64,000 nucleotides of DNA from Eubacterium sp. (lineage in GTDB: Bacteria; Bacillota; Clostridia; Lachnospirales; Lachnospiraceae). Within the stretch, counting starts at the first letter, position 1, and the number at the start of each line of letters is the position of its first letter. Made by a program: the position numbers and the translations under genes. The stretch is taken from contig JAETSX010000021.1 in NCBI GenBank assembly GCA_021769425.1, positions 1 to 64,000 on the forward strand, given 5' to 3'. The notes below the pieces were generated by a model that was not told where the DNA came from, ran no database searches, and saw nothing but the letters and a program-made list of their open reading frames with translations. Positions 1-64,000 of the stretch are shown here, in pieces.

Positions 1-38
1 TATCTTCTAAGCAGTATCGTCTTATCGTCATACCCTGG

Positions 39-83
39 CAGGAGTTTATCTAACATATGTTCGGTGAACTCCTGTTCTTTTTT
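39..83 (+). terminator. Rho-independent terminator of an off-window gene
   Basis: Inverted repeat CAGGAGTT ... AACTCCTG (39-46 and 67-74) with a 20-nt loop is followed by TTCTTTTTT. This is a standard plus-strand terminator, so a gene ending just left of the window probably uses it. Confidence 0.7.
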
Positions 84-174
84 ACCTCTTTAAAAATCGC
101 AATTTCCTATAAAGAACAAAGTGGGCAAGCCCACCTCAACTCCCTACCCCCTCACTCATGAGGGGATTGCACAC

Positions 175-305
175 TTTGCCGCGCTGAGCACGGTCGCTTT
201 AACGATATCATACCTCTTGTGTGAGTGTGCTTCCCCGCGGTAAACCCTTCCAAAACTGCAATAACCACTATCACTCTACCTCTTGTGCGAGTGCGCATCC
301 TCGCG
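175..305 (-). repeat. Degenerate GC-rich intergenic repeat (third copy)
   Basis: Read on the minus strand this stretch contains GGATGCGCACTCGC (about 288-301) and AAAGCGACCGTGCTCAGCGC (about 181-200). Both blocks also occur, less diverged, in the repeat at 17856-17945. A 30-bp block starting TACCTCTTGTG is also duplicated in direct orientation (about 211-240 and 276-305). The rest of 84-420 holds no convincing ORF, only small AT-rich inverted repeats of the type TTATAGGAAA/TTTCCTATAA. Confidence 0.45.
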
Positions 306-420
306 GAACGTTTTTATTTATAGGAAAACCATACACTTTAGTGCTTCACAGCAACAAGTTATTTCCTATAAAAGAATAAAAGAGCCCTGGCTCTATCATT
401 ATTCTCTTGTTTTCAAGTTA

Positions 421-448
421 TTGCTTCCTTTCTTCCTAAGCATATGAT
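421..448 (+). promoter_or_regulatory. Probable sigma-A promoter of the NSS symporter gene
   Basis: TTGCTT (421-426) and TATGAT (443-448) are separated by 16 bp and lie about 120 bp upstream of the symporter start. The transcript leader would carry a strong ribosome site (AAAGGAG near 524-530) and then a small GGCTG...CAGCC hairpin before the ATG. Confidence 0.45.
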
Positions 449-567
449 ATAGTAAACGTAGTCTGCCGCTTTGGGAATGCGCTTTCGCACCGCTTTCCAA
501 CACGTCCCGGGCAGAAGAACCAGGAAAGGAGTAAGGCTGTCAGTTTCGGCAGCCAGGTAAAATTAAA

Positions 568-1929
568 ATGGAACGAGAAAAATTAGGTTCGCGGATGGGG
601 TTTATCTTACTGTCCGCAGGCTGCGCAATCGGAATCGGAAATGTCTGGAGATTTCCTTATATTGCAGGAATGTACGGGGGAGGGATTTTTGTGCTCTTCT
701 ATCTGTTCTTCCTGATTATTATGGGAGTCCCGGTTATGACCATGGAATTTGCCGTAGGCCGGGCCAGCAGAAAAAGCATTATCAGGAGCTTTCAGGAATT
801 GGAAAAACCCGGGCAGAAATGGCATCTGAACGGATATCTGGGCATGGCCGGCAATTATCTTCTGATGATGTTCTACACCACAGTAACCGGCTGGATGCTG
901 TACTATTTCTATCAGATGCTTACTGGAAAATTCCAGGGAAAGACCACGGCTCAGGTGGAGGAAATGTTTCAGTCCATGCTGTCCAGCCCGGGAATTCTGG
1001 CAGGAGCCATGATAATCATTGTAATCGCCGGTATTTTCGTCTGCTCCATGGGACTTCAGAAAGGGGTGGAACGAATTACAAAAGTTCTCATGACGCTGCT
1101 TTTAGCCATCATTGTGATTCTGGCAGTACATAGCTGTACCTTAAAGGGAGGCGTAGAAGGGCTTAAATTCTATCTGATCCCTAATTTTCAGAGAATGAAA
1201 GAAGCCGGCGGCTGGGAAATTGTCACCGCGGCCATGAACCAGGCATTTTTCACCCTGAGCTTAGGCATTGGCGCCATGGGAATCTTCGGAAGCTATATCG
1301 ACAAAACTCACAGCCTTTTGGGAGAATCCGTAAACATCGCCATACTGGACACTTTTGTGGCGTTTGTCTCCGGTTTGATTATTTTCCCCTCCTGCTTTGC
1401 CTTTGACATCAGTCCGGCTCAGGGCCCGGGGCTTATCTTTATCACGCTGCCCAATGTATTTAACGGAATGGCCGGCGGCCGGATCTGGGGAACGCTGTTT
1501 TTTATCTTTATGACTTTTGCAGCGTTTTCCACTATACTTGCCGTATTTGAAAATATTATTTCCTGCGGCATGGATTTATTTCAATGGAGCAGAAAAAAAT
1601 CCTGTCTGGTGAACCTTTTTGCCATAATGGCATTATCATTGCCCTGTGTTTTCGGTTATAACCTGTGGTCTGCTTTTCAGCCTCTGGGGGATGGCAGCAC
1701 GGTTCTGGATTTGGAGGATTTTCTAGTGAGCAATCTCATCCTGCCGATAGGCTCCCTCTGCTATCTGCTGTTCTGCGTGACCCGTTTCGGCTGGGGATTT
1801 GAGAACTACAGAAAAGAGGCCAACACCGGAAACGGCTTGAAAATACCCGGGTGGATCCGGGTTTATGTGACATATCTTCTGCCGCTGCTGATCCTGTTTC
1901 TAATTGGAAAGGGTCTACTTGGGAAATAG
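568..1929 (+). CDS. Sodium-dependent transporter of the NSS family
   Basis: The 453-residue protein is an integral membrane symporter of the neurotransmitter:sodium symporter family (LeuT fold), which couples Na+ entry to uptake of amino acids or similar solutes. The N-terminus carries the family signature GCAIGIGNVWRFPY followed by the broken first helix, then PVMTMEFAVGR at the end of helix 2. About eleven hydrophobic segments follow, matching the bacterial 11-12 helix forms. ATG at 568 has a weak AGGTAAAA site; a stronger AAAGGAG lies further upstream, past a small hairpin. It is monocistronic, between a promoter and a palindrome. Substrate cannot be read from sequence. Confidence 0.9.
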   Translation: MEREKLGSRMGFILLSAGCAIGIGNVWRFPYIAGMYGGGIFVLFYLFFLIIMGVPVMTMEFAVGRASRKSIIRSFQELEKPGQKWHLNGYLGMAGNYLLMMFYTTVTGWMLYYFYQMLTGKFQGKTTAQVEEMFQSMLSSPGILAGAMIIIVIAGIFVCSMGLQKGVERITKVLMTLLLAIIVILAVHSCTLKGGVEGLKFYLIPNFQRMKEAGGWEIVTAAMNQAFFTLSLGIGAMGIFGSYIDKTHSLLGESVNIAILDTFVAFVSGLIIFPSCFAFDISPAQGPGLIFITLPNVFNGMAGGRIWGTLFFIFMTFAAFSTILAVFENIISCGMDLFQWSRKKSCLVNLFAIMALSLPCVFGYNLWSAFQPLGDGSTVLDLEDFLVSNLILPIGSLCYLLFCVTRFGWGFENYRKEANTGNGLKIPGWIRVYVTYLLPLLILFLIGKGLLGK

Positions 1930-1949
1930 GATATCTTTGAATACGGACG

Positions 1950-1973
1950 GAAATGCAGGCGCGCCTGCATTTC
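1950..1973. terminator. Perfect 24-bp palindrome between convergent genes
   Basis: GAAATGCAGGCG followed by its exact reverse complement lies between the symporter stop and the mtaB stop. It lacks a clear T-run on either side, so it is a terminator-like hairpin rather than a textbook terminator. Confidence 0.5.
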
Positions 1974-1987
1974 CTGCGTATTGAAAT

Positions 1988-3337
1988 CTATAATTCTTTT
2001 ACCTCTAATCGCAGAACATGTTCTTTCAGCATGGACGCTGCTATTCCTTTCACCAGCTTATTTTCCAGATGATGGATTTCTCCCTCGGGCAGCAATACGG
2101 CGGCCTTCACATATTCTCTGGTATGGCCCAGAAAATATTTTTTTCCGCCAAAGGATACTTCCTCTTCCATCAGAACTTCCAGTTCCCGCCCCAGATGCCA
2201 GTCCAGATATTCCCGGTTCATGACAGAGAGGTCTTCAAACAGGAGATCGCTTCTCTTTCCCTTGATTTCCTCCGGCACCTGAGGTTTCAGTTCTGCCGCT
2301 CTGGTTCCTCTCCGCAGAGAGTATTTAAAGATATGAATCTCAAAGAAATTAATCTCTTTTAAAAATTTTCTGGTAAGTTCAAATTCTTCTTCTGTTTCCC
2401 CGGGGAATCCCACAATCACATCCGTGGTAATGGCCGGGTGGGCAAAATATTTCCGAAGGAGCCGGCAGCTTTCTTTATATTCTGCGCAGGTATATTTCCG
2501 GTTCATTCTCTTTAAGGTGGTGTCGCAGCCGCTTTGCAGAGACAGATGAAAGTGAGGACAGACTTTCGGCAGCTCTGACAATGCTTTTGCAAATTCTTCC
2601 GTAACAATCCCAGGCTCTAAGGAGCCAAGGCGGATTCGGTCTATTCCTTCTGTCTCATGGACTTTCCGAATCAAATCCAGCAACCCAACCGTTTCCGCGC
2701 CGTCTTCTGAGTTCAAATCCACACCGTAAGAACTTAAGTGAATTCCGGTCAGCACCGCCTCCCGGCATCCCTTTCCGGCAAGGGTCTCCGCCTCCCGGAT
2801 TACCTCTGACATTTTCCGGCTTCTCACCCTCCCTCTGGCATAAGGGATAATGCAGTAACTGCAGAACTGGTTGCACCCGTCCTGCACTTTGAGAAAAGCC
2901 CTGGTATGTTCTCCGGTATGGCTGATACTCAGTTCCTCATATTCCTGCTCTTTTCCAATGTCCGCTACAGAGCTGCAGGAATCTTTGGCACGCGCCTGAA
3001 AAAAACGCTCCAACAATTTCGGCAGTTCATGCTTTTTATTATTTCCAATTAATATATCTATGGCTGGATCTGCCTGTGCCTGCTCTTTGGCGGTCTGCAC
3101 ATAGCATCCTGCCGCCACTACCACGCTGCCCGGATTCTTCTTCTTGGCCCGGTGCAGCATTTGTCTGGATTTGCGGTCTGCAATATTGGTAACGGAACAG
3201 GTATTAATCACATATACATCCGCCGGGGCATCAAAGGGCACAATCTCATATCCTGCCTGTTCTAACATCTGGCGCATGCTGTCTGTCTCATATGCATTGA
3301 CTTTGCATCCCAGATTGTGCAACGCTGCTTTTCTCAT
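1988..3337 (-). CDS. mtaB: tRNA threonylcarbamoyladenosine methylthiotransferase MtaB
   Basis: Radical-SAM enzyme that adds a methylthio group to t6A at position 37 of ANN-decoding tRNAs. The N-terminal MTTase domain starts with HNLGCKVNAYETDSM, and its cluster cysteines are seen in LGCK, NTCSVTN and AAGCYVQ. The radical-SAM CxxxCxxC motif is CNQFCSYCIIPYARG, around residue 155-170. A C-terminal TRAM-like segment completes the 449 residues, a normal length. The LGCKVN opening and overall pattern separate it from MiaB and RimO. The start has AAAGGAAT at proper spacing. It appears monocistronic. Confidence 0.92.
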   Translation of the reverse strand: MRKAALHNLGCKVNAYETDSMRQMLEQAGYEIVPFDAPADVYVINTCSVTNIADRKSRQMLHRAKKKNPGSVVVAAGCYVQTAKEQAQADPAIDILIGNNKKHELPKLLERFFQARAKDSCSSVADIGKEQEYEELSISHTGEHTRAFLKVQDGCNQFCSYCIIPYARGRVRSRKMSEVIREAETLAGKGCREAVLTGIHLSSYGVDLNSEDGAETVGLLDLIRKVHETEGIDRIRLGSLEPGIVTEEFAKALSELPKVCPHFHLSLQSGCDTTLKRMNRKYTCAEYKESCRLLRKYFAHPAITTDVIVGFPGETEEEFELTRKFLKEINFFEIHIFKYSLRRGTRAAELKPQVPEEIKGKRSDLLFEDLSVMNREYLDWHLGRELEVLMEEEVSFGGKKYFLGHTREYVKAAVLLPEGEIHHLENKLVKGIAASMLKEHVLRLEVKEL

Positions 3338-3490
3338 TTTTATTCCTTTCTACTCCTGTATTCCATGGCAAACTGCCAAAAAACTTAGCGGTTTTTTTCT
3401 TTAAATTGGCGATGGCGCCATTGACTTTTTCCATGAAAGAGGATACTATATAGAAAACAATTTGTTAAATATTTCAAGCAAAACCATTAT

Positions 3491-3582
3491 TATACCCGTG
3501 AGCGAAATCATTTGCCAGAAGATCATTCATAGCTTTGAGGAAAAAGCAAATGATTTGGCAAATAAGTATGCTCGTGAGTATA
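3491..3582 (+). repeat. 92-bp palindromic intergenic repeat, copy 1
   Basis: Imperfect inverted repeat whose ends read TATACCCGTGAGCG and (reverse complement) TATACTCACGAGC. It has an 11-bp perfect internal stem AAATCATTTGC / GCAAATGATTT. It is nearly identical to the reverse complement of 62378-62470 and clearly related to the reverse complement of 14733-14824. This copy ends only 9 bp before the ribosome site of the HPr-like gene, so it is likely within or next to that gene's leader. Confidence 0.85.
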
Positions 3583-3603
3583 ACATATTAAGGAGGCTAT
3601 TAC

Positions 3604-3834
3604 ATGAAAACAGTACAGATTTCTTTAAATTCTATTGACAAGGTTAAATCTTTCGTAAATGCAATTACACAGTTTGACTATGATTTTGACTTAATTTCCG
3701 GCAGATATGTCATCGACGCCAAATCCATTATGGGTATTTTCAGCCTGGATCTTTCCAAACCGATTGATCTTGCCATCCATGTGGAAAACGACATCGACGA
3801 AATTCTGGAAGCATTGGAACCATATCTGGTTTAA
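3604..3834 (+). CDS. HPr-like protein lacking the phosphorylatable histidine
   Basis: This 76-residue protein has the HPr fold pattern. The regulatory-serine region is intact (KSIMGIFSL, Ser41 equivalent to HPr Ser46). The active-site loop GIHARP of true HPr reads SIDKVK, so His15 is replaced by Asp12. It therefore cannot pass phosphate from PTS Enzyme I to sugar-specific EIIA, and a regulatory role like that of Bacillus Crh is more likely. An excellent AGGAGG site precedes ATG 3604. A 92-bp repeat lies immediately upstream and a terminator follows. No PTS genes are nearby. Confidence 0.8.
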   Translation: MKTVQISLNSIDKVKSFVNAITQFDYDFDLISGRYVIDAKSIMGIFSLDLSKPIDLAIHVENDIDEILEALEPYLV

Positions 3835-3875
3835 TCTGAACAGGCAGCGCTTATCAAAGCATCCTGTGCAAATGC

Positions 3876-3912
3876 AACACTCTCCATCTTACAGTTTGGA
3901 GAGTGTTTTATC
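3876..3912 (+). terminator. Terminator of the HPr-like gene
   Basis: Stem ACACTCTCC / GGAGAGTGT with a 12-nt loop is followed by TTTTATC. The T-run is on the plus strand only, so it serves the HPr-like gene rather than thiI. Confidence 0.8.
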
Positions 3913-3959
3913 ATTTCCGCTATATGGTTCCTTCTGCCGCTTGCCCGGCCATCTCTTGT

Positions 3960-5147
3960 TTATGACAGCGCATCCACAACGATAGTTTCCGCCGTTTCAA
4001 TAGCTGTCTTCACCATCTCCCCGATTTTTTCCTCCAAATGGGTTTCCGAACGCCGGATAATTTTAAGATTTGGCTTCGTCACCGGATGTTTCGCCACAAA
4101 TATGGTGCAGCAGTCCTCATACGGCAGAATGGAAGTCTCATAAGCGCCGATTTTTTCTGAAACTGCAATAATCTCCTGTTTATCAAATCCAATCAAAGGC
4201 CGGTACACCGGAAGCTCACACACTTCATTGGTAGCGGCCAAAGACTGCATCGTCTGGCTTGCCACCTGCCCGATGCTCTCGCCGGTAATCAGCCCCAGGG
4301 AGTTGGTCTCTTTCGCAAAATGCTCTGCAATCCGCATCATGTAACGCCGCATAATAATGGTCAGCTCCTCATGGGGGCACTTCTCGTAAATATACATCTG
4401 AATGTCTGTAAAGTTCACCACCTTAAGGTAAATGGGACCGGAATATTTTGCAACGATCCTGGCCAAATCCACTACTTTCTGTTTGGCTCTTTCACTGGTG
4501 TAGGGAGGCGCATGGAAGTAAACCGCATCAATTTTTACGCCTCTTTTGGCAATCATATATCCGGCCACCGGACTGTCAATTCCGCCGGATAACAGAAGCA
4601 TTCCTTTTCCGTTGGCGCCTACGGGCATTCCGCCGGGTCCCGGCACAACTTCAGAATAAATGCTGATATTTTTGCGGATTTCCACATGAATCATAAGCTC
4701 CGGATGGTGGACATCCACTTTCATCTCAGGAAACGCTTCCAGAATCCGCCCGCCCAATGCTGCGCTTACTTCCATGGAAGTCATGGGGTAACTTTTCTTC
4801 GCCCTTCTGGTGTCCACCTTAAAGGTCATGTTTGTCTGCGGGTAATGCTGTTTTACGTATTCAATGACATCTTCCGCAAGCTGCTTTGGCCCGTTGTCTT
4901 CTTTCAGCTCCACCGGGCAGATCCCCACGATTCCAAAGACACATTGCAGGCACTCCATTGCCTCATCATAATCATATTCCCCCAGGGCTTCAATGTAAAT
5001 GCGCCCCTGTTCTTTGGTAATCAAAAATTCCCCGTCCACCGGCTTTAAGGCATATTTTATCTGATGCACTAAGGCGTCCTCAAACAAATGGCGGTTCTTC
5101 CCTTTAATTCCGATTTCACCGTATTTTATCAAAAATGCTTTATACAT
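3960..5147 (-). CDS. thiI: tRNA 4-thiouridine synthetase ThiI
   Basis: ATP-dependent sulfurtransferase that makes 4-thiouridine at tRNA position 8; in many bacteria it also supplies sulfur for thiamine. At 395 residues it has the ferredoxin-like and THUMP N-terminal region followed by the PP-loop domain with LLLSGGIDSPVAGYM near residues 180-195. There is no C-terminal rhodanese domain, as is usual in Firmicutes. There the sulfur comes from a dedicated cysteine desulfurase, and such a gene lies just 11 bp upstream in the same operon. ATG has AGGAGGAATT. Confidence 0.95.
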   Translation of the reverse strand: MYKAFLIKYGEIGIKGKNRHLFEDALVHQIKYALKPVDGEFLITKEQGRIYIEALGEYDYDEAMECLQCVFGIVGICPVELKEDNGPKQLAEDVIEYVKQHYPQTNMTFKVDTRRAKKSYPMTSMEVSAALGGRILEAFPEMKVDVHHPELMIHVEIRKNISIYSEVVPGPGGMPVGANGKGMLLLSGGIDSPVAGYMIAKRGVKIDAVYFHAPPYTSERAKQKVVDLARIVAKYSGPIYLKVVNFTDIQMYIYEKCPHEELTIIMRRYMMRIAEHFAKETNSLGLITGESIGQVASQTMQSLAATNEVCELPVYRPLIGFDKQEIIAVSEKIGAYETSILPYEDCCTIFVAKHPVTKPNLKIIRRSETHLEEKIGEMVKTAIETAETIVVDALS

Positions 5148-5158
5148 AATTCCTCCTG

Positions 5159-6313
5159 TTAACGCCTGGTAAATCTCTGAAGATTGGGCGTCAGTTCTTT
5201 TAATGCGTCCAGGCAGTAATTTACCTCTTCCAGTGTATTCTCCGGGCTGAAGCTAATCCGTATGGTGGATTCCAGCACATCTTTTTTGGCGCCGATTGCC
5301 TGAAGCGTACTGCTGGGAGCCGGTTTATTGGACGAACAGGCGCTTCCGGCAGACACATAAATCTGCCGATCTTCTAAGGCATGGAGCAGCACTTCGCTCC
5401 GCACTCCCTCTATGCTTAAGCTGATAATGTGGGGAGCGCTGTCACGGCCTGTTTTCCCGTTTATTTTCGCCCATTCCATACCTGCAACACCTGAAAGAAA
5501 TGCTTCTTTTAACTGAAAGAGATGCTCCTGCTTTCTCCCGAAATCCTCATAGGCCTCCTTTGCCGCCTGTCCCATTCCTGCAATTCCCGGCACATTTTCC
5601 GTTCCGGAACGGATGCCCCTCTGCTGCCCTCCGCCGTAAATCACCGGTTTTAATTTGGTCTTTTCTTTTACATATAAAAAACCGCTTCCCTTCGGCCCGT
5701 GGATTTTATGACCGCTGGCTGACATCAGGTCAATGCCCAGCTTTCCAGGATGAATCACATATTTTCCGTATGCCTGAATTGCGTCTGCATGAAATAACGT
5801 CAGGGGATTCTTCTCTTTGACGATCTTCGCCGCCTCCGCGATGGGCTCCACCGCACCGATTTCGTTATTGACATACATCACTGACGCCAGAATGGTTTCT
5901 TCTGTAACGGCGTCTCTCAATTGATCCAGAGAAATCAGTCCGTCAGAATCCACATCCAGCCAGGTAACGGAAAATCCCTGTTCTTCCAGATACCGCATAG
6001 GGGCAGCCACAGCCGGGTGCTCAATCTTTGTGGTAATCAAATGCATGCCCTGCCGGCGGTTTGCCATGGCTGCGCCGATGACGGCAAGATTATTTGCTTC
6101 CGTTCCGCCGGAAGTAAAGATCAACTCTGTCTCATTTGCTTTTAATGTTTTGCAGATCTGTTTCCTGGCTTCCCTGATATAATTTTCCCCTTCCATGCCC
6201 TTTCGGTGCAGAGAAGAAGGATTGCCGTAATCTTCGGACAGCGCCCGCATCATGACTTCCTTTGCCCCGTCAAAACAGCGCGTGGTTGCCGCGTTATCAA
6301 AATATGCTTCCAT
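5159..6313 (-). CDS. Cysteine desulfurase (NifS/IscS-like) paired with ThiI
   Basis: PLP enzyme that takes sulfur from L-cysteine as a protein persulfide and hands it to ThiI. Key parts are YFDNAATTR at the N-terminus, the PLP lysine in SASGHKIHGPKG, and the catalytic cysteine in SAGSACSS. I place the start at 6313, giving 384 residues. GGAGG lies 9 nt before it, and the family begins MxAYFDNAATT; an upstream in-frame ATG would overlap rsmE. The adjacent thiI indicates tRNA thiolation as the main job; general Fe-S supply remains possible. Confidence 0.92.
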   Translation of the reverse strand: MEAYFDNAATTRCFDGAKEVMMRALSEDYGNPSSLHRKGMEGENYIREARKQICKTLKANETELIFTSGGTEANNLAVIGAAMANRRQGMHLITTKIEHPAVAAPMRYLEEQGFSVTWLDVDSDGLISLDQLRDAVTEETILASVMYVNNEIGAVEPIAEAAKIVKEKNPLTLFHADAIQAYGKYVIHPGKLGIDLMSASGHKIHGPKGSGFLYVKEKTKLKPVIYGGGQQRGIRSGTENVPGIAGMGQAAKEAYEDFGRKQEHLFQLKEAFLSGVAGMEWAKINGKTGRDSAPHIISLSIEGVRSEVLLHALEDRQIYVSAGSACSSNKPAPSSTLQAIGAKKDVLESTIRISFSPENTLEEVNYCLDALKELTPNLQRFTRR

Positions 6314-6314
6314 C

Positions 6315-7046
6315 TTAATCCTCCATCTCATATATCAGCATGGCCAATGCAGCAAGACCTGCCGTTTCTGTTCGCAGAATCCGGTTTCCCAGAGAAATAA
6401 TTTCTGCCTGATCTTTCATCAGCTCTATTTCCTCAGAAGAAAAACCGCCTTCCGGACCGATAAAAATTCCCACAGAATTTCCTTTATTTATCCTGCCGAA
6501 CACTTCTCTTGTATAGGCCATTCCCCGGGCCTGCTCGTAAGGCAACAGGCGCACGTCCATGGCTGCAGCATATTCTGCCGCTTCTTTCAGACTGCATACC
6601 GGCTTTACCTCTGGAACAATGCTTCGTTTAGACTGTTTGGCGCCGCTCTCTGCAATGGCCTGCCAGCGGGCGCGCCTGTTCTCGGCTTTTTTAGCGTCCA
6701 GCTTCACCACACAGTTTTTCATGGCTACCGGAACAATTTCACTGACGCCCAGTTCCACCCCTTTTTGGATCACCAGTTCCATTTTGTCTCCCTTAGGCAG
6801 GCCCTGAAACAACGTCACTTTTACCGGAAGCTCCGTCCCCCGGCATGGTTCTAAGATGTTAAGGAGAATCTGCTCCGAATGGATCTCCGCAATTTCACAG
6901 AGGAAATCTCCTCCCTCCTGATCGCTGATTCGAACCTGTCCGCCGCATTTCATCCGAAGAACATTCCTGATATGGTTTACATCACTGCCGGTAATCACCG
7001 CCTGACCTGCTGTGAGCTGTTTTGGCTCAACAAAAAACTGAAACAT
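6315..7046 (-). CDS. rsmE: 16S rRNA (uracil-1498-N3)-methyltransferase RsmE
   Basis: SPOUT-family methyltransferase acting on 16S rRNA U1498. Recognisable segments are the PUA-like N-terminus (HIRNVLRMKCGG), KMELVIQKGVELGV in the middle, and the SAM-binding knot IFIGPEGGFSSEEIE plus LGNRILRTETA at the C-terminus. The start at 7046 (MFQFF) gives 243 residues and has GGAGG at good spacing; the upstream ATG overlaps that site. It sits between prmA and the cysteine desulfurase, one base apart from the latter, so all are probably co-transcribed. prmA-rsmE pairing is common in Firmicutes. Confidence 0.93.
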   Translation of the reverse strand: MFQFFVEPKQLTAGQAVITGSDVNHIRNVLRMKCGGQVRISDQEGGDFLCEIAEIHSEQILLNILEPCRGTELPVKVTLFQGLPKGDKMELVIQKGVELGVSEIVPVAMKNCVVKLDAKKAENRRARWQAIAESGAKQSKRSIVPEVKPVCSLKEAAEYAAAMDVRLLPYEQARGMAYTREVFGRINKGNSVGIFIGPEGGFSSEEIELMKDQAEIISLGNRILRTETAGLAALAMLIYEMED

Positions 7047-7073
7047 GATTGCCTCCATTCCTCCAACTGAATT

Positions 7074-8024
7074 TCAGTCCTTTCTGGCTGTAATGCTGAC
7101 CCATTCTCCCAAACGCACTGTCTCCAAAATCGTAAACCCTGCCGCCTGAATTGCAGCCGCCACCGCCGTTTCTTTAAAATCAATAATGCCGCTTGTAATA
7201 TAAACGCCTCCTGGTTTCAGGCAATGGGGAATCACCGGCGTCAAAGGAATAATAATATCTGCCAGAATATTTGCAGTTACAATATCGTATCCGCCGCCAA
7301 CGGCCGTTCGCAGACTCTCATCCTCAATGAGATTTCCCTGATAAAACCTGCCTGCTTCTTCCGGAAGATGATTGACTCTTATATTCTCTCTGGAAGCAGT
7401 CATACACAGCGGATCAATATCCGTACCTGTCACCTGGCCTGCTCCCAGCTTTAAGCTTATGACTGAGAGAATCCCGCTTCCGCAGCCCACGTCCAACACT
7501 TTATCCCCCGGCTGAATGAATTTGCGGATCTGCTGAATACAGAGACGGGTGGTCTCATGCTTCCCGGTTCCAAAGGACGTACCCGGATCAATTTCCACCA
7601 CGCAGCGGTAATTTCCTGCCGTTATCTCTTTTTCCCAGGTGGGCTTAATCAGAATATCCTCAATGGCAAAAGACTTAAAATATTCCTTCCAGTTGTTGAT
7701 CCAGTCTTTATCTTCCGTCTCGCTCCGGGCTATCGTCCCTGCCCCAATTTCCACAAAGAGCCGCAGATCCTCCAGTTCTTCTTTCACCTGGGCAAGCAGG
7801 GCTTCCTGCTCTTCTTCAGTATCCAGAAAAAAACTGACATATGCTTTTCCCTCATCCGGCGGAAGTTCCGGCAAAATATCAATGTACATTTTTTCCTTAT
7901 CCTCTGCGGACAAAGGCACATTGTCTTCAATCTGAACTCCCTCAATTCCCAGATCCGCCAACATGCCGCTGATGAAATCCTCCGCCTGGGTAGTGGTTTG
8001 AATGGTATATTTGTTCCACTTCAT
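7074..8024 (-). CDS. prmA: Ribosomal protein L11 methyltransferase PrmA
   Basis: Class I SAM-dependent methyltransferase that methylates ribosomal protein L11. The sequence shows FGTGKHETTRLC, then the SAM motif VLDVGCGSGILSVISLKLG and DIVTANILADII, the PrmA-specific NxL/I motif. The start at 8024 (MKWNKYTI, 316 residues) has GGAGGAGC upstream. The longer reading frame has no homology in its first 40 residues and would run into the preceding gene. It lies 37 bp after the dlt-like operon, so read-through from that operon is possible. Confidence 0.94.
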   Translation of the reverse strand: MKWNKYTIQTTTQAEDFISGMLADLGIEGVQIEDNVPLSAEDKEKMYIDILPELPPDEGKAYVSFFLDTEEEQEALLAQVKEELEDLRLFVEIGAGTIARSETEDKDWINNWKEYFKSFAIEDILIKPTWEKEITAGNYRCVVEIDPGTSFGTGKHETTRLCIQQIRKFIQPGDKVLDVGCGSGILSVISLKLGAGQVTGTDIDPLCMTASRENIRVNHLPEEAGRFYQGNLIEDESLRTAVGGGYDIVTANILADIIIPLTPVIPHCLKPGGVYITSGIIDFKETAVAAAIQAAGFTILETVRLGEWVSITARKD

Positions 8025-8061
8025 CAAATGCTCCTCCTTCTCTCCCGCAAACCGCCTTTTG

Positions 8062-9027
8062 CTACCAGAGATCTTCTGCCAGCTTTGCGCTGAATGCTTC
8101 CGCCTGCTGGGAATCCATATGCCCCTCATAGTCAGTAAAGCCATTCAGGCTGTAATCAAAATTCGGAATATCCCTTTCCCCGGAGTTATAGTTCCAGTAC
8201 GAAAGGCCAAGCCCTTTCAGGTAATTTCGGAAATATACATCCGCCTCCTGGAATTCTTTCTGATATTTTTCCAGCGTTTCTGCCGGAACCGGCGTTGACG
8301 CCACAATCAGTTCTATGTTCTGTTTTTTGCAGAATGCCGCCATTTTTTCAAAATACCGGAAAGAATCTTCATTTTTGTCTTCTTCTTTCCATACTTCCAG
8401 GGCGCTTTCCTCTTTCATTCCAGGCACTGGAAGATTGCGCATAAAGCCGTCTGCAAACTCCTGTCCGCCGCTGGAAAACGCACCCGCACCATAATTCTTA
8501 TAATCATCTCCCTGCTTGACCGCTATAACTTCCTTTATATTTCGAAACTGTCCCCGGTAGTAGAACCAGGGAAACAGCGTGGCGCGAAAATCCAATTCCC
8601 CCTCCTTTGCAAAAAAATACTCTGCTTTCGTCAAGGACATGGGCATTTCATAATAAATACGGTTAAAATCTCCTCTCTGTCCTTCCGGCGTACAAAAGTA
8701 GCCCGGATCTAACTCGTAAATCACCCGTCTGGGTTTCTTTTTTTCACAAACCTGTTTCAAAAGATAATAGGCGTCTCTGGGATATTCCCCGCCCAGGCAC
8801 AGATTTACCGCATCCTCGCCTGTTTTTTCAGAAACTACTTTAGGACTGATCCCATTCAGTCCATGAGAAGTTCCCAAAAATACCGTGTCGTACTCTTCTG
8901 TCTGAATCTGATGCATCATTATTCTCACATAACTGTATGGAATCAGGGCATAGTTCAATCCAAGATTAACCGCAGCAATTGCCAGAATCAGCACAATCGG
9001 CAATAGAAATTTTTTAAAACTGTGCAT
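8062..9027 (-). CDS. DltD-like SGNH-hydrolase-type membrane protein
   Basis: A 321-residue protein with one N-terminal membrane segment (about residues 7-27) and an extracytoplasmic domain. TVFLGTSHGLNGI near residue 50 is the block carrying the nucleophile serine of the SGNH/DltD type, and DYEGH near the C-terminus supplies the Asp/His pair. DltD proteins act with an MBOAT protein in moving D-alanine to teichoic acid, or similar acyl groups to surface polymers. The gene overlaps the upstream MBOAT gene by 14 bp, implying translational coupling. AGGAGG precedes the ATG. Similarity to classical DltD is distant, so the acceptor is unknown. Confidence 0.72.
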   Translation of the reverse strand: MHSFKKFLLPIVLILAIAAVNLGLNYALIPYSYVRIMMHQIQTEEYDTVFLGTSHGLNGISPKVVSEKTGEDAVNLCLGGEYPRDAYYLLKQVCEKKKPRRVIYELDPGYFCTPEGQRGDFNRIYYEMPMSLTKAEYFFAKEGELDFRATLFPWFYYRGQFRNIKEVIAVKQGDDYKNYGAGAFSSGGQEFADGFMRNLPVPGMKEESALEVWKEEDKNEDSFRYFEKMAAFCKKQNIELIVASTPVPAETLEKYQKEFQEADVYFRNYLKGLGLSYWNYNSGERDIPNFDYSLNGFTDYEGHMDSQQAEAFSAKLAEDLW

Positions 9028-10552
9028 AAATAAATCCTCCTGCCTCTCCGGAAGGCTGTCCCAACATGGGCGCCATTAAAATCAAACATAGATAAACGAC
9101 AGCCTTCACCAGCCAGTTCTGTCTGGCAAAAATCTCCGTCAAATCTATTCCTCTTTCCTGGAATACACTTACAAGAAACAGCAGTAAACACCCTCCCAAT
9201 ATCACCGCGATGGCAATCATAGTATAAGCGGTTCCGCTGGCCTCTCCAATTTCAATTCCAGGCTCTAAGATCTGGCTCAGATTAAATTTGGTCAGTGTAT
9301 TTTTCATCATAAGAAATGCAGTCTTAACATCCCCCGCCCGATCAAAATACCAGCTGATATTCACCAGAACAAAGGTCCGAAAAATCTGAAACAGATGAAA
9401 TCCCTTGCTGTCATCGGAAATGCCAAGCGCCTTTTTCCATTTCCGGTAAGAGGGGGCCATCAGCCCGCTGAATGCAATAATCAATCCGTTGTAAAGACCG
9501 TAAATAATAAACTTCCAGGCCGCCCCATGCCAAATGCCAACCACCAGGAATACAATCAGATTGGCAAGGCAGATGGGCAGTGTCCTTCCAGTCTGTTTCC
9601 CAAAAGTTTTCTTGGCAAATTTGGAAAAACTTTTCATCCATCCGGACAGGGACGCCGGATAAAACACATAATCTTTCATCCAGGTTCCCAGAGTAATATG
9701 CCAGCGGTGCCAGAAATCCGTAATGGAAACTGCAAAATAAGGACGTTTAAAGTTCTCATCCAGCTGAATCCCGAATAATTGCGCAATGCCGATTACTACA
9801 TCCATTCCGCCGGAAAAATCACAGTAAAGCTGTATGCTGTATGCTAACACTCCCACCAGTCCAAGCCCATCATAAATATCAGGATGATCAAATATTGCAT
9901 TTACAAAAATCACCGCATTGTCTGCAATGACCATTTTCTTAAAATATCCCCAGAGAATCCGCAGAAATCCGCCCTCTACGCTCTTTCTGTCCAGAGAATG
10001 GGAAGCATACAGTTGTTTGCCCAGATTGCCGAACCTGCCGATAGGCCCCTGTAAAATCTGCGGAAAAAAGGATACAAACAAAGCAAAACGGAACAGATTA
10101 TGTTCCGCCTGACTCCTGCCCCAGTAGACATCCAGAAGATATCCCATAGACTGAAAGGTATAAAAAGAAATTCCAAGAGGAAGCAAAAGCTTAAGAGGTT
10201 CAAATTCTCCTCCCGTAATGCTGCTGATGGTGCCAAGTACGAAATTCGTATACTTCAGCGCACCCAGCACGCCGAAATTCAGCGCCAGCGTTCCTGCCAG
10301 TATCCGCTTCTTCCTCCTCTTTTCCGCCTTCTTATCCTGTGCCGTTTCTGACGCCTGTTCCATCTGCCTGCCTGCAAGATATGTGGTAACTGTGGTAAAG
10401 ATTAGAAAGCAGGTCACACGGATTCCCCCGCTGACATAGTAGATATAGCTGAATGCCAACAGCCATATCCATTGAAATCTCCGGGGAATCAGGTAATATC
10501 CTGTCACTGCCGCAAGCACAAAAAGTAAAAACTCCATGGAAATCAAAGACAT
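9014..10552 (-). CDS. MBOAT-family membrane acyltransferase (DltB-like)
   Basis: This 512-residue polytopic membrane protein of the membrane-bound O-acyltransferase family would pass an activated acyl group from the cytoplasmic carrier across or into the membrane. Family marks are LLPLGISFYTFQSMGYLLDVY, DFSGGMDVVIG, DFWHRWHITLGTWMKDYVFYP and the conserved histidine in GIWHGAAWKF. GGAGGAATCGTT precedes ATG 10552, 16 bp after the carrier-protein stop. AlgI-type MBOATs also look like this, but the carrier protein and ligase upstream point to a DltB-like role. Confidence 0.85.
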   Translation of the reverse strand: MSLISMEFLLFVLAAVTGYYLIPRRFQWIWLLAFSYIYYVSGGIRVTCFLIFTTVTTYLAGRQMEQASETAQDKKAEKRRKKRILAGTLALNFGVLGALKYTNFVLGTISSITGGEFEPLKLLLPLGISFYTFQSMGYLLDVYWGRSQAEHNLFRFALFVSFFPQILQGPIGRFGNLGKQLYASHSLDRKSVEGGFLRILWGYFKKMVIADNAVIFVNAIFDHPDIYDGLGLVGVLAYSIQLYCDFSGGMDVVIGIAQLFGIQLDENFKRPYFAVSITDFWHRWHITLGTWMKDYVFYPASLSGWMKSFSKFAKKTFGKQTGRTLPICLANLIVFLVVGIWHGAAWKFIIYGLYNGLIIAFSGLMAPSYRKWKKALGISDDSKGFHLFQIFRTFVLVNISWYFDRAGDVKTAFLMMKNTLTKFNLSQILEPGIEIGEASGTAYTMIAIAVILGGCLLLFLVSVFQERGIDLTEIFARQNWLVKAVVYLCLILMAPMLGQPSGEAGGFIYAQF

Positions 10553-10568
10553 AACGATTCCTCCGCTC

Positions 10569-10796
10569 CTACTCTGCCTGCAGTCTTTCTACCATTGCAT
10601 ACAATGCCTTGGCGGAATTAAAATTCTCCGGTATAATATCTGCCGGGGTAATGGTAATGCCGAACTCATCCTGAAGTTCGCTGACAATAGACAAAATGGC
10701 AAAAGAATCCAAAATGCCGTCGTCAATCAGCGTTTCACATGTTTCATAATCTGCATCCGGCTGAATATCCTCTAAAATTTCAAGTAATTGTTCCAT
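10569..10796 (-). CDS. Acyl carrier protein (DltC-like)
   Basis: A small carrier of 75 residues when started at 10796 (MEQLLEILED), where AAAGGATG sits at normal distance. The phosphopantetheine attachment serine is in DGILDSFAIL, very like DGLLDSF of DltC. The C-terminal helix pattern (ELQDEFGITI, then NFNSAKALYAMVE) fits the four-helix carrier fold. It lies between the decarboxylase and the MBOAT gene and is the natural partner of the AMP-forming ligase. A 4'-phosphopantetheinyl transferase is not encoded in the window and must act in trans. Confidence 0.85.
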   Translation of the reverse strand: MEQLLEILEDIQPDADYETCETLIDDGILDSFAILSIVSELQDEFGITITPADIIPENFNSAKALYAMVERLQAE

Positions 10797-10865
10797 AATT
10801 CTCATCCTTTCTCTGTTTATTTCTATCTCCAACTTTATCTTAAATTTTTATCAATTGCAAATGCT

Positions 10866-12152
10866 TCAGCCGCCGGCGGAATTAATGCTGTCTGTCTCCA
10901 GCCTGTCCCGCACCAGACGGATTCCTCCTTTTTGGGAATAAAACAGGACTTTCGGCAAGTCCCTGCTGAGAAAAAGGCTGATTCCCTCTGTCACAGAGTA
11001 GGCGCCTGTCCGCTGAAATACCAGTACATCTCCCACCTGCGCATCCGTCAGGGGATACTGCTTCACAATCACATCCGCGGTGGTACACAGAGAACCGCAG
11101 ATATTCCACTTTTCTTCCCTTTTCGCCGGAGCGCATTCCTGCTCTGCATTTGAGGCATCTGCGCCCTCTTTTTCCCCATAGCCGCATGTTTGCGCCGGAT
11201 CCGCATCTGCCGGTGCGTCTGCAGCATCTCTTTCCGCGGAAATATGCTGTACAAAGGGAAGCTTCATGGCCATGGTCTGTCCGAAATAATTCAGCTGATG
11301 GATTCCTCCGTCTACAATCCCGTAAATCTGTCCGCCGTTTTCCTTCCGATCCACAATCCTGGTCAGGTAATTGCCGCATTCCGCTGCCAGAAATCTACCC
11401 ATTTCCAAAGTGATTTTTCCGGAAAAATCCATCCGGCCAATCATCTGCATCAATTCTTCCAGCAATTCTTCCAGATGCTCTTTTGGCTCCGACTGGAAAT
11501 AAGGAACAAAAAGGCCCGGCCCGTATTCCAGTTCCGAAACCGTCACGCCAAGGTCTTCCTGCACTTCCCTGCAAAATCCATCCAGCATCTTAAGCTCCTG
11601 TTCCAGCGCAGACAGCTTCTTTTTCTGAGTGCCGGAATAATACTGAATGCCCTGCAGAGAAAGCTCCGGATACGATTCCCGCTCCCGGAACATCTGTTTC
11701 GCCAGTTCATAATCTACGCCGAACTGGTTGCCGCTTGTAATGCGCACCAAAAGATTCAGCTTCACCTTTGCCTGTCTTGCACATTCTGACAGCAGCCGGA
11801 AATGCTGCATGGATTCCACGGTGAACATTCCTCTGCCCTGCTCTCGCTCTATCATGCGGGAAATATCTTTCCGTTCTTTGTTTACGCCGGAAATAACCAG
11901 CCGTTCCATGGGAAGTCCCTCTTTCTCGCAAATCCGGAATTCTCCCGGCGAACACACTTCAAACCGCTCCACCAAAGGTTCCAATGCCCCTGTCAAAAAG
12001 GGATTGGCCTTCATGGCATAACATAAATCAATTCCTGCTTTCTTCAGACAGGCCGAAATACGCTGCACCCGGCGGGTCAGGGCATCCAAATCAAACACAT
12101 AGGCCGGCGTCTGATATTCTTTCAGAATCAATTCGAACTCCTGCTGTTTCAT
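10866..12152 (-). CDS. Fold-III PLP-dependent decarboxylase in a dlt-like operon
   Basis: A 428-residue member of the alanine-racemase-like/diaminopimelate-ornithine decarboxylase family. The PLP lysine is K48 in YAMKANP, followed by FEVCSPGE. Later marks are EYGPG (209-213), the EMGR loop (250-253), the second-subunit cysteine C356 in GSLCTTAD and GAYS (383-386). These match LysA-type enzymes except that the usual GGG and EPGR motifs read GPG and EMGR, so it is not ordinary LysA. Residues 304-348 are an Ala/Glu/Asp-rich insertion. Its place beside a ligase and a carrier protein recalls BtrK, which decarboxylates a carrier-bound glutamate, and the decarboxylases of exosortase-linked clusters. 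Substrate is unknown. Confidence 0.8.
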   Translation of the reverse strand: MKQQEFELILKEYQTPAYVFDLDALTRRVQRISACLKKAGIDLCYAMKANPFLTGALEPLVERFEVCSPGEFRICEKEGLPMERLVISGVNKERKDISRMIEREQGRGMFTVESMQHFRLLSECARQAKVKLNLLVRITSGNQFGVDYELAKQMFRERESYPELSLQGIQYYSGTQKKKLSALEQELKMLDGFCREVQEDLGVTVSELEYGPGLFVPYFQSEPKEHLEELLEELMQMIGRMDFSGKITLEMGRFLAAECGNYLTRIVDRKENGGQIYGIVDGGIHQLNYFGQTMAMKLPFVQHISAERDAADAPADADPAQTCGYGEKEGADASNAEQECAPAKREEKWNICGSLCTTADVIVKQYPLTDAQVGDVLVFQRTGAYSVTEGISLFLSRDLPKVLFYSQKGGIRLVRDRLETDSINSAGG

Positions 12153-12215
12153 TACTGTTCCTCCTGATAACTTCTACATGAAAAGTCTCTGCATCCATGA
12201 AAATTCAGAATGCGC

Positions 12216-13751
12216 TTACTGCTGCTCTTTTTGATAAGACTTTTTCAGTGCGGCCCGGTCAATTTTGCCGTTTTTGGTCAAAGGCAGTCTCTCTGTTTTG
12301 CAGAATGCATTGGGGATCATAAAAGCCGGAATCAACTCCCGCATTTTTTTTACAATGGCTCTCCTCTCTGCTGTGCCTTCGTAAAAAGCGATAATTTTAC
12401 CGGATATTTCATCATAGATACAGCAGACACGGCTGATATTTTCCGCCTGTTCCATAGCTTTCTCAATTTCTCCCAGTTCAATCCGATGCCCCATGTGCTT
12501 AATCTGAAAATCTTTACGGGTGGCATAGCACAGCTCTCCCTGTCCATTGTAATATCCCAGATCCCCGGTGCGGTAAATCGTTTCTGAATATTGATGATTC
12601 AGCGGATTCTGGACAAAGACTTTCTCTGTCTGTTCCCGGTTGTTATAATAGCCCAGAGAAAGGGCCGTGCCGCTGACACAGATTTCCCCGCGGAGCCCTG
12701 GCTTTTCCACCAGCCTGTCCTCCTCGTCTAAAAGGAACACCTTCTCATTCTGAAAGGGCCTGCCCACAGGAATAGTCTCTCCCGGCTCAAATTCCCGGTC
12801 AATCACATAATATGTGCAGTTACAGGTAATCTCCGTGGGACCGTACAGATTCACATACATGGCGTCCGGCAGAAATTGTCTCCAGATATTCAAATGATGC
12901 ACCGGCATCACTTCCCCGCTGAACAAAACCTTGTTCACCGCCTTCGGCACACGATAGGAAAATCCTTTTAACTCACTTACCATGCACAGAGCCGACACGG
13001 CCCAAATTAACGCAGTCACTTTTTTCTCACATAAAAAGTCCAAAAGCTGCGTGGGAAAAGAAAACATCCGCTTTGGGATAATCTGCACGCTGGCTCCGGT
13101 TTTTAACGCGCTGTAAATATCCTTGACGGAAACATCAAAGTCGAAAGGAGCCTGATTTCCAATCACATCCTGCTCTGTAATGCCGAAATTTTCGGTGAAA
13201 TAATGGATAAAATCTATGACTGAACGATGGCTGACCACCACTCCTTTGGGGACTCCGGTAGAACCGGAAGTGAATATTCCATACAAAGGCGCCGTATCTG
13301 TCAGCGTCTTTCGGATTTCCTGTAAAATAACCGGATCTTCCTGCGCTTTCTCTAAAGCTTCGTATTCCAGAACCTGAAATCCCCTTCCTGAATCTCCCGC
13401 CTGCTCCAACTTCTCTCTTTCTTTCCCCTGTTCCCCGTCTGCAATGACAAGGGGATGCTCCAGGGTATCCAAAATCTGCCGGATGCGCGGCAGGGGCTGC
13501 TTTTTATCCAGCATAACATAAAAACAACCGGAATATACAATTCCCAGAAAAACAGCCACGGCATTTACGCTTTTTTCCATCCATACTGCAACAGGCTTCC
13601 CCGGTTCTGTCCTGCCGGCAAGGGAACTCCCGATCCTTCTGGCCCTTTCCTGCAATTCCTTAAAGGTGCAGGAAGTATTCTCATCTGCAAAAGCTTCTTT
13701 GTCCGGATGCTTCCCAGCAGTTTCTTCTAAATATTCTAATACATTTGTCAT
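12216..13751 (-). CDS. AMP-forming amino-acid:carrier ligase (DltA/NRPS A-domain type)
   Basis: A 511-residue adenylation enzyme expected to activate an amino or other acid with ATP and load it on the carrier encoded downstream. Core motifs are in order: FTSGSTGVPKGVVVSH (ATP loop), APFDFDVSVKDIY (A4, with the Asp that binds an alpha-amino group), NLYGPTEITCNCTY (A5), YRTGDLGYY (A7), IKHMGHRIELGEIE (A8) and LTKNGKIDR (A10 lysine). Length and stand-alone form match DltA. Whether the acid is D-alanine cannot be read. The start has AGGCGG, 11 bp after the J-protein stop. Confidence 0.85.
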   Translation of the reverse strand: MTNVLEYLEETAGKHPDKEAFADENTSCTFKELQERARRIGSSLAGRTEPGKPVAVWMEKSVNAVAVFLGIVYSGCFYVMLDKKQPLPRIRQILDTLEHPLVIADGEQGKEREKLEQAGDSGRGFQVLEYEALEKAQEDPVILQEIRKTLTDTAPLYGIFTSGSTGVPKGVVVSHRSVIDFIHYFTENFGITEQDVIGNQAPFDFDVSVKDIYSALKTGASVQIIPKRMFSFPTQLLDFLCEKKVTALIWAVSALCMVSELKGFSYRVPKAVNKVLFSGEVMPVHHLNIWRQFLPDAMYVNLYGPTEITCNCTYYVIDREFEPGETIPVGRPFQNEKVFLLDEEDRLVEKPGLRGEICVSGTALSLGYYNNREQTEKVFVQNPLNHQYSETIYRTGDLGYYNGQGELCYATRKDFQIKHMGHRIELGEIEKAMEQAENISRVCCIYDEISGKIIAFYEGTAERRAIVKKMRELIPAFMIPNAFCKTERLPLTKNGKIDRAALKKSYQKEQQ

Positions 13752-13762
13752 ATTGCTACCGC

Positions 13763-14254
13763 CTATGCTGAAAACTGTTTCTTTAACATATCATATGTCT
13801 TGTTAATCATCTGAAGGGTTCCTGTATCACCTGAAAGGTTATCGGGATGAAAAATCTTAATCAATTCCTTGTAACGTTTTTTCAATGCAAGTTCACTGTC
13901 CACACCGGAAAAAAACATATCCGCTTCCTGCTCTGAACCCGTAACGGTGTAGGAACGCCCCCGCTCCGTTCTCTGGTAATACCACTCCTTTTCTTTGGCT
14001 ACATCCTGTTTCTCCCTGGCTAATTTCTGCAGCTCCTCCTCTAATATCTTCCATTTCATCTGGAACAAACGCTTCTCCTCTGTGAGACGCTTTTCTTCCA
14101 TCTTTTTGCGAAAATAGAAATCTTTCTTCTCCAGTTCAAAATTCCGTCTGTCTTCTTCCAATTTTCTCTGCTCTTTTCTCAAACTATTTCTCTGCTCTTC
14201 TTCTGTAACTGGCTTCGGAATCCACTCCATTACAGTTTCTTCCGGCTGACTCAT
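13763..14254 (-). CDS. Coiled-coil protein with C-terminal J domain
   Basis: A 163-residue soluble protein, started at 14254 where GGAGG lies 7 nt upstream. Residues about 20-100 are highly charged Lys/Glu/Arg helix, likely coiled coil. The C-terminal 45 residues form a short J-domain-like unit: KKRYKELIKIFHPDNLSG carries the diagnostic HPD tripeptide, followed by MINKTYDMLKKQF. J domains recruit Hsp70/DnaK. It is the first gene of the dlt-like operon, 11 bp before the ligase, an unusual partner. A role in folding or localising the pathway enzymes is only a guess. Confidence 0.7.
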   Translation of the reverse strand: MSQPEETVMEWIPKPVTEEEQRNSLRKEQRKLEEDRRNFELEKKDFYFRKKMEEKRLTEEKRLFQMKWKILEEELQKLAREKQDVAKEKEWYYQRTERGRSYTVTGSEQEADMFFSGVDSELALKKRYKELIKIFHPDNLSGDTGTLQMINKTYDMLKKQFSA

Positions 14255-14346
14255 TGCGCCGCCTCCTCTTCCTGTAATTCTCTTCAACGACTTATTATAC
14301 CTGATCTTATTTTAAATAGCAATGGAAAATCAGGCCCCACATAGGA

Positions 14347-14405
14347 TAAAAAAAGGATATTTCCACGAAATCCGGCTGATTTCTATCTGTGGAAACATCC
14401 TTTTC
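14347..14405 (-). terminator. Terminator of the coat-protein-like gene
   Basis: On the minus strand AAAAGGATGTTTCCAC pairs with GTGGAAATATCCTTTTTTT across an 18-22 nt loop, ending in a T-run, just downstream of the coat-like gene stop. Confidence 0.75.
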
Positions 14406-14424
14406 ATAAAATTTTAAGAATTTC

Positions 14425-14697
14425 TTAAAAACTCTGCATGCACTGTTCGAACTTCTGCTTTGCCTCATTTACCTTCTGCATTTCTGCAGAGGGCGTGGGG
14501 TAATATCCTCTATCGTGCATCATGGTAAATACTTCGTTCTGGATATTGTGCTCTTTCTCCAAACAATCCAGAATGGCGTTTCTTACATTGTCATGAACAC
14601 ATTCATTGGAAAATGTGTTGTACAATGTGGTTGCTGTTTTCTCTGCTGTCAGCGCGTCCGCAAACATCTCTTTTTCTGAATAAAATGACTGCTGCAT
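14425..14697 (-). CDS. Spore coat protein, CotF-like
   Basis: A 90-residue, all-helical protein resembling the Coat_F family of small spore coat or spore-surface proteins. It begins QQSFYSEKEMFADALTAEK, followed by LYNTFSNECVHDNVR and CLEKEHNIQNEVF; such Glu/His spacing is also seen in ferritin-like bundles. The tail MHDRGYYPTPSAEMQKV is typical of clostridial CotF-like proteins. It has an AGGAGGAAAT ribosome site and its own terminator. A related small protein lies just upstream on the same strand. Expression in the sporulating mother cell is likely but no sigma-E or sigma-K promoter was identified. Confidence 0.75.
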   Translation of the reverse strand: MQQSFYSEKEMFADALTAEKTATTLYNTFSNECVHDNVRNAILDCLEKEHNIQNEVFTMMHDRGYYPTPSAEMQKVNEAKQKFEQCMQSF

Positions 14698-14732
14698 AAT
14701 TTCCTCCTGATTTCACCTGTGGTTTCCTGAAT

Positions 14733-14824
14733 TATACTCACGAGCAAACTTATTTGCCATATCATTTGCTTTTTTCTCAAATCTGTGAAAGATCTGTCGG
14801 CAAATGATTTCGCTCACGGATATA
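14733..14824 (-). repeat. 92-bp palindromic intergenic repeat, copy 2
   Basis: Same length and architecture as 3491-3582 but inverted: it starts TATACTCACGAGC and ends GCTCACGGATATA, with the internal stem GCAAATGATTT conserved. It is the most diverged of the three copies. It lies between the two coat-like genes. Confidence 0.8.
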
Positions 14825-14830
14825 AAATTA

Positions 14831-15016
14831 TTAGCTTAACTGGGAGTAAAGGGAACGGAAATGCTCTTTGTGCTCGTTAGAAATTTCAGTGAATTTCGCT
14901 TTCATTTCTGCATCGCCGCAATTATCCGCCAGCACCTGGAACTTCTTAATCAACAGTTCCTCACCGGAAAGCAAATCGTTTAACGCAGACAGTTCTTTTT
15001 CTGATATCTGGTTCAT
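14831..15016 (-). CDS. Small coat-like helical protein
   Basis: A 61-residue protein started at 15016, where AAAGGAGATTTCC gives an excellent ribosome site; the longer frame has a basic, non-homologous lead. The sequence NQISEKELSALNDLLSGEE followed by LIKKFQVLADNCGDAEMKA and NEHKEHFRSLYSQL forms two amphipathic helices, resembling half of a ferritin-like bundle and small coat-associated proteins of Lachnospiraceae. It lies 133 bp upstream of the CotF-like gene on the same strand, with a palindromic repeat between. Function is inferred from neighbourhood. Confidence 0.6.
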   Translation of the reverse strand: MNQISEKELSALNDLLSGEELLIKKFQVLADNCGDAEMKAKFTEISNEHKEHFRSLYSQLS

Positions 15017-15105
15017 GGAAATCTCCTTTCGCTTGTCTGTATCAGGCGTTGAAACTTGCCTGTCAGAATTATCTTTCCGCTTTTTGCAAAAACTATGCAT
15101 GCCAT

Positions 15106-15175
15106 TTTTTATATCATAGGAAATACCTTGTTACTGTGAATTGTTAAGGTCTATGACTTTCCTATGATATAAAAA
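15106..15175. repeat. 18-bp perfect inverted repeat around a 34-nt loop
   Basis: TTTTTATATCATAGGAAA at 15106-15123 is exactly repeated in reverse complement at 15158-15175. It can act as a bidirectional terminator downstream of the XRE gene. Similar arms, more degenerate, occur near 310-370 and 31780-31830. Confidence 0.75.
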
Positions 15176-15213
15176 TATTATGCCCACTTTGTTGGACTTT
15201 TGCCTTCTGCCTG

Positions 15214-16272
15214 TCAGACAAACATTAAAATGGTTATAGCAGCCGCCGCAGCCGTGCTTATCCAAAACGCAGCCCCCGGCCGGTAAGTTCCCGTCTCTGC
15301 CAGTTTCCTTTTTACCCTGTACTGCTCATAGAACAGCTCTGCCACCGCCACCAGCAAAAAACAAAATATCCACCCAAGATAACCTATCGCCTGAGGAGAA
15401 TTATTGTCTATCTCACACAGCGTGAATTTTACAAAAATTGCCCCAACAAAAATCAAAATCCAGGCCGCAAACCAGGCTGCGGACAAAAATCCCGCTTTTG
15501 CTTCCTTTCTGTCTTCTTCCCTTATAAGCGTCCTGTCCAGGCTGCGGTAATTGTACAACAGCAGCGCAGTGATCAGATCGCAGCAATAGGCAAAAGTCAA
15601 TGCGCCATAGAACAGGTCTGACTGTCCGCTTTCCAGAAACGCACCGGCCGCATAAAGCAGCACGGTTCCAAAAGAAATGCATGATATGTGACAGTCCATC
15701 TGAATCAGGACTTTCTTCACTTCATTCTTGTTATATTCCACTTTACTGTCGTATCCTGCAAGAGCAGAAAAGTTTCCGGTCTTTACCGCGCTGGAAAAAT
15801 ACAGGTGGAGAAACAGCTGGCAGAAGATTCCAATAATAATCATAACCGCTGCCGTCTCCACATACAAATGCCCGGTGAGCCCTCCCGCTAAAAAATAACA
15901 GAAGATGGCAATCCCCGTTGCCGCCGCAAGCCTTCCCGGTATTTTGGGCATCGTAATTTCCGGCTCTTTCGTTCCTTCCACAAATGCATCCAGCGTTGCG
16001 TCAAAGTATGCCGCCATCCGCTGCAGGGTATACACATCCGGCAGCGTCTTGTCCCTCTCCCAGTTAGAAACCGCCTGCCGGGTCACGGACAGCTGTTCTG
16101 CCAATTCTGACTGGGTAATTCTGTGTTGTTCCCGGAATTGCCGGATTCTCTTTCCCAGACTTTGATGGACCTCCGGCTGCTGATTCCTGTCATATTCCAG
16201 GGCTGCATATGTTTCATTTTGCTGACTTATATTCTTTCCTGAATTCGAATTAATATCCTTTCGCTGGTTCAT
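15214..16272 (-). CDS. XRE-family regulator with membrane domain
   Basis: A 352-residue protein with an N-terminal Cro/C1-type helix-turn-helix (about residues 38-95; LGKRIRQFREQHRITQSEL, then SVTRQAVSNWERDKTLPD). A membrane region of about seven or eight hydrophobic segments follows. This layout is common in Firmicutes, where the membrane part may sense a signal while the HTH binds DNA. The first 35 residues are polar and not conserved. GGAGTG lies 6 nt before ATG 16272. It stands alone with an inverted repeat downstream. The regulated genes are not evident. Confidence 0.85.
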   Translation of the reverse strand: MNQRKDINSNSGKNISQQNETYAALEYDRNQQPEVHQSLGKRIRQFREQHRITQSELAEQLSVTRQAVSNWERDKTLPDVYTLQRMAAYFDATLDAFVEGTKEPEITMPKIPGRLAAATGIAIFCYFLAGGLTGHLYVETAAVMIIIGIFCQLFLHLYFSSAVKTGNFSALAGYDSKVEYNKNEVKKVLIQMDCHISCISFGTVLLYAAGAFLESGQSDLFYGALTFAYCCDLITALLLYNYRSLDRTLIREEDRKEAKAGFLSAAWFAAWILIFVGAIFVKFTLCEIDNNSPQAIGYLGWIFCFLLVAVAELFYEQYRVKRKLAETGTYRPGAAFWISTAAAAAITILMFV

Positions 16273-16495
16273 GCACTCACTCCTTTGTCTTGTGAAAGTT
16301 TTTGCCCTTCGGGAATGTGTGAATGAACCGACACAGACTCCGGCAAAAACTGATATATGGTGTCTTTTCTTTCTGCCATCCTATCACTTTTTCCCGAATT
16401 GCGCCAGCAATCATCCATTGCATACTTGATATTTGCAGGTTTTTCTGGTTGCTGTGCACCCCACTGCACAACATCCGAGCCGGTAAATGTTTTCT

Positions 16496-17716
16496 CTATT
16501 TTTGTTTCAAATAAGCCTCCACTCTGGTTTTTACATTTTCCCGCAGATTTTCATAATAAAAATCATAATCATGGCTGTGCAGGCTTTCCGGCCCAAACAG
16601 CTCCGCCGGCGCATACTCCACATCCTTTGCCGTGCAGATCACAACGCCCCGCTCTGTATCCACCTGTGCGTCTGCAATTCCTTTGATCACCTCATATTCA
16701 CCTGTTTCCTCATTCAAAATACGGCTGCCCAGGTTTTCCTCAAAACCGGCATAGGTATCGTCCCGTTTCCAGTTCAGGGGGTTAATGCTGATGGCATTTG
16801 GTTCCACCACCAGGTTGCTTTGTCCTTTGTTCCCTTTTCCTTCTGTATTCCATGATACAATCACTCCTGTATCATCTGCGCCTTCTGCGAACTTCAGATA
16901 CGGATGCGCCTCCAGGTAATCTTTGGTGATGGAAAAACCGATGGGATACGCCGCAACCATCCGTTCATAATATTCCGGGTGGGCCTGCATATACTCCCCA
17001 AGGACGATTTTTGTCATAATGGAACCCTGAGAATGGCCTGCAATGATAAACGGCCGGCCCTCATTATAATGTTCAAAGTAATAATCCAACGCAGCATAAA
17101 TATCCGTACGCTGCTCCTTTCGCTGGTACTCTTCCAGTTCTTCATAGCTCATGCCCGAAACCTGATAAATATTGCTCTGCCGATAATAGGGCGCAAACAC
17201 ATTAGTAGATTCCTCATACACCGTCCCCTGGTTCTCATAAATACTCCCGGCCCTGGCCTGAACTTCCGGATTGTCGATGTCGCAAATTGGCTTTGCATCC
17301 TCCGATTCATCGAGATAACAGGTAGGGTAAATGTAAAAGGTATCCACCTCATGTGTAATTTCAGGTATCTTCATCCAATTCTCTTGTTTTGCATAATCCG
17401 ATGGCGTGCCTTCCAGTTTTGCAATCCCAGCATTTTCTTCTGCTTCTGCAATTCCGGCATTTTCTTCCGCTTCTGCTTTTTCGGCGTCTTCTCCTGTTTC
17501 CGCTTTTTCAGCATCTTCTCCTGCTTCTGCTTTTTCGGCGTCTTCTCCTGCTTCTGCTTTTTCGATGTCTTCTCCTGCTTCTGCTTTTCCGGCATTTTCT
17601 CCCGCCTCTGTCTTTTCCCCGGTATCTGCCGGCGGATTTTCATTCCCGCCGCAGGCTGATACACTGCACAGTACAAGACAGGCAGTTAACGCTGCAATCC
17701 ATTTTCTTAACTTCAT
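16496..17716 (-). CDS. DUF3089 alpha/beta-hydrolase lipoprotein
   Basis: A 406-residue lipoprotein started at 17716 (MKLRKW, with AGGAGG upstream). A signal peptide ends in the lipobox VSAC at Cys22. Residues 35-97 are seven near-identical nine-residue units of the type KAEAGEDAE, an acidic spacer. The remainder matches DUF3089: TFYIYPTCYLD, PYYRQSNIYQ, the nucleophile elbow IIAGHSQGS, and IVSWNTEG. It would be an extracytoplasmic esterase or lipase-like enzyme tethered to the membrane, with unknown substrate. The ORF upstream of the chosen start lacks a signal sequence. Confidence 0.82.
   Translation of the reverse strand: MKLRKWIAALTACLVLCSVSACGGNENPPADTGEKTEAGENAGKAEAGEDIEKAEAGEDAEKAEAGEDAEKAETGEDAEKAEAEENAGIAEAEENAGIAKLEGTPSDYAKQENWMKIPEITHEVDTFYIYPTCYLDESEDAKPICDIDNPEVQARAGSIYENQGTVYEESTNVFAPYYRQSNIYQVSGMSYEELEEYQRKEQRTDIYAALDYYFEHYNEGRPFIIAGHSQGSIMTKIVLGEYMQAHPEYYERMVAAYPIGFSITKDYLEAHPYLKFAEGADDTGVIVSWNTEGKGNKGQSNLVVEPNAISINPLNWKRDDTYAGFEENLGSRILNEETGEYEVIKGIADAQVDTERGVVICTAKDVEYAPAELFGPESLHSHDYDFYYENLRENVKTRVEAYLKQK
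17426..17614 (-). repeat. 27-bp coding tandem repeat in the DUF3089 gene
   Basis: Seven consecutive 27-bp units encode the nine-residue motif KAEAGEDAE and variants (KTEAGENAG, KAEAGEDIE, KAETGEDAE, KAEAEENAG, IAEAEENAG). Near-identical DNA units make copy-number change by slippage likely. Confidence 0.85.
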
Positions 17717-17834
17717 CCTTATTTTCCTCCTGATATAGAATATATTACATAAAATCACTATATCATTTTCAAACACAGGTTTCCATATGGTGGTATCCTT
17801 TGCAGATTTTTCGGCACAAAAAGTTTTATAATAA

Positions 17835-17945
17835 CTATATATCTGGCATTAAATAATTGCCAGATATATAGCCCCTCCGGGGGGATGCGCACTCGCGCGA
17901 ATATGTATATGCCGCAAAGCGGCCGCGCTCGGCGCAGATGGCAAT
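17835..17945 (+). repeat. GC-rich intergenic repeat abutting the truncated MATE gene
   Basis: A perfect 14-bp inverted repeat (CTATATATCTGGCA at 17835-17848, complement at 17858-17871) leads into a GC-rich block. That block ends GCCGCAAAGCGGCCG and then GCTCGGCGCAGATGGC. The block from ATTGCCAGATA (17856) to GCAGATGGC closely matches 59489-59575 and, more weakly, the reverse complement of 175-305. It ends three bases before the first codon of preserved MATE homology. Confidence 0.75.
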
Positions 17946-17947
17946 AA

Positions 17948-19225
17948 TTAGTAGTCAGTTCCCTGTACAATATCGTGGACCAGATTTTTATCGGACAGGG
18001 AGTGGGATACCTGGGAAATGCGGCAACTAATGTGGCTTTTCCGATTACTACCATCTGCCTTGCCGCAGCGCTGTTGGTGGGAGTCGGCGGCGCAGCTAAA
18101 TTTTCCCTGGAATTGGGAGCCGGAAATATAAAAGAAGCCCAGCAGTGCATTGGAAATATGTTCTGGATGGCCGCTGCCTTCGGGCTTGTCATCTTCGCTG
18201 TCACAGAGGTTTTTATTGATCCTCTGCTGTATGCTTTCGGCGCAACAAAAACAGTTCTGCCCTATGCGCACAGCTATGTGCAGATTATCGGCTTTGGCAT
18301 CCCTTTTTTGCTTCTCACCAATGTTTTGAGCAACAGCATCCGGGCAGACGGAAGCCCTAAATATTCCATGGCCTGCATGGTAATCGGGGCAATAGTCAAT
18401 ACAGTTTTAGATCCTGTTTTCATTTTCGGCTTTCAAATGGGCGTTGCCGGTGCAGCCTGGGCCACCACTATTTCTCAGGTAATTTCTTTTCTGGTGGCTT
18501 TCCGATATCTATTCCACTTTAAAACTGTTAAACTGGGCAAAGATTTTTTCCATCTTTCTCCTTTGAAATGTGTGGAAATCGCCTCTTTGGGCATCAGCAA
18601 CAGTTTAAACCAATTGGCCCTTACGCTGCTGCAGATTGTGCTGAACAATTCTCTGACCCATTACGGCGCACTGTCTGTTTACGGCTCAGACATCCCTCTG
18701 TCCGGCGCAGGAATTGTTATGAAGGTAAATTCCATCGTCATCGGAGTATTTGTGGGACTGGCCCAGGGTTCTCAGCCAATTTTGGGATTTAATTATGGCG
18801 CAAAGCAGTACAGCCGGGTAAAATCCCTTTACAAACTGGAAATCCAATGCTCCTTTGTGATGTCTATTCTGGCATTCCTCACCTTTCAGTTATTCCCTCA
18901 GACGATTATTTCTCTGTTCGGCTCCGGGGAAGGGCTGTATATGGAATTTACCGTCCGCTTTATGCGGACATTCCTGATGATGATTGCCATTAATAACGTT
19001 CAGATGCTTTCCGCCAGCTTCTTTTCCGCCATTGGAAAACCCATGAAGGGCATACTGCTGTCCCTTTCCAGACAGGTGTTATTGCTGATTCCACTTATTT
19101 TGATTTTTCCGCTGTTTTGGGGATTAGACGGAATTCTCTATTCTGCGCCAGTGGCCGATGTGCTTGCATTTTTCTTAAGCATTGCTGTGGTGCGAAAAGA
19201 ATTTACGGATATGGACAAACTTTAA
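17948..19225 (+). pseudogene. MATE-family efflux transporter, 5'-truncated
   Basis: The frame encodes a MATE-type cation-coupled drug or metabolite exporter: LVVSSLYNIVDQIFIGQGV, LGNAATNVAFPITTICLAAA, and later GISNSLNQLALTLLQ and GAKQYSRVK. Family members start about 20-40 residues earlier with the first half of helix 1. Here homology begins abruptly at LVVSS, directly after an in-frame TAA (17945-17947) and the end of a GC-rich repeat. The first usable start is GTG 17975, which removes most of helix 1 and has no clear ribosome site. The remaining frame is intact to its stop, so the loss may be recent. A sequencing error is possible but does not explain the repeat junction. Confidence 0.75.
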
Positions 19226-19231
19226 AAAAGA

Positions 19232-19317
19232 GCTGCCGCAATATGAAATTTCCTGGCAATCGGTTGCCGCAACGCCAATTGAAACAATTGAGCGCCAGGA
19301 AATGATTTTCCGGCAGC
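19232..19317. terminator. Long imperfect inverted repeat between convergent genes
   Basis: GCTGCCG...ATTTCCTGGC (19232-19257) pairs with GCCAGGAAAT...CGGCAGC (19294-19317), with a smaller CAATTG-centred stem inside. It lies between the MATE remnant and the AraC gene and could terminate both transcripts. Confidence 0.5.
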
Positions 19318-19372
19318 CTTATTTAAGGCAAATCTGCGAAGTGTATCTTCAAATTGCGCAATCTCTTTCTCT

Positions 19373-20227
19373 TTATTCTCTTGCTTCTTTCCTATACTGA
19401 TTCGGAGTAAACCCGAATGCCGCCTTAAATTCCCTGATAAAATAATTTGCATCCTCATAACCGCTTTGATAAGCAATGTCATTGATATTATCATTGCTTA
19501 CCAACAAAGCTCTGGCAGCTGTAGTAAGACGAATTTCCCTTACATACTCCATCGGTGTTTTTCCCATATTAATTTTAAAAAGGCTGCTGAACCTCTGTTT
19601 GCTAAGTTCTGCCATTTCCGCCATTTTCTGAGGCGTGTATTTTTCCTTAGGATGCAGAACAATATAGTCCGCCACCATTTGAATCCTTGGATCGATCTGT
19701 TCTTTTTTCTTTGCTTCTTTATGCTGAAGCGCTTTCGTTTCCTCCTTTTCCCAAAAACTCCTTGGTTTCGCGCTTTCCTTGCTTCCGCGCATGGCCAATG
19801 AACCAATCAACAGATCCAGATATCCTCTTATAAAACATTTTTTCACCGCAGATTCTTTTTTGACCCATTGATAAATTTCCCTAAAATACATGTCCTCTCC
19901 CTGATTTTCCTGTACTCTTGGAATCCCATAATATTCTTTTAGCACATCTTCCCCTTCATAAAATACAGATGTTGTAAACCGGATGCTGTAAAACTCAAAG
20001 GATTCGCTGAGAACATGACAGGACATCCTGCACCCCGATGGAATATACACGATTTGATCCTCTTCCACAAGCACCGTTTCATCATCAATGCAAAATTCTG
20101 CTTTTCCCTTCGCCACATATCTGAAAATGTTGTAAGGAACATAAGTCTCCGGATACACCCAGGTCTTTCCCATGGAATAAAACTCTATGTACAAAAATGT
20201 AAAACGTATATTATCTACTACTGACAT
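19373..20227 (-). CDS. AraC-family transcriptional regulator
   Basis: A 284-residue regulator with an N-terminal cupin-like sensor (YRFxxKGKAEFCIDDE type; VYIPSGCRMSCH) and the C-terminal pair of AraC helix-turn-helix motifs. The latter are seen in TPQKMAEMAELSKQRFSSLF and NDIAYQSGYEDANYFIREF, then AFGFTPNQYRK. AraC proteins of this layout usually respond to a sugar and activate carbohydrate genes. The alpha-galactosidase locus is about 0.85 kb away on the same strand, but a LacI regulator already serves it, so the target is uncertain. Start ATG has AAAGGAG. Confidence 0.85.
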   Translation of the reverse strand: MSVVDNIRFTFLYIEFYSMGKTWVYPETYVPYNIFRYVAKGKAEFCIDDETVLVEEDQIVYIPSGCRMSCHVLSESFEFYSIRFTTSVFYEGEDVLKEYYGIPRVQENQGEDMYFREIYQWVKKESAVKKCFIRGYLDLLIGSLAMRGSKESAKPRSFWEKEETKALQHKEAKKKEQIDPRIQMVADYIVLHPKEKYTPQKMAEMAELSKQRFSSLFKINMGKTPMEYVREIRLTTAARALLVSNDNINDIAYQSGYEDANYFIREFKAAFGFTPNQYRKEARE

Positions 20228-20444
20228 CGCATCTTCTCCTTTCTGATTCTATTATAAGAAACAAACGCCTGTCCCGATATGGAATACACGCTTATAAATA
20301 GCATAATACTCTTACTTTATTTCTTTTTTTGCTATTTTGCAATCTATATCTTTCTATTTTTCTATTTTTTCGAGGAAACATTTCATAGACTTTTTCATTT
20401 CTATATGATATACTTACTGAAACTACTAATCAAGGAGGAATTGT

Positions 20445-20858
20445 ATGACAGATACAGAATTGCTGCAGGCATTGTACGATGATATGCAAATTGTAAGAAA
20501 CAAAGTTACTTCTCTGGATGAAAAGGTTGCTTCCCTGGATGAAAAGGTTACTTCTCTGGATGAAAAGGTTACTTCTCTGGATGAAAAGGTTGCTTCTCTG
20601 GATGAAAAGGTTATTTCTCTGGATGAAAAGGTTGCTTCTCTGGATAAAAAGGTTACTTCTCTGGAGCGCCAAGTCTTAAAGATTAATGTTACCCTTGAAA
20701 ATGAAACAAACCGCAACATCAAAATCATAGCAGAAGGCCATCTCGATTTGTCCAGAAAATTAAACGAAGCCGTAAAACTCAGCAGTGACATCAAAGCGAA
20801 GCAGGAAATTCAGGACATCTACATCAATATGCACCAGAACCAATTAAGGGCTTTATAA
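20445..20858 (+). CDS. Heptad-repeat coiled-coil protein
   Basis: This 137-residue soluble protein starts with TDTELLQALYDDMQIV. Residues 20-75 are eight consecutive heptads of KV(T/A/I)SLDE type, a textbook long coiled coil. The C-terminal part (NIKIIAEGHLDLSRKLNEAV) resembles a family of uncharacterised small Lachnospiraceae proteins in which the heptad number varies. AAGGAGGAATTGT precedes the ATG and a strong bidirectional terminator follows. No catalytic motif is visible. A structural or adaptor role is plausible but unproven. Confidence 0.7.
   Translation: MTDTELLQALYDDMQIVRNKVTSLDEKVASLDEKVTSLDEKVTSLDEKVASLDEKVISLDEKVASLDKKVTSLERQVLKINVTLENETNRNIKIIAEGHLDLSRKLNEAVKLSSDIKAKQEIQDIYINMHQNQLRAL
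20502..20669 (+). repeat. Eight 21-bp tandem repeats encoding heptads
   Basis: Units of the type AAGGTTACTTCTCTGGATGAA are repeated eight times in frame. Most differ at only one or two bases, and the differences concentrate in the third residue codon (Thr, Ala or Ile). Confidence 0.9.
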
Positions 20859-20888
20859 GAGCCATTCTCTAAAAATCACATACAGCTT

Positions 20889-20940
20889 ACATAAAAACAG
20901 GGATACAGCATTCCCTATTGCTGTATCCCTGTTTTTATGT
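20889..20940. terminator. Bidirectional terminator, 21-bp perfect stem
   Basis: ACATAAAAACAGGGATACAGC pairs with its exact complement after a 10-nt loop, and both strands end in T-rich ends. It separates the convergent coiled-coil gene and the alpha-galactosidase gene. Nothing gene-like was seen in 20941-21069. Confidence 0.9.
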
Positions 20941-21069
20941 ATATTTATAGACAAAACCTCTAATTTCCATAACTCACATTGCACGGCTGAAGGAACTCGC
21001 GTTCGAATCTTCTCCTGAGCGTGTTTGAAAAATGCCCTGGCGCGCTGCACAATCCCCTTTGACAAACCG

Positions 21070-23271
21070 TTATTCCTCCAGGCAAATATAAATCTGGCAG
21101 GAATCATAATTCTCCACCGGCACAGGCAGAAGAATCCCGCTGTTCATCAAAGCGGCTCCGGAATAAACGCCAGCCGGTTCATTGTTTTTCCACATAGCAT
21201 ATCTTCCATCCGAAAGAAGCCCCCGGAACTTCACTGACTGGGCCGCGGGATTTCCATGCAAATCCGTATAGACAACGCCCATATAGGCCTCTTTCCCATC
21301 TTTATCCGCATACTCCCAGGCAGTAAAATCACGGTTTTCCAAAGGAGAAGTAATTCTGTAATAATTTCCAAACTGGAATAAACGGTAACGTTTCTTAAAG
21401 GCGCGAACCTGTTCCCTTGCCTCCCTTTTCTCTTCCTCTGTCATTTTACTCAAATCCAACTCATAACCAAAGGTTCCCTGCATGGCGCAGATTCCCCTGG
21501 TCTTAAAGGGCGTAACTCTTCCGTTCTGATGGTTAGGACACACCGATACATGGGCAGACACCGTGGACATGGGATAACCGAAAGAAGTTCCGTACTGAAT
21601 GCTCAGCCGCTCAATGGCATCCGTATTGTCGCTGCACCAAATCTGCGGGGCATAATAGAGCATCCCTGCGTCATACCTGCCTCCTCCGCCGCTGCATCCC
21701 TCCAACAGCAAATCGGGATACCGTTCCAACAGGGCTTCCATAACTTCATACAGTCCAAGCACATACCGATGACGCAGTTCCCCCTGCCGCTCCCTTGGAA
21801 GAAGAGCGCTGTAGGCAGCCGCCACCGAACGGTTCATATCCCATTTCACATACTGAATATTGGCAGAATCCAGGATGGCAAACAGCCTCTCTTTAATGTA
21901 ATGCCGCACATCCTCCCGGCTCATATCCAGTACAAGCTGAGATCTTCCCCGGATCGGCTTTCTGCCCGGCACCACCATAGCCCATTCCGGATGATTCCGG
22001 TACAAATCACTGTCTTCAGAAATCATCTCCGGCTCAAACCACAGACCGAACATCAGCCCCAGCGAATTGACCTGATCCACCAGTTCTTTCAATGAACAGC
22101 CCAGTTTTTCTTCATTTACATACCAATCTCCCAATCCCGAATAATCATCGTTTCGTTTTCCGAACCAACCGTCGTCTAAAACCAACATGTCCAATTCCAG
22201 TTCTGCTGCTTCTCTGGCAATTTTCAGAAGCTTTTCCCCATTAAAATCAAAATATGTGGCCTCCCAGTTATTCACAAGAATAGGCCGTCTCTTATTCTTC
22301 CAACTGCTGCGGATCAGGTTCTTCTGAAAACCGTTATGGTAGCAATGGGATAACTGAGACAACCCTTCACTGCTGTATGCCATGGCGAGTTCTGGCGTCA
22401 CAAAATGCTCTCCCGGCTGCAGGCTCCAGGTAAACACAGAATCGTCAATTCCCATTACCAGCCTGGTCTGATGGAACTGGTCTACCTCTGCATGCATATG
22501 AAATCCTCCGCTGTATAACAGAGAGAATCCGAAACAAGCTCCCATCTCCTCACTGGTGGTCTTTTCTGCAAGAATGACAAAGGGATTGTGCTGATGGCTG
22601 GAAGTTCCACGGGTACTCCGCAGTTCTGTAACGCCATGGAACAGAGGCGCCCGCTCCATCTCCCTTTCTCCGGCATGACGCCCGAAGAAATGAATCATAT
22701 CCATACCGTCATGATCCATATCCAGGCAGGCAGACAAGACTTTTGACAGCCGGATTTCCCGGTCTGTTCTGTTTTCCACCATTGCCGCCCTGGTAATGAT
22801 ATCATGCTCCTCAAACACGCCGTAATAAAGGCGCACATAGAATTCCTCCTGGCTGTCCTTTAAAACAACTTCCAATGTGTCAACGGCCTCCTCTTTGGAC
22901 GCAAACATTGCCGGAAGCCCCTCCAACTCATATTTTCCATGATACACCCGGTAACTATGGAAAAACAGCAGGCAATCTCTGACGCCGGTGCCCAAATCTG
23001 CATGCATGCAGCTAATCCGATAGTCTCCGCTTCCACGCACCGGGAATTCCTGAGGCAGAAAATCAAGGGAATAGGTTCTGTCTTCTCTCGCTTCATAGAT
23101 ATTTCCGGAAAATCCCCGGTCTGCCATGGAAATCATGTAGGAATAATCTGTTTCGTCCGTTTTCCTGCCGTAATAGGTGTGAAGAAGAACTCCTTTGTCG
23201 TCTGCTTTCATCTGGTATGTGCTGTTTTTGGTCTGAAGGGTAAATACGTTGTCTTTGATTATAATTGCCAT
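21070..23271 (-). CDS. Alpha-galactosidase, GH36
   Basis: A 733-residue cytoplasmic glycoside hydrolase that removes alpha-1,6-galactose from raffinose, stachyose, melibiose and similar sugars. An N-terminal beta-sandwich (to about residue 340) is followed by the barrel: LVLDDGWFGKRNDD, the nucleophile aspartate in YVKWDMNRS, CSGGGGRYD and the acid/base aspartate in WCSDNTDAIER. Length matches the approximately 730-residue GH36 group typical of gut Clostridia. There is no signal peptide, so the sugar must be imported intact, consistent with the ABC genes upstream. It is the last gene of the operon. Confidence 0.94.
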   Translation of the reverse strand: MAIIIKDNVFTLQTKNSTYQMKADDKGVLLHTYYGRKTDETDYSYMISMADRGFSGNIYEAREDRTYSLDFLPQEFPVRGSGDYRISCMHADLGTGVRDCLLFFHSYRVYHGKYELEGLPAMFASKEEAVDTLEVVLKDSQEEFYVRLYYGVFEEHDIITRAAMVENRTDREIRLSKVLSACLDMDHDGMDMIHFFGRHAGEREMERAPLFHGVTELRSTRGTSSHQHNPFVILAEKTTSEEMGACFGFSLLYSGGFHMHAEVDQFHQTRLVMGIDDSVFTWSLQPGEHFVTPELAMAYSSEGLSQLSHCYHNGFQKNLIRSSWKNKRRPILVNNWEATYFDFNGEKLLKIAREAAELELDMLVLDDGWFGKRNDDYSGLGDWYVNEEKLGCSLKELVDQVNSLGLMFGLWFEPEMISEDSDLYRNHPEWAMVVPGRKPIRGRSQLVLDMSREDVRHYIKERLFAILDSANIQYVKWDMNRSVAAAYSALLPRERQGELRHRYVLGLYEVMEALLERYPDLLLEGCSGGGGRYDAGMLYYAPQIWCSDNTDAIERLSIQYGTSFGYPMSTVSAHVSVCPNHQNGRVTPFKTRGICAMQGTFGYELDLSKMTEEEKREAREQVRAFKKRYRLFQFGNYYRITSPLENRDFTAWEYADKDGKEAYMGVVYTDLHGNPAAQSVKFRGLLSDGRYAMWKNNEPAGVYSGAALMNSGILLPVPVENYDSCQIYICLEE

Positions 23272-23319
23272 AGATTAACTGCCTTTCTATAAATTTAGTA
23301 AGTGAGTTTGTGGGTGGGC

Positions 23320-25119
23320 CTAAATTAACCAGAGATATTCATAGGGTCCTAACTGAATCCGGTTATCATATGACCTGATATACCTTCCGGTTATCATATC
23401 CTGCATTTCTCCAGGCAGGCCGAACCAGTCAAATGCACCGGAGTCCACCCACTGCTCCCGTTCGGAGAAGTTAGCCAATACCAGCATTTTGTCTGCCTTG
23501 TGGAAACAGAATACCGACGGATTCCCGGTATCCACCGGAACTGCCCGGTAGTCGGAACTGAAAAGTTCACTGGACTTACGGATTTCTATCATCTTCTGGA
23601 TCTTTGTGAAAATCTGGCCCTGAACCGTGCTTAAATCGTTCCGACTCTCCACTGCATTCCAGTCCATCATGCCCCGGTGAAGCCAGCGGGAATCGGCTGC
23701 ATGTTCCGGCACCTGCTTATAGCCCCAGTCATTGAGCTGCCCGATTTCATCGCCGCTGTACAAAAGAGGAATGCCTGTGTAAGAAATCACCATTCCATGA
23801 AGAAGAAGGATCCGCTTAACGGCAAGTTCCGCCTTGTACATATGTTTTTCCCGCAATGCCTGCTCCAAACCGCACATGGAAGCCAGCGTCCCGCTGTTTC
23901 TGGCGTCCTGGGTCACCGGATTGTATTCATACAATTCCCCGGTGGAAAAGCTGCCCGGATATCTGCCTTCCATAAACTGTATCATATACTGTTTATGCAG
24001 TTCCGGATCCAGCCCTAATCCCTTTAGGATTTCCTTCTCAAATCCCCATCCAATGTCATCGTGGCAGCGTACATAGTTAATCCATGTGCCGCTGTCCGGA
24101 ATTCCATAGTCAATGGAAAGAGACCGTTCCATTACCCGCACGTCGCGGGTAGCCAGGGAATTCCAGAGAAGCACCATGAAGGAAGCGTTGTACATTACAT
24201 TGCACTCTTTCATTTCCTGGTTTCCGAAATATTTTACAATTTCAAAAGGCTCCACAATGGCTTCTCCCAGAAATACCACACTGGGACACACCTGCTGAAC
24301 AATGTCATACATCATACCCAGCAATTTATGTACATTGGGATGGTTCATACAAATGGTTCCCAATTCTTTCCACATATATGGTATCGCATCCAGACGAAAG
24401 ATGTCAACTCCTTTGTTGGCAAGGGTAAGCATGACTTCCACAATCTTGTTGAATACCTGGGGGTTTTTGTAATTCAGATCCCACTGGAATTCATAAAACC
24501 GGGTCATTACAAACTTCTGAATGTCCGGATACCAGGTAAAATTTCCCGGAGCCACTCCCGGAAAAATTTCTGTCATATGTTTCTCATATTCTTTGGGGAT
24601 CGTGTCGTCATCAAACATAAAATACATATCGTCATAATCATGATCGCCCTCTTTGTATTTCTGTACCCAAAGGTGCTCCTTTGCCGTATGGTTCAGAACA
24701 AAGTCAATGCAGGTTCTGATTCCCTTTTCTTTTAAAAGCTTCATCACCCGCTCTAACTGCTTCATGGTTCCGAATTTGTCATCCACCATCAGATAATCTG
24801 ACACTGCATAGCCGCCGTCGTTGTTCCCTTCCCTGGATTTTAACAGGGGCATAAAGTGCACATAAGTAATCCCCAGTTCCGCCAGATAGTCAATCCGTTT
24901 TTCAAATTCCGCCAGGTTATTGCTGAACCGATCCACATACAGCATCATACCCACCATTTTTTCTGACTGATACCAGTCATTGCCGTCTTTGTCTGCATTT
25001 TTTAAAGCGGCAGGACGTTTCTTTTTGGCATGTTCTATGATGGACATCAGCTGTCCCCAGCGATACTCGGTAATTTCATTTTTTCCATAAAGTTCATAAT
25101 AGCTGCTTTGTAAGTCCAT
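23320..25119 (-). CDS. GH13 amylosucrase-like sucrose-active enzyme
   Basis: A 599-residue alpha-amylase-family enzyme closest in pattern to GH13 subfamily 4 (amylosucrase/sucrose hydrolase). It shows YVHFMPLLKSREGNNDGGYAV-type loops, the nucleophile in GVDIFRLDAIPYMWKELGT, the acid/base in FLGEAIVEP, and NYVRCHDDIGWGF. These follow the amylosucrase order including the sucrose-specific C-terminal stretch LLYSGDEIGQLND. With the alpha-galactosidase 48 bp downstream, it would process the sucrose released from raffinose. Transglucosylation, hydrolysis and phosphorolysis cannot be told apart by eye. Cytoplasmic; AAGGAG before the ATG. Confidence 0.85.
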   Translation of the reverse strand: MDLQSSYYELYGKNEITEYRWGQLMSIIEHAKKKRPAALKNADKDGNDWYQSEKMVGMMLYVDRFSNNLAEFEKRIDYLAELGITYVHFMPLLKSREGNNDGGYAVSDYLMVDDKFGTMKQLERVMKLLKEKGIRTCIDFVLNHTAKEHLWVQKYKEGDHDYDDMYFMFDDDTIPKEYEKHMTEIFPGVAPGNFTWYPDIQKFVMTRFYEFQWDLNYKNPQVFNKIVEVMLTLANKGVDIFRLDAIPYMWKELGTICMNHPNVHKLLGMMYDIVQQVCPSVVFLGEAIVEPFEIVKYFGNQEMKECNVMYNASFMVLLWNSLATRDVRVMERSLSIDYGIPDSGTWINYVRCHDDIGWGFEKEILKGLGLDPELHKQYMIQFMEGRYPGSFSTGELYEYNPVTQDARNSGTLASMCGLEQALREKHMYKAELAVKRILLLHGMVISYTGIPLLYSGDEIGQLNDWGYKQVPEHAADSRWLHRGMMDWNAVESRNDLSTVQGQIFTKIQKMIEIRKSSELFSSDYRAVPVDTGNPSVFCFHKADKMLVLANFSEREQWVDSGAFDWFGLPGEMQDMITGRYIRSYDNRIQLGPYEYLWLI

Positions 25120-25157
25120 ACTGTATGTTCTCCTTTCTGAATTTTATGTTACTCACA

Positions 25158-25211
25158 CATAGCCTGTAAATGCGCGCACTCGGTATCTAAAACACACATA
25201 TACAGGCTATG
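25158..25211 (-). terminator. Intercistronic hairpin inside the sugar operon
   Basis: CATAGCCTGTA at 25158-25168 and its exact complement at 25201-25211 flank a 32-nt loop. The hairpin lies in the 212-bp gap between the second permease gene and the GH13 gene. It lacks a clean T-run, so it may slow RNA decay or attenuate rather than stop transcription. Confidence 0.5.
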
Positions 25212-25331
25212 GCTGAACTTTTATTCCTGATATTCCTTTCCTGTGAAAACCAAAGCCTTCACAGTGCAGAGGGCCATGCGGCCCGCCGGAGGACAGGTTA
25301 CGCAAGATGCAAGGTTACTGTAAAACAGAAA

Positions 25332-26201
25332 TTATTTTACCGCTCCATTGACAACGCCGTTGATAATCTGCTTCTGACATACAATATAGAAAATCAGAAT
25401 CGGCAGCAATGCCAGCAGATAAGATGCAAACGCCAGGTTATAGTTGGTTCCGAACTGTGACTGGAAGTTCAACTGTGCCAGCGGAAGGGTATTTACATCG
25501 CTTCCGGACATAATAACCAGCGGCGTCATAACGTCATTCCATGTGCTCATGGCTGTCAGCACTGCAACAGTTGCATGCATCGGCTTCATATTGGGGAAAA
25601 TAATTTTCCAGTAAGTCTGCCAGATGCCCGCGCCGTCCACACAGGCCGCTTCTTCCAGGGCCATAGGGATATTTTTCAGGTATCCGGAATACAGCATAAT
25701 GTTCATAGGCATAAAGAACACCACATACAGCACAATAACGCCGAACCGGTTTGCAATCCCCATCTGAGACGTCTGTTTTACCAGAGGCATCATCAGTACT
25801 GCAAAAGGTACAAACATACCGCTTACAATGTAGAAATAGGAAATCTTAAACACTTTCAGTTTTGCCATTTTTCTTCCGATGACATAGCCTGCCAGAGAAT
25901 GCAGCAGGATACAGATAATCACCGTTGCTCCGGTCAGCAGCAAACTGTTGCCCAGGGAACGCCAGAAATCCGTTACCCGCATTGCCTCTGCAAAATTGCT
26001 GAAACTCCAGCTGGATGGGAAGCCCAATGCCCCTGCCACGTCATTTGTCATTTCCGACGGCTTCTTAAACGCAATGATCACTGTCATATAAATAGGAAAT
26101 AATATGGTAAGACAGCCAATTGCCAACAGTACATTGATCACATTATTCACGGCCTTGCCGCCGACTGCTCCTTCACTTCCTTTGGTTCCTTTTTTTCCCA
26201 T
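25332..26201 (-). CDS. Carbohydrate ABC transporter permease, MalG type
   Basis: This 289-residue inner-membrane permease has six predicted helices and the cytoplasmic EAA loop EEAACVDGAGIWQTYWKIIFP, the contact for the ATPase. It ends with the MalG-type tail KQIINGVVNGAVK. It pairs with the MalF-type permease upstream, overlapping by one base (TAATG), so the two are translationally coupled. No ATPase gene is present; CUT1-type gut transporters commonly share a single MsmK/MsmX-type ATPase encoded elsewhere. Confidence 0.92.
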   Translation of the reverse strand: MGKKGTKGSEGAVGGKAVNNVINVLLAIGCLTILFPIYMTVIIAFKKPSEMTNDVAGALGFPSSWSFSNFAEAMRVTDFWRSLGNSLLLTGATVIICILLHSLAGYVIGRKMAKLKVFKISYFYIVSGMFVPFAVLMMPLVKQTSQMGIANRFGVIVLYVVFFMPMNIMLYSGYLKNIPMALEEAACVDGAGIWQTYWKIIFPNMKPMHATVAVLTAMSTWNDVMTPLVIMSGSDVNTLPLAQLNFQSQFGTNYNLAFASYLLALLPILIFYIVCQKQIINGVVNGAVK

Positions 26202-27094
26202 TATAACTGCTCCTCCTTACCTCCTAAGAATCTCATCTGCAGGAACGAAATTACCACGATTACGATGAAGAATACAAATGCATTCGCACTCTGGAATCCG
26301 AACTGTCCGCCGCTCATACCGTTGTTGTAAATCAGGTAAGAGATAGATTCCGTACTCTGGGACGGACCGCCCTTGGTCAAGGACATGATCTGGTCGAATA
26401 CCATCAACGCATTTTTCATACACAGCACCAGATTAATGCTGAAGAAGGGCAGAATCAACGGGAAGGTAAGGCTCCAGAATTTTTTCCATCCGCTGACGCC
26501 GTCAATCATTCCAGCTTCATAAACTTCTGCCGGAACGGTCTGCAGTCCTGATATGTAAATAATCGTGTTCATTGCAATTCCCTGCCATGCGCCTACAATC
26601 ACGATGGCGAACCATGCGGTTTTGGCGCTCGCAAGCATACTGTTCTGGAGAAAACCGATTCCGGTTGCTTCTCCCACTGCCGGAAGGATATATGTAAATA
26701 CAAAGCTGAAAATATAACCAACAACCAGTCCTCCCAATATATTCGGTACAAAATAAATTCCTCGTAACGCACTTTTTCCCCGTATTTCACGATTTAATCC
26801 CAACGCAAGGATTAAACTGATAAGATTGACTAAAATAGTCATAACTACTGCATATTTAAAAGTAAACAGATAAGATTTTCCTACACGCAGGTCTGTAAAC
26901 AAATCTTTGAAGTTCCGAAGGCCTACCATGTCGTAATCGCCGTATCCCCTGTAATTGGTAAGGCCGTAATAGAAGCCTTTCAACAGCGGAAGGGTATTAA
27001 ATAAGAAGAACAGGATCAGCACAGGAATCAGCATCCCAAGAAAAACCTTATCGTTTTTGGTCCATAATTTATCTCTCTTTCCTTCATTTCCCAT
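26201..27094 (-). CDS. Carbohydrate ABC transporter permease, MalF type
   Basis: This 297-residue permease of the CUT1 sugar family has six helices and the EAA motif EVYEAGMIDGVSGWKKFWSLTFP. The gene starts 3 bp after the solute-binding-protein gene with GGGGGAATAG upstream, and ends overlapping the MalG-type gene. Together with those genes it forms an importer; the downstream alpha-galactosidase suggests raffinose-family oligosaccharides or melibiose as substrate. Confidence 0.92.
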   Translation of the reverse strand: MGNEGKRDKLWTKNDKVFLGMLIPVLILFFLFNTLPLLKGFYYGLTNYRGYGDYDMVGLRNFKDLFTDLRVGKSYLFTFKYAVVMTILVNLISLILALGLNREIRGKSALRGIYFVPNILGGLVVGYIFSFVFTYILPAVGEATGIGFLQNSMLASAKTAWFAIVIVGAWQGIAMNTIIYISGLQTVPAEVYEAGMIDGVSGWKKFWSLTFPLILPFFSINLVLCMKNALMVFDQIMSLTKGGPSQSTESISYLIYNNGMSGGQFGFQSANAFVFFIVIVVISFLQMRFLGGKEEQL

Positions 27095-27097
27095 GGT

Positions 27098-28393
27098 CTA
27101 TTCCCCCTTTTCCTCGTATTCTTTTACTTTGCTGATGATATCCTTGTTATATCTGACCCATTCTTTATCAAATCTGGTCAGGAACGTGTCCAGCGCATCT
27201 GGACTGTCATCAAACAGATAAGTCTGGATCATGGCGTCCACTGCCATCTCCGTGGGATAATGGTGATCCTGATAGTCCGCCACAATTCCGTTTTCTATGT
27301 ACTCTTTCATGCCGTCCAATTCCGGTGCAATGGTAAAATTGCCCTTTTTGCAGGGTACGGCGCTCTGGTCGTCCAGATATTCCTGAACGTTTTCGTCTTC
27401 TAACAGAAATCTCAATACTTCGTAGGCTTCCTCTTTGTGCTCACAGTCCTCCATCACGCAGAACATCAGGTCGTTACCGGAATTCAGAATATTTTCTTCC
27501 GCATTGCTGCTGGCCGGGAACACAAATGAATCAATGTTCATATCCGGATTCACAGACTTAATCTGAGGAATTGCATAATTTCCGATTACATACATGGCTG
27601 ACTGCCCTCTTGCAAAAGCGGTACATGCATCGTTATAGCTGTACGCCACCGGATCCTGCTGCCCGTATTTCAGAAGCTCTTTGTCTTTTACCGCTATTTC
27701 TTCATATGCCTCTGAAAATGTAGCGTTGCCGCTGTTTACCTGATATGCAATATCAGTGGGACATAAGTTTACCGCAATGGCATTCCAGGGCGCGAGACAG
27801 GTCCAGGTATCTTTATATCCAAAATACAAAGGCTGGATTCCTTCTGCCTGAATGGTTTCGCAAAGCTGATTAAATTCTTCCCATGTGGTAGGAATCTGCC
27901 AGCCATGTTCCTCAAACATATCCCTGTTGTACAGAATGCCTGCCGCATTGGCCATATAAGGCACTGCATAAACGCCTTCCTGGGGGACATATTCCAAATC
28001 TTTATTGGTAGCAAGGTAATTTTCTTTGATGTCAGAAAGTCCATCAAAATCGGAAATGTCCATTAACATTTTGGCATCCAGGAAATTAGAATAGTTGATG
28101 TCTCCGCCAATCCCGATAATGTCAGGGTTGTTCTCACGGATAAATCTGGTTTTCAAAATTACCATGGCATCATTCGGTGAATCAATCACCAATTTAATGT
28201 TGTCGTGGGTCGAATTGAACTTTTCTTCCAGGGCTTCAAAAGCATCTACCGCCTCCGGTTTGTAATGCACCAGTTCAATCACTACTTTCCCGTCCGCATC
28301 ATCTTTCTTGCTGCCGCAGCCACCAAGCAAAAGCCCTGAGACAGTTGTCACAGCAAGGAATAATGCCACTAATTTTTTCTTTCTCTTCGCCAT
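27098..28393 (-). CDS. Sugar-binding lipoprotein of the ABC importer
   Basis: A 431-residue extracellular solute-binding protein (family 1, MalE-like). The signal peptide ends in the lipobox LLGGC (Cys26), so it is anchored to the outer face of the membrane. The mature part has the bilobal pattern typical of CUT1 binding proteins (NRDMFEEHGWQIPTTWEEF; FARGQSAMYVIGNYAIPQI). It is the first gene after the operon promoter, and GGAGGTAGAAA precedes the ATG. Raffinose-type sugar is inferred from the operon enzymes, not from the protein itself. Confidence 0.92.
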   Translation of the reverse strand: MAKRKKKLVALFLAVTTVSGLLLGGCGSKKDDADGKVVIELVHYKPEAVDAFEALEEKFNSTHDNIKLVIDSPNDAMVILKTRFIRENNPDIIGIGGDINYSNFLDAKMLMDISDFDGLSDIKENYLATNKDLEYVPQEGVYAVPYMANAAGILYNRDMFEEHGWQIPTTWEEFNQLCETIQAEGIQPLYFGYKDTWTCLAPWNAIAVNLCPTDIAYQVNSGNATFSEAYEEIAVKDKELLKYGQQDPVAYSYNDACTAFARGQSAMYVIGNYAIPQIKSVNPDMNIDSFVFPASSNAEENILNSGNDLMFCVMEDCEHKEEAYEVLRFLLEDENVQEYLDDQSAVPCKKGNFTIAPELDGMKEYIENGIVADYQDHHYPTEMAVDAMIQTYLFDDSPDALDTFLTRFDKEWVRYNKDIISKVKEYEEKGE

Positions 28394-28454
28394 TTTCTAC
28401 CTCCTCGTCTTTTTCAACAAATTTTCTGTTAGAACCTTGCTTTTTGTATTCTTG

Positions 28455-28483
28455 ATTCTATTTTGTTATGTTTTGTTTTGCAA
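28455..28483 (-). promoter_or_regulatory. Promoter of the raffinose-type operon
   Basis: On the minus strand TTGCAA (28483-28478), a 17-bp spacer and TAGAAT (28460-28455) form a strong sigma-A promoter about 62 bp before the binding-protein start. Upstream AT-rich DNA (28490-28575) holds two copies each of ATAAAATATTTCT and TTTGTATAAAA, possible operator half-sites for the adjacent LacI protein. Confidence 0.65.
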
Positions 28484-28691
28484 TATATTATGTGCATAAC
28501 CAATTTTTTATACAAATTTTAGAAATATTTTATGTACATTTTATACAAAAAAATTTTCTGTTAAGAAATATTTTATCTACTCCAGATGGCCGTGGGTATA
28601 GATTTCCCAAAACAGAAAATCCGGCCGGCAGGACTGGTAAATCCACCACAATGCTCCGACCGATATTGCATTTTCATCACAATTTACGCAA

Positions 28692-28730
28692 AAACAGACA
28701 GAAGATCCCGTCTTTGTCCTCTGTCTGTTT
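28692..28730 (-). terminator. Terminator of the lacI-type gene
   Basis: On the minus strand AAACAGACAGA pairs with TCTGTCTGTTT across a 17-nt loop and runs into TTTTTG. This separates the regulator transcript from the transporter operon. Confidence 0.75.
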
Positions 28731-28741
28731 CTTAAAAATAT

Positions 28742-28862
28742 GCTTCTATTCTGCATCGTCCGCTCACGTTTCCTTCAATCATAAGCTTCTATTCTGCATC
28801 ATCCGCTCACGTTTCCTTCAATCATAAGCTTCTGTTCTGCATCGTCCGGGCGCATTTCTTCC
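28742..28862. repeat. 43-bp intergenic tandem repeat, nearly three copies
   Basis: Units start at 28742, 28785 and 28828 with GCTTCTATTCTGCATCG and continue to AATCATAA; the third is partial and diverges after about 35 bp. They lie between the lacI stop and its terminator hairpin. No coding potential. Confidence 0.85.
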
Positions 28863-28889
28863 AAAGCATCCGCTGCGCTCTGCCAGCAA

Positions 28890-29900
28890 TCACCCGCTGA
28901 TATTTCTTACACTTTCCCTGACGATGAGCTCCACCGGCAATTTAAAAGATTTTGCGACAATCTCTTCCCCTTTAATCCGCTGCATCAGCAGTTTTACAGC
29001 TTCTTCCCCCTTCTCGGCCACAAACTGACGGACCGTGGTCAGCATCGGGCGGCTCAGTCTGGCATATACATTATCGTCAAACCCTGCCACCGAAATATCC
29101 TCCGGCACCTTAAGGCCTTCCCCGAAGAAAATGCCGATAGCTTCATTGGCGAGCAGATCTGAAACTACAAAAACCGCCGTATACCCTTCCTGCTTGGCAT
29201 GATTGGCAAAACTGCGCAATGCCTCCCGCCTTGTATGCCGATCGTCCGGCAGATAATAATAATCTTTGTTGTTATAGGCAATCCCATAACTTTCCAGGGC
29301 GTCGCAATACCCCCGGAACCGTTCAAAGGTGCTGGATACCGGGCTTTTCTTATCGCAGAAAAATGCAATTTTGCGGTGCCCCTGTTTCAGCATAAATTCC
29401 GTAATTTCTCTGCCGCCTTTATAATCGGCAATTCCCACATTGTCATAATTTCCCTCGCCGCAGTCTACAAAAACCACCGGCTTTCCCGCTCTTTTTACAA
29501 AATCCTCGCACTCCCAGGGATGGAAGCCGACTACGATCCCGCCTTCAATATTGCGCGCCTGAAGCTTACGGCAAATTTCCGCCTCCTCTTTTGGAATTCC
29601 GCATACCGGATACCTGCCGGATTCCTGCAGTTTCATGCAAATTGCATTCAGCAGTTCTGAACAGAAGGGATCCATAAATACATTCTCTTTTGAACTTAAA
29701 AAGAAATCCACGGATATCAGCTTCAATGCCTTCCCGTACTCTTCCTGATGGACTGCCTTCTGAAACCCATACTGGATCAGCGCCTCTTCAATTCTCTGCC
29801 TGGTCGTATTTGACATCTTTTCTGTATGCCCATTCACGACATTTGATACTGTCGTTGGACTAAGACCCAATATTGTTGCAATTTCTTTAATTGTAATCAT
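28890..29900 (-). CDS. LacI/GalR-family regulator of the sugar locus
   Basis: A 336-residue regulator started at 29900, where GGGGGATATT precedes the ATG and the helix-turn-helix begins at once: TIKEIATILGLSPTTVSNVVNG. The periplasmic-binding-protein-like sensor domain follows (VVFVDCGEGNYDNVGIADY; VSDLLANEAIGIFFGEGL; SVAGFDDNVYARL). It very likely represses the downstream importer, GH13 and GH36 genes until the sugar or a breakdown product binds. It starts 33 bp after argS. The third helix has TTVSNVVNGHTEKMS, a normal LacI pattern. Confidence 0.9.
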   Translation of the reverse strand: MITIKEIATILGLSPTTVSNVVNGHTEKMSNTTRQRIEEALIQYGFQKAVHQEEYGKALKLISVDFFLSSKENVFMDPFCSELLNAICMKLQESGRYPVCGIPKEEAEICRKLQARNIEGGIVVGFHPWECEDFVKRAGKPVVFVDCGEGNYDNVGIADYKGGREITEFMLKQGHRKIAFFCDKKSPVSSTFERFRGYCDALESYGIAYNNKDYYYLPDDRHTRREALRSFANHAKQEGYTAVFVVSDLLANEAIGIFFGEGLKVPEDISVAGFDDNVYARLSRPMLTTVRQFVAEKGEEAVKLLMQRIKGEEIVAKSFKLPVELIVRESVRNISG

Positions 29901-29932
29901 AATATCCCCCGAATTCCTGCCAGAGAAAAACA

Positions 29933-31702
29933 CTACATCCGCTCCGGCGCTTCAAACCCCAATACGTCAATGCAAAGCTCCAGCGTCCGCTTTGTCAGTT
30001 CCAACAGCCTGATATAGCCGGCCTGAACCATTTCATCCGATTCCTTCATAATATTGGTTTCGTGATAGAAATGGTTAAAGGCATTGGCAAGATCATAAAT
30101 ATAAGCGCAGACCTTATGGGGCGCAGTCTCTGCAAATGCATTCTCCATCATACCGTTAAATCTGCTGAGTTCCAACATCAACGCTTTCTCACTGTCAGAA
30201 TGGGCGGGAAGAATCCGGGCCTGTTTTGGCATGGATTTCTCTGCCTGATAATTTCTCAGAATAGACTTAATTCTTACAATGGTATACAAAATGTAAGGGC
30301 CTGTATTTCCTTCAAAAGAAGTAAAACGGTCAATATCAAAAATATAATCTTTTGATGCCTGATTGGACAAATCGCCGTATTTAATGGCTGAAAGAGCCAC
30401 TACTTTGGCTGTTTCCCTCCCTTCTGCCTCTTCTACCGTATGGTTGTCCGCAATTTTCCGGTACATCTCCTCATTAATTTCTGATACAAGATGTTCCAAA
30501 CGCATCACGCCTCCTTCCCTTGTCTTGAAAGGTTTGCCGTCTTTGCCGTTCATGGTGCCGAATCCTAAAAATTTCAGTTCCGTTTCCGGTTTCACCAGAC
30601 CGGTTTTCCTTGCGCAGCGGAATACCTGGGTAAAATAAAGCTCCTGCCGTTTGTCCACCACATAAATGATTTCATCCGGATTATAATCTCTCATCCGCCA
30701 CACAATGGTTGCAAGATCCGTTGTATTGTAAAGAGAAGCCCCGTCTGATTTGAGAATCATGCAGGGAGGAACCTCCTTCGTGTCCGTCTCCTCCTTCACA
30801 TCCACCACCAATGCCCCTTCGCTGATATAGGCAAAGCCGTCGTCTTTCATCTTCTGTACCATATCCGGAATAAAGGGCTGTGCATCCGATTCCCCTTTCC
30901 AAAGTTCAAAGGAGACGTTCAGACTTTCATAATTGCGCTTTAAATCACTGACAGATACGTCTAAAATATGATTCAGCAATGCGCTGTACCCTTTCCTTCC
31001 ATGCTGCAGTTCATAAGTGGCAGCCATGGCTGCTTCCTTATAAGCTTCATCTTCTTTGGACTTTCCGCTGGCTGTGGGATAAATCTCCTCCAACTCTGAG
31101 ATGGTAAAGGGCGGTTCTTTGGGATACTCCCCCGCATAATTCTCGTCAAAATACACAAGATCCGGCTTCCGCTCTTTCAGCTCTGTGATAATCAGCCCCA
31201 TCTGCAGCCCCCAGTCTCCCAGGTGTACATCTCCAATCATATGATGACCCATAAATCTGCCGATACGCTTCACGCTCTCTCCGATAATTGCTGAGCGCAA
31301 ATGTCCCACATGAAGCGGCTTCGCCACATTAGGCCCGCCGTAATCTATCATAATCGTCTTAGGCGCTTCACACTTCTCACAGCCCAGACGCTCTTTGTCG
31401 GATTCCATTTCCTGCAGATATTCCGCCAGATATTCCGGATTAATTTTCAGATTCAAAAATCCCGGCTTCACCGATTCCGCAGACGCAAAAATTCTGTTTC
31501 CCGCCAAACTCTGCGCAATTTTGTCTGAAATCAGGAAGGGAGCGCATTTGTACTCCTTTGCAGCCGCCATTGCCCCGTTACACTGGTATTCACAGAGATC
31601 CGGACGATTTGACAAAGTTACTTTGCCATATTTTTCCTCATATCCGTTGGCTTTCATTGCTTCCATGACTTCTTTGCTGATGATGTCTAATATCTTTTCC
31701 AT
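29933..31702 (-). CDS. argS: Arginyl-tRNA synthetase
   Basis: Class I synthetase that charges tRNA-Arg. At 589 residues it shows the Add-1 N-terminal domain, the HIGH-type motif PNVAKPLHVGHLRSAIIGE, the arginine-site segment, and the Arg-specific KMSK-equivalent region FKTREGGVMRLEHLV. The C-terminal anticodon-binding helices (GNTGPYILYTIVRIKSIL; MLELSRF...) are complete. AGGAGAGAACT precedes the ATG. No T-box was seen upstream. It is followed closely by the lacI-type gene, probably an accident of gene order. Confidence 0.96.
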   Translation of the reverse strand: MEKILDIISKEVMEAMKANGYEEKYGKVTLSNRPDLCEYQCNGAMAAAKEYKCAPFLISDKIAQSLAGNRIFASAESVKPGFLNLKINPEYLAEYLQEMESDKERLGCEKCEAPKTIMIDYGGPNVAKPLHVGHLRSAIIGESVKRIGRFMGHHMIGDVHLGDWGLQMGLIITELKERKPDLVYFDENYAGEYPKEPPFTISELEEIYPTASGKSKEDEAYKEAAMAATYELQHGRKGYSALLNHILDVSVSDLKRNYESLNVSFELWKGESDAQPFIPDMVQKMKDDGFAYISEGALVVDVKEETDTKEVPPCMILKSDGASLYNTTDLATIVWRMRDYNPDEIIYVVDKRQELYFTQVFRCARKTGLVKPETELKFLGFGTMNGKDGKPFKTREGGVMRLEHLVSEINEEMYRKIADNHTVEEAEGRETAKVVALSAIKYGDLSNQASKDYIFDIDRFTSFEGNTGPYILYTIVRIKSILRNYQAEKSMPKQARILPAHSDSEKALMLELSRFNGMMENAFAETAPHKVCAYIYDLANAFNHFYHETNIMKESDEMVQAGYIRLLELTKRTLELCIDVLGFEAPERM

Positions 31703-31789
31703 AGTTCTCTCCTGTTGCTTCTGTAATTCTTCTGCGGCTCCTTAGATACCCGGGGAGCGCTCTCTTTCTTCCTATTTATATATCATAAC

Positions 31790-31819
31790 AAAAAGTGGGT
31801 CAAATGTCACCCACTTTTT
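31790..31819 (-). terminator. Terminator downstream of the dapF-like gene
   Basis: AAAAAGTGGGT and its exact complement ACCCACTTTTT (11 bp) flank an 8-nt loop; both strands show T-runs. Outer TATCATAA/TTATGATA arms resemble the inverted repeat at 15106-15175. Confidence 0.85.
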
Positions 31820-31866
31820 CGATTTCTTATGATACTTTAGTCCTATCGCTATATTTTCCAGTCCAA

Positions 31867-32715
31867 CTATGCAAAAAAATTCTCCGCCAGAGTAAATGCT
31901 CCTACCGTCTCCACTTTTCCGGTCATGAAAATGGTTCCATCTTCCTCCATCTCAACCAGTAAATCACCGCCCTGCATATGGACAGTCACCCTGTTATCCA
32001 CCAACCCCATCCGCTTGGCTGCCGCCGCCGATGCGCAGGCGCCTGTTCCGGAAGCAAGGGTGTAGCCCGCTCCCCGTTCGTAAATCTCAATGGTGATATT
32101 TTCCCGATCCGTCACTTTGCAGAGCTGCATATTCATCCGATTGGGAAAATAATCAGAACTTTCCACATAAGGACCCAGCTCTTTTGCTTTCCGGGGCGTT
32201 ACCTCCTCCATCATGATCACACAATTGGGATTTCCAACGGACAGACAGGTGGTATTGTAATCATTGTCATGGAACCTTAAATGGGCATTCACAATTTCCC
32301 CTTCCAATCCTGCCAAAGGCATTTCTTTTCCTGCGTAAGAAGGTCTGCCCATATTCACCCGCATCACATTGCCGCCTTGCTCCACAAATTCAATTTCCAC
32401 ATCTCCTGCCAGAGTATTCAGGCTGAACTTCTGCTCCGTCACATACCCTTCATCCAGCAGATATTTTGCAAAAATCCCCACGCCGTTGCCGCTTTTTTCC
32501 GCTTCGGAGCCATCGGAATTAAAAATCCGCACTTTTATTTTGCCCTCTTCCATCAGAGGCCCGTACAACAGACCGTCTGCCCCTGCCCCGAAATTCCTTC
32601 GGCACAGCCTTTCAATGTTCCGGGTCTGAAGCTCCAAATCATTTTTATTGGGGTCCAACACCAGATAATCGTTTCCAAGTCCGTGATACTTTTTCATTGT
32701 AATATTGTTTTCCAT
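31867..32715 (-). CDS. Diaminopimelate-epimerase homologue with both catalytic Cys replaced by Ser
   Basis: A 282-residue protein, started at 32715 (AAAGG at proper spacing), with the full DapF pattern: KYHGLGNDYLVLD, RIFNSDGSEAEKSGNGVGIF, VGNPNCVI, then YERGAGYTLASGTGACAS. DapF uses two cysteines, one before each GNG/GTG loop, as acid and base. Here they are Ser75 (AGC at 32491-32493) and Ser222 (TCC at 32050-32052). The protein is otherwise well conserved, so it is not decaying. It may be a slow epimerase, a different racemase, or a DapF-fold protein with another role. It appears monocistronic. Confidence 0.8.
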   Translation of the reverse strand: MENNITMKKYHGLGNDYLVLDPNKNDLELQTRNIERLCRRNFGAGADGLLYGPLMEEGKIKVRIFNSDGSEAEKSGNGVGIFAKYLLDEGYVTEQKFSLNTLAGDVEIEFVEQGGNVMRVNMGRPSYAGKEMPLAGLEGEIVNAHLRFHDNDYNTTCLSVGNPNCVIMMEEVTPRKAKELGPYVESSDYFPNRMNMQLCKVTDRENITIEIYERGAGYTLASGTGACASAAAAKRMGLVDNRVTVHMQGGDLLVEMEEDGTIFMTGKVETVGAFTLAENFFA

Positions 32716-32881
32716 ACCATTCACCCTTTCTCTGCCTGCCGCATTCTCTCCATTTAGACTATGCCTAAGGTTCCGTTTTCATTCTAATTCCATTTTAACT
32801 CTTTCTTTTTGCATATCATAGAGAATAAATTGCTTGAAATATTGCAAAAAATGCGATATATTAGAAAAAAAGGAGGTTATT

Positions 32882-33775
32882 ATGGAAGATATATCACAAA
32901 TCAGCAATGAGATGCAGTCGGGATACCTTCATCAGAACTTTCGTCTGTTTCATCTGAAGGACAAAAAGAATCAGGAATTTGAATTCCATTATCACGATTT
33001 TAATAAAATTATCATATTTTTATCCGGCAACGTCACCTACCTGGTGGAAGGAAAAGCCTACGATTTAAAACCCTGGGATATCCTTCTCATCAACCATCAT
33101 GACATTCATAAACCTATCATCGACCCGGAGGTAACCTATGAACGGGTGGTTCTGTGGCTGCAGCCGGATTATATCAGGACCCAGGCAGATCACACCTGTG
33201 ACCTGTCTCAGTGCTTCACCGCCACCACAGAAAAAAGTTTCAATCTGATCCGGCTAAACCATACGCTGCAGACAGAAATCCAAACATTGCTCCAACAGTT
33301 GGAATCTTCTCTGGAAAGCAGGGAATTCGGCCATGAACTCTTAAGCCAATCTTACTTTTTACAGTTTATGGTCTACTTAAACCGCGTGTTTCTCCCTGAA
33401 ACATACCAGTTAGACACTTCCGCTTCCCGCTATGATCAGCAGATTACAGAAATTTTAACTTATATCAATACCCATCTGGAAAAAGATTTATCCAATGAAT
33501 CATTGGCAGACCGCTTCTATGTCAGCAAATATTATTTGATGCACAAGTTCAAGGAAACCACCGGCTATACCCTTCACAGTTATGTTCAGCAGAAACGTCT
33601 GCTGCATTCGGCGGATCTGATGCGGGGAGGCACCCCTGTCCTGAAAGCCGCCGCCTTATGCGGTTTCTCAGACTATTCCACTTTTCTGCGGGCTTTCCGC
33701 AAATTTTACGGAATATCTCCGAAAACTTTTTCGCTTTCCGCTACTGACGAATATAAATTCCCTGTTGTTCAATAA
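32882..33775 (+). CDS. AraC-family transcriptional regulator
   Basis: A 297-residue regulator, started at 32882 with an ideal AAAGGAGGTTATT. The N-terminal cupin sensor is HYHDFNKIIIFLSGNVTYLVE followed by PWDILLINHHDIHKPI, with several His residues that may bind a ligand or metal. The C-terminus has two helix-turn-helices (LADRFYVSKYYLMHKFKE and AALCGFSDYSTFLRAFRKF). It stands alone, divergent from dapF. Target genes are not evident. Confidence 0.88.
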   Translation: MEDISQISNEMQSGYLHQNFRLFHLKDKKNQEFEFHYHDFNKIIIFLSGNVTYLVEGKAYDLKPWDILLINHHDIHKPIIDPEVTYERVVLWLQPDYIRTQADHTCDLSQCFTATTEKSFNLIRLNHTLQTEIQTLLQQLESSLESREFGHELLSQSYFLQFMVYLNRVFLPETYQLDTSASRYDQQITEILTYINTHLEKDLSNESLADRFYVSKYYLMHKFKETTGYTLHSYVQQKRLLHSADLMRGGTPVLKAAALCGFSDYSTFLRAFRKFYGISPKTFSLSATDEYKFPVVQ

Positions 33776-33815
33776 AATTTTCCAGTTCGTCCTGTGCGTC
33801 CTGGGATCAGGTTTC

Positions 33816-33842
33816 ACTCAGAGGAACTTGCTTCCTCTGAGT
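33816..33842 (+). terminator. Hairpin after the AraC gene
   Basis: ACTCAGAGGAA and its exact complement TTCCTCTGAGT flank a 5-nt loop between convergent genes. There is no long T-run, so this is a moderate-confidence terminator. Confidence 0.5.
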
Positions 33843-33892
33843 CTCCCCGGACAATTCTTCTGACTGCCGTTTTCTTTCTTCTGTCTCTTTCA

Positions 33893-34468
33893 TTATTCTT
33901 CTGTCACACCTTCTTCCCGCGAAATACCGGCTTCCTCAGCAGGAACATCCGGCTCCGCATCTGTTTCACGATTTGAACCGCCCTCTTCAGAAGCAGACAC
34001 AATATGCTGCGCAATGTCTGTTTCTCCTGGGGACTCATGGACTTTATTCTCCTCCGGTACAGATACTTCCATCTGTCCGGCTTTCTGCTCCATCTGTAAA
34101 GCGCTGGCAGATATAATAGTTTCCAACCGTTTGCTCTTCTCACTTAAAATCGCCTCTACTCTTTCCTGTGTGACATCATCCATAGGTTTTTTTCCAGTGG
34201 CGTCCATTCCTGTTTCCAACTGCTTTTCCAGCACGGCCTGTTCTGCCAGCAGACGTTCAATCTCCATGGCCTGCTTTTTCTTGGCTTCATCCTTAAACTG
34301 TTTCACAAGCCGTTCTGCGGCTTCTGTTCGCTCCTGCTTCTGCCTCTGGGCCTCTTCCTGCTGTTTCCGATCCAGCTCTTCCTGGCTGATATACACAATA
34401 TTTCTGCGTTTTACAATACTTCTTGCAATTTTTTCCCTTTCATTTCTCTTATCTATTGCATCTTTCAT
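33893..34468 (-). CDS. Uncharacterised coiled-coil protein beside sigG
   Basis: A 191-residue hydrophilic protein started at 34468, where GGGAGAAAG gives the ribosome site. Residues about 15-85 are rich in Lys/Glu/Gln/Arg and read as long helix (RKQQEEAQRQKQERTEAAER). The C-terminal 50 residues are acidic and low in complexity. No signal peptide, membrane segment or known domain is visible. It lies between an AraC gene and the 77-bp repeats, divergent from sigG. I do not recognise it. Confidence 0.6.
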   Translation of the reverse strand: MKDAIDKRNEREKIARSIVKRRNIVYISQEELDRKQQEEAQRQKQERTEAAERLVKQFKDEAKKKQAMEIERLLAEQAVLEKQLETGMDATGKKPMDDVTQERVEAILSEKSKRLETIISASALQMEQKAGQMEVSVPEENKVHESPGETDIAQHIVSASEEGGSNRETDAEPDVPAEEAGISREEGVTEE

Positions 34469-34520
34469 TGTTCTTTCTCCCATAAAATTTTTCTTTATGA
34501 AATGTGGGGCCTTCGATAAA

Positions 34521-34597
34521 TCATCAGGGCTCCTCCCAGCTTTCTTCCTTTTAGGATTCTCTTAGTATTTTCGCTGGGCCCCTCCTCATGATAAATG
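34521..34597 (-). repeat. 77-bp palindromic repeat, copy A
   Basis: Runs from ATCATCAGGGCTCCTCCCAGC to GCTGGGCCCCTCCTCATGATAAAT on the plus strand. The GCTGGG/CCCAGC arms can pair, giving a hairpin. It is near-identical to 34620-34696 and 37235-37311. On the minus strand it can be read as the peptide YHEEGPSENTKR..., but the frame is not a real gene. Confidence 0.85.
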
Positions 34598-34619
34598 CTG
34601 AGTCCCTCCTCATGGTACA

Positions 34620-34696
34620 TCATCAGGGCTCCTCCCAGCTTTCTTCCTTTTGGGATTCTCTTAGTATTTTCGCTGGGCCCTTCCTCATGATAAATT
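34620..34696 (-). repeat. 77-bp palindromic repeat, copy B
   Basis: Direct duplicate of copy A with only a few changes, separated from it by 22 bp that resemble the right end of another unit (GAGTCCCTCCTCATGGTA). It lies about 80 bp upstream of sigG. Confidence 0.85.
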
Positions 34697-34775
34697 ATAC
34701 CACGAAAATTTCTTGAATAAAAGTGGCAAATTACGTGCATTCTTTTAATACATCAAACTTTACGGAGGTAATGCC

Positions 34776-35579
34776 ATGGCTGCATATAAAGTAGAGATTT
34801 GCGGAGTCAACACAGCAAAACTCCCTGTATTAAAAGAAGAGGAAAAAAGCGACCTGTTTTCCCGCATAAAAGCGGGGGATCAGAAGGCGCGCGAAACTTA
34901 CATTAAGGGAAATCTCCGTCTTGTTTTAAGTGTGATCAAAAGATTTTCCAACAGTAATGAAAATGTAGACGATTTATTTCAAATCGGCTGCATTGGATTA
35001 ATAAAATCCATCGACAATTTCAATCCGGACATCGGCGTAAAATTTTCCACCTATGCAGTTCCCATGATTATCGGCGAAATCAGGCGGTATCTCAGAGACA
35101 ACAATTCCATTCGCGTCAGCCGTTCTCTCAGGGATACGGCTTACAAGGCAATCCACGCAAGAGAACTGCTGTCCAAAGAGTTGTCCAGAGAGCCCACCAT
35201 AGAAGATATCGCCAAAGAAATTGATATTCCCAAAGAGGACATTGTATTTGCCTTAGACGCCATCCAATGCCCGGTCAGCCTCTATGATCCGGTCTACACA
35301 GACGGCGGCGACACCCTCTATGTGATGGATCAGATCAGCGACAAGAAGAACAAAGAAGAAACCTGGGTGGAAGAACTCTCCTTAAGCGATGCCATGAAAC
35401 GGCTGAATGAACGTGAAAATTACATCATCAAGCTCCGCTTCTTCGAAGGAAAAACTCAGATGGAGGTGGCGGAAGAAATCCATATCTCCCAGGCCCAGGT
35501 CAGCAGACTGGAAAAATCTGCCTTAAAAAATATGAAAAACTATCTGTCTCTTACTCCCACTTGTCGCAGAGAGAATTAA
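34776..35579 (+). CDS. sigG: RNA polymerase sporulation sigma factor SigG
   Basis: Forespore sigma factor of 267 residues. The N-terminus KVEICGVNTAKLPVLKEEE is diagnostic for sigma-G, followed by region 2 (GNLRLVLSVIKRFSNSNENVDDLFQIGCIGL cut here; FSTYAVPMIIGEIRRYLRD), region 3 and region 4 (QMEVAEEIHISQAQVSRLEKSA). GGAGGTAATGCC precedes the ATG. In Bacillus it follows spoIIGA-sigE on the same strand; here it is on the opposite strand, separated by a hydrolase gene. Its last 29 bp overlap the 3' end of that convergent gene. Confidence 0.95.
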   Translation: MAAYKVEICGVNTAKLPVLKEEEKSDLFSRIKAGDQKARETYIKGNLRLVLSVIKRFSNSNENVDDLFQIGCIGLIKSIDNFNPDIGVKFSTYAVPMIIGEIRRYLRDNNSIRVSRSLRDTAYKAIHARELLSKELSREPTIEDIAKEIDIPKEDIVFALDAIQCPVSLYDPVYTDGGDTLYVMDQISDKKNKEETWVEELSLSDAMKRLNERENYIIKLRFFEGKTQMEVAEEIHISQAQVSRLEKSALKNMKNYLSLTPTCRREN

Positions 35580-37146
35580 TCTGATCCGCAAATTTTCCAA
35601 GTTCTTTGTTGGGACGCCCTTCGGATTTGCGGATAAGGGCAAGCAACCGTTCTCCAGCCGCCAAGAGCCTTGTGAAAACATTGGAAACGGCACGGTCTTT
35701 TGTCCTGCGCACTTTCTTCTCCCGGCTTCCCTGATCCAGGCAAAGGTTCGTTTCCAAATCATAGATATCGCCGCTGTAAGGCGCTGTGGCCTCCAGTCCG
35801 GTTTCTCTGGTAATCAGAGATGCAAAGGTATCGCAGACTCGATCCTCGCCGTGCACCACAAACACCCTTTTTGGAGTCTCCCCGAATGCCTTCACCCATT
35901 CCAGAAGATGCTGCTGATCCGCATGGCCGCTGATTCCGGCCAGATTTTTGATCTTTGCGTGCACCTCAATGGTTTCGCCAAACAGCTTTACTTCTCTTCC
36001 TCCGTTCAGAAGAATATTGCCCAGCGTTCCCGGCACCTGATATCCTACAAAAAGAATAGTGGAATCCTCGCGCCAGAGATTGTGCTTCAAATGATGGCGG
36101 ATTCTTCCAGCCTCGCACATACCGGAAGCTGAAATAATAACAACAGGCTTCTGGATGAAGTTAATCATCTTAGATTCCTCACTGGAAACTGCGACTTTAA
36201 GTCCTGGAAAACTGATTGGATTCTTCCCCTTTCGCACCAGCTCCAATGCCTCCTCGTCAAAGCACTCTCTCACATTTTTATGAAAAATATTGGTTGCCTC
36301 CACTGCAAGAGGGCTGTCAATATATACTTCAAAATCAGAAAATTCCGGCAAAAGGTTCTCCGTTTTGATTTTTCGGAAAAAATACAGCATTTCCTGGGTT
36401 CTGCCCACAGAAAAAGCAGGAATCACCACATTGCCCCCTCTGACAAATGTCTCCCTGCATACGTCAGCCAGCTCTCTTGCATAATCCGGCGGATTCTCAT
36501 GCAGACGATCCCCATAAGTAGATTCCATAACCACATAATCCGCCTCTCGGATATACTGAGGATTGCGGATTAACGGCTTATTTCCATGGCCGATATCGCC
36601 GGAAAATACCAGCTTTACCTGTTTATCCCCTTCCGTTCCCCAAATTTCAATGCTGGAAGAGCCAAGCAAATGGCCGGCGTCCACAAACCGAATGGTAATT
36701 TCCGGACAAAGTGTAATAATTTCCCCGTATTCACATGGAATGAAATAATCCAATACCCCAATGGCATCCTCCATGGTATACATAGGCTCCACCAACGGCT
36801 TTCCTGCACGTCTTCCTTTCCGGTTCCGCCACTCTGCCTCAAACATCTGAATATGGGCGGAATCCTTCAGCATAATGTTGCACAGCTCTACAGTCGCTCT
36901 GGTGGCATAGACTTTCCCCCGGAAGCCATGACTGTACAATAGCGGCAGCAGGCCGGAATGGTCAATATGCGCATGAGTAATCAGAATATAATCAATCTCG
37001 GCTGTTTTCACCGGAATCTCCTGGTTCTCATACAAATCCGGACCCTGTTCCATGCCGCAGTCTACCAGAAGATGCACATCCCCCATCTGCACATAATGAC
37101 AGCTCCCGGTTACCTCATGGGCTGCTCCTAAAAATTCAAGCTTCAA
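35551..37146 (-). CDS. Metallo-beta-lactamase/beta-CASP ribonuclease-like hydrolase
   Basis: A 531-residue protein of the MBL-fold RNA-specificity (beta-CASP) family. Metal-binding motifs are THAHIDHSG, a later histidine in DAGHLLGSSS, and VFSGDIGHG. The beta-CASP part has IPAFSVGRTQEMLYF, ASGMCEAGRI and SGHADQQHLLEW. Such proteins are RNA endo/exonucleases or related hydrolases acting in the cytoplasm. A C-terminal extension of about 75 basic residues is less conserved. It is convergent with sigG (29-bp overlap), so antisense interference between the two transcripts is possible. Specific substrate unknown. Confidence 0.88.
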   Translation of the reverse strand: MKLEFLGAAHEVTGSCHYVQMGDVHLLVDCGMEQGPDLYENQEIPVKTAEIDYILITHAHIDHSGLLPLLYSHGFRGKVYATRATVELCNIMLKDSAHIQMFEAEWRNRKGRRAGKPLVEPMYTMEDAIGVLDYFIPCEYGEIITLCPEITIRFVDAGHLLGSSSIEIWGTEGDKQVKLVFSGDIGHGNKPLIRNPQYIREADYVVMESTYGDRLHENPPDYARELADVCRETFVRGGNVVIPAFSVGRTQEMLYFFRKIKTENLLPEFSDFEVYIDSPLAVEATNIFHKNVRECFDEEALELVRKGKNPISFPGLKVAVSSEESKMINFIQKPVVIISASGMCEAGRIRHHLKHNLWREDSTILFVGYQVPGTLGNILLNGGREVKLFGETIEVHAKIKNLAGISGHADQQHLLEWVKAFGETPKRVFVVHGEDRVCDTFASLITRETGLEATAPYSGDIYDLETNLCLDQGSREKKVRRTKDRAVSNVFTRLLAAGERLLALIRKSEGRPNKELGKFADQINSLCDKWE

Positions 37147-37200
37147 ATTACCATCTCCTTTGTGAAAAATTTATGAATTCTATTGTATGACTGTATTACT

Positions 37201-37311
37201 CTTAATATTCTCGCTGGGTCCCTCCTCATGATAAATCATCAGGGCTCCTCCCAGCTTTCTTCCTTTTGAGGTACTCTTAGTATTCTCGCTGGGTCCCTCC
37301 TCATGATAAAT
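37201..37311 (-). repeat. 77-bp palindromic repeat, copy C plus a partial unit
   Basis: A full copy (37235-37311) is preceded by the right half of another unit (37201-37236, ATATTCTCGCTGGGTCCC...). Same orientation as copies A and B about 2.6 kb away, so the sigG plus hydrolase block is bracketed by direct repeats. It lies between the hydrolase start and the sigE stop. Confidence 0.85.
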
Positions 37312-37321
37312 TATACCACAT

Positions 37322-38062
37322 CTACTCGAATTTTACGATTTCTTTTTTCAGGCGTTTCATAATCTTTTTTTCCAGACGTGAAATATAAGACTGGGAAATT
37401 CCAAGAAGATCTGCCACCTCTTTCTGGGTCATTTCTTCTCCTTGAGGGCTGTTTAGGCCAAACCGCAGCTCCACAATGGTGCGCTCCCTGTCTGACAGCT
37501 TTGCCACTGCTTTTTTCAAAAGGTTTTTCTCCACTTCCGTTTCGATATCCCGATAAATAATATCCTCATCCGTTCCCAAAATGTCTGACAAAAGAAGTTC
37601 ATTTCCATCCCAGTCCACGTTCAGGGGCTCATCAATGGAAACCTCCATTCTGGTCTTATTATTTCGCCTTAAGTACATGAGGATTTCATTTTCAATGCAC
37701 CGGGAAGCATAAGTGGCAAGCTTGATATTTTTGGTGGGATTAAAAGTATTGATAGCTTTAATCAGCCCTATGGTTCCGATAGAGATTAAATCCTCCACGC
37801 CGATCCCTGTATTGTCAAATTTCTTGGCTATGTAAACCACCAGCCGCAGATTATGTTCAATCAGCACGCTTCTGGCATTTTCCGACTCATCGCCGGCAAG
37901 CATCTGAATACACCGGTTTTCTTCCACTGTTTCCAACGGCGGCGGAAGGATTTCCGCTCCTCCGATATAGTGGATGTCTCCTTTTTTCAATAACAGCAGA
38001 TTCCGAATATTCGGGATCAGCTTCAGCTGAAAATGCCGCGGTATTGTGATTTTGATATACAT
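37322..38062 (-). CDS. sigE: Sporulation sigma factor SigE (pro-sigma-E)
   Basis: Mother-cell sigma factor of 246 residues made as an inactive precursor. The pro-sequence of about 30 residues ends near [15 protein letters not shown], the usual processing region. Region 2 is seen in [22 protein letters not shown] and region 4 in [23 protein letters not shown]. It follows spoIIGA by 12 bp with GAAGGAGG, so protease and substrate are co-expressed. The promoter candidate upstream of spoIIGA suggests Spo0A control. Confidence 0.96.
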
Positions 38063-38074
38063 CGTTGTCCTCCT

Positions 38075-38857
38075 TCAATTTTCCATACTTTTTCCATTCA
38101 ATATCACATCGCATCTGTCGTTCTGAAATAACTTTTCCTCTGCCATGCCAAAAACAGGCTTTTTTACATACACCGGATGGCGTTCCCGTATAATGTACAT
38201 TCCCTCCAGGGTAACTGTCTCCAACAGTCCCGATTCCTGCCCCAGAGAATGATAGGGAATCAGGCGCACCGACAGCTTCCCCTGCTGTACCTGTTTCTTT
38301 AAAATTTCTTTTTTAATAATATGTACCGGTCTGCCTACCAGAGGATCCATTAACAAATTCCCTGTATCATAAAAACCCTTTACAGAAATATTCCCTTCCC
38401 CGGTCACCAGAAGAAGGTCATATACGGTTTCCTTTTCTCTTTTTAAATGTCCCAGCATTTTTTCTGCCGCCGCAAGAAGCAGAGCCGCACCCGAGAGATA
38501 CCATACAACCTGCACCCCTGCAGCATTCTGCATCCCCCACTCCAGTATTCCGCCCAAAAGAAGAAACGCCAGATAGGTGATTGCACACTGCCCCAGAAAT
38601 TCTTTCTTCCCCCTGCTGCGGTAACACAGGAATACCATCCCGGGATTCACTAAAAAATGCACACAGATTTGATACCAGGTATAGTCGTCCCAAACAAAAA
38701 AAAGGAGCATAGAAACAGCCGTTCCCGCAAAGCTCCCCAATAACAGTCTTCCTGCCCGAATCTGCTGCTTCATAATCTTTCCTGCCATCCAAAGTGCCAG
38801 ACTGTCCATCGTAACATTTGTCAGGAACCATACGTCTGCATATAGTTCATATTTCAC
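38075..38857 (-). CDS. spoIIGA: Sigma-E processing peptidase SpoIIGA
   Basis: Membrane aspartic peptidase that cleaves pro-sigma-E during sporulation. Five hydrophobic segments fill residues 1-140; the cytoplasmic half has the active-site motif GFYDTGNLLMDP (DTG) and the following VGRPVHII. At 260 residues it is slightly shorter than the Bacillus protein. The start is GTG 38857, with GGAGGGC upstream; the next in-frame ATG is inside the conserved first segment. First gene of the spoIIG operon. Confidence 0.93.
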   Translation of the reverse strand: MKYELYADVWFLTNVTMDSLALWMAGKIMKQQIRAGRLLLGSFAGTAVSMLLFFVWDDYTWYQICVHFLVNPGMVFLCYRSRGKKEFLGQCAITYLAFLLLGGILEWGMQNAAGVQVVWYLSGAALLLAAAEKMLGHLKREKETVYDLLLVTGEGNISVKGFYDTGNLLMDPLVGRPVHIIKKEILKKQVQQGKLSVRLIPYHSLGQESGLLETVTLEGMYIIRERHPVYVKKPVFGMAEEKLFQNDRCDVILNGKSMEN

Positions 38858-38889
38858 CTATGCCCTCCTTTCCGAATATCCACAAGTAC

Positions 38890-38967
38890 AGTATAAACGG
38901 AAGATACAGATTTTTTTGTCAAACCATTGTCCACTTTGGAAAAAATTCTTTTACAGAAAACGACAAA
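38890..38967 (-). promoter_or_regulatory. spoIIG promoter candidate with long spacer and Spo0A box
   Basis: Minus strand: TTGACA (38922-38917) and TATACT (38895-38890) are separated by 21 bp, echoing the unusually long spacer of the Spo0A-activated spoIIG promoter of Bacillus. About 35 bp further upstream TTTGTCGTTTT (38967-38957) keeps the TTTGTCG core of the Spo0A box. The arrangement is right for Spo0A~P control. Confidence 0.6.
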
Positions 38968-38968
38968 C

Positions 38969-39002
38969 GTCCAAAAATCTCTGTATTGAGAGATTTTTGG
39001 AC
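38969..39002 (-). terminator. Hairpin downstream of the AraC/GyrI-like gene
   Basis: GTCCAAAAATCTCT and its exact 14-bp complement flank a 6-nt loop, 9 bp after the AraC stop. The following T content is weak. It insulates the spoIIG promoter from read-through. Confidence 0.65.
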
Positions 39003-39010
39003 TGTCTCTG

Positions 39011-39883
39011 TTACATCTTCTCCTGAAAGCCAATGACTTTCACAGGAATCCAAATCTCCGCATAATATTGGGAATCCTGCGTTCCACATTTAAAATCAGC
39101 GGGATTGCTGTAAGATTCAATATTATACCCTTCGGCAATCTCATACCGGCTTGAGGGCAGCCATTGGGAAAAAATCCTTCTGTTGCATTCCTGCAGCTGA
39201 AACGGCATAGGCCCTCTGCAGGGAAAAACCGCCCATGTATGAGCCGGAATCTCATATTCCTCCAAACACTTCCCGAAACCCTCTTCCTGCCGGAAATCAT
39301 CTGCGATCATATACCGAAACTGATTGCCCGCCATTTCTTCATCAAAGCAGATGCCATACTTTCCCATCAAAGACTTTTTCTCCGTGCAGACATGAACCTC
39401 ATCCCAATACCCGGGAACCTCTGTATTTGCAGTCTCGTAAGAAAATATCCGCGACATACCTATTACTTTGAAAGCAGGCTTTTCTTCAATCCTGTACTCC
39501 ATCACCGTGCCGCCCTCCAAAGATAACTTAATGTGCAGCGGTGCAAATGATTTCAGCGCTGCACCATTTTTTCTTACATCCGTCGGCGTGCTGCCATGAA
39601 ACCGGGTAAATGCTTTTGTGAAACTGTCCGGTGAATCATAACCATATTGAACTGCAAGATCAATTACTTTTCTGTCGGACGACAAAACCTCACTGCCTGC
39701 CAATGATAAACGCCGCATTCGAATATACTCGCCTACCGTATACCCGCACAGCATAGAAAAGCCTTTCTGAAAATAAAACGGAGATATATTCACTTCCGCG
39801 GCAACTCTGCCGATTGTCAAATCATCGGTGATATGTTCTTCTATATATGCAATTGCATCTTCTACTGCCCGAATCCAATCCAT
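39011..39883 (-). CDS. AraC-family regulator with GyrI-like effector domain
   Basis: A 290-residue regulator with reversed layout: the AraC helix-turn-helix pair is N-terminal (IGRVAAEVNISPFYFQKGFS and DLAVQYGYDSPDSFTKAFTRF). A GyrI/BmrR-type ligand-binding domain follows from about residue 125 (YRIEEKPAFKVIGMSR; ending AEIWIPV). This resembles Rob and other drug-responsive activators that bind small hydrophobic or cationic compounds. GGAGCGG precedes ATG 39883. It lies 68 bp after the transglutaminase-like gene on the same strand. Confidence 0.88.
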   Translation of the reverse strand: MDWIRAVEDAIAYIEEHITDDLTIGRVAAEVNISPFYFQKGFSMLCGYTVGEYIRMRRLSLAGSEVLSSDRKVIDLAVQYGYDSPDSFTKAFTRFHGSTPTDVRKNGAALKSFAPLHIKLSLEGGTVMEYRIEEKPAFKVIGMSRIFSYETANTEVPGYWDEVHVCTEKKSLMGKYGICFDEEMAGNQFRYMIADDFRQEEGFGKCLEEYEIPAHTWAVFPCRGPMPFQLQECNRRIFSQWLPSSRYEIAEGYNIESYSNPADFKCGTQDSQYYAEIWIPVKVIGFQEKM

Positions 39884-39951
39884 AAGCCGCTCCGTTTTCT
39901 GTCAGCAGAGGCATCCATTTACATGCGCCCATTGCCGTGCCCACTGCCTGT

Positions 39952-40878
39952 TTACAGGTTTCCCCAATCTGCGCCGTGGGCATACATACCCACCAGCGGA
40001 CTGTTTATAATTCGAAATTTTCTCTCCCTCTGCCAGATGTCATACAATTCATCAAAATACCTGTCCGGTTCCAAAAGCCGCTTTGCCAGTCCATCCAGTT
40101 CCTGCAGCTCTCCCTGGCTCAAATTGCCGATCCTTCCATCCAAATAGGCCGGCAAGAAGCTATAGGTCAGTTCATGGTTCATAAGGGCATGAAAATCGTA
40201 TAGCAGATAACGAATTACTGCCCCAAGAGCACGGGTTTTCTGACTGTCCGCAAATAAATACCGATTTCCGTCTGTTTCCCCGCTTCTCACCGCAAGATAG
40301 GCTTCTGCGGCCCAGTCAAAACTATCTGTGGGCATATCATACTGAGAAAGAGGCATTCCCCCTTCTTCATAAAAGCCATCCGCATCAAACGTGATCCAGC
40401 GTTCTTCTTCCCTGCTGTAATATTGGTTAATCCAGTGATCCATACTGACCCCCTCCTGAAAATAAGGCGCAAATCCGGCACGGCATCTGGCAGGCACTCC
40501 TTTTGCTTTTAAAATAGCGCTCATAAGAACTGACACATAACGGCATGTAACCACAATTTTATGTTCCACTTTCCTGTCCTTTACAAATCCTCTGGCATCC
40601 AGCCGAAACAGCTCAGAAACCAGAGCAGGCGCCGTCAACAGAACATCATCCTCGCACCGCATCCGATACCACGGATACCGGTTCATATCTCCATAAATAA
40701 GATTTGCATTGGCGTTGGCGTTTCCTTCCTGTAATGTTACCCTGTGTATCACCTGCCCGCATATCAACCTGCCAAGTTCTGAAACATCATCCGGCAGAGA
40801 ACGAAAATAATCTCCATACGCCCCGGCATATGTAAAAGTTCCTGTTTTTCTGTAATGCTCCAAAATATATTCTTTCAC
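39952..40878 (-). CDS. Transglutaminase-like cysteine protease-fold protein
   Basis: A 308-residue cytoplasmic protein with a transglutaminase-like core: the cysteine in CRYVSVLMSAILKAKGVPARC, the histidine in SMDHWINQYY, and the aspartate in WITFDADGF complete a Cys-His-Asp triad. Such stand-alone proteins are peptidases or amidases rather than cross-linkers in most bacteria. The start is GTG 40878 with GGAGGAAACC. No signal peptide is seen. It sits between ftsZ and spoIIGA, where Bacillus has unrelated genes. Substrate unknown. Confidence 0.75.
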   Translation of the reverse strand: MKEYILEHYRKTGTFTYAGAYGDYFRSLPDDVSELGRLICGQVIHRVTLQEGNANANANLIYGDMNRYPWYRMRCEDDVLLTAPALVSELFRLDARGFVKDRKVEHKIVVTCRYVSVLMSAILKAKGVPARCRAGFAPYFQEGVSMDHWINQYYSREEERWITFDADGFYEEGGMPLSQYDMPTDSFDWAAEAYLAVRSGETDGNRYLFADSQKTRALGAVIRYLLYDFHALMNHELTYSFLPAYLDGRIGNLSQGELQELDGLAKRLLEPDRYFDELYDIWQRERKFRIINSPLVGMYAHGADWGNL

Positions 40879-41081
40879 TGCGGTTTCCTCCCTATACGCT
40901 CTGCGGTATTTTTGTCCTTTTCAGCATATCCTTTTCCCATGGAGGTTTCCCGACAATTTCTGCTTTTTTCTGTCTGCAAAGCTCTGAATGGCTTTCTTGG
41001 CATCAGACGGCAACTATCCTTCCTAAACAGCCCTCTGTTTGTCTCTGAAGCGAAATGCTCTGCCTGTAAAACAAAAAGCCA

Positions 41082-41132
41082 CTGTATTAATACACACAGT
41101 CTGTCACAGCCATGCATACCGTATCAATACAG
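41082..41132 (-). terminator. Terminator of the dcw operon, after ftsZ
   Basis: Minus strand: CTGTATTGATAC (41132-41121) pairs with GTATTAATACAG (41093-41082), one G-U pair, and is followed by TGGCTTTTTGTTTT. It is 38 bp beyond the ftsZ stop. The rest of 40879-41169 shows no convincing gene. Confidence 0.65.
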
Positions 41133-41169
41133 CAACTTCAATATGTACACTTCTGTTTTCTTATCTTTA

Positions 41170-42393
41170 CTATTTCCTGGTATTCTTCAGGAATTCCGGA
41201 ATCTTGATATCACGCTCCGGCACTGTGCTCTCCGGTCTTCTGGGCCTCTGGATCCCAAGAGTGGAAGCCGTTACGCCAAGATTGCCGGATCCCGCTGTGG
41301 AAGCAGGTTGATTCACTGTTCCGTAAGGACTGGCCGGACGCGTCACAGAACCCAGATTGCTGGAAGTTCTTGCAGGACTTGCCATTCTGGAAGGCGTACC
41401 CTGGGCATATTTCATACTGGGCATTACCTTTGGAGCCGGAGCTGCATCGCCGAGACCCGTAGCAATTACAGTGACAATCGCCTCATCCGCCATGCTCTCA
41501 TCAAACTTGGCGCCGAAGATAATATTGGCATTCTCACCAGCCAAATCCTGCACATAGCTGGCTGCGTCGCTGCCGTCCACAAGGGAGATATCTCCGGAAA
41601 TATTGATAATCACATGAGAAGCTCCTGTAATGGTGGTTTCCAGCAAAGGACTTGCCACCGCCAGCTTCACCGCTTCTGTCGCCTTATCATCGCCCTTGGC
41701 CATTCCGATACCGATATGAGCCATTCCCTTATCCTTCATTACGGTCTGGACATCTGCAAAATCCAGATTAATCAGAGCAGGCACATTGATCAAATCGGTA
41801 ATTCCCTGTACAGCCTGCTGTAATACTTCGTCTGCCTTCTTCAAAGCATCCGGCATAGTGGTTCTTCTGTCCACAATCTCCAAAAGCTTGTCATTGGGGA
41901 TTACAATCAGGGTGTCCACGCTTTCCTTTAACCGCTCAATGCCTCCCATGGCGTTAATCATGCGGGCCTTAGCTTCAAACCGAAAGGGTTTCGTTACCAC
42001 GCCTACAGTCAAAATTCCCATATCCTTGGCAATCTTTGCAACTACCGGTGCGGCCCCGGTTCCGGTTCCGCCTCCCATACCGCAGGTTACGAATACCATA
42101 TCCGCACCCTTAATCTCTGCGGTCAGTTCATCAATGCTCTCTTCCGCCGCTTTCTGACCGATCTCAGGCTGCGCGCCTGCCCCCAGCCCCTTTGTCAGCT
42201 TCTCTCCGATCTGAACCAGCGTTGGCGCCTTACAAAGCGTCAGCGCCTGCTTGTCCGTGTTGATTCCAATAAACTCAACACCGCCGATACTCTCTTCAAT
42301 CATTCTATTGACTGCATTATTTCCAGCCCCTCCAACACCGATTACGATAATTTTTGCACTGGAATCTGCCTCTGTCGTCATTATTTCAAGCAA
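41170..42393 (-). CDS. ftsZ: Cell division protein FtsZ
   Basis: Tubulin-like GTPase that forms the Z ring. The 407 residues contain [16 protein letters not shown], the signature [17 protein letters not shown] and [12 protein letters not shown] flexible Pro/Ser-rich linker follows, and the conserved C-terminal peptide [15 protein letters not shown] docks partner proteins. I take TTG 42393 as start: AAAGGAGG lies 7 nt upstream and the product starts MLEI like other Firmicute FtsZ (MLEF), while the next ATG is too far from the site. It has its own promoter besides the cluster transcript. Confidence 0.97.
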
Positions 42394-42460
42394 GGTTCTT
42401 CCTCCTTTTATCCTCTATCTGAACTTTTCTTTCTATTCCATATTTAAACTCTTATACACT

Positions 42461-42489
42461 ATACTATAATTTTTTGAAGAATTAATCAA
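42461..42489 (-). promoter_or_regulatory. ftsZ-proximal promoter
   Basis: Minus strand TTGATT (42489-42484), 17-bp spacer, TAGTAT (42466-42461) in the AT-rich 180-bp gap between ftsQ and ftsZ, about 68 bp before the TTG start. It would allow FtsZ to be made above the level of the upstream cluster. Confidence 0.65.
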
Positions 42490-42573
42490 TAAGAATTTTT
42501 AATTTTATTGTATTTTTTTCAGTGATATTTCTTTTTTACTTTCAAAAACAGCGCAAATTTCAGCAAAAACCGT

Positions 42574-43323
42574 CTATCCGGCTTTTTCAAAAGCAATATC
42601 TGTTGTGTTTTCCGTCCAGCTTTCTAAGTGCAGCGTACCCTTCTGCCCATCCAGTTTGGGCATAATATGGGAAAGCCTTACCACCTTCTCATTCAGATTT
42701 TGGGCCTGTCCGATCAGGACCGTAATTTCCCCATAGTTCAGTGTAAAATTCCCTTCTCCTCCGTATCTGACATTTTCCGGAATCTGTTCATATTTTTTCA
42801 GCATCTGGGTCAGTGCCAGCAAATTTTTCAAAATATTTTTGCCTTTGATCGGGAGTTTTTCATACAATACAATTTGTTCCACATCCAGCCCGCTTACCAC
42901 CGGAACCCCTTCTATCACCTCCGATGACATTTCCACTACAAATCCGTCTTTGTCAAAGTAAGCATTCTGCCCCAATGCATCAATGTAAACCCTGCCCAGC
43001 AATGCTTTCTCATATACTTTGATTTCCAATGTGTGGGGTGATTTGAGAAAAACCTCCATACTGTCCACAAAAGGCATTTCTCTGGGCTCCACAAACTTGT
43101 ATTTAAAGTAAACATACAGGCTGTTCCAGCAATATTCATCATCCAACAGCCAGTCTTCCATGGCCTCATCGGAATAATGTTCATTGCCGGTTACTTTTAC
43201 CTTCTTTACGGTAAATACGTTAATCACAATCAGCGCCGCTATCGCAAAAAACAGCAAAATCATAAGAAATGTCAGCCCTGCCGTCTTCCATCGCTTCTTT
43301 TGTTTCCGTTTTCCTCTTCCCAT
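42574..43323 (-). CDS. ftsQ: Cell division protein FtsQ/DivIB
   Basis: A 249-residue bitopic membrane protein of the divisome FtsQ-FtsL-FtsB subcomplex. A basic cytoplasmic tail (GRGKRKQKKRWK) and a single membrane segment (about residues 16-36) are followed by the POTRA domain (VFTVKKVKVTGNEHYSDEAM) and the FtsQ beta domain. The start lies 3 bp beyond the ftsW stop, with GGAG inside the ftsW end. In Bacillus, murG and murB precede it; they are absent here. Confidence 0.9.
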   Translation of the reverse strand: MGRGKRKQKKRWKTAGLTFLMILLFFAIAALIVINVFTVKKVKVTGNEHYSDEAMEDWLLDDEYCWNSLYVYFKYKFVEPREMPFVDSMEVFLKSPHTLEIKVYEKALLGRVYIDALGQNAYFDKDGFVVEMSSEVIEGVPVVSGLDVEQIVLYEKLPIKGKNILKNLLALTQMLKKYEQIPENVRYGGEGNFTLNYGEITVLIGQAQNLNEKVVRLSHIMPKLDGQKGTLHLESWTENTTDIAFEKAG

Positions 43324-43326
43324 GTC

Positions 43327-44445
43327 CTACTCCTGTTCCAGATGAATTCCCCTTGACACGCTGAGCACCAGCCCGATTTCCGCCAGCAAAAACAAAACTG
43401 ACGTTCCTCCATAACTGATAAACGGCAGAGAAATCCCCGTATTCGGTATGGTATTGGTTACTACCGCGATATTCAGTATTACCTGTATGGAAATATGTGC
43501 CAATGCTCCTGTCACAATCAATGCCCCGTAAAGATCCTGTGCATTGTTGGCAATGACCATAAACCTCCAGATAATAATTACAAACAGCAAAATCACGCTG
43601 ACGGCGCCGAATAACCCCAATTCCTCGCAGATAATAGAAAAAATCATATCATTCTGCGCCTCCGGCACAAATCCCAGCTTCTGCATGCTGCCGCCTAATC
43701 CCTTTCCAAAGAGTCCGCCGGAACCGATGGCATACAGCCCCTGGAGCGTCTGATAGCCCTTCTCATATTTTTCCGGATTCAGCCAGATCCGCAGACGTTC
43801 CGCCCGGTAGGCTTCCATCATGATAAACACTGCCCCAAAGAGGATCACTGCTCCACCAGCGATGAAAAACTGGGCGTATTTAGGACTTGCCACAAAGACC
43901 ATGGAAATGGCGATTCCCAATATAATAATTGCAGTGCTTAAGTTGCCGATTGCCACCACGGCAACCATGGGGAGAACAATTGCAATTATTTTCACCAGCG
44001 AAGAGAATTTACCCATCTGTTTGGGCATTTTGCTGATAATGGTGGCCAGAAATACAATAATCGCCAGCTTTGCCGCCTCCGAGGGCTGAAAGCTGGTGAA
44101 TCCCAGATCCAGCCAGCGTTTTGCGCCGTTTAATTCATCCCCGATGAAAAGCACCAGAGTACATAACCCAAATGCCCCTATGTATGCAAGCAGCCAGAAG
44201 TTTTTCCACACACGGTAGTCAATTCTGGAAACAATGGCCATAGCCGCAATTCCCAGAGCGTCCGCCTGAAGCTGCTTCTTCAGATAATAGGCGGAATCCT
44301 TAAACTTAACTTGGCCGTTGTATGCGCTTGTACTGTATAGCATGACCAGTCCGAAACAGATCAGAAAAAATACAATTAGCAACAGTGTATAGTCAAAATA
44401 GCGGATATTTTTTTGTCTTCTGTCTGCTTTTCCTTCTCTACCCAT
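43327..44445 (-). CDS. ftsW: Peptidoglycan glycosyltransferase FtsW
   Basis: SEDS-family lipid-II polymerase of the septum, 372 residues with about ten membrane helices. Family marks are MLYSTSAYNG, GAKRWLDLGFTSFQPSEAAKLA and the C-terminal NTGISLPFISYGGTSVLF. Preceded by murD (29-bp gap) and followed by ftsQ. The partner class B PBP genes are upstream in the same cluster. RodA and SpoVE are close relatives, but the location argues for FtsW. Confidence 0.92.
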   Translation of the reverse strand: MGREGKADRRQKNIRYFDYTLLLIVFFLICFGLVMLYSTSAYNGQVKFKDSAYYLKKQLQADALGIAAMAIVSRIDYRVWKNFWLLAYIGAFGLCTLVLFIGDELNGAKRWLDLGFTSFQPSEAAKLAIIVFLATIISKMPKQMGKFSSLVKIIAIVLPMVAVVAIGNLSTAIIILGIAISMVFVASPKYAQFFIAGGAVILFGAVFIMMEAYRAERLRIWLNPEKYEKGYQTLQGLYAIGSGGLFGKGLGGSMQKLGFVPEAQNDMIFSIICEELGLFGAVSVILLFVIIIWRFMVIANNAQDLYGALIVTGALAHISIQVILNIAVVTNTIPNTGISLPFISYGGTSVLFLLAEIGLVLSVSRGIHLEQE

Positions 44446-44474
44446 ATCAGCACTCCTGACTTAGAATTTCACAG

Positions 44475-45842
44475 TTATTCCTCTAACGCCCTCGCCAGTT
44501 CCTTAAACATATTTCCCCGCTGTTCGTAATTTTGAAACATTCCCCAGCTTGCACAGGCCGGCGAAAGCAGCACTGCGTCCCCGTCTTCTGCATGGTCAAA
44601 ACATATATTGACTGCTTCCTGCAGATTGTCTGCAAAAATAATATCCTCCCCGGGATATCCAAGCCGAACTGCCGTGTCCCTTATTTTCTCTCTGGTAGCT
44701 CCAAGCAATACAAACTTCTTCACTTTCCCATCGAAAGCGCGAATCCATTCCTCATACTCAGAATCTTTATCATATCCCCCTCCAATCAGTAAGGTAGGCC
44801 ACTGCATGGCGCGTATGGCCTGAATCGCCGCATCCGGATTGGTTCCTTTGGAATCATTGTAGAAACGGACGCCCCTTTTTGTCACCACATATTCTATTCT
44901 ATGCTCCACCGCTGCAAAAGTAACCAGAACTTCCCTGATTTTTCCTGTAGAAACTCCTGCCATCCTCGCCATTGCCGCAGCGGCCATCACATTTTCATAA
45001 TTATGCTTTCCCAGAAGCTTTAGTTCATGGACATTGCACAAAACCTCCCGCTCCCCCTGCCACTTCCAGATAATTTCTTCGCCCTCCAGATAAATGCCTT
45101 CATCCAGCTTCCTCTGGCTGCTGAAAAATACAACTCTTGCCTTTACCCTGGCGGAAAACTCCCGCAGCGCATCATCTTCATAATTCAGAACACAGACCTG
45201 ATGTTCTCCCTGATTGGCAGCGATCCGTTCTTTTGCTTTCTGATAATTTTCCATGGTATGGTGGCGGTTTAAATGATCCGGCGTAATGTTCAAAATGGCA
45301 GAAACCTCAGGACAGAACCTGTGCACCGTCTCCAATTGAAAACTGCTGATCTCCGCTACCGTAACAGAATCCTTTGTGGTTTCCGATACCAGGCTGGTAT
45401 AGGGGATTCCGATATTCCCTACCACCTTCACATCCAGGCCGGCATGCTTCATAATCTCTCCCAACAGGGAGGTGGTTGTAGTTTTCCCGTTGGTTCCGGT
45501 TACCGCAAGCGTCCTGCCTTTTTCAAACACACTGGCAAGCTCAATTTCACCCCAAATTGCAAGCCCCGCCTCTTTCATCCGCTCCACATCCGGAATATCC
45601 AGAGGCACCCCCGGGCTCAGGATGGCAATATCACAGCCCGAAAGCACATGTTCCGGCAGACAGCCGGTATAGATTTCCGCCTTTTCCAGCAAAGGAGACT
45701 TTTCTTTCATTTCCTCCGGTTTTTTCTCTTCATCGCCGTCATACAGCACAACCGGAAGATGATGGTTGATCAGAAGCTCTGCGGCCGCAATTCCGCTGAT
45801 TCCAGATCCCATTACCAAAAATTTCTTTCCATCCAGATCCAA
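44475..45842 (-). CDS. murD: UDP-N-acetylmuramoyl-L-alanine:D-glutamate ligase MurD
   Basis: Cytoplasmic ATP-dependent ligase adding D-Glu to UDP-MurNAc-L-Ala. The sequence shows FLVMGSGISGIAAAELL, the ATP loop VTGTNGKTTTTSLLGE, ITPDHLNRH and RFYNDSKGTNPDA. I choose TTG 45842 (455 residues). GGAGGG lies 6-7 nt before it, overlapping the end of mraY, and the product then starts with the usual DLDGKKFLVMG. An upstream ATG would add 13 non-homologous residues and overlap mraY. Confidence 0.94.
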   Translation of the reverse strand: MDLDGKKFLVMGSGISGIAAAELLINHHLPVVLYDGDEEKKPEEMKEKSPLLEKAEIYTGCLPEHVLSGCDIAILSPGVPLDIPDVERMKEAGLAIWGEIELASVFEKGRTLAVTGTNGKTTTTSLLGEIMKHAGLDVKVVGNIGIPYTSLVSETTKDSVTVAEISSFQLETVHRFCPEVSAILNITPDHLNRHHTMENYQKAKERIAANQGEHQVCVLNYEDDALREFSARVKARVVFFSSQRKLDEGIYLEGEEIIWKWQGEREVLCNVHELKLLGKHNYENVMAAAAMARMAGVSTGKIREVLVTFAAVEHRIEYVVTKRGVRFYNDSKGTNPDAAIQAIRAMQWPTLLIGGGYDKDSEYEEWIRAFDGKVKKFVLLGATREKIRDTAVRLGYPGEDIIFADNLQEAVNICFDHAEDGDAVLLSPACASWGMFQNYEQRGNMFKELARALEE

Positions 45843-45853
45843 TGTTATCCCTC

Positions 45854-46819
45854 CTAAAGCGCAAGCAGCCCAATCAGGCATAAAATAGCCGTAATTATGG
45901 AAAATACCGCCACAACCCTTGTTTCAGACCATCCGCATAATTCAAAATGATGATGTATGGGAGCCATGCGGAAAATACGCTTTCCCCCCGTTTTCTTGAA
46001 ATAAGTCACCTGTATCATGACAGACAAAAGCTCCACCCAGTAAATCAATGCCACAATCAGAATAAAAATGGGCATCTGCATCATATAAGCAGTGGAAGCT
46101 ACAAATCCCCCCAATGCCAGGGATCCGGTGTCCCCCATAAAAACACTGGCGGGATACACATTAAAAAGCAAAAATCCCAGCAATGCCCCCACTACCGCAC
46201 AGGTAACCGGCTCGATGCCGCTGTCTGTTCCGATTGCAACTACTGAGAAAAATGTTGCAATCAATACCGTTACACTGGAAGCCAGACCGTCCAGGCCGTC
46301 TGTAAAATTTGCGCCGTTGACGGTGCCAAGAATTGCCAGAAACATCACCGGGGCCGCCAGCCATCCCAAATCCAGGTAGATTCCATGTTCAAAGCCTCCG
46401 GTAAAAGGAATCAGCATCTTTGAGGAATTTTCCGTATATTGATTCATATAGAAAATAAACACAACTGTCACCAGTATCTGTCCCGCCATTTTCTGCCAGG
46501 GCAGCAGCCCGTCGGAACGCCGCAGCACCACTTTCAGATAATCGTCCAGAAATCCGATAATGCCGAACCCCGCTGTCACAAAGAGAACGGGCAGTATTTT
46601 GGGATAATCCTTCACATAAATCATGGAAGTCACCAGTATCCCGGCTAATATCATCAATCCGCCCATGGTAGGCGTACCGGCCTTCTTCAAATGGGATTTC
46701 AGTTCTTCCCGCTCGGTCTGCCCCACCTTTAATTTTCTCAGAACCGGAATTACCACAGGCCCCAGCAGGGCAGTGATGGCAAACGCAATCAATACCGGAA
46801 TTACTACTCTCTGTGTCAT
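45854..46819 (-). CDS. mraY: Phospho-N-acetylmuramoyl-pentapeptide-transferase MraY
   Basis: Integral membrane enzyme that makes lipid I from UDP-MurNAc-pentapeptide and undecaprenyl phosphate. The 321-residue form starts at 46819 (MTQRVV), 8 nt after AGAGGTG. Motifs are KKAGTPTMGGLM, the catalytic aspartates in GFLDDYLKVV and NFTDGLDGLASS, and the MAPIHHHFELCGWSE loop near the C-terminus. murF and murE, which often flank mraY, are missing from the cluster. Confidence 0.96.
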   Translation of the reverse strand: MTQRVVIPVLIAFAITALLGPVVIPVLRKLKVGQTEREELKSHLKKAGTPTMGGLMILAGILVTSMIYVKDYPKILPVLFVTAGFGIIGFLDDYLKVVLRRSDGLLPWQKMAGQILVTVVFIFYMNQYTENSSKMLIPFTGGFEHGIYLDLGWLAAPVMFLAILGTVNGANFTDGLDGLASSVTVLIATFFSVVAIGTDSGIEPVTCAVVGALLGFLLFNVYPASVFMGDTGSLALGGFVASTAYMMQMPIFILIVALIYWVELLSVMIQVTYFKKTGGKRIFRMAPIHHHFELCGWSETRVVAVFSIITAILCLIGLLAL

Positions 46820-46871
46820 TTTTCTACACCTCTTCATCTCTACGATGTTTTATGCTCACCGCATCTTTCTT

Positions 46872-48839
46872 TTAATTTTCCTCTGAATCTTCCTTGGAAT
46901 CTTCCTGCTTTGGAACCGTCTGTTTCTCAATTCCCAGATAAGGCAATATATTGGAGAAAATTTCTTTTACCACAGGAGCCGCTATAGTGCCTCCATAGTA
47001 GATGCCCTGAGGATTATTGATAATCAAAAGAGCCAGCGCCTGAGGATCCTCTGCCGGAGCAAAGCCCAGAAAAGAAGAAATATATTTGTTGGCGCTTCTG
47101 GGAAGCGTCTGGGAAGTGGCCGTCTTGCCTCCAATGGAAAATCCTTCTATGTATGCCCGTTTTCCGCTTCCTTCGGACACTACTTTCTCAAGGACGCTGC
47201 GCAGCGTCTCTGACGTACTTTCACTGACAATCCCTTCTTTCACTTCATACTGCAGCGTCTCAATTAATTTGCCCTGATCATCCTTTACTGATACGCCGAA
47301 ATGGGGAGTAATCCTGTTTCCCCCATTAATTAAGGAAGAAACTGTTGTGGCAAGCTGAATCGGCGTAACCTGGAAAGACTGTCCAAAGGAAATCGTCGCC
47401 AGTTCCACAGGGCCTACATTTTTCTTGTCATGCATAATGGTGGACGCCTCGCCCGGAAGATCGATTCCCGTCCGGTTTAAAAGCCCGAACTGTTCAAAAT
47501 ATTTATAAACATTGTCTACCCCCAGCCGCAGGCCCAATTCAATAAATACCGGATTGCAGGAATTCATAATCCCCTGGGTAAAATCCTCGGATCCATGCCC
47601 GGTTCTTTTGTGGCAATGAATTCTTCTGTCCTCCACCATCTTATACCCTGGACAGAAAAAGTGATCGTTTAAGGATACCACTCCTTCCTCAAAAGACGCC
47701 GCCGTGGTAATTGTTTTAAATACAGAACCCGGCTCATAGGTATCATTGATGCAGGGATTTCTCCACATCTGATTCAGTAAATCCTGCTTGTTTTGTTCTT
47801 TTGATTTCATTCCTTCTGATTCCGCTTCTTTCTTCGGCGTCTCGGCTGTTTCCGGTTCTGCCGTCGTTTCTTCTGTTTCTTCCGGCTCTTCTTCTGTCTT
47901 TGCTTCCTGTGTTTTGGCTGTTTCCGGTTCTGCCGCCGTTTCTTCTGTTTTTTCCGGCTCCTCTTCTGTTTTTGTTTCCTGTGTTTCGGCTGTTTCCGGT
48001 TCTTCCTCTGTTTCCGGCTGAATCAGGGTAAAGGGATCATTTAAGTCAAATTCCGGCACATTAACCATTGCCAGGATTTCGCCATTGTCCGGCTTCATCA
48101 CAATCACCGATACCCCGTCCGCAGACTTCGCCTCCATCACTTTTTTGGCGGCCTGTTCACAATACATTTGAATATTGTAGTCCAGGCTGATATGCAGATT
48201 ATAACCGTCTACCGGTTCCTGACGCCGTTCTCCGGCATTCTCAATTTCAACTCCCCGGGCATCCGTAAGGGTCAGAATTTTACCGCTGCTGCCTTTCAGA
48301 TAGTCTTCATACATAACTTCCAGTCCGATAATTCCCTGATTATCCCCTCCGGTAAATCCCAGCACTCTGGAGGCCAGCGTGCCGTAAGGATAATAACGCT
48401 TGTAATCTTCGTCTACTTTTACGCCTGCCAGTCCATACCCGCGGATGCGGTCTCCCACTTCCTTATCCACATTGGACTTTACCCGCTCAATGGAGCTTAC
48501 CTTTTCCACCCGTTTGCGCACCGCTTCTTCTTCCATCTCCAATTCTTTGGACAGCGCCCGGATTACTTCCTCCGGTTCTTCTATCTGGCTGTGAATCACA
48601 GAAATGGTGCATACCGTCCGGTTGGTGGCAAGCACAGTGCCGGTAGAATCAATGATTTTGCCTCTGGCTGCCTTGATATCCCGTTCCCGCTCATGCAAAT
48701 CCTCTGCTTTCTGCCCGTAATATTCGGAACAGAAAATCATCAGATACACCAGTCTTCCCACAAGGATAGACAGTACCAGAAGAACCACGGTAAAAACAAT
48801 TAATATCTTTTTTCGGTTAAAGGTTTTATTGCGAAACAT
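46872..48839 (-). CDS. Class B penicillin-binding protein with KTA motif and Glu-rich insert
   Basis: A 655-residue transpeptidase of the FtsI/SpoVD type: one N-terminal membrane helix (about 11-37), the dimerisation domain, then the transpeptidase with S372-V-F-K and S427-C-N. The third motif, normally KTG, is K572-T-A. Residues about 275-345 are an acidic, Thr/Glu/Pro-rich insertion with 24-residue repeats, placed just before the active-site serine segment. No PASTA domain is present. It is the second of two adjacent class B PBP genes. One is presumably the division enzyme and the other the sporulation enzyme SpoVD; sequence reading does not settle which. Confidence 0.88.
   Translation of the reverse strand: MFRNKTFNRKKILIVFTVVLLVLSILVGRLVYLMIFCSEYYGQKAEDLHERERDIKAARGKIIDSTGTVLATNRTVCTISVIHSQIEEPEEVIRALSKELEMEEEAVRKRVEKVSSIERVKSNVDKEVGDRIRGYGLAGVKVDEDYKRYYPYGTLASRVLGFTGGDNQGIIGLEVMYEDYLKGSSGKILTLTDARGVEIENAGERRQEPVDGYNLHISLDYNIQMYCEQAAKKVMEAKSADGVSVIVMKPDNGEILAMVNVPEFDLNDPFTLIQPETEEEPETAETQETKTEEEPEKTEETAAEPETAKTQEAKTEEEPEETEETTAEPETAETPKKEAESEGMKSKEQNKQDLLNQMWRNPCINDTYEPGSVFKTITTAASFEEGVVSLNDHFFCPGYKMVEDRRIHCHKRTGHGSEDFTQGIMNSCNPVFIELGLRLGVDNVYKYFEQFGLLNRTGIDLPGEASTIMHDKKNVGPVELATISFGQSFQVTPIQLATTVSSLINGGNRITPHFGVSVKDDQGKLIETLQYEVKEGIVSESTSETLRSVLEKVVSEGSGKRAYIEGFSIGGKTATSQTLPRSANKYISSFLGFAPAEDPQALALLIINNPQGIYYGGTIAAPVVKEIFSNILPYLGIEKQTVPKQEDSKEDSEEN
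47805..48017 (-). repeat. 72-bp coding repeats in the PBP gene
   Basis: Two and a half units encode EEEPE(K/E)TEET(A/T)AEPETA-type sequence (24 residues each). The units are nearly identical at the DNA level, so copy number may vary. Confidence 0.75.
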
Positions 48840-48914
48840 ACAGTAACCTCACAACTACAATTACTATAATCTATTACAGATTTTATGAGGTTATGTACTG
48901 TTTTTCCACTTTTC

Positions 48915-51212
48915 TTATTCCTCCTGGGGAACTTCTGCTCCTTCCGGCATAGCCTCAGGTACGCCCTCCGGCGGATATTCGGGCCCTCCCGGTTCTTCAG
49001 GAACGTCATCTCCCTCCCCGGGAGCTTCTTCTTCCTCCGGATTTCCTTCCTGAGGATTTGCGCCTTCTTCCGGATTTTCCCCCTGGGTCGGCGGATTTAC
49101 TGCTCCGTCCTGACCTCCCTCCTGGGGAACTTCTCCTGGATTCTCAACGCCTTCCTGAGGGCTTCCGTCTGGATTCTCCGCTCCCTCCGGCGTTCCCTGG
49201 GGATTCTCTGCTCCCTGGGGATTCTCTGTTTCCTGTGGGTTCTCTGTGCTCTCCGGCGTTCCTTCTCCGGCCGGAGCTCCTGCTTCTCCTTCCGGATTCT
49301 CAGGATTTTCCCCAACATCTGTTTCTTCATCCTGAAATACATTCATATAAGGAAGAATCTCTGTAAATATTTCTTTTGCCAACTCTGTGGCAAGGCTGCT
49401 GCTTTGCTGTTCGATAGGAACATTTGCTTCATCGATTACCACGTAAACCAGCACTTCCGGATTTTCCACCGGAGCAAAACCAATGAAAGACACGACATAC
49501 TTCTTATCATCACGGTTTCCCTTCTGTGCCGTACCGGTCTTTCCGCCCATGGAATATCCATCCACTTTTGCGCTTTTTCCGGTTCCCTCCGATACCACGC
49601 TGTAAAGATACTGTCTCACAGTATCACTGGTCTGCCTGGAAACTGTCTGTTTTAAAACCACAGGTTCCACAGACTTCACAGTATTCCCATGGTCATCCAC
49701 AATCTTCTTCACAAGATGAGGCTGGTAGTAATATCCCCCATTAATCAGCGAGGAAAATGCCGACGCAAGCTGAACCATCGTCACATTAAAGTTCTGGCCG
49801 AAGGAATTGGTTGCCAGCGAGGTGGCGTCCGTATTTTCCAACGTATAGATCAGGCTGTCCGTTCTGGCTTCTCCCGGCAGGTCAATGTTTGTCTTCAGGC
49901 CGAAGTTAAAAATATTCTGATATTTATAGAAATCTTCTTTACCGATATCCTCCACCATATGCATCATGGCATCATTGCAGGAATTCATCAGAGACTGTTC
50001 CAGAGTCTGGGGACCGTGCCCGGAACGCTGTACACATCTGATGTCATGCCCTCCGATTTTCTCAACTCCGTCACAGTCATACCATTCTCTGGTCTTCCCG
50101 GTTTCTAATGCAGTCGCCACGGTGAAAGGCTTCGCAGTGGAACCCGGCTCATAGGTATAGGTAATGCAATAGTTCTGCCAGATTTCATTCAGTTTATCCA
50201 ATTCTTCCTTCTCGCTGAAAGACTTTATCTCCTCTTCTGAATAATAAAGAGATAAATCCCTGGGTTTATTCAGATCATATACAAGACTGTCCGACATGGC
50301 ATATATCTCACCGTTCTGGGGATTCATGACAACCACCCCTGTCTGTTTGCTGCCTGCCCCTTGGGTAACCCCGTCTCTGTATTTCTCCTGAAACGCCGCA
50401 ATCTTCTCCTGGACAATCTTCTGGATATTCAAATCCAGGGTAGTTACCAGCGTGTTGCCGTTGATAGGTTCTTTGATGGTTTTCTCAAAATTATTGTCGG
50501 AGTTCAGAAAACCGTACTGCCGGCCGTTGATACCGTTTAAAACATCATTATAGTAATCCTCTAATCCGCCGATTCCTTCATTCCCCGATGTGGTAAAGCC
50601 CAGAACTTTGCTTGCCAGCGTGCCGTAGGGGTATTCCCTCTGATATTCCTTCTCAAACCACACGCCCTGGACATTGGGATTCACCTTCTTCCCTTTCTTA
50701 TTTACCTTTTCTACCAACTCCTGAAATTCTTTAATCTCGCTATAATACAATTTTTTACGCAAAACAAAATAACGACTGTCTGCCTTCTCTGTCAGAGCAG
50801 CCATTACCTCTTCTTCCGTAACATCCGGGAAACATTTGGTCAGCGCCGCAATGGTAGGTTCTACATATTTCTTTACCTTTGTTTTTGTTTCCCTGTCATA
50901 AAATTCTTCATTCATCAGCTTGCAGTCCAGAATTATATTATATACATCCACACTGTTTGCCAATATAGTTCCTCTGGAATCCAGAATCTCTCCCCGCTGA
51001 AAGGGGATGCTCTGGCTTTCATATCCCTGCTGGCTCAGCACCTGTTTCTCATATTCGTCGCCTTTGACCTGTTCAATATAAATCAGCCTTCCTATGAGAC
51101 CGCCCAGCATTGCCATAATAAACGAAACCATTACCAGCAGTTTCTTCTTCATTCTTCTTGAAAACTTTAAGGGTTCTTGCTTTTTTTTCGCTCTTCTTTT
51201 TTTCGTTGCCAA
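48915..51212 (-). CDS. Class B penicillin-binding protein with long Pro/Glu/Asn-rich tail
   Basis: A 765-residue transpeptidase: basic tail, membrane helix (about 24-43), dimerisation domain, and canonical catalytic motifs S358-T-A-K, S411-C-N and K558-T-G. After residue about 628 comes a 135-residue tail dominated by repeats such as ENPQG, PQEG and PEEP, a disordered, cell-wall-exposed extension. The start is TTG 51212 with AAGGTAATAACG, 15 bp after ftsL. The canonical motifs and position next to ftsL favour the septal enzyme FtsI, while SpoVD remains possible. Confidence 0.88.
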   Translation of the reverse strand: MATKKRRAKKKQEPLKFSRRMKKKLLVMVSFIMAMLGGLIGRLIYIEQVKGDEYEKQVLSQQGYESQSIPFQRGEILDSRGTILANSVDVYNIILDCKLMNEEFYDRETKTKVKKYVEPTIAALTKCFPDVTEEEVMAALTEKADSRYFVLRKKLYYSEIKEFQELVEKVNKKGKKVNPNVQGVWFEKEYQREYPYGTLASKVLGFTTSGNEGIGGLEDYYNDVLNGINGRQYGFLNSDNNFEKTIKEPINGNTLVTTLDLNIQKIVQEKIAAFQEKYRDGVTQGAGSKQTGVVVMNPQNGEIYAMSDSLVYDLNKPRDLSLYYSEEEIKSFSEKEELDKLNEIWQNYCITYTYEPGSTAKPFTVATALETGKTREWYDCDGVEKIGGHDIRCVQRSGHGPQTLEQSLMNSCNDAMMHMVEDIGKEDFYKYQNIFNFGLKTNIDLPGEARTDSLIYTLENTDATSLATNSFGQNFNVTMVQLASAFSSLINGGYYYQPHLVKKIVDDHGNTVKSVEPVVLKQTVSRQTSDTVRQYLYSVVSEGTGKSAKVDGYSMGGKTGTAQKGNRDDKKYVVSFIGFAPVENPEVLVYVVIDEANVPIEQQSSSLATELAKEIFTEILPYMNVFQDEETDVGENPENPEGEAGAPAGEGTPESTENPQETENPQGAENPQGTPEGAENPDGSPQEGVENPGEVPQEGGQDGAVNPPTQGENPEEGANPQEGNPEEEEAPGEGDDVPEEPGGPEYPPEGVPEAMPEGAEVPQEE

Positions 51213-51227
51213 TCGTTATTACCTTCT

Positions 51228-51764
51228 TTATTTTGCCGGGATATCCTGATATTGATTCATATAATCGCTAGAATCCACTTCAAAATATATAATCTGATCT
51301 TTTCCAGGATAAACCATTCCCAATTCTCCTGTGGCTTTCTGGCGAATCGCCTCCAAATCCACAGAAGTGTCAATTCGTTTTTGTTCTGCATCATTGTCTG
51401 TTTTAAGATTCAGCACTTCACTTTTCAGCGATGCCACATGTTTGACTCTGTTGGTAAGGTCTGACTGCAATTTCAGGTAAACGCCGGTGACTCCTACCAT
51501 TACAACCATGGCGGCCGCCAAAAACAGGACATAACCGGGACTCATCTGAAGCGCTTTTTCCTGATTTCTTCTGGCGGCTGCCCGAAGCGCCCGTTTTCTC
51601 TCCCGCTGTTCTCTGTCTATCCGCTGTTTTTCCTGAAGTTCTCGATGGGTCTCTTCACTTCGCCGCACCGGGTCCGGCTGAAGTTTTCTTACTGTATTCC
51701 CTTCTATGTAATTTACAGTCTTCTCCTTACGCGCTGCATTTCCCTGCTGTCTCACTGCTTTCAC
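51228..51764 (-). CDS. ftsL: FtsL-like cell division protein
   Basis: A 178-residue bitopic protein with a charged cytoplasmic N-terminus (about 75 residues, coiled-coil Arg/Glu/Gln), one membrane helix (PGYVLFLAAAMVVMVGVTGV) and an extracytoplasmic leucine-zipper segment (KHVASLKSEVLNLKTDND). It ends with DLEAIRQKATGELGMVYP, typical of FtsL/DivIC. The position between rsmH and the PBP genes is the standard ftsL slot. GTG 51764 overlaps the AGGAG ribosome site; GTG 51755 is better spaced and probably the real start. Confidence 0.85.
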   Translation of the reverse strand: MKAVRQQGNAARKEKTVNYIEGNTVRKLQPDPVRRSEETHRELQEKQRIDREQRERKRALRAAARRNQEKALQMSPGYVLFLAAAMVVMVGVTGVYLKLQSDLTNRVKHVASLKSEVLNLKTDNDAEQKRIDTSVDLEAIRQKATGELGMVYPGKDQIIYFEVDSSDYMNQYQDIPAK

Positions 51765-51791
51765 TCCTATCTTCTTTATGCCTTACACACC

Positions 51792-52730
51792 TTATGCCCT
51801 TTCGAATACTCTCAGCTTCGCACTTTTCGCTCGTGAATTATATTCTGTTTCTTCTTCAGACGGCAGAACAGGCTTTCTTGTCACTGTCTTTCCCATTGAC
51901 TTCTTCCCGCACACACAAACCGGAAAATCCGGCGGGCAGGTACATGGATGTTCACATTTCCGGAAAATATTCTTTACTATCCTGTCTTCCAGGGAGTGAA
52001 ATGTAATCACACAAATTCTTCCTCCCGGACTTAACAGCTCTGTCATATCCTCCAGGGAATCCTGTAAAACCTCCAGCTCGCCGTTCAGTTCAATCCGAAC
52101 TGCCTGAAATGTACGCTTGGCCGGATGCCCGCCATTCTTTCGTACCTTTGCTGGAATTGCTTTCTTGATGATCTCTGTTAATTCTCCTGCTGTATCAATC
52201 TCCTTTTCCTCTCTTGCCTTTACAATATGTTTTGCAATGTTTTTCGCAAATTTATCTTCCCCATAATCCCGGATAATCCGGTATAACTCCATCTCACTGT
52301 AAGTATTGATTATATCTTTGGCTGTAAGCCTCTGACGTTTGTCCATCCGCATGTCCAGCGGCGCATCTTCCATTCGATAGGTAAATCCCCGTTCCGGGTC
52401 ATCCAACTGATAGGATGAAACTCCCAAGTCCAGCAAAATTCCATCAACCTGTCTGATCCCGCGTTCCGACAAAACCTTTGGCATCTGCCGGTAATTGCTT
52501 CTGACAATCTCTGTTCTGTCTTCAAATTCTGACAGCCGGCTGGCCGCCGCTCTGACTGCATCTTCGTCCTGATCGATTCCGATCAATTTCCCTTTCGGAG
52601 ACAGGCGCCTGCAAATCTCATATGCATGTCCGCCGCCGCCCAGAGTTCCATCCACATATATTCCATCAGGGTTAATCTTCAGGTATTCCATTGTCTCTTT
52701 TAAAAGTACAGATTTGTGCCTGAATTCCAT
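51792..52730 (-). CDS. rsmH: 16S rRNA (cytosine-1402-N4)-methyltransferase RsmH
   Basis: SAM-dependent enzyme (formerly MraW) that methylates C1402 in the ribosomal P site. The 312 residues open [15 protein letters not shown], then the SAM motif [33 protein letters not shown], and the C-terminal [19 protein letters not shown]. It follows mraZ, as in almost all dcw clusters. GGGAGTTT precedes ATG 52730. Confidence 0.96.
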
Positions 52731-52808
52731 AAACTCCCTTTCTGTTTCTTCTTAAACTATTTCTCCTGTTTCGGCTCCTGTATGAATGATCCGCTGCCAG
52801 AGGCTGCA

Positions 52809-53240
52809 TCAAATCGTAAGTCCCAGGCTTGCCATGTGCTCTGCGATTTCTTCCACATCATCGTATTCATTGGTATCCTGCCATCTGTCTTTACTCCAGA
52901 TTTCGATATGGTTCACTACGCCTGCCAAAACAACTTCTTTCTCAATTCCGGCAAATTCCCTGAGGTTTGCCGGAAGCAGTACACGCCCCTGTTTGTCCAC
53001 TTCACAGGTTGCCGCACCTGCAAAGAAAAATCTTGCAAACTTACGGGCTTCTTTGGAGAACTGTGATACTTCTCTGAACTTGGTTTCCATAAGCTTCCAC
53101 TCTTCACCGGAATACACGAATAAGCATCCATCCAGTCCCTTTGTCACAACAAATTCATCTCCCAGCAATTCTCTGAATTTGGATGGAACTATCAGTCTGC
53201 CCTTTGTATCAACTGTGTGATTGTATTCACCCATGAACAT
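52809..53240 (-). CDS. mraZ: Transcriptional regulator MraZ
   Basis: DNA-binding AbrB-like regulator of the dcw cluster. The 143-residue protein has two repeats of the MraZ fold, seen as DTKGRLIVPSKFRE and DKQGRVLLPANLRE, each with the DxxGR motif. I choose ATG 53240 (MFMGEYNHTVD, matching the family start) with AAGGTG 6 nt upstream; two ATGs just before it are too close to that site. An array of MraZ-type boxes sits directly upstream. Confidence 0.96.
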   Translation of the reverse strand: MFMGEYNHTVDTKGRLIVPSKFRELLGDEFVVTKGLDGCLFVYSGEEWKLMETKFREVSQFSKEARKFARFFFAGAATCEVDKQGRVLLPANLREFAGIEKEVVLAGVVNHIEIWSKDRWQDTNEYDDVEEIAEHMASLGLTI

Positions 53241-53292
53241 AGACATCACCTTCTGCCAGAAAGGATAGGGGAATTTACTTTGTGGGAGCCGC

Positions 53293-53350
53293 CCACATTA
53301 TGTTCCACTTATTCACCACTTATCACCCTTTTCTACCACTTCTCTCCACT
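53293..53350 (-). promoter_or_regulatory. MraZ operator: phased GTGG boxes
   Basis: On the minus strand AGTGG or its variant AGGG occurs at 53350-53346, 53340-53336, 53330-53326 (AAGGG), 53320-53316 and 53309-53305, i.e. with a 10-, 10-, 10- and 11-bp step, followed by GTGGG at 53297-53293. MraZ is known to bind short direct repeats of this sort upstream of its own gene. The array begins at the predicted transcription start. Confidence 0.75.
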
Positions 53351-53358
53351 TTTATTAC

Positions 53359-53387
53359 ATTCTAGCCTATCACAGACAAAAAAGCAA
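53359..53387 (-). promoter_or_regulatory. dcw cluster promoter
   Basis: Minus strand TTGCTT (53387-53382), 17-bp spacer, TAGAAT (53364-53359). Transcription would start near 53352, immediately in front of the MraZ box array. Confidence 0.75.
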
Positions 53388-53485
53388 TAGTAAATTTGTA
53401 AAATCCCATATGCCCCGCTTAGCTTTGATGTAAGGTGTATGATTGTCAATTCCGCTAAAAACCTGTCTATTTCTGTTTTTTTCAT

Positions 53486-53525
53486 AAAAAAAGAAGGTAA
53501 GTGAATTTTCACTTTCCTTCTTTTT
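53486..53525 (-). terminator. Terminator of the CZB chemoreceptor gene
   Basis: Minus strand AAGAAGGAAAGTGAA pairs with TTCACTTACCTTCTT and runs into seven T. It lies between the chemoreceptor stop and the dcw promoter, isolating the cluster. Confidence 0.85.
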
Positions 53526-53576
53526 CCCTGCCGCGGGACAAAGCCCCACTTTCTAATATCAGAATAAATGCTCTCT

Positions 53577-54935
53577 TTAATTTCCTGCAATCTGGAGCAT
53601 TTTCTCCATATCTGCAATCAGTTCTCTGGAATATTCTTCCGCTGCCCGGCATACCTGTTCTGCCTTGACATAATCCTCATTAAACAATGCGTTGATCACG
53701 TCAGAACCAAATCCATGGAACTTCTTATGTTTCTCAGCCAATCCATCCCAAATCTCGTGGATTCCAGGTATCTCCGGCGTAATGGAATAATAAAAGTGTC
53801 CGAATCCGCATTTGGAGGAATCCAACTGCAAGGGTACAATCACCCGCTCCCTGACCATTTTCTCCAGATTCTTAATCCAGCCGCGGTGCGCATTGATGGC
53901 ATTCTGCACATATCGGCAGAATTCTGCATTCTTCATATGGAAAAAACTGTCATTGGACATTTGTCCCATCTGCTTGACTGCAGAATCCAGGGTTTCCTCA
54001 ATCTCCACAACCGGCTCTGTTGCCTTCATCAGTTCGTTTCCAATCTCACGCATAAAATCTGTGCTGTTTCTCAGCTGATTCTCCATCTCAGCCATGGTGC
54101 TGCTGATTTCTTCACTGACCGCTGCAAGAGAAGTGACAGATTCGCTGACCTTTGACACATGTCTTTGATTCTCATCATTCAATTCCCATACATTCCCGAT
54201 CTTCTCAGTCATAGTTCCAAGAGCATCTATGGTATTCGTGGTGCTCCCGGCGCTCTTCTGGGACGCTCCCCGGATTCCTTCCACAAACTCTCCCATATCG
54301 CCGGTCAGCTTCTGGGTCTGCTCTGCCAAAGCGCGGATCTCATCTGCCACTACGGCAAATCCCCGCCCTGCTTTTCCTGCTCTTGCGGCCTCAATGGAGG
54401 CATTCAACGCAAGAAGATTGGTCTGCATGGAAATGGACTCTATCCCGGCAATGACCTCGTTCATATTATTAATGACATCCAGCAGTTCATCCATATCCTT
54501 GCGCATCTCTTTGGAAACTTCAATAGCCTGGGCGGAAAGATCTCGAATGGAGGTAAGTTCCTGCTGTCCTTTCTCTATCTTTTGATAGACTTCTTCTGTC
54601 TCTTCCGACACCCTGATAATCGTATTGGTCAACTGCTCCAGGGAATTGTTTCCTTCCAACTCTGAATGTTCTCCCGAGGCTCCGAAAATTACCTCTGTCG
54701 CTTTCGCCACATTATGGGATATTTCAAGAATCTTGTCTGTTTCATGCTGTACTGTTAAGTCCAGAGAACTAATCTGCATCACTGCCTTAATGTTTTTCTC
54801 AAAAATCTCTGCAAATTGATCCCTGTTATGTACCAGCCGCTGATACATGATGCTTAACTCCGGTTCCCCCGCGTAATTGTCATCCCTCAGCTCTGAAATT
54901 GATTTCACCAGCTTTTTTGTTTTTCCAAGTCCCAT
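53577..54935 (-). CDS. Soluble methyl-accepting chemotaxis-type protein with CZB domain
   Basis: This 452-residue cytoplasmic receptor has no membrane segment. The central MCP signalling domain has the conserved tip [20 protein letters not shown] followed by [17 protein letters not shown]. The C-terminus (about 335-440) is a chemoreceptor zinc-binding domain: [24 protein letters not shown] and [17 protein letters not shown] give the His-Cys-His-His set. CZB domains sense zinc or oxidants such as hypochlorous acid. No chemotaxis or flagellar gene is nearby. It is monocistronic with its own terminator. Confidence 0.88.
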
Positions 54936-55173
54936 ATCATGCCCTCGTTTTCTGAAATAATATCATTTCTTATAAGATGGTATTCACTTTATATTCTTTA
55001 TCAAATATCGTCAAATGTCAATATTTTTTTTATATTTTTAACAGAAAGACAGAGCTGAGTTCCGTTTCATCCCATCTCATGAACCTTCCCTCAGCTCTGC
55101 TTTCTCCCCTTGGAAGCGCCAACGATCATGGGCGCCTCCCTTATTCTGTTGTTACTTAGTTCAGCCGCTCTCT

Positions 55174-55335
55174 CTACAGCTGAACTTCTTCTTTGCATTG
55201 CATGTAGGTTTCGATCAGCTTGTCCAATTGGAGACTCATCTGATAACACTCAGGCGTCCAGATGTTCTTCCCTGCCTCTACATCCAATGCTTTCCGTTTA
55301 ATCTCAATCTCTCTCACCAGCTCTGACATATTCAT
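55174..55335 (-). CDS. Spo0E-like aspartyl-phosphate phosphatase
   Basis: A 53-residue peptide started at 55335, where AAAAGGAGCATAAG gives the ribosome site. It has the Spo0E pattern: LVREIEIKRKALD followed by YQMSLQLDKLIETYMQ, matching the S-x-x-LDxLI-x-Y motif of the family. Such proteins remove phosphate from Spo0A~P and hold back sporulation. The fit to this spore former is good. The longer reading frame upstream lacks homology. Confidence 0.75.
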   Translation of the reverse strand: MNMSELVREIEIKRKALDVEAGKNIWTPECYQMSLQLDKLIETYMQCKEEVQL

Positions 55336-55462
55336 CTTATGCTCCTTTTTCTCCCCTCCTCCATATTGTATAATCTTTGGAGAAAAAAAGCAAACGAAAA
55401 TCGCCATTTTTTTACAGGACATTTCGACATAAAATACTTTTTTTCGACAATTCCCCTATCTC

Positions 55463-56065
55463 TTAGCTTGCAGCAGCCATAACCTGAGGCTCTGAATCCC
55501 TATTTATCAGCCGGATTACGGCTACAACCACCTGATGGCACAATGTCACAATATGTCGACAATCATCTTCGACAGAATTCTTCAATTTCACGTAAGTTTC
55601 GTGAGTTTTCCGGATAAAATTACAAATATCTGCCGTACTGTTTAAATTTATCACAGAAAGTCGAACCCACTCGCTGTTTTTCTCCGCCTCGCCGCTGGCG
55701 ATGTATTCCTTCAGCCCCCGCTTCAGCTGTTCCTCATAAATGCAGTGATCCTTTAAATTCCCCGGATAATGAGGATTGTGAGGAAAAGTAAAATAATCTG
55801 CTATGTAATGAATCACTTCTCCCAGGTTGCGGTAAAACACCCTCATATTAATCTGAGAGTTCTTCTGACGCTCCACCAGTTCCTCTAATTCATGCTGCAC
55901 CTTTGGAAACGTTCCTTCCATTTCATGTTTCACAGTGATAAATGAAGGCTTGCAGTCCGGGAGGATACTCCCTAAGTAAAATGCCTTCTTATGCTTATTA
56001 AGTTCCTGTTCTCCCAAACTGTCAACAATATATTTCGCCAATGATATATGAGATTTCTTTCTCAA
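55463..56065 (-). CDS. Zinc-dependent phospholipase C-like protein
   Basis: A 200-residue protein resembling the zinc-dependent phospholipase C/S1-P1 nuclease fold: HISLAKYIVDSLG, AFYLGSILPDCKPSF, LGEVIHYIADYFTFPHN and DHCIYEEQLKRGL supply the His/Asp metal ligands. Unlike secreted toxins it has no signal peptide, so it is an intracellular relative of unknown substrate. The start is TTG 56065 with GGAGGATTACA. It is monocistronic between the Spo0E-like and DUF1540 genes. Confidence 0.7.
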   Translation of the reverse strand: MRKKSHISLAKYIVDSLGEQELNKHKKAFYLGSILPDCKPSFITVKHEMEGTFPKVQHELEELVERQKNSQINMRVFYRNLGEVIHYIADYFTFPHNPHYPGNLKDHCIYEEQLKRGLKEYIASGEAEKNSEWVRLSVINLNSTADICNFIRKTHETYVKLKNSVEDDCRHIVTLCHQVVVAVIRLINRDSEPQVMAAAS

Positions 56066-56169
56066 TGTAATCCTCCATATGCTATGTACCTGTGCTTCTT
56101 CCTATAATTATATTCGCTACATCCGCATACTTTACAGGTTCTGTATGCAAAGATGCTGTTATGCAATGC

Positions 56170-56225
56170 AAAAACAGGAAGAAGAATACCAATCAACGCT
56201 ACAGTTTCATTCTACTTCCTGTTTT
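56170..56225 (-). terminator. Terminator of the DUF1540 gene
   Basis: Minus strand AAAACAGGAAGTAGAAT pairs with ATTCTTCTTCCTGTTTTT across a 21-nt loop and ends in a T-run. Confidence 0.75.
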
Positions 56226-56337
56226 CTTATATTACAAGCATTTTTTTTAATTTCACATACTTTTCGTATTTTTATACATTTTTTTACAATTTTGTCTGTG
56301 TTCCCTCATACAGTCGAGGGTTCCAACACTATCCTGC

Positions 56338-56655
56338 CTATTTGCAGTGACAGTCAAAACTTGCGCATTCTGTTTCCCCGCAGCTGCATGCATTGCTTCC
56401 GGCAATTCCGATTTCGTTAGCGCTGCATTTGCAGTTATCATTAAAGCTGCAGTTTGTTGCCCGGCACTTAACATCTGTGTCCTTACTTGCGTGTCCCACA
56501 GAGTTCATCATATTTCCGGTTCTCTCCCGGAAACTTTCGCAGCAGGTCTCATTGGGTCTGGATGCATCCTGGCCTCCGATGGTAATATCCCCTTTGGAAC
56601 AAAGCTGTTCTTCATTGTACATACAGTTTTTTACTGAACATTTTAACTGAGTCAT
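56338..56655 (-). CDS. Protein with two DUF1540 domains
   Basis: A 105-residue cysteine-rich cytoplasmic protein with two tandem DUF1540 units. The first is CSVKNCMYNEEQLCSKGDI with a following TCCESF; the second is CRATNCSFNDNCKCSANEI with ECASFDC. Each has four cysteines in C-x4-C-x6/7-C...C spacing, suggesting metal binding. The family is frequent in Clostridia, many of them spore formers; its function is not known. AAAGGAGATTTAAA precedes the ATG. Confidence 0.85.
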   Translation of the reverse strand: MTQLKCSVKNCMYNEEQLCSKGDITIGGQDASRPNETCCESFRERTGNMMNSVGHASKDTDVKCRATNCSFNDNCKCSANEIGIAGSNACSCGETECASFDCHCK

Positions 56656-56780
56656 TTTAAATCTCCTTTCTTACAGCAACAATCGTACAGCGGATGTTTC
56701 GCTTCTTTTAACTCACCATCCGCTGTATTAGTATTTGAAAATTTAAAATGAATTATGCATGGAACCACCTTAAGCTTATA

Positions 56781-58751
56781 TCACTTTTGGGACTCTTCCG
56801 CCATTTCCTCTCTGCGGATTTCTTTTGTGCGGATTTCCCTGGAGATTTGTTCTATAAAATCTCCAAGAGGCTTCACGCCCTCATCGCCTGCAAACCTGCT
56901 TCTGACAGACACAGTCTGGTCTGCCTCTTCCTGCTGTCCCACAACCAACATATAAGGTATTTTTTCCAGCCTGCTCTCTCTGATTTTGTATCCGATTTTT
57001 TCGGAACGGTTATCTACTGTGCAGAGGATTCCGTTTTTCTTCAGTTCTTTTTCCACTTTCTCTGCATAAACTTCATATTTATCGGAAATCGGCAGCACTC
57101 TGACCTGTTCCGGACACAGCCAGGTGGGGAATTTACCGGCATATTTCTCAATCAGCCATGCCAGCGTTCTTTCGTAACAGCCCATGGAAGTTCTGTGGAT
57201 AATGTAAGGCCGTACCTTATCCCCGTTTTGATCGATATAGTACATATCAAACTGCTCCGCCAGCAGCGCATCCCACTGAATGGTAATCATGGTGTCTTCT
57301 TTTCCGTATACATTTTTGGCATTGATATCAATCTTAGGCCCATAAAATGCCGCTTCTCCCACATCTTCTGTGTAATTGATTTCCAGTTCATCCATTATTT
57401 CCCGCATATGCTGCTGGGTTTCCTCCCAGACCTCTGGTTCCCCGATGTATTTTTCCCGGTTCTCCGGATCCCATTTGGACAGATGGTACGTCACGTCCTC
57501 TTCCACGCCCAGGGTAGACAGACAATATTTCGCCAATGCAATGCACTTTTTGAATTCCTCTACCATCTGATCCGGACGTACGATCAGGTGACCCTCAGAA
57601 ATGGTAAACTGGCGGACCCGGGTCAGCCCATGCATTTCTCCGGAATCCTCATTGCGGAACAAGGTGGAAGTCTCGCCGTAACGCAGAGGAAGATCGCGGT
57701 AGGAATGCTGCTCTGCCTTGTATACATAATACTGGAAAGGGCAGGTCATGGGACGCAGCGCCAGCACTTCCTTATCCTTTTCCTTATCTCCCAGCACAAA
57801 CATGCCGTCTGTATAGTGATCCCAGTGTCCGGAAATTTTATACAGATCAGATTTTGCCATCAAAGGGGTCTTGGTGCGGATATAGCCCCACTCATTATCC
57901 TCTAAGTCTTCAATCCACCGCTGCATGGTCTGGATAATTTTGGCTCCCCTGGGCATTAACAGGGGAAGTCCCTGTCCAATCACATCCACCGTGGTAAACA
58001 GCTTCATTTCCCGGCCCAGCTTGTTATGATCCCGCTTTTTGATGTCCTCTAAATGCTCCAGATATGCGTTCAATTCCTCTTTCGTTGCAAAAGCGGTGCC
58101 GTAGATTCTCTGAAGCTGGGCTCTGTCAGAATCTCCCCGCCAGTAAGCCATGGAAGATGAAATCAGCTTAAACGCTTTAATGGGCTTTGTGCTCATCAGA
58201 TGGGGGCCTGCACAGAGATCGGTAAACCCTTCGCCCTGCTTATAAAAGGAAATCTCTGCATCCTCCGGCAGATCCTCTATCAGCTCCACCTTATAGGGTT
58301 CTTCCCGTTCTTTCATCAATTGGATGGCCTCCGCCCTGGGCAGGGTAAACTTCTCCAGCCGATTGCCCTCTTTGATAATCTTCTTCATCTCTTTTTCCAA
58401 ATTGTCCAAATCTTCTCTGGAAAACGGCTCTGCTTCAAAATCATAGTAGAAACCTTCATCAATGGAAGGGCCGATTGCCAGCTTCGCATTGGGGAACAGC
58501 CGCTTTACCGCCTCTGCCAGCACATGGGAACAGGTGTGGCGGACGGTACGGATTCCTTCCGGGTCTTTCTGGGTGAGAAGATTCAGTCCGCAATCGCGGT
58601 CAAGGACTGTCCGCAGATCCATCACTGTTTTGTCCACTTCGCCGACGCAGGCCATGCGGGCCAGACCTTCGCTGATATCCAGCGCAATGTCATAGATACT
58701 CTTTGGTTCACTGTATTCCTTTACAGAACCGTCTTTTAATGTAATTTTCAT
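56781..58751 (-). CDS. thrS: Threonyl-tRNA synthetase
   Basis: Class II synthetase that charges tRNA-Thr. The 656 residues contain the TGS domain, the editing domain with HTCSHVLAEAVKRLFP, and GFYYDFE. The catalytic core has LPLRYGETSTLFRNEDSGEMHGLTRVRQFTISEGH cut here to its known parts (motif 2), and the anticodon-binding domain is C-terminal. A T-box riboswitch stands upstream, with a small membrane-protein gene between. GGAGCAG precedes the ATG. Confidence 0.97.
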   Translation of the reverse strand: MKITLKDGSVKEYSEPKSIYDIALDISEGLARMACVGEVDKTVMDLRTVLDRDCGLNLLTQKDPEGIRTVRHTCSHVLAEAVKRLFPNAKLAIGPSIDEGFYYDFEAEPFSREDLDNLEKEMKKIIKEGNRLEKFTLPRAEAIQLMKEREEPYKVELIEDLPEDAEISFYKQGEGFTDLCAGPHLMSTKPIKAFKLISSSMAYWRGDSDRAQLQRIYGTAFATKEELNAYLEHLEDIKKRDHNKLGREMKLFTTVDVIGQGLPLLMPRGAKIIQTMQRWIEDLEDNEWGYIRTKTPLMAKSDLYKISGHWDHYTDGMFVLGDKEKDKEVLALRPMTCPFQYYVYKAEQHSYRDLPLRYGETSTLFRNEDSGEMHGLTRVRQFTISEGHLIVRPDQMVEEFKKCIALAKYCLSTLGVEEDVTYHLSKWDPENREKYIGEPEVWEETQQHMREIMDELEINYTEDVGEAAFYGPKIDINAKNVYGKEDTMITIQWDALLAEQFDMYYIDQNGDKVRPYIIHRTSMGCYERTLAWLIEKYAGKFPTWLCPEQVRVLPISDKYEVYAEKVEKELKKNGILCTVDNRSEKIGYKIRESRLEKIPYMLVVGQQEEADQTVSVRSRFAGDEGVKPLGDFIEQISREIRTKEIRREEMAEESQK

Positions 58752-58782
58752 CTCTTACTGCTCCTTTTTCTGCCTTTTCATA

Positions 58783-59070
58783 CTAAAAAGAAAGTTCTTC
58801 CTCTTCCATATCCTCCATACAATCCATCTCTTCCATATCGTCCGAATCCTCCCATTCATCAAAGACATCGTCCGAATATTCATTCCCGTTATTGGTATTG
58901 TCACTGCCGTTATGGGAACCAATAGTAGTATGTTTGATTCGTTTGGGGGCAAACACAAATCCTATGACAATTCCTCCTAACAGGCTGGCGGCAATGGTCA
59001 GAACATATTCTTTCTTTGTCATCGCCACAACATCAGTTAACGTTTGGGTCCATTCTTTCATTTTGCACAT
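58783..59070 (-). CDS. Small membrane protein between T-box and thrS
   Basis: A 95-residue protein with one membrane helix (LTIAASLLGGIVIGFVFAP, about 24-42), a basic flank (KRIKH) and a strongly acidic C-terminal tail (repeated EE/DD/ME). It resembles YtxH-like single-span proteins only in layout. AAAGGAGAATAATT precedes ATG 59070. It is 31 bp upstream of thrS and downstream of the T-box terminator, so its synthesis should rise with threonine starvation. Function unknown. Confidence 0.65.
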   Translation of the reverse strand: MCKMKEWTQTLTDVVAMTKKEYVLTIAASLLGGIVIGFVFAPKRIKHTTIGSHNGSDNTNNGNEYSDDVFDEWEDSDDMEEMDCMEDMEEEELSF

Positions 59071-59150
59071 AATTATTCTCCTTTCCTGTCAGCGGCGCTC
59101 CTGCATAAAAATGCCGCCTTATACACTGTCTCCCAAGGTTTCAGCAATAT

Positions 59151-59445
59151 AAAATCCCACGCAATACAACATCAGCCGTACTGCATGGGACGTATCAACG
59201 CGGTTCCACCCTGCTTGCTTTGTCTTATTATAACAAAACCTCTCATTCTGACGATAACGGAGTCACCGGGCCTTGGCCGCTCCAGGGTGGTCTTGGGCTG
59301 TTTCCTGCCAAACCGCTTCCAGCTCCCGAACAATTCCTGTTCTTCGGCGGTTCTCTCTGCCTGTTTTCTTAATAAACTTCCATCATGCTCAGCCTGCCGT
59401 CTGGCGAGCCGCATGGCCATCCATGCTGTGAAAGTCGAAGACTTT
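59151..59445 (-). promoter_or_regulatory. T-box riboswitch (threonine)
   Basis: Minus strand: the canonical T-box AGGGTGGAACCGCG is at 59212-59199. It is followed by a terminator hairpin (TCCCATGC...GCGTGGGATTTT, 59190-59151). About 230 nt of structured leader precede it, including an AGAGAGAACC segment. ACC at 59291-59289 followed by A is a plausible threonine specifier codon. Uncharged tRNA-Thr would stabilise the antiterminator and allow expression of the downstream membrane protein and thrS. Confidence 0.85.
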
Positions 59446-59488
59446 CATAGTAGATATTGTTTCCTAACAATCTATTCGGAATTTAGAA

Positions 59489-59594
59489 ATTGCCAGATAG
59501 ACAACCTCACCGGGGAATACGCAATCACCCGCAGACGCAGGCGCCGCAAGGGGCCGTGCCCGGCGCAGATAGCGAAATCGATCGCCGTCTATCT
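59489..59594 (+). repeat. GC-rich intergenic repeat, second copy
   Basis: Starts ATTGCCAGATAGAC and contains GCCGCAAGGGGCCGTGCCC then GGCGCAGATAGC, closely matching 17856-17945. The ends GATAGAC (59497-59503) and GTCTATC (59587-59593) form an inverted repeat. It lies upstream of the T-box leader. Nothing else gene-like was seen in 59446-59763. Confidence 0.7.
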
Positions 59595-59763
59595 ATGAAA
59601 TTAAGAAAACCCAGCATTCCACAGCTTACTCTTCCTGTCAACGCTTTTGCTTATTGTATGCCAACAGCTTTCCATGAGCCGGAGATGCCAAAAACAGCCG
59701 TTTACTCCTGGCCGGAACTTCTGCTTTCTATACTATAATCTATTTTTCCCCATCTGTAAAGGA

Positions 59764-60270
59764 CTATTTATTCTTTCCGCAGCACTTTTTATATTTTTTC
59801 CCGCTGCCGCAGGGACAGGGATCGTTGGGGTAAACTTTATCCTCTTTGATAATTGTGCCGGACTTTTTCTGTTCCAGATACAGCCTGCGCCTGGTTTCCT
59901 CATCATAAATCTTCTCCCACTGGGGAAGCTCATATAGCCAGTCCGCCTTGGCATCCACCATATTCTTGTATAACTTCTCCTTATCAAATGCCAGGCTGAC
60001 ATGGGTGTCCTCTTCCATCTCTTCAATGGGATTGGGGGTTATCAGGCTGTCATTGATGCCGTCTAAAAATCCTGTCATATCCATAATGGACAGTTCATAT
60101 TTCTCTGCCAGTTCTTTTACCGTGCCCTCCACAGCCTGATCCGGCTCTTCTAGCAATTTCTCATAAACTCCTTTTTCCAGAAGAAAGTATCTCTGCCAGA
60201 ATTTCTGAAGTTCCCCTTTATTCGTTTCCTGATTGTATGCAATTTTTTTCCACTGTTCTAATAATGCCAT
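59764..60270 (-). CDS. SEC-C metal-binding-motif protein
   Basis: A 168-residue cytoplasmic protein whose C-terminus is a SEC-C zinc motif, [17 protein letters not shown], as found at the end of SecA and in many stand-alone proteins. The first 140 residues are helical, acidic and without a recognised catalytic site. The start at 60270 (MALLEQWKK) is favoured because the upstream ATG sits inside the AAAGGATGG ribosome site. It is monocistronic. Function unknown. Confidence 0.8.
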
Positions 60271-60403
60271 TTTAAATACCATCCTTTGTCACTATTCTTG
60301 GCGCCTGCTGATACAGGCTTTCCATAGTATAACTCATTTTCTCTGTTTTTTCAAAGGGTTTTTTGAAAAGCCCGGCAAAAACCAGGCAGGAGCCGCTGAA
60401 TAA

Positions 60404-60528
60404 CATCCGCCCTGGCATACAGCACATCGAAAAAAAATAAAAATCAGACTTTTGCAGATGGATTTGGAGCATCCGCCCTGACATACAGCACGTCGAAATC
60501 CCCTGTCTGCATTAGCCAGACAGGGGAT
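60404..60528. repeat. 29-bp direct repeat and strong hairpin
   Basis: CATCCGCCCTGGCATACAGC plus nine bases (60404-60432) recurs at 60470-60498 with two changes. The second copy runs into a perfect 12-bp stem, ATCCCCTGTCTG / CAGACAGGGGAT (60498-60528). No ORF is credible in 60283-60735; weaker hairpins occur at about 60551-60575. Confidence 0.75.
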
Positions 60529-60696
60529 TCTAAAAAGGGGAGGATAAGTATTTAACCTTATCTTTGGTTCAAAGCATTTTGCTTTACCGAGCAGGACAAG
60601 TGGGGGCTTTGTCCCTTTCGGATGATAATAGTATAAACGGTTTTTCTTTCTTTATTCAAAAATTTAAAAAAAATTACTATTTTTCTGACGGCTGTG

Positions 60697-60703
60697 TTAG
60701 AAT
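60697..60703 (+). promoter_or_regulatory. Extended -10 promoter of the spermidine-synthase-like gene
   Basis: TGTTAGAAT (60695-60703) is an extended -10 element, 33 bp before the ATG; no good -35 is visible. Transcription would start near 60710, leaving a leader of about 25 nt with AAGGTGG. Confidence 0.45.
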
Positions 60704-60735
60704 AGGAATAAAATTATAAATAAAGGTGGTAACTT

Positions 60736-62319
60736 ATGAAAGAAAAAAATCTTTTAGGCAGCAAATATTTTCTATATGTTACAGAATTTTTTTCCGGCAT
60801 GTCCGTGATGGCTGTGGAATTGGGCGCAAGCCGGCTGATGGCCCCCTATTTCAGTTCCTCCCAGATTGTGTGGACAGTCATTATCGGCGTCATTATGATT
60901 GCCATGGCTCTGGGAAACGTATGGGGCGGCCGTCTGGCAGACAAGTCTCATTCCCCGGACAGGCTGTATGGCAGGCTGCTGCTGGCTGCTGTCTGGATTG
61001 CGCTGATTCCCTTCGCAGGAAGGTATCTGATTGGCGGGATCTCACTGTTGCTGGCCGCATTTATCACCAGAAATTTTCTGGTATGGGCCGCTCTCTTTGC
61101 CTGTCTCGCCGTATTTGCTTTTCCCTGTGTCCTCCTTGGGACTGTCACACCATCTCTGGTCAAATATGCAGTAAACAGCCTGGACAGCAACGGAAGAACC
61201 GTAGGGGAACTGAACGCTTTAAATACCATCGGAAGCATTATCGGAACTTTTCTGCCTACCTTTGTCACCATTCCATCCGTGGGAACAGCGGTAACTTTTT
61301 TGATTTTTTCCGGCGTATTGGCCTGTATCAGTATCCTGTATTTTCTCTCCCTGCGCAAAAATATGGTAAAATGCGCACTGACCCTTGCACTGATTCTTGC
61401 GCTTGGGCTGACCTCCTCCACTTACAGCTTTGCCTTCTGGGAAAAAGATATTACACTGGAGGATGAATCCATCTACAATTATCTGCAGGTAAAAGAAACA
61501 GATTCCTCCGTCATTCTGTCCACAAATGTGCTATTCGGCGTACAGTCCATTCTGATGAAAGACGCCCGTCTTACCGGCATGTACTATGATTACGCACTGG
61601 CCGCGCCCCTGATGGCGGGCATCGCCAAAGACAGGCCCGGAGATATTCTGATACTGGGCCTGGGCACCGGCACCTTCGCCAAATACTGCAGCGAATATTT
61701 TCCGGGATGTTCCATTGAAGGTGTGGAGATTGATGAAAAAATTGCCAATCTTGCAACGGAATATTTTGAACTGCCGGATTCTGTACAAGTGTCCGTCTAT
61801 GACGGACGCTCCTATCTGGCAGCCTCTGACAAAACATATGATGTAATTATGGTGGACGCCTATCAGGACATTACAATTCCTTTTCAAATGTCCTCCAGGG
61901 AATTTTTCACAGAAGTGGCCAAACATTTAAATCCTGACGGCGTAATGGTGGTAAATATGAATATGAAATCCGGCTCCAAAGACTCCATCAACGATTATCT
62001 CTGCGATACGATAGGTTCTGTATTTGAATTTGTTTACACTGCTCCGGTAAACGGCGGGACCAACTGCGAGGTGTTTGCCTTTCAAAATCCTGAGGTTATG
62101 GAAACCTTTTCAGCCAAAAGAGGCGCCCTCACAGATCCAGCCCTTTCCGATATGATGGAAACCGTTTCCGGACAGTTATCCCGGCGGGAATCCGGAGATT
62201 TGATTCTGACAGACGACAAAGCCCCTGTGGAGCTTCTGGGAATGCGGGTACTGGATGAAATTATCGCGGAAGAACTGGACTATTACCGGGATCTGTATCT
62301 AGGGGAACTATTTCCGTAA
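60736..62319 (+). CDS. Membrane-fused spermidine synthase-like protein
   Basis: This 527-residue protein has seven to eight membrane helices in the first 225 residues and a C-terminal spermidine-synthase-type Rossmann domain. The membrane part includes GASRLMAPYFSSSQIVWT and NTIGSIIGTFLPTF. The soluble part has the nucleotide motif DILILGLGTGTFAKY, VEIDEKIANLATEYF and MVDAYQDITIPFQMSS. Such fusions are widespread but rarely tested, and aminopropyl transfer is assumed from the fold. ATG 60736 has AAAGGTGG. It is monocistronic. Confidence 0.85.
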   Translation: MKEKNLLGSKYFLYVTEFFSGMSVMAVELGASRLMAPYFSSSQIVWTVIIGVIMIAMALGNVWGGRLADKSHSPDRLYGRLLLAAVWIALIPFAGRYLIGGISLLLAAFITRNFLVWAALFACLAVFAFPCVLLGTVTPSLVKYAVNSLDSNGRTVGELNALNTIGSIIGTFLPTFVTIPSVGTAVTFLIFSGVLACISILYFLSLRKNMVKCALTLALILALGLTSSTYSFAFWEKDITLEDESIYNYLQVKETDSSVILSTNVLFGVQSILMKDARLTGMYYDYALAAPLMAGIAKDRPGDILILGLGTGTFAKYCSEYFPGCSIEGVEIDEKIANLATEYFELPDSVQVSVYDGRSYLAASDKTYDVIMVDAYQDITIPFQMSSREFFTEVAKHLNPDGVMVVNMNMKSGSKDSINDYLCDTIGSVFEFVYTAPVNGGTNCEVFAFQNPEVMETFSAKRGALTDPALSDMMETVSGQLSRRESGDLILTDDKAPVELLGMRVLDEIIAEELDYYRDLYLGELFP

Positions 62320-62377
62320 AACTGTAAAGACCCCTTGACTCCTGTCACGCTTTTCTTTACAAGGCGCCTCCTGCAAT

Positions 62378-62470
62378 TATACTCACGAACATACTTATTT
62401 GCCAAATCATTTGCTTTTTTCCTCAAAGCTATGAACAATCTTCTGGCAAATGATTTCGCTCACGGGTATA
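62378..62470 (-). repeat. 92-bp palindromic intergenic repeat, copy 3
   Basis: Its reverse complement differs from 3491-3582 at only about four positions, including one inserted base. It starts TATACTCACGAAC and ends CGCTCACGGGTATA. It lies between the convergent spermidine-synthase-like and GH5 genes. Confidence 0.85.
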
Positions 62471-62561
62471 TGTCCGTGTACGAATATGAAACATTCTCTG
62501 TCTCATGCTGCTTTAACAGCCATTTCCCTGAATGGTATGAGAACGCATGGACTTTTATCTC

Positions 62562-63614
62562 CTACTGCTTCCACTGTTTTAACAGCCATTTCCCCCAGGG
62601 CGTCAAATCCCCGGATTTCCAACCGGAGGTCTTGCCGCAGGAAGATTTCAGCAAAGCGGAACTTTCTGGTTTATTGGAAAGATTCCAGCCGATATAGCTT
62701 ATTTTATTCCTGTTTAAAAATTTTATCCAACAGCTGCCCTCTGCCTTGTTCAACGCTCCGTTTCCGGAGGCGTCTGAGATGCCGAACTCTGACACAAACA
62801 GCGGCAGCCCCCGATCTAATGCCGCCTGGGCCTTCTCCCTTAAGAATTCCCCATGGGTTCCTGCGTAAAAATGCAGGGTATACATAAGGTTTTTATACCC
62901 CCGGATGGGATTTTCCGCTGCAAGGTCTACATCCTGGGACCAGTTGGGCGTCCCGATGAGAATTACAGCGTTTTTATCCCTGGCGCGAATCACTTTTACC
63001 GCCTTTTCGGCATAAGATTTGATGGTATCCCAGGAAACGCCGCCGTTTGGCTCATTGCAGATTTCATAGATTACATTGGTGCGGTTTTTATATTTGGAAG
63101 CCATTTTCCGAAAGAAGGCAAGGGATTCCTTCTGATAAGTCTTAGGATTGCCGTCGCTTAAGATATGCCAGTCGATAATCACATATAAACCTGCCTTTGC
63201 GGCATACCGCACACCCTGGTCAATTTTCTTTTCCAGGGCTTTTCGGTTGGCCTTGTCTCCGGTGCAGTAACCATTGTATTCGCCGGTATACATAGCCAGG
63301 CGCACGGCATTGATGCGCCAGTTCTTTTTCATATAAGTAAATGCTTTCTGGTTCACATACTGTGGGTACCAGGAAAGGCCGTGGGTGCTGACCCCTTTCA
63401 GTTGGACCGCTTTTCCTTTTGCATTCACTAGCTGGGTGCCTTTCACTTTCAGCGCCGGAAGTTTTGCTCCGTAAACCGGCAGTGTCCTAGAGGTCATGGA
63501 AGCTTCTCTGCCGGATGTAAGCCCCTGGCCGTAGACCGGCAGCGTTCCCATTGCCATGGCGCACGCCATAACAAATGCACAGATGAAATGAAGCAGATTT
63601 CTCTTTTTTCTCAT
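62562..63614 (-). CDS. Secreted GH5 endoglucanase
   Basis: A 350-residue cellulase-type glycoside hydrolase. The N-terminus is a signal peptide (LLHFICAFVMACAMAMGTLP), followed by a short linker in which TLPVYG occurs twice. The barrel has VQLKGVSTHGLSWY, the acid/base glutamate in YEICNEPNGGVSW, and the nucleophile glutamate in LFVSEFGISD. The pattern fits GH5 subfamily 2. There is no carbohydrate-binding or anchoring domain. The start at 63614 gives a compact signal peptide; a GTG and an ATG lie just upstream. It would cleave beta-1,4-glucan outside the cell. Confidence 0.92.
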   Translation of the reverse strand: MRKKRNLLHFICAFVMACAMAMGTLPVYGQGLTSGREASMTSRTLPVYGAKLPALKVKGTQLVNAKGKAVQLKGVSTHGLSWYPQYVNQKAFTYMKKNWRINAVRLAMYTGEYNGYCTGDKANRKALEKKIDQGVRYAAKAGLYVIIDWHILSDGNPKTYQKESLAFFRKMASKYKNRTNVIYEICNEPNGGVSWDTIKSYAEKAVKVIRARDKNAVILIGTPNWSQDVDLAAENPIRGYKNLMYTLHFYAGTHGEFLREKAQAALDRGLPLFVSEFGISDASGNGALNKAEGSCWIKFLNRNKISYIGWNLSNKPESSALLKSSCGKTSGWKSGDLTPWGKWLLKQWKQ

Positions 63615-63626
63615 ATTTGTCACCAT

Positions 63627-64000
63627 TCCTTTCCGAGCGCAGACAGCATGTGATATCTGTCCAATTCCTCCACTTTTCTTTTACGGCAGGCATGCCCTTC
63701 CTATTGCCCCAAATTTTTCTTATCATTTCTGTGTACAGAAAAATAGGCGGGCAAGGCTTTCAGGCCTTCTCTTCAAAGCTGCTTAGCTTCGCAGCCTAGT
63801 CGGCTGCATGGAGCAAATACTGCCCACAAAATATACTCGGAGCAAATGCTGCTATGCCCAAACGTACTGTGTACAAACACCTCTTTGAAAAAAGCCCGGA
63901 ACGAACGCAGCGATACCCCGTCAGCATACATACACAAAACCCAGATTAATCAGCAAGGCTCCTACAAAATATACATTCTACAAAATAACCTCACACTTTT
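63627..64000. other. Intergenic right end, no feature recognised
   Basis: No ORF with a ribosome site or homology was seen on either strand. The stretch carries loose repeats of GGAGCAAATNCTGC and is probably the upstream region of the GH5 gene plus the edge of the next locus. Confidence 0.5.

Follow-up and report, generated by a model that had tools for sequence, protein, structure and literature searches.

A Dlt-Like Operon with a Built-In PLP Decarboxylase in Lachnospiraceae Suggests Decarboxylation of a Carrier-Bound Envelope Aminoacyl Group

Introduction

Why would an operon that resembles those for surface D-alanylation (Dlt) also encode an amino acid decarboxylase? The question is raised by a locus in the window studied here, a 64,000-nucleotide stretch of a Eubacterium sp. 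genome (contig JAETSX010000021.1). On its minus strand, from 14254 to 8062, genes for a J-domain-like protein, a ligase, a decarboxylase, a carrier protein, an MBOAT acyltransferase and an SGNH protein follow one another in that order, with intergenic gaps of −14 to 69 bp (table 1). The initial annotation of a one-strand dlt-like operon with a PLP decarboxylase and short gaps or overlaps is confirmed in the window. A literature search, which reached few subscription papers, returned no match for a Dlt-like operon with a decarboxylase. On balance, we favor a Dlt-type system of envelope aminoacylation in which decarboxylation takes place on the carrier.

Table 1. Genes of the operon and its downstream neighbor (window positions)
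Feature	Length	Position	Strand	Evidence
J-domain-like protein	163 aa	13763..14254	-	DnaJ 19.4 bits (E 0.0011), below the Pfam gathering score of 27.8 bits; HPD present in sequence
DltA-like AMP-forming aminoacyl-carrier ligase	511 aa	12216..13751	-	AA-adenyl-dom 330 bits; DltA TIGR01734 294 bits
Fold-III PLP decarboxylase	428 aa	10866..12152	-	Pfam Orn_Arg_deC_N, Orn_DAP_Arg_deC
Aminoacyl/acyl carrier protein	75 aa	10569..10796	-	PP-binding; attachment serine in DSF; gene start chosen by eye
MBOAT acyltransferase	512 aa	9014..10552	-	Pfam MBOAT; C-terminal FIYAQF acyl-shuttle motif
DltD-like SGNH acyltransferase	321 aa	8062..9027	-	N-terminal hydrophobic helix; Ser54/Asp299/His303
prmA, downstream housekeeping gene		7074..8024	-	TIGR00406 200 bits; 37 bp gap

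Results and Discussion

Conservation of the Core Genes

A search of 396 Lachnospiraceae genomes found a decarboxylase of the operon kind in 87, three of which (G119, G250 and G156, with fragmented or weak matches) lie outside the count of 85 loci used below. A same-strand ligase occurs within 3 kb at 83 of these loci (median gap −3 bp), a carrier at 79 and an MBOAT within 6 kb at 69. Ligase, decarboxylase and carrier genes are consecutive at 61 of 80 fetched loci, and the ligase is directly upstream of the decarboxylase at all eight strong loci in five other families. At E 1e-100, the ligase is present in 86 of 87 decarboxylase genomes versus 164 of 396 overall. The association has exceptions: in G352, a genome with the decarboxylase, no ligase reached that threshold, and G003 has the ligase and no decarboxylase was found there. 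G156 and six weak class matches outside the family, with no such ligase or carrier in their short flanks, were excluded from the system.

The initial annotation treated a gene order not conserved elsewhere as evidence against its reading; the order of the core genes is widely kept, so that objection fails. The J-domain gene, which had been counted among six genes in a shared order, is where that expectation broke down. It adjoins the operon in all 12 of the 12 genus-mates having one, but among the survey loci a model built from genus sequences detected it only in the window itself (1 of 85), the search covering 6 kb of the same strand at each of the other 84. We therefore rejected it as a system component; it is probably a genus-level neighbor. 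At the other end, prmA is possibly cotranscribed with the operon and is outside the system. It follows the operon at 11 of the 12 loci in genus-mates, the remaining one being cut off by a contig end, and was not seen at four loci of other genera.

Transfer Machinery

The last two genes of the operon encode what transfer of a group to a surface polymer is expected to require, and their sequence features are consistent with that proposed role. The MBOAT family profile matches DltB structures (1.2e-32, profile positions 129-416). The C-terminal motif of the window protein is of the FXYXXF type described as the shuttle motif of bacterial MBOATs in PMC12148441, and of 71 full-length MBOATs encoded at the loci, 70 have Y-x-x-F/Y at the C-terminus. 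The SGNH protein has a DltD-like fold; S54, D299 and H303 are invariant in a 42-row alignment, and a simpler Ser plus Asp-His pattern occurs in 62 of 71 SGNH proteins, not in all. For the carrier, we asked whether the residue that follows DSF could mark association with the decarboxylase and rejected the idea: among 79 carriers near a decarboxylase there was no clean signal (A in 21 and D in 29), and a helix further along matched the pattern as well.

These features bear on the view that the aminoacyl-carrier made by ligase, decarboxylase and carrier goes into a small molecule or other precursor, with the MBOAT-SGNH pair a frequent but separate neighbor. Sixteen of 85 loci have no same-strand MBOAT within 6 kb, although some are at contig ends, and the genus contains clusters with related decarboxylase, carrier and ligase genes, one with a BtrH_N protein. 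We nevertheless regard this view as very unlikely because the MBOAT is close by at most loci, a full-length MBOAT is encoded elsewhere in nine of the 11 genomes tested from the 16 loci lacking an adjacent one, and the shuttle motif and catalytic residues are kept in both proteins.

Decarboxylase and LysA

The two best PDB matches of the decarboxylase are DapDC (4xg1, the best) and BtrK of butirosin biosynthesis, a fold-III PLP decarboxylase that acts on a glutamyl-carrier (PMC7857480). Its key residues in the window are K48, Y172, Q143, C356 and T357. The PLP lysine and Q143 are kept in 84 of 84 operon decarboxylases, and residue 357 is T or S in 82 of 84; in rows labeled LysA, the equivalent positions have K (14 of 14, for Q143) and E (12 of 14, for residue 357). 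Q and T are also found in 10 decarboxylases from other carrier/thioesterase clusters, for which the BtrK-type label is our own; both sets of labels were assigned from score and context, with four of 24 labeled rows scored. In a tree, operon decarboxylases form one clade (support 98/97) and LysA-labeled rows another (100/97). Eight of the 10 carrier-cluster decarboxylases are nearer LysA than the operon clade, and two (L048 and L049) are beside the operon clade. The window enzyme scores 171 bits against lysA TIGR01048 (cut-off 298), one checked LysA-labeled row scores 364, and a second, LysA-like gene elsewhere in the window genome scores 279, just under the cut-off.

On the basis of its residues, separate clade and subcut-off score, we rejected the decarboxylase being LysA, a result in support of the initial annotation. 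LysA has Glu directly after its catalytic Cys where the operon enzymes have Thr or Ser, making a diamino acid substrate less likely; of the two substrate classes originally suggested, acidic or diamino, it is the second that loses ground. By analogy with known enzymes, the decarboxylase probably acts on a carrier-bound aminoacyl group.

These results also speak to the explanation by an ordinary D-alanylation operon incidentally holding a lysine-biosynthesis or amino acid decarboxylase. Its ligase, carrier, MBOAT and SGNH protein are all Dlt-like, but scores are far below the equivalog cut-offs for DltA (TIGR01734, 294 vs. 560 bits), DltB (TIGR04091, 165 vs. 375 bits) and DltC (39 vs. 68 bits), and the DltA cut-off was reached in none of 24 related genomes tested and two of 14 control genomes. 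Together with a decarboxylase that is not LysA and has the ligase close by in 83 of 85 cases, and a LysA-like gene elsewhere in the genome, this makes the ordinary operon a very unlikely explanation.

Ligase Pocket and Substrate

By alignment to presumed pocket positions, the window ligase has the code DVKILSLCNK. This code has a lysine where Glu-activating domains have lysine, and it looks similar to codes of domains that take small or acidic amino acids. Position 239 is K or R in 79 of 79 ligase frames from 80 decarboxylase loci. This conservation and the match to Glu-activating domains favor the acidic side of the original substrate proposal, as far as sequence can indicate. K/R at 239 was rejected as a strict decarboxylase marker, being also present in 28 of 38 ligases at decarboxylase-free loci (best-scoring loci, not a random draw) and in five of nine second ligases of genus-mates; the Fisher values for these associations take no account of kinship. 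Six ligases at decarboxylase loci lack the amine-binding Asp (code IARGCSQASK), where the alignment could be wrong. Sister ligases with the code DAKCAGLGMK have an adjoining Asp/Glu-family racemase in 11 of 14 cases.

A substrate such as meso-DAP or another diamino diacid, which decarboxylation on the carrier would convert to a lysyl group for esterification to the polymer, fits the relationship of the decarboxylase to DapDC (TIGR01048 171 bits; 4xg1 as best match). Yet residue 357 differs from that of LysA, the pocket code looks like one for a small or acidic amino acid, and the racemase found next to sister ligases belongs to the Asp/Glu family; we consider lysyl esters to have little probability.

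The pairing of ligase and decarboxylase is not strict. Ligases with a DVKxxSLCNK code occur in genomes without the decarboxylase (at 11 of the 38 best-scoring loci sampled), which shows that this pocket can exist without it. Conversely, the operon ligase is absent in five of 13 operon-bearing genomes of the genus. Four of these five have a ligase of the same code at a second locus, and none was found among the coded ligases of the eight genomes with an operon ligase, a count that leaves aside two stand-alone relatives (28-29% identity) and the NRPS domains. The complementary pattern (Fisher 0.007, kinship ignored) suggests a shared ligase, although G018 has neither: in this 98% complete genome with a decarboxylase operon, a ligase search at E 1e-20 gave only NRPS-embedded relatives.

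Loose coupling leaves some room for a decarboxylase that acts on a free acid and supplies the substrate of the ligase, for example beta-alanine, with the MBOAT-SGNH step unchanged. In a sister pathway, IdnL3 decarboxylates free beta-glutamate before loading (PMC11284099), and the same-pocket loci without a decarboxylase could obtain the product elsewhere. However, Q143 and T357 are common to carrier-cluster enzymes and not LysA, the conserved K/R of the pocket would be without an obvious partner once the extra carboxylate is gone, and at 61 of 80 loci the decarboxylase gene is flanked by those for ligase and carrier. Decarboxylation of a free acid is thus rather unlikely, if the most credible of the alternatives.

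Predicted Pathway

As a whole, the initial annotation is supported in part: the conserved gene order, a non-LysA decarboxylase, a basic ligase pocket and the transfer machinery speak for it, but the J-domain gene does not hold up as a component. From the genes, their conserved linkage and catalytic residues, the shuttle motif and the DltD fold, we infer a substrate and a product, the timing of decarboxylation on the carrier, the polymer and the effect on charge as follows. The ligase would take a dicarboxylic amino acid, with Asp the likeliest and Glu an alternative, adenylate it via its side-chain carboxylate and load it on the carrier. The decarboxylase would remove the remaining alpha-carboxylate to yield a beta-alanyl (or gamma-aminobutyryl) carrier, as in FlvN-FlvL-FlvO, which convert L-Asp to a beta-alanyl-carrier (PMC10951976). 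The MBOAT is predicted to pass the group across the membrane to the tyrosine of its own FIYAQF, and the SGNH protein to accept it on Ser54 and esterify an envelope polymer. A zwitterionic aminoacyl group would thereby become cationic, like D-Ala esters.

The presence of the decarboxylase within a gene set like that for surface D-Ala suggests that many gut Clostridia probably attach a trimmed, positively charged amino acid. Among related loci are some with a gene for a formyltransferase, an acetyltransferase or an Asp/Glu-family racemase, implying that tailoring on the carrier may be modular. More tentatively, and at slightly less than even odds, the Dlt-type cassette of gut Clostridia could be a modular platform in which decarboxylation, formylation or acetylation (at sister loci) or a racemase-supplied D-acid leads to differently charged esters that replace D-Ala on envelope polymers.

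Significance

In other Gram-positives, adding D-Ala to the surface is a textbook mechanism of cationic-peptide resistance, despite which no DltA above the curated cut-off was seen in the 24 genomes tested from this group. If the predicted pathway is correct, a set of surface esters has been overlooked in common gut commensals, and macrolactam starter-unit chemistry has found a place in a cell-envelope pathway. As the three proteins of the first steps (ligase, carrier and decarboxylase) are of a soluble type, the question is directly approachable in vitro.

Comparison with Known Systems

Ligase and decarboxylase families related to those of the operon are also known from exosortase A-associated clusters (TIGR03098 and TIGR03099), where the two genes lie together with a carrier. 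We know of no MBOAT-SGNH pair at these clusters, and the window proteins are well below both cut-offs (180 vs. 592 and 171 vs. 478 bits, respectively). BtrJ-BtrI-BtrK shares the fold-III PLP decarboxylase, BtrK being the second-best structural match of the window enzyme, but serves an antibiotic side chain, and BtrJ is not known as an AMP-forming A domain.

PatA-PatB, of peptidoglycan O-acetylation, likewise combines an MBOAT that has a C-terminal FXYXXF with an SGNH transferase (PMC12148441). Its donor is acetyl-CoA, and it is not known to involve a carrier, ligase or decarboxylase. The first half of the predicted pathway is closest to FlvN-FlvL-FlvO and to VinN-VinL-VinO, in which an acidic amino acid is decarboxylated on the carrier (PMC10951976 and PMC11284099, respectively). 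Both comprise a stand-alone adenylation enzyme, a stand-alone carrier and a PLP decarboxylase, a combination encoded together at the surveyed loci (ligase at 83 and carrier at 79 of 85). They differ in that their product feeds a polyketide synthase as a macrolactam starter in actinomycete secondary metabolism, with no MBOAT-SGNH pair. The second half is that of Dlt (DltA, DltB, DltC, DltD and DltX), with ligase, carrier, MBOAT and SGNH protein in one operon, a DltD fold and a shuttle tyrosine motif. In the window, however, that motif is fused to the MBOAT, gaps of at most 69 bp leave no room for a separate DltX gene inside the operon, scores are far under the DltA, DltB and DltC cut-offs, and a decarboxylase has been added.

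Gene order and distribution

The six genes of the operon lie on one strand with successive gaps of 11, 63, 69, 16 and −14 bp, which bears out the initial annotation's description of short gaps or overlaps; prmA starts 37 bp beyond the SGNH gene. By eye, most starts are preceded by a ribosome-binding-like stretch, and the ATG at 10796 is the most likely start of the carrier. Between the CotF-like and J-domain genes lie a hairpin and T run (seen by eye, absent from the computed site list), followed by a TTGCTA/TATAAT promoter-like site (29 found in the scan versus 16.5 expected), so transcription may begin ahead of the J-domain gene.

The source genome belongs to Lachnospiraceae, and the operon also occurs in Petralouisia muris, Lachnospiraceae bacterium 3-1 and, without its ligase, Lachnospiraceae bacterium A2. 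Twelve of 28 genus-mates have the decarboxylase, and in seven of these 12 the ligase lies between it and the J-domain gene. Among 396 evenly drawn family genomes (at least 80% complete), 87 have the decarboxylase (74 of 317 genera; E 1e-50 or better). Recurrence of the gene order in other Clostridia, which the initial annotation proposed checking, was found: across 85 loci (80 fetched, four others and the window), a same-strand ligase is within 3 kb of the decarboxylase at 83, a carrier within 3 kb at 79, an MBOAT within 6 kb at 69 and an SGNH gene within 7 kb at 68, with all four present and the ligase within 200 bp at 59. Ligase, decarboxylase and carrier are consecutive at 61 of the 80 fetched loci and the exact five-gene order is kept at 41, contig ends accounting for some loci scored as missing genes. 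The J-domain protein, by contrast, had been listed with the other five genes; it adjoins the operon in 12 of 12 decarboxylase-positive genus-mates but is found at only one of 85 survey loci, the window itself.

Class-wide, 19 of 341 genomes have a decarboxylase match. Eight strong matches fall in five other families, each with a ligase directly upstream, and their 1.5-kb flanks hold a carrier in seven and the start of an MBOAT in six. No such ligase or carrier was found in the flanks of six weaker matches outside the family; the one neighbor checked is a thioesterase.

Coordinates of the operon and associated features
Locus	Position	Feature
Window	14254–8062 (minus)	six-gene operon
Window	14425–15100	small CotF-like and DUF2383-like proteins, upstream of the operon; shared by 8 of 12 genus-mate loci
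L036	2818–5121	767-residue ABC-2-type membrane protein between SGNH gene and prmA; operon without ligase
L042	2715–5018	as L036, second genome
L219	5741–8560	decarboxylase frame lengthened by Rib/Ig-like and transglutaminase-like stretches
L222	4713–8057	as L219, second genome of the same genus
L299	7478–8197	Asp/Glu-family racemase near DAKCAGLGMK ligase
L292	5208–6119	as L299
L121	7204–12773	genus-mate second Dlt-type locus
L285	7665–8507	GNAT acetyltransferase between ligase and carrier, Dlt-type locus of another genus
L288	7364–8173	as L285
L295	4832–5716	as L285
L120	7596–9412	second ligase–carrier pair of the window genome (contig C49), code SMLYLALDIK

Decarboxylase residues and phylogeny

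The PLP lysine is invariant in 84 of 84 operon decarboxylases; 82 retain the catalytic cysteine, and the other two have a gap there. Relative to rows we labeled LysA (diaminopimelate decarboxylase), the histidine of HIGSQ (12 of 14 rows) is F or Y and a lysine (14 of 14) is Q143 in all 84; 82 have T or S in place of the glutamate that comes after the cysteine in 12 of 14 LysA rows. At these three positions, Y, Q and T are found in all ten decarboxylases that come from other clusters with a carrier or thioesterase. In a 53-row tree, with operon sequences sampled at every third, operon enzymes form one clade (98/97) and LysA-labeled rows another (100/97); carrier-cluster enzymes L048 and L049 branch beside the former and the remaining eight nearer to the latter. 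It is the residues more than the tree that speak, short of proof, for a carrier-type enzyme.

One other member of this Pfam family is encoded in the window genome; it is LysA-like, with a score of 279 bits that narrowly misses the cut-off of 298. Clusters L048, L049 and L050 combine a related decarboxylase, a carrier-like protein and an acyl ligase, resembling small-molecule pathways; a BtrH_N protein was confirmed in L050.

Ligase pocket and second loci

At what we take to be the Stachelhaus positions, the window ligase reads DVKILSLCNK. D(V/I)KxxS(L/V)CN occurs in 71 of 79 ligase frames at the fetched loci, IARGCSQASK in six and DAKCAVLG(V/I)K in two. Position 239 is K or R in all 79; at 38 loci sampled from decarboxylase-free genomes it is basic at 28 and non-basic at 10. 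Lysine at 239 marks Glu-activating domains. An Asp/Glu-family racemase (assignment confirmed by Pfam for two) lies within 400 bp of sister-class DAKCAGLGMK ligases at 11 of 14 loci, which suggests D-acid aminoacylation there and gives an independent hint that a basic 239 signifies an acidic amino acid.

The DVK code occurs at 11 of the 38 decarboxylase-free loci (five with a formyltransferase, one with an acetyltransferase), showing that decarboxylation is optional. Several observations count against the mechanism proposed below: these same-code ligases; genome G003, which has the ligase and no decarboxylase; G018 and G352, which have the decarboxylase but in which genome searches found no such ligase; and five genus-mates that lack the operon ligase. 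Four of the five carry, at a second locus, a ligase with the DVK code.

CDP-glycerol glycerophosphotransferase-type and ABC transporter genes near the L121 ligase, and a Stealth-type gene near that of its sister L122, make a teichoic-type acceptor plausible at such second loci. At L121, L122 and L124, all second Dlt-type loci of genus-mates, a formyltransferase (PF00551) lies between ligase and carrier, with Glyphos_transf, Stealth and ABC transporter genes nearby; these loci may produce N-formyl-aminoacyl esters. The L120 pair, a few genes from flagellin, possibly aminoacylates a flagellar glycan.

Proposed mechanism and known systems

According to PMC10951976, FlvN-FlvL-FlvO load L-Asp and decarboxylate it on the carrier to beta-alanyl. 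We favor, as somewhat more likely than not, a comparable route joined to Dlt-type transfer: an amino acid would be loaded on the carrier, decarboxylated there and handed over by the Dlt-type machinery. Genes, linkage, residues and fold are observed; substrate, timing, product, acceptor and charge effect would follow from them only by inference. Alternatively, ligase, decarboxylase and carrier serve a small molecule or other precursor and the MBOAT–SGNH pair is a separate neighbor. The carrier-cluster tree positions and G352 lower our main reading by a very small step, and this alternative, still improbable, rises by as much. Among 11 genomes checked whose three genes have no MBOAT beside them, nine encode a full-length one elsewhere and two have partial matches only.

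PMC12148441 describes FXYXXF as the acyl shuttle of DltX and PatA-type MBOATs, and 70 of 71 full-length MBOATs at our loci end in Y-x-x-F/Y. Fused-motif pathways are said there to be without a carrier protein, whereas this operon combines both.

The operon proteins fall below DltA, DltB, DltC, LysA and exosortase-family cut-offs, and a search of PMC literature for a Dlt-like operon with a decarboxylase or its product found no such operon. Its operation would be like that of Dlt with one step added, and we call it a Dlt-type system in variant form, the variant itself being new.
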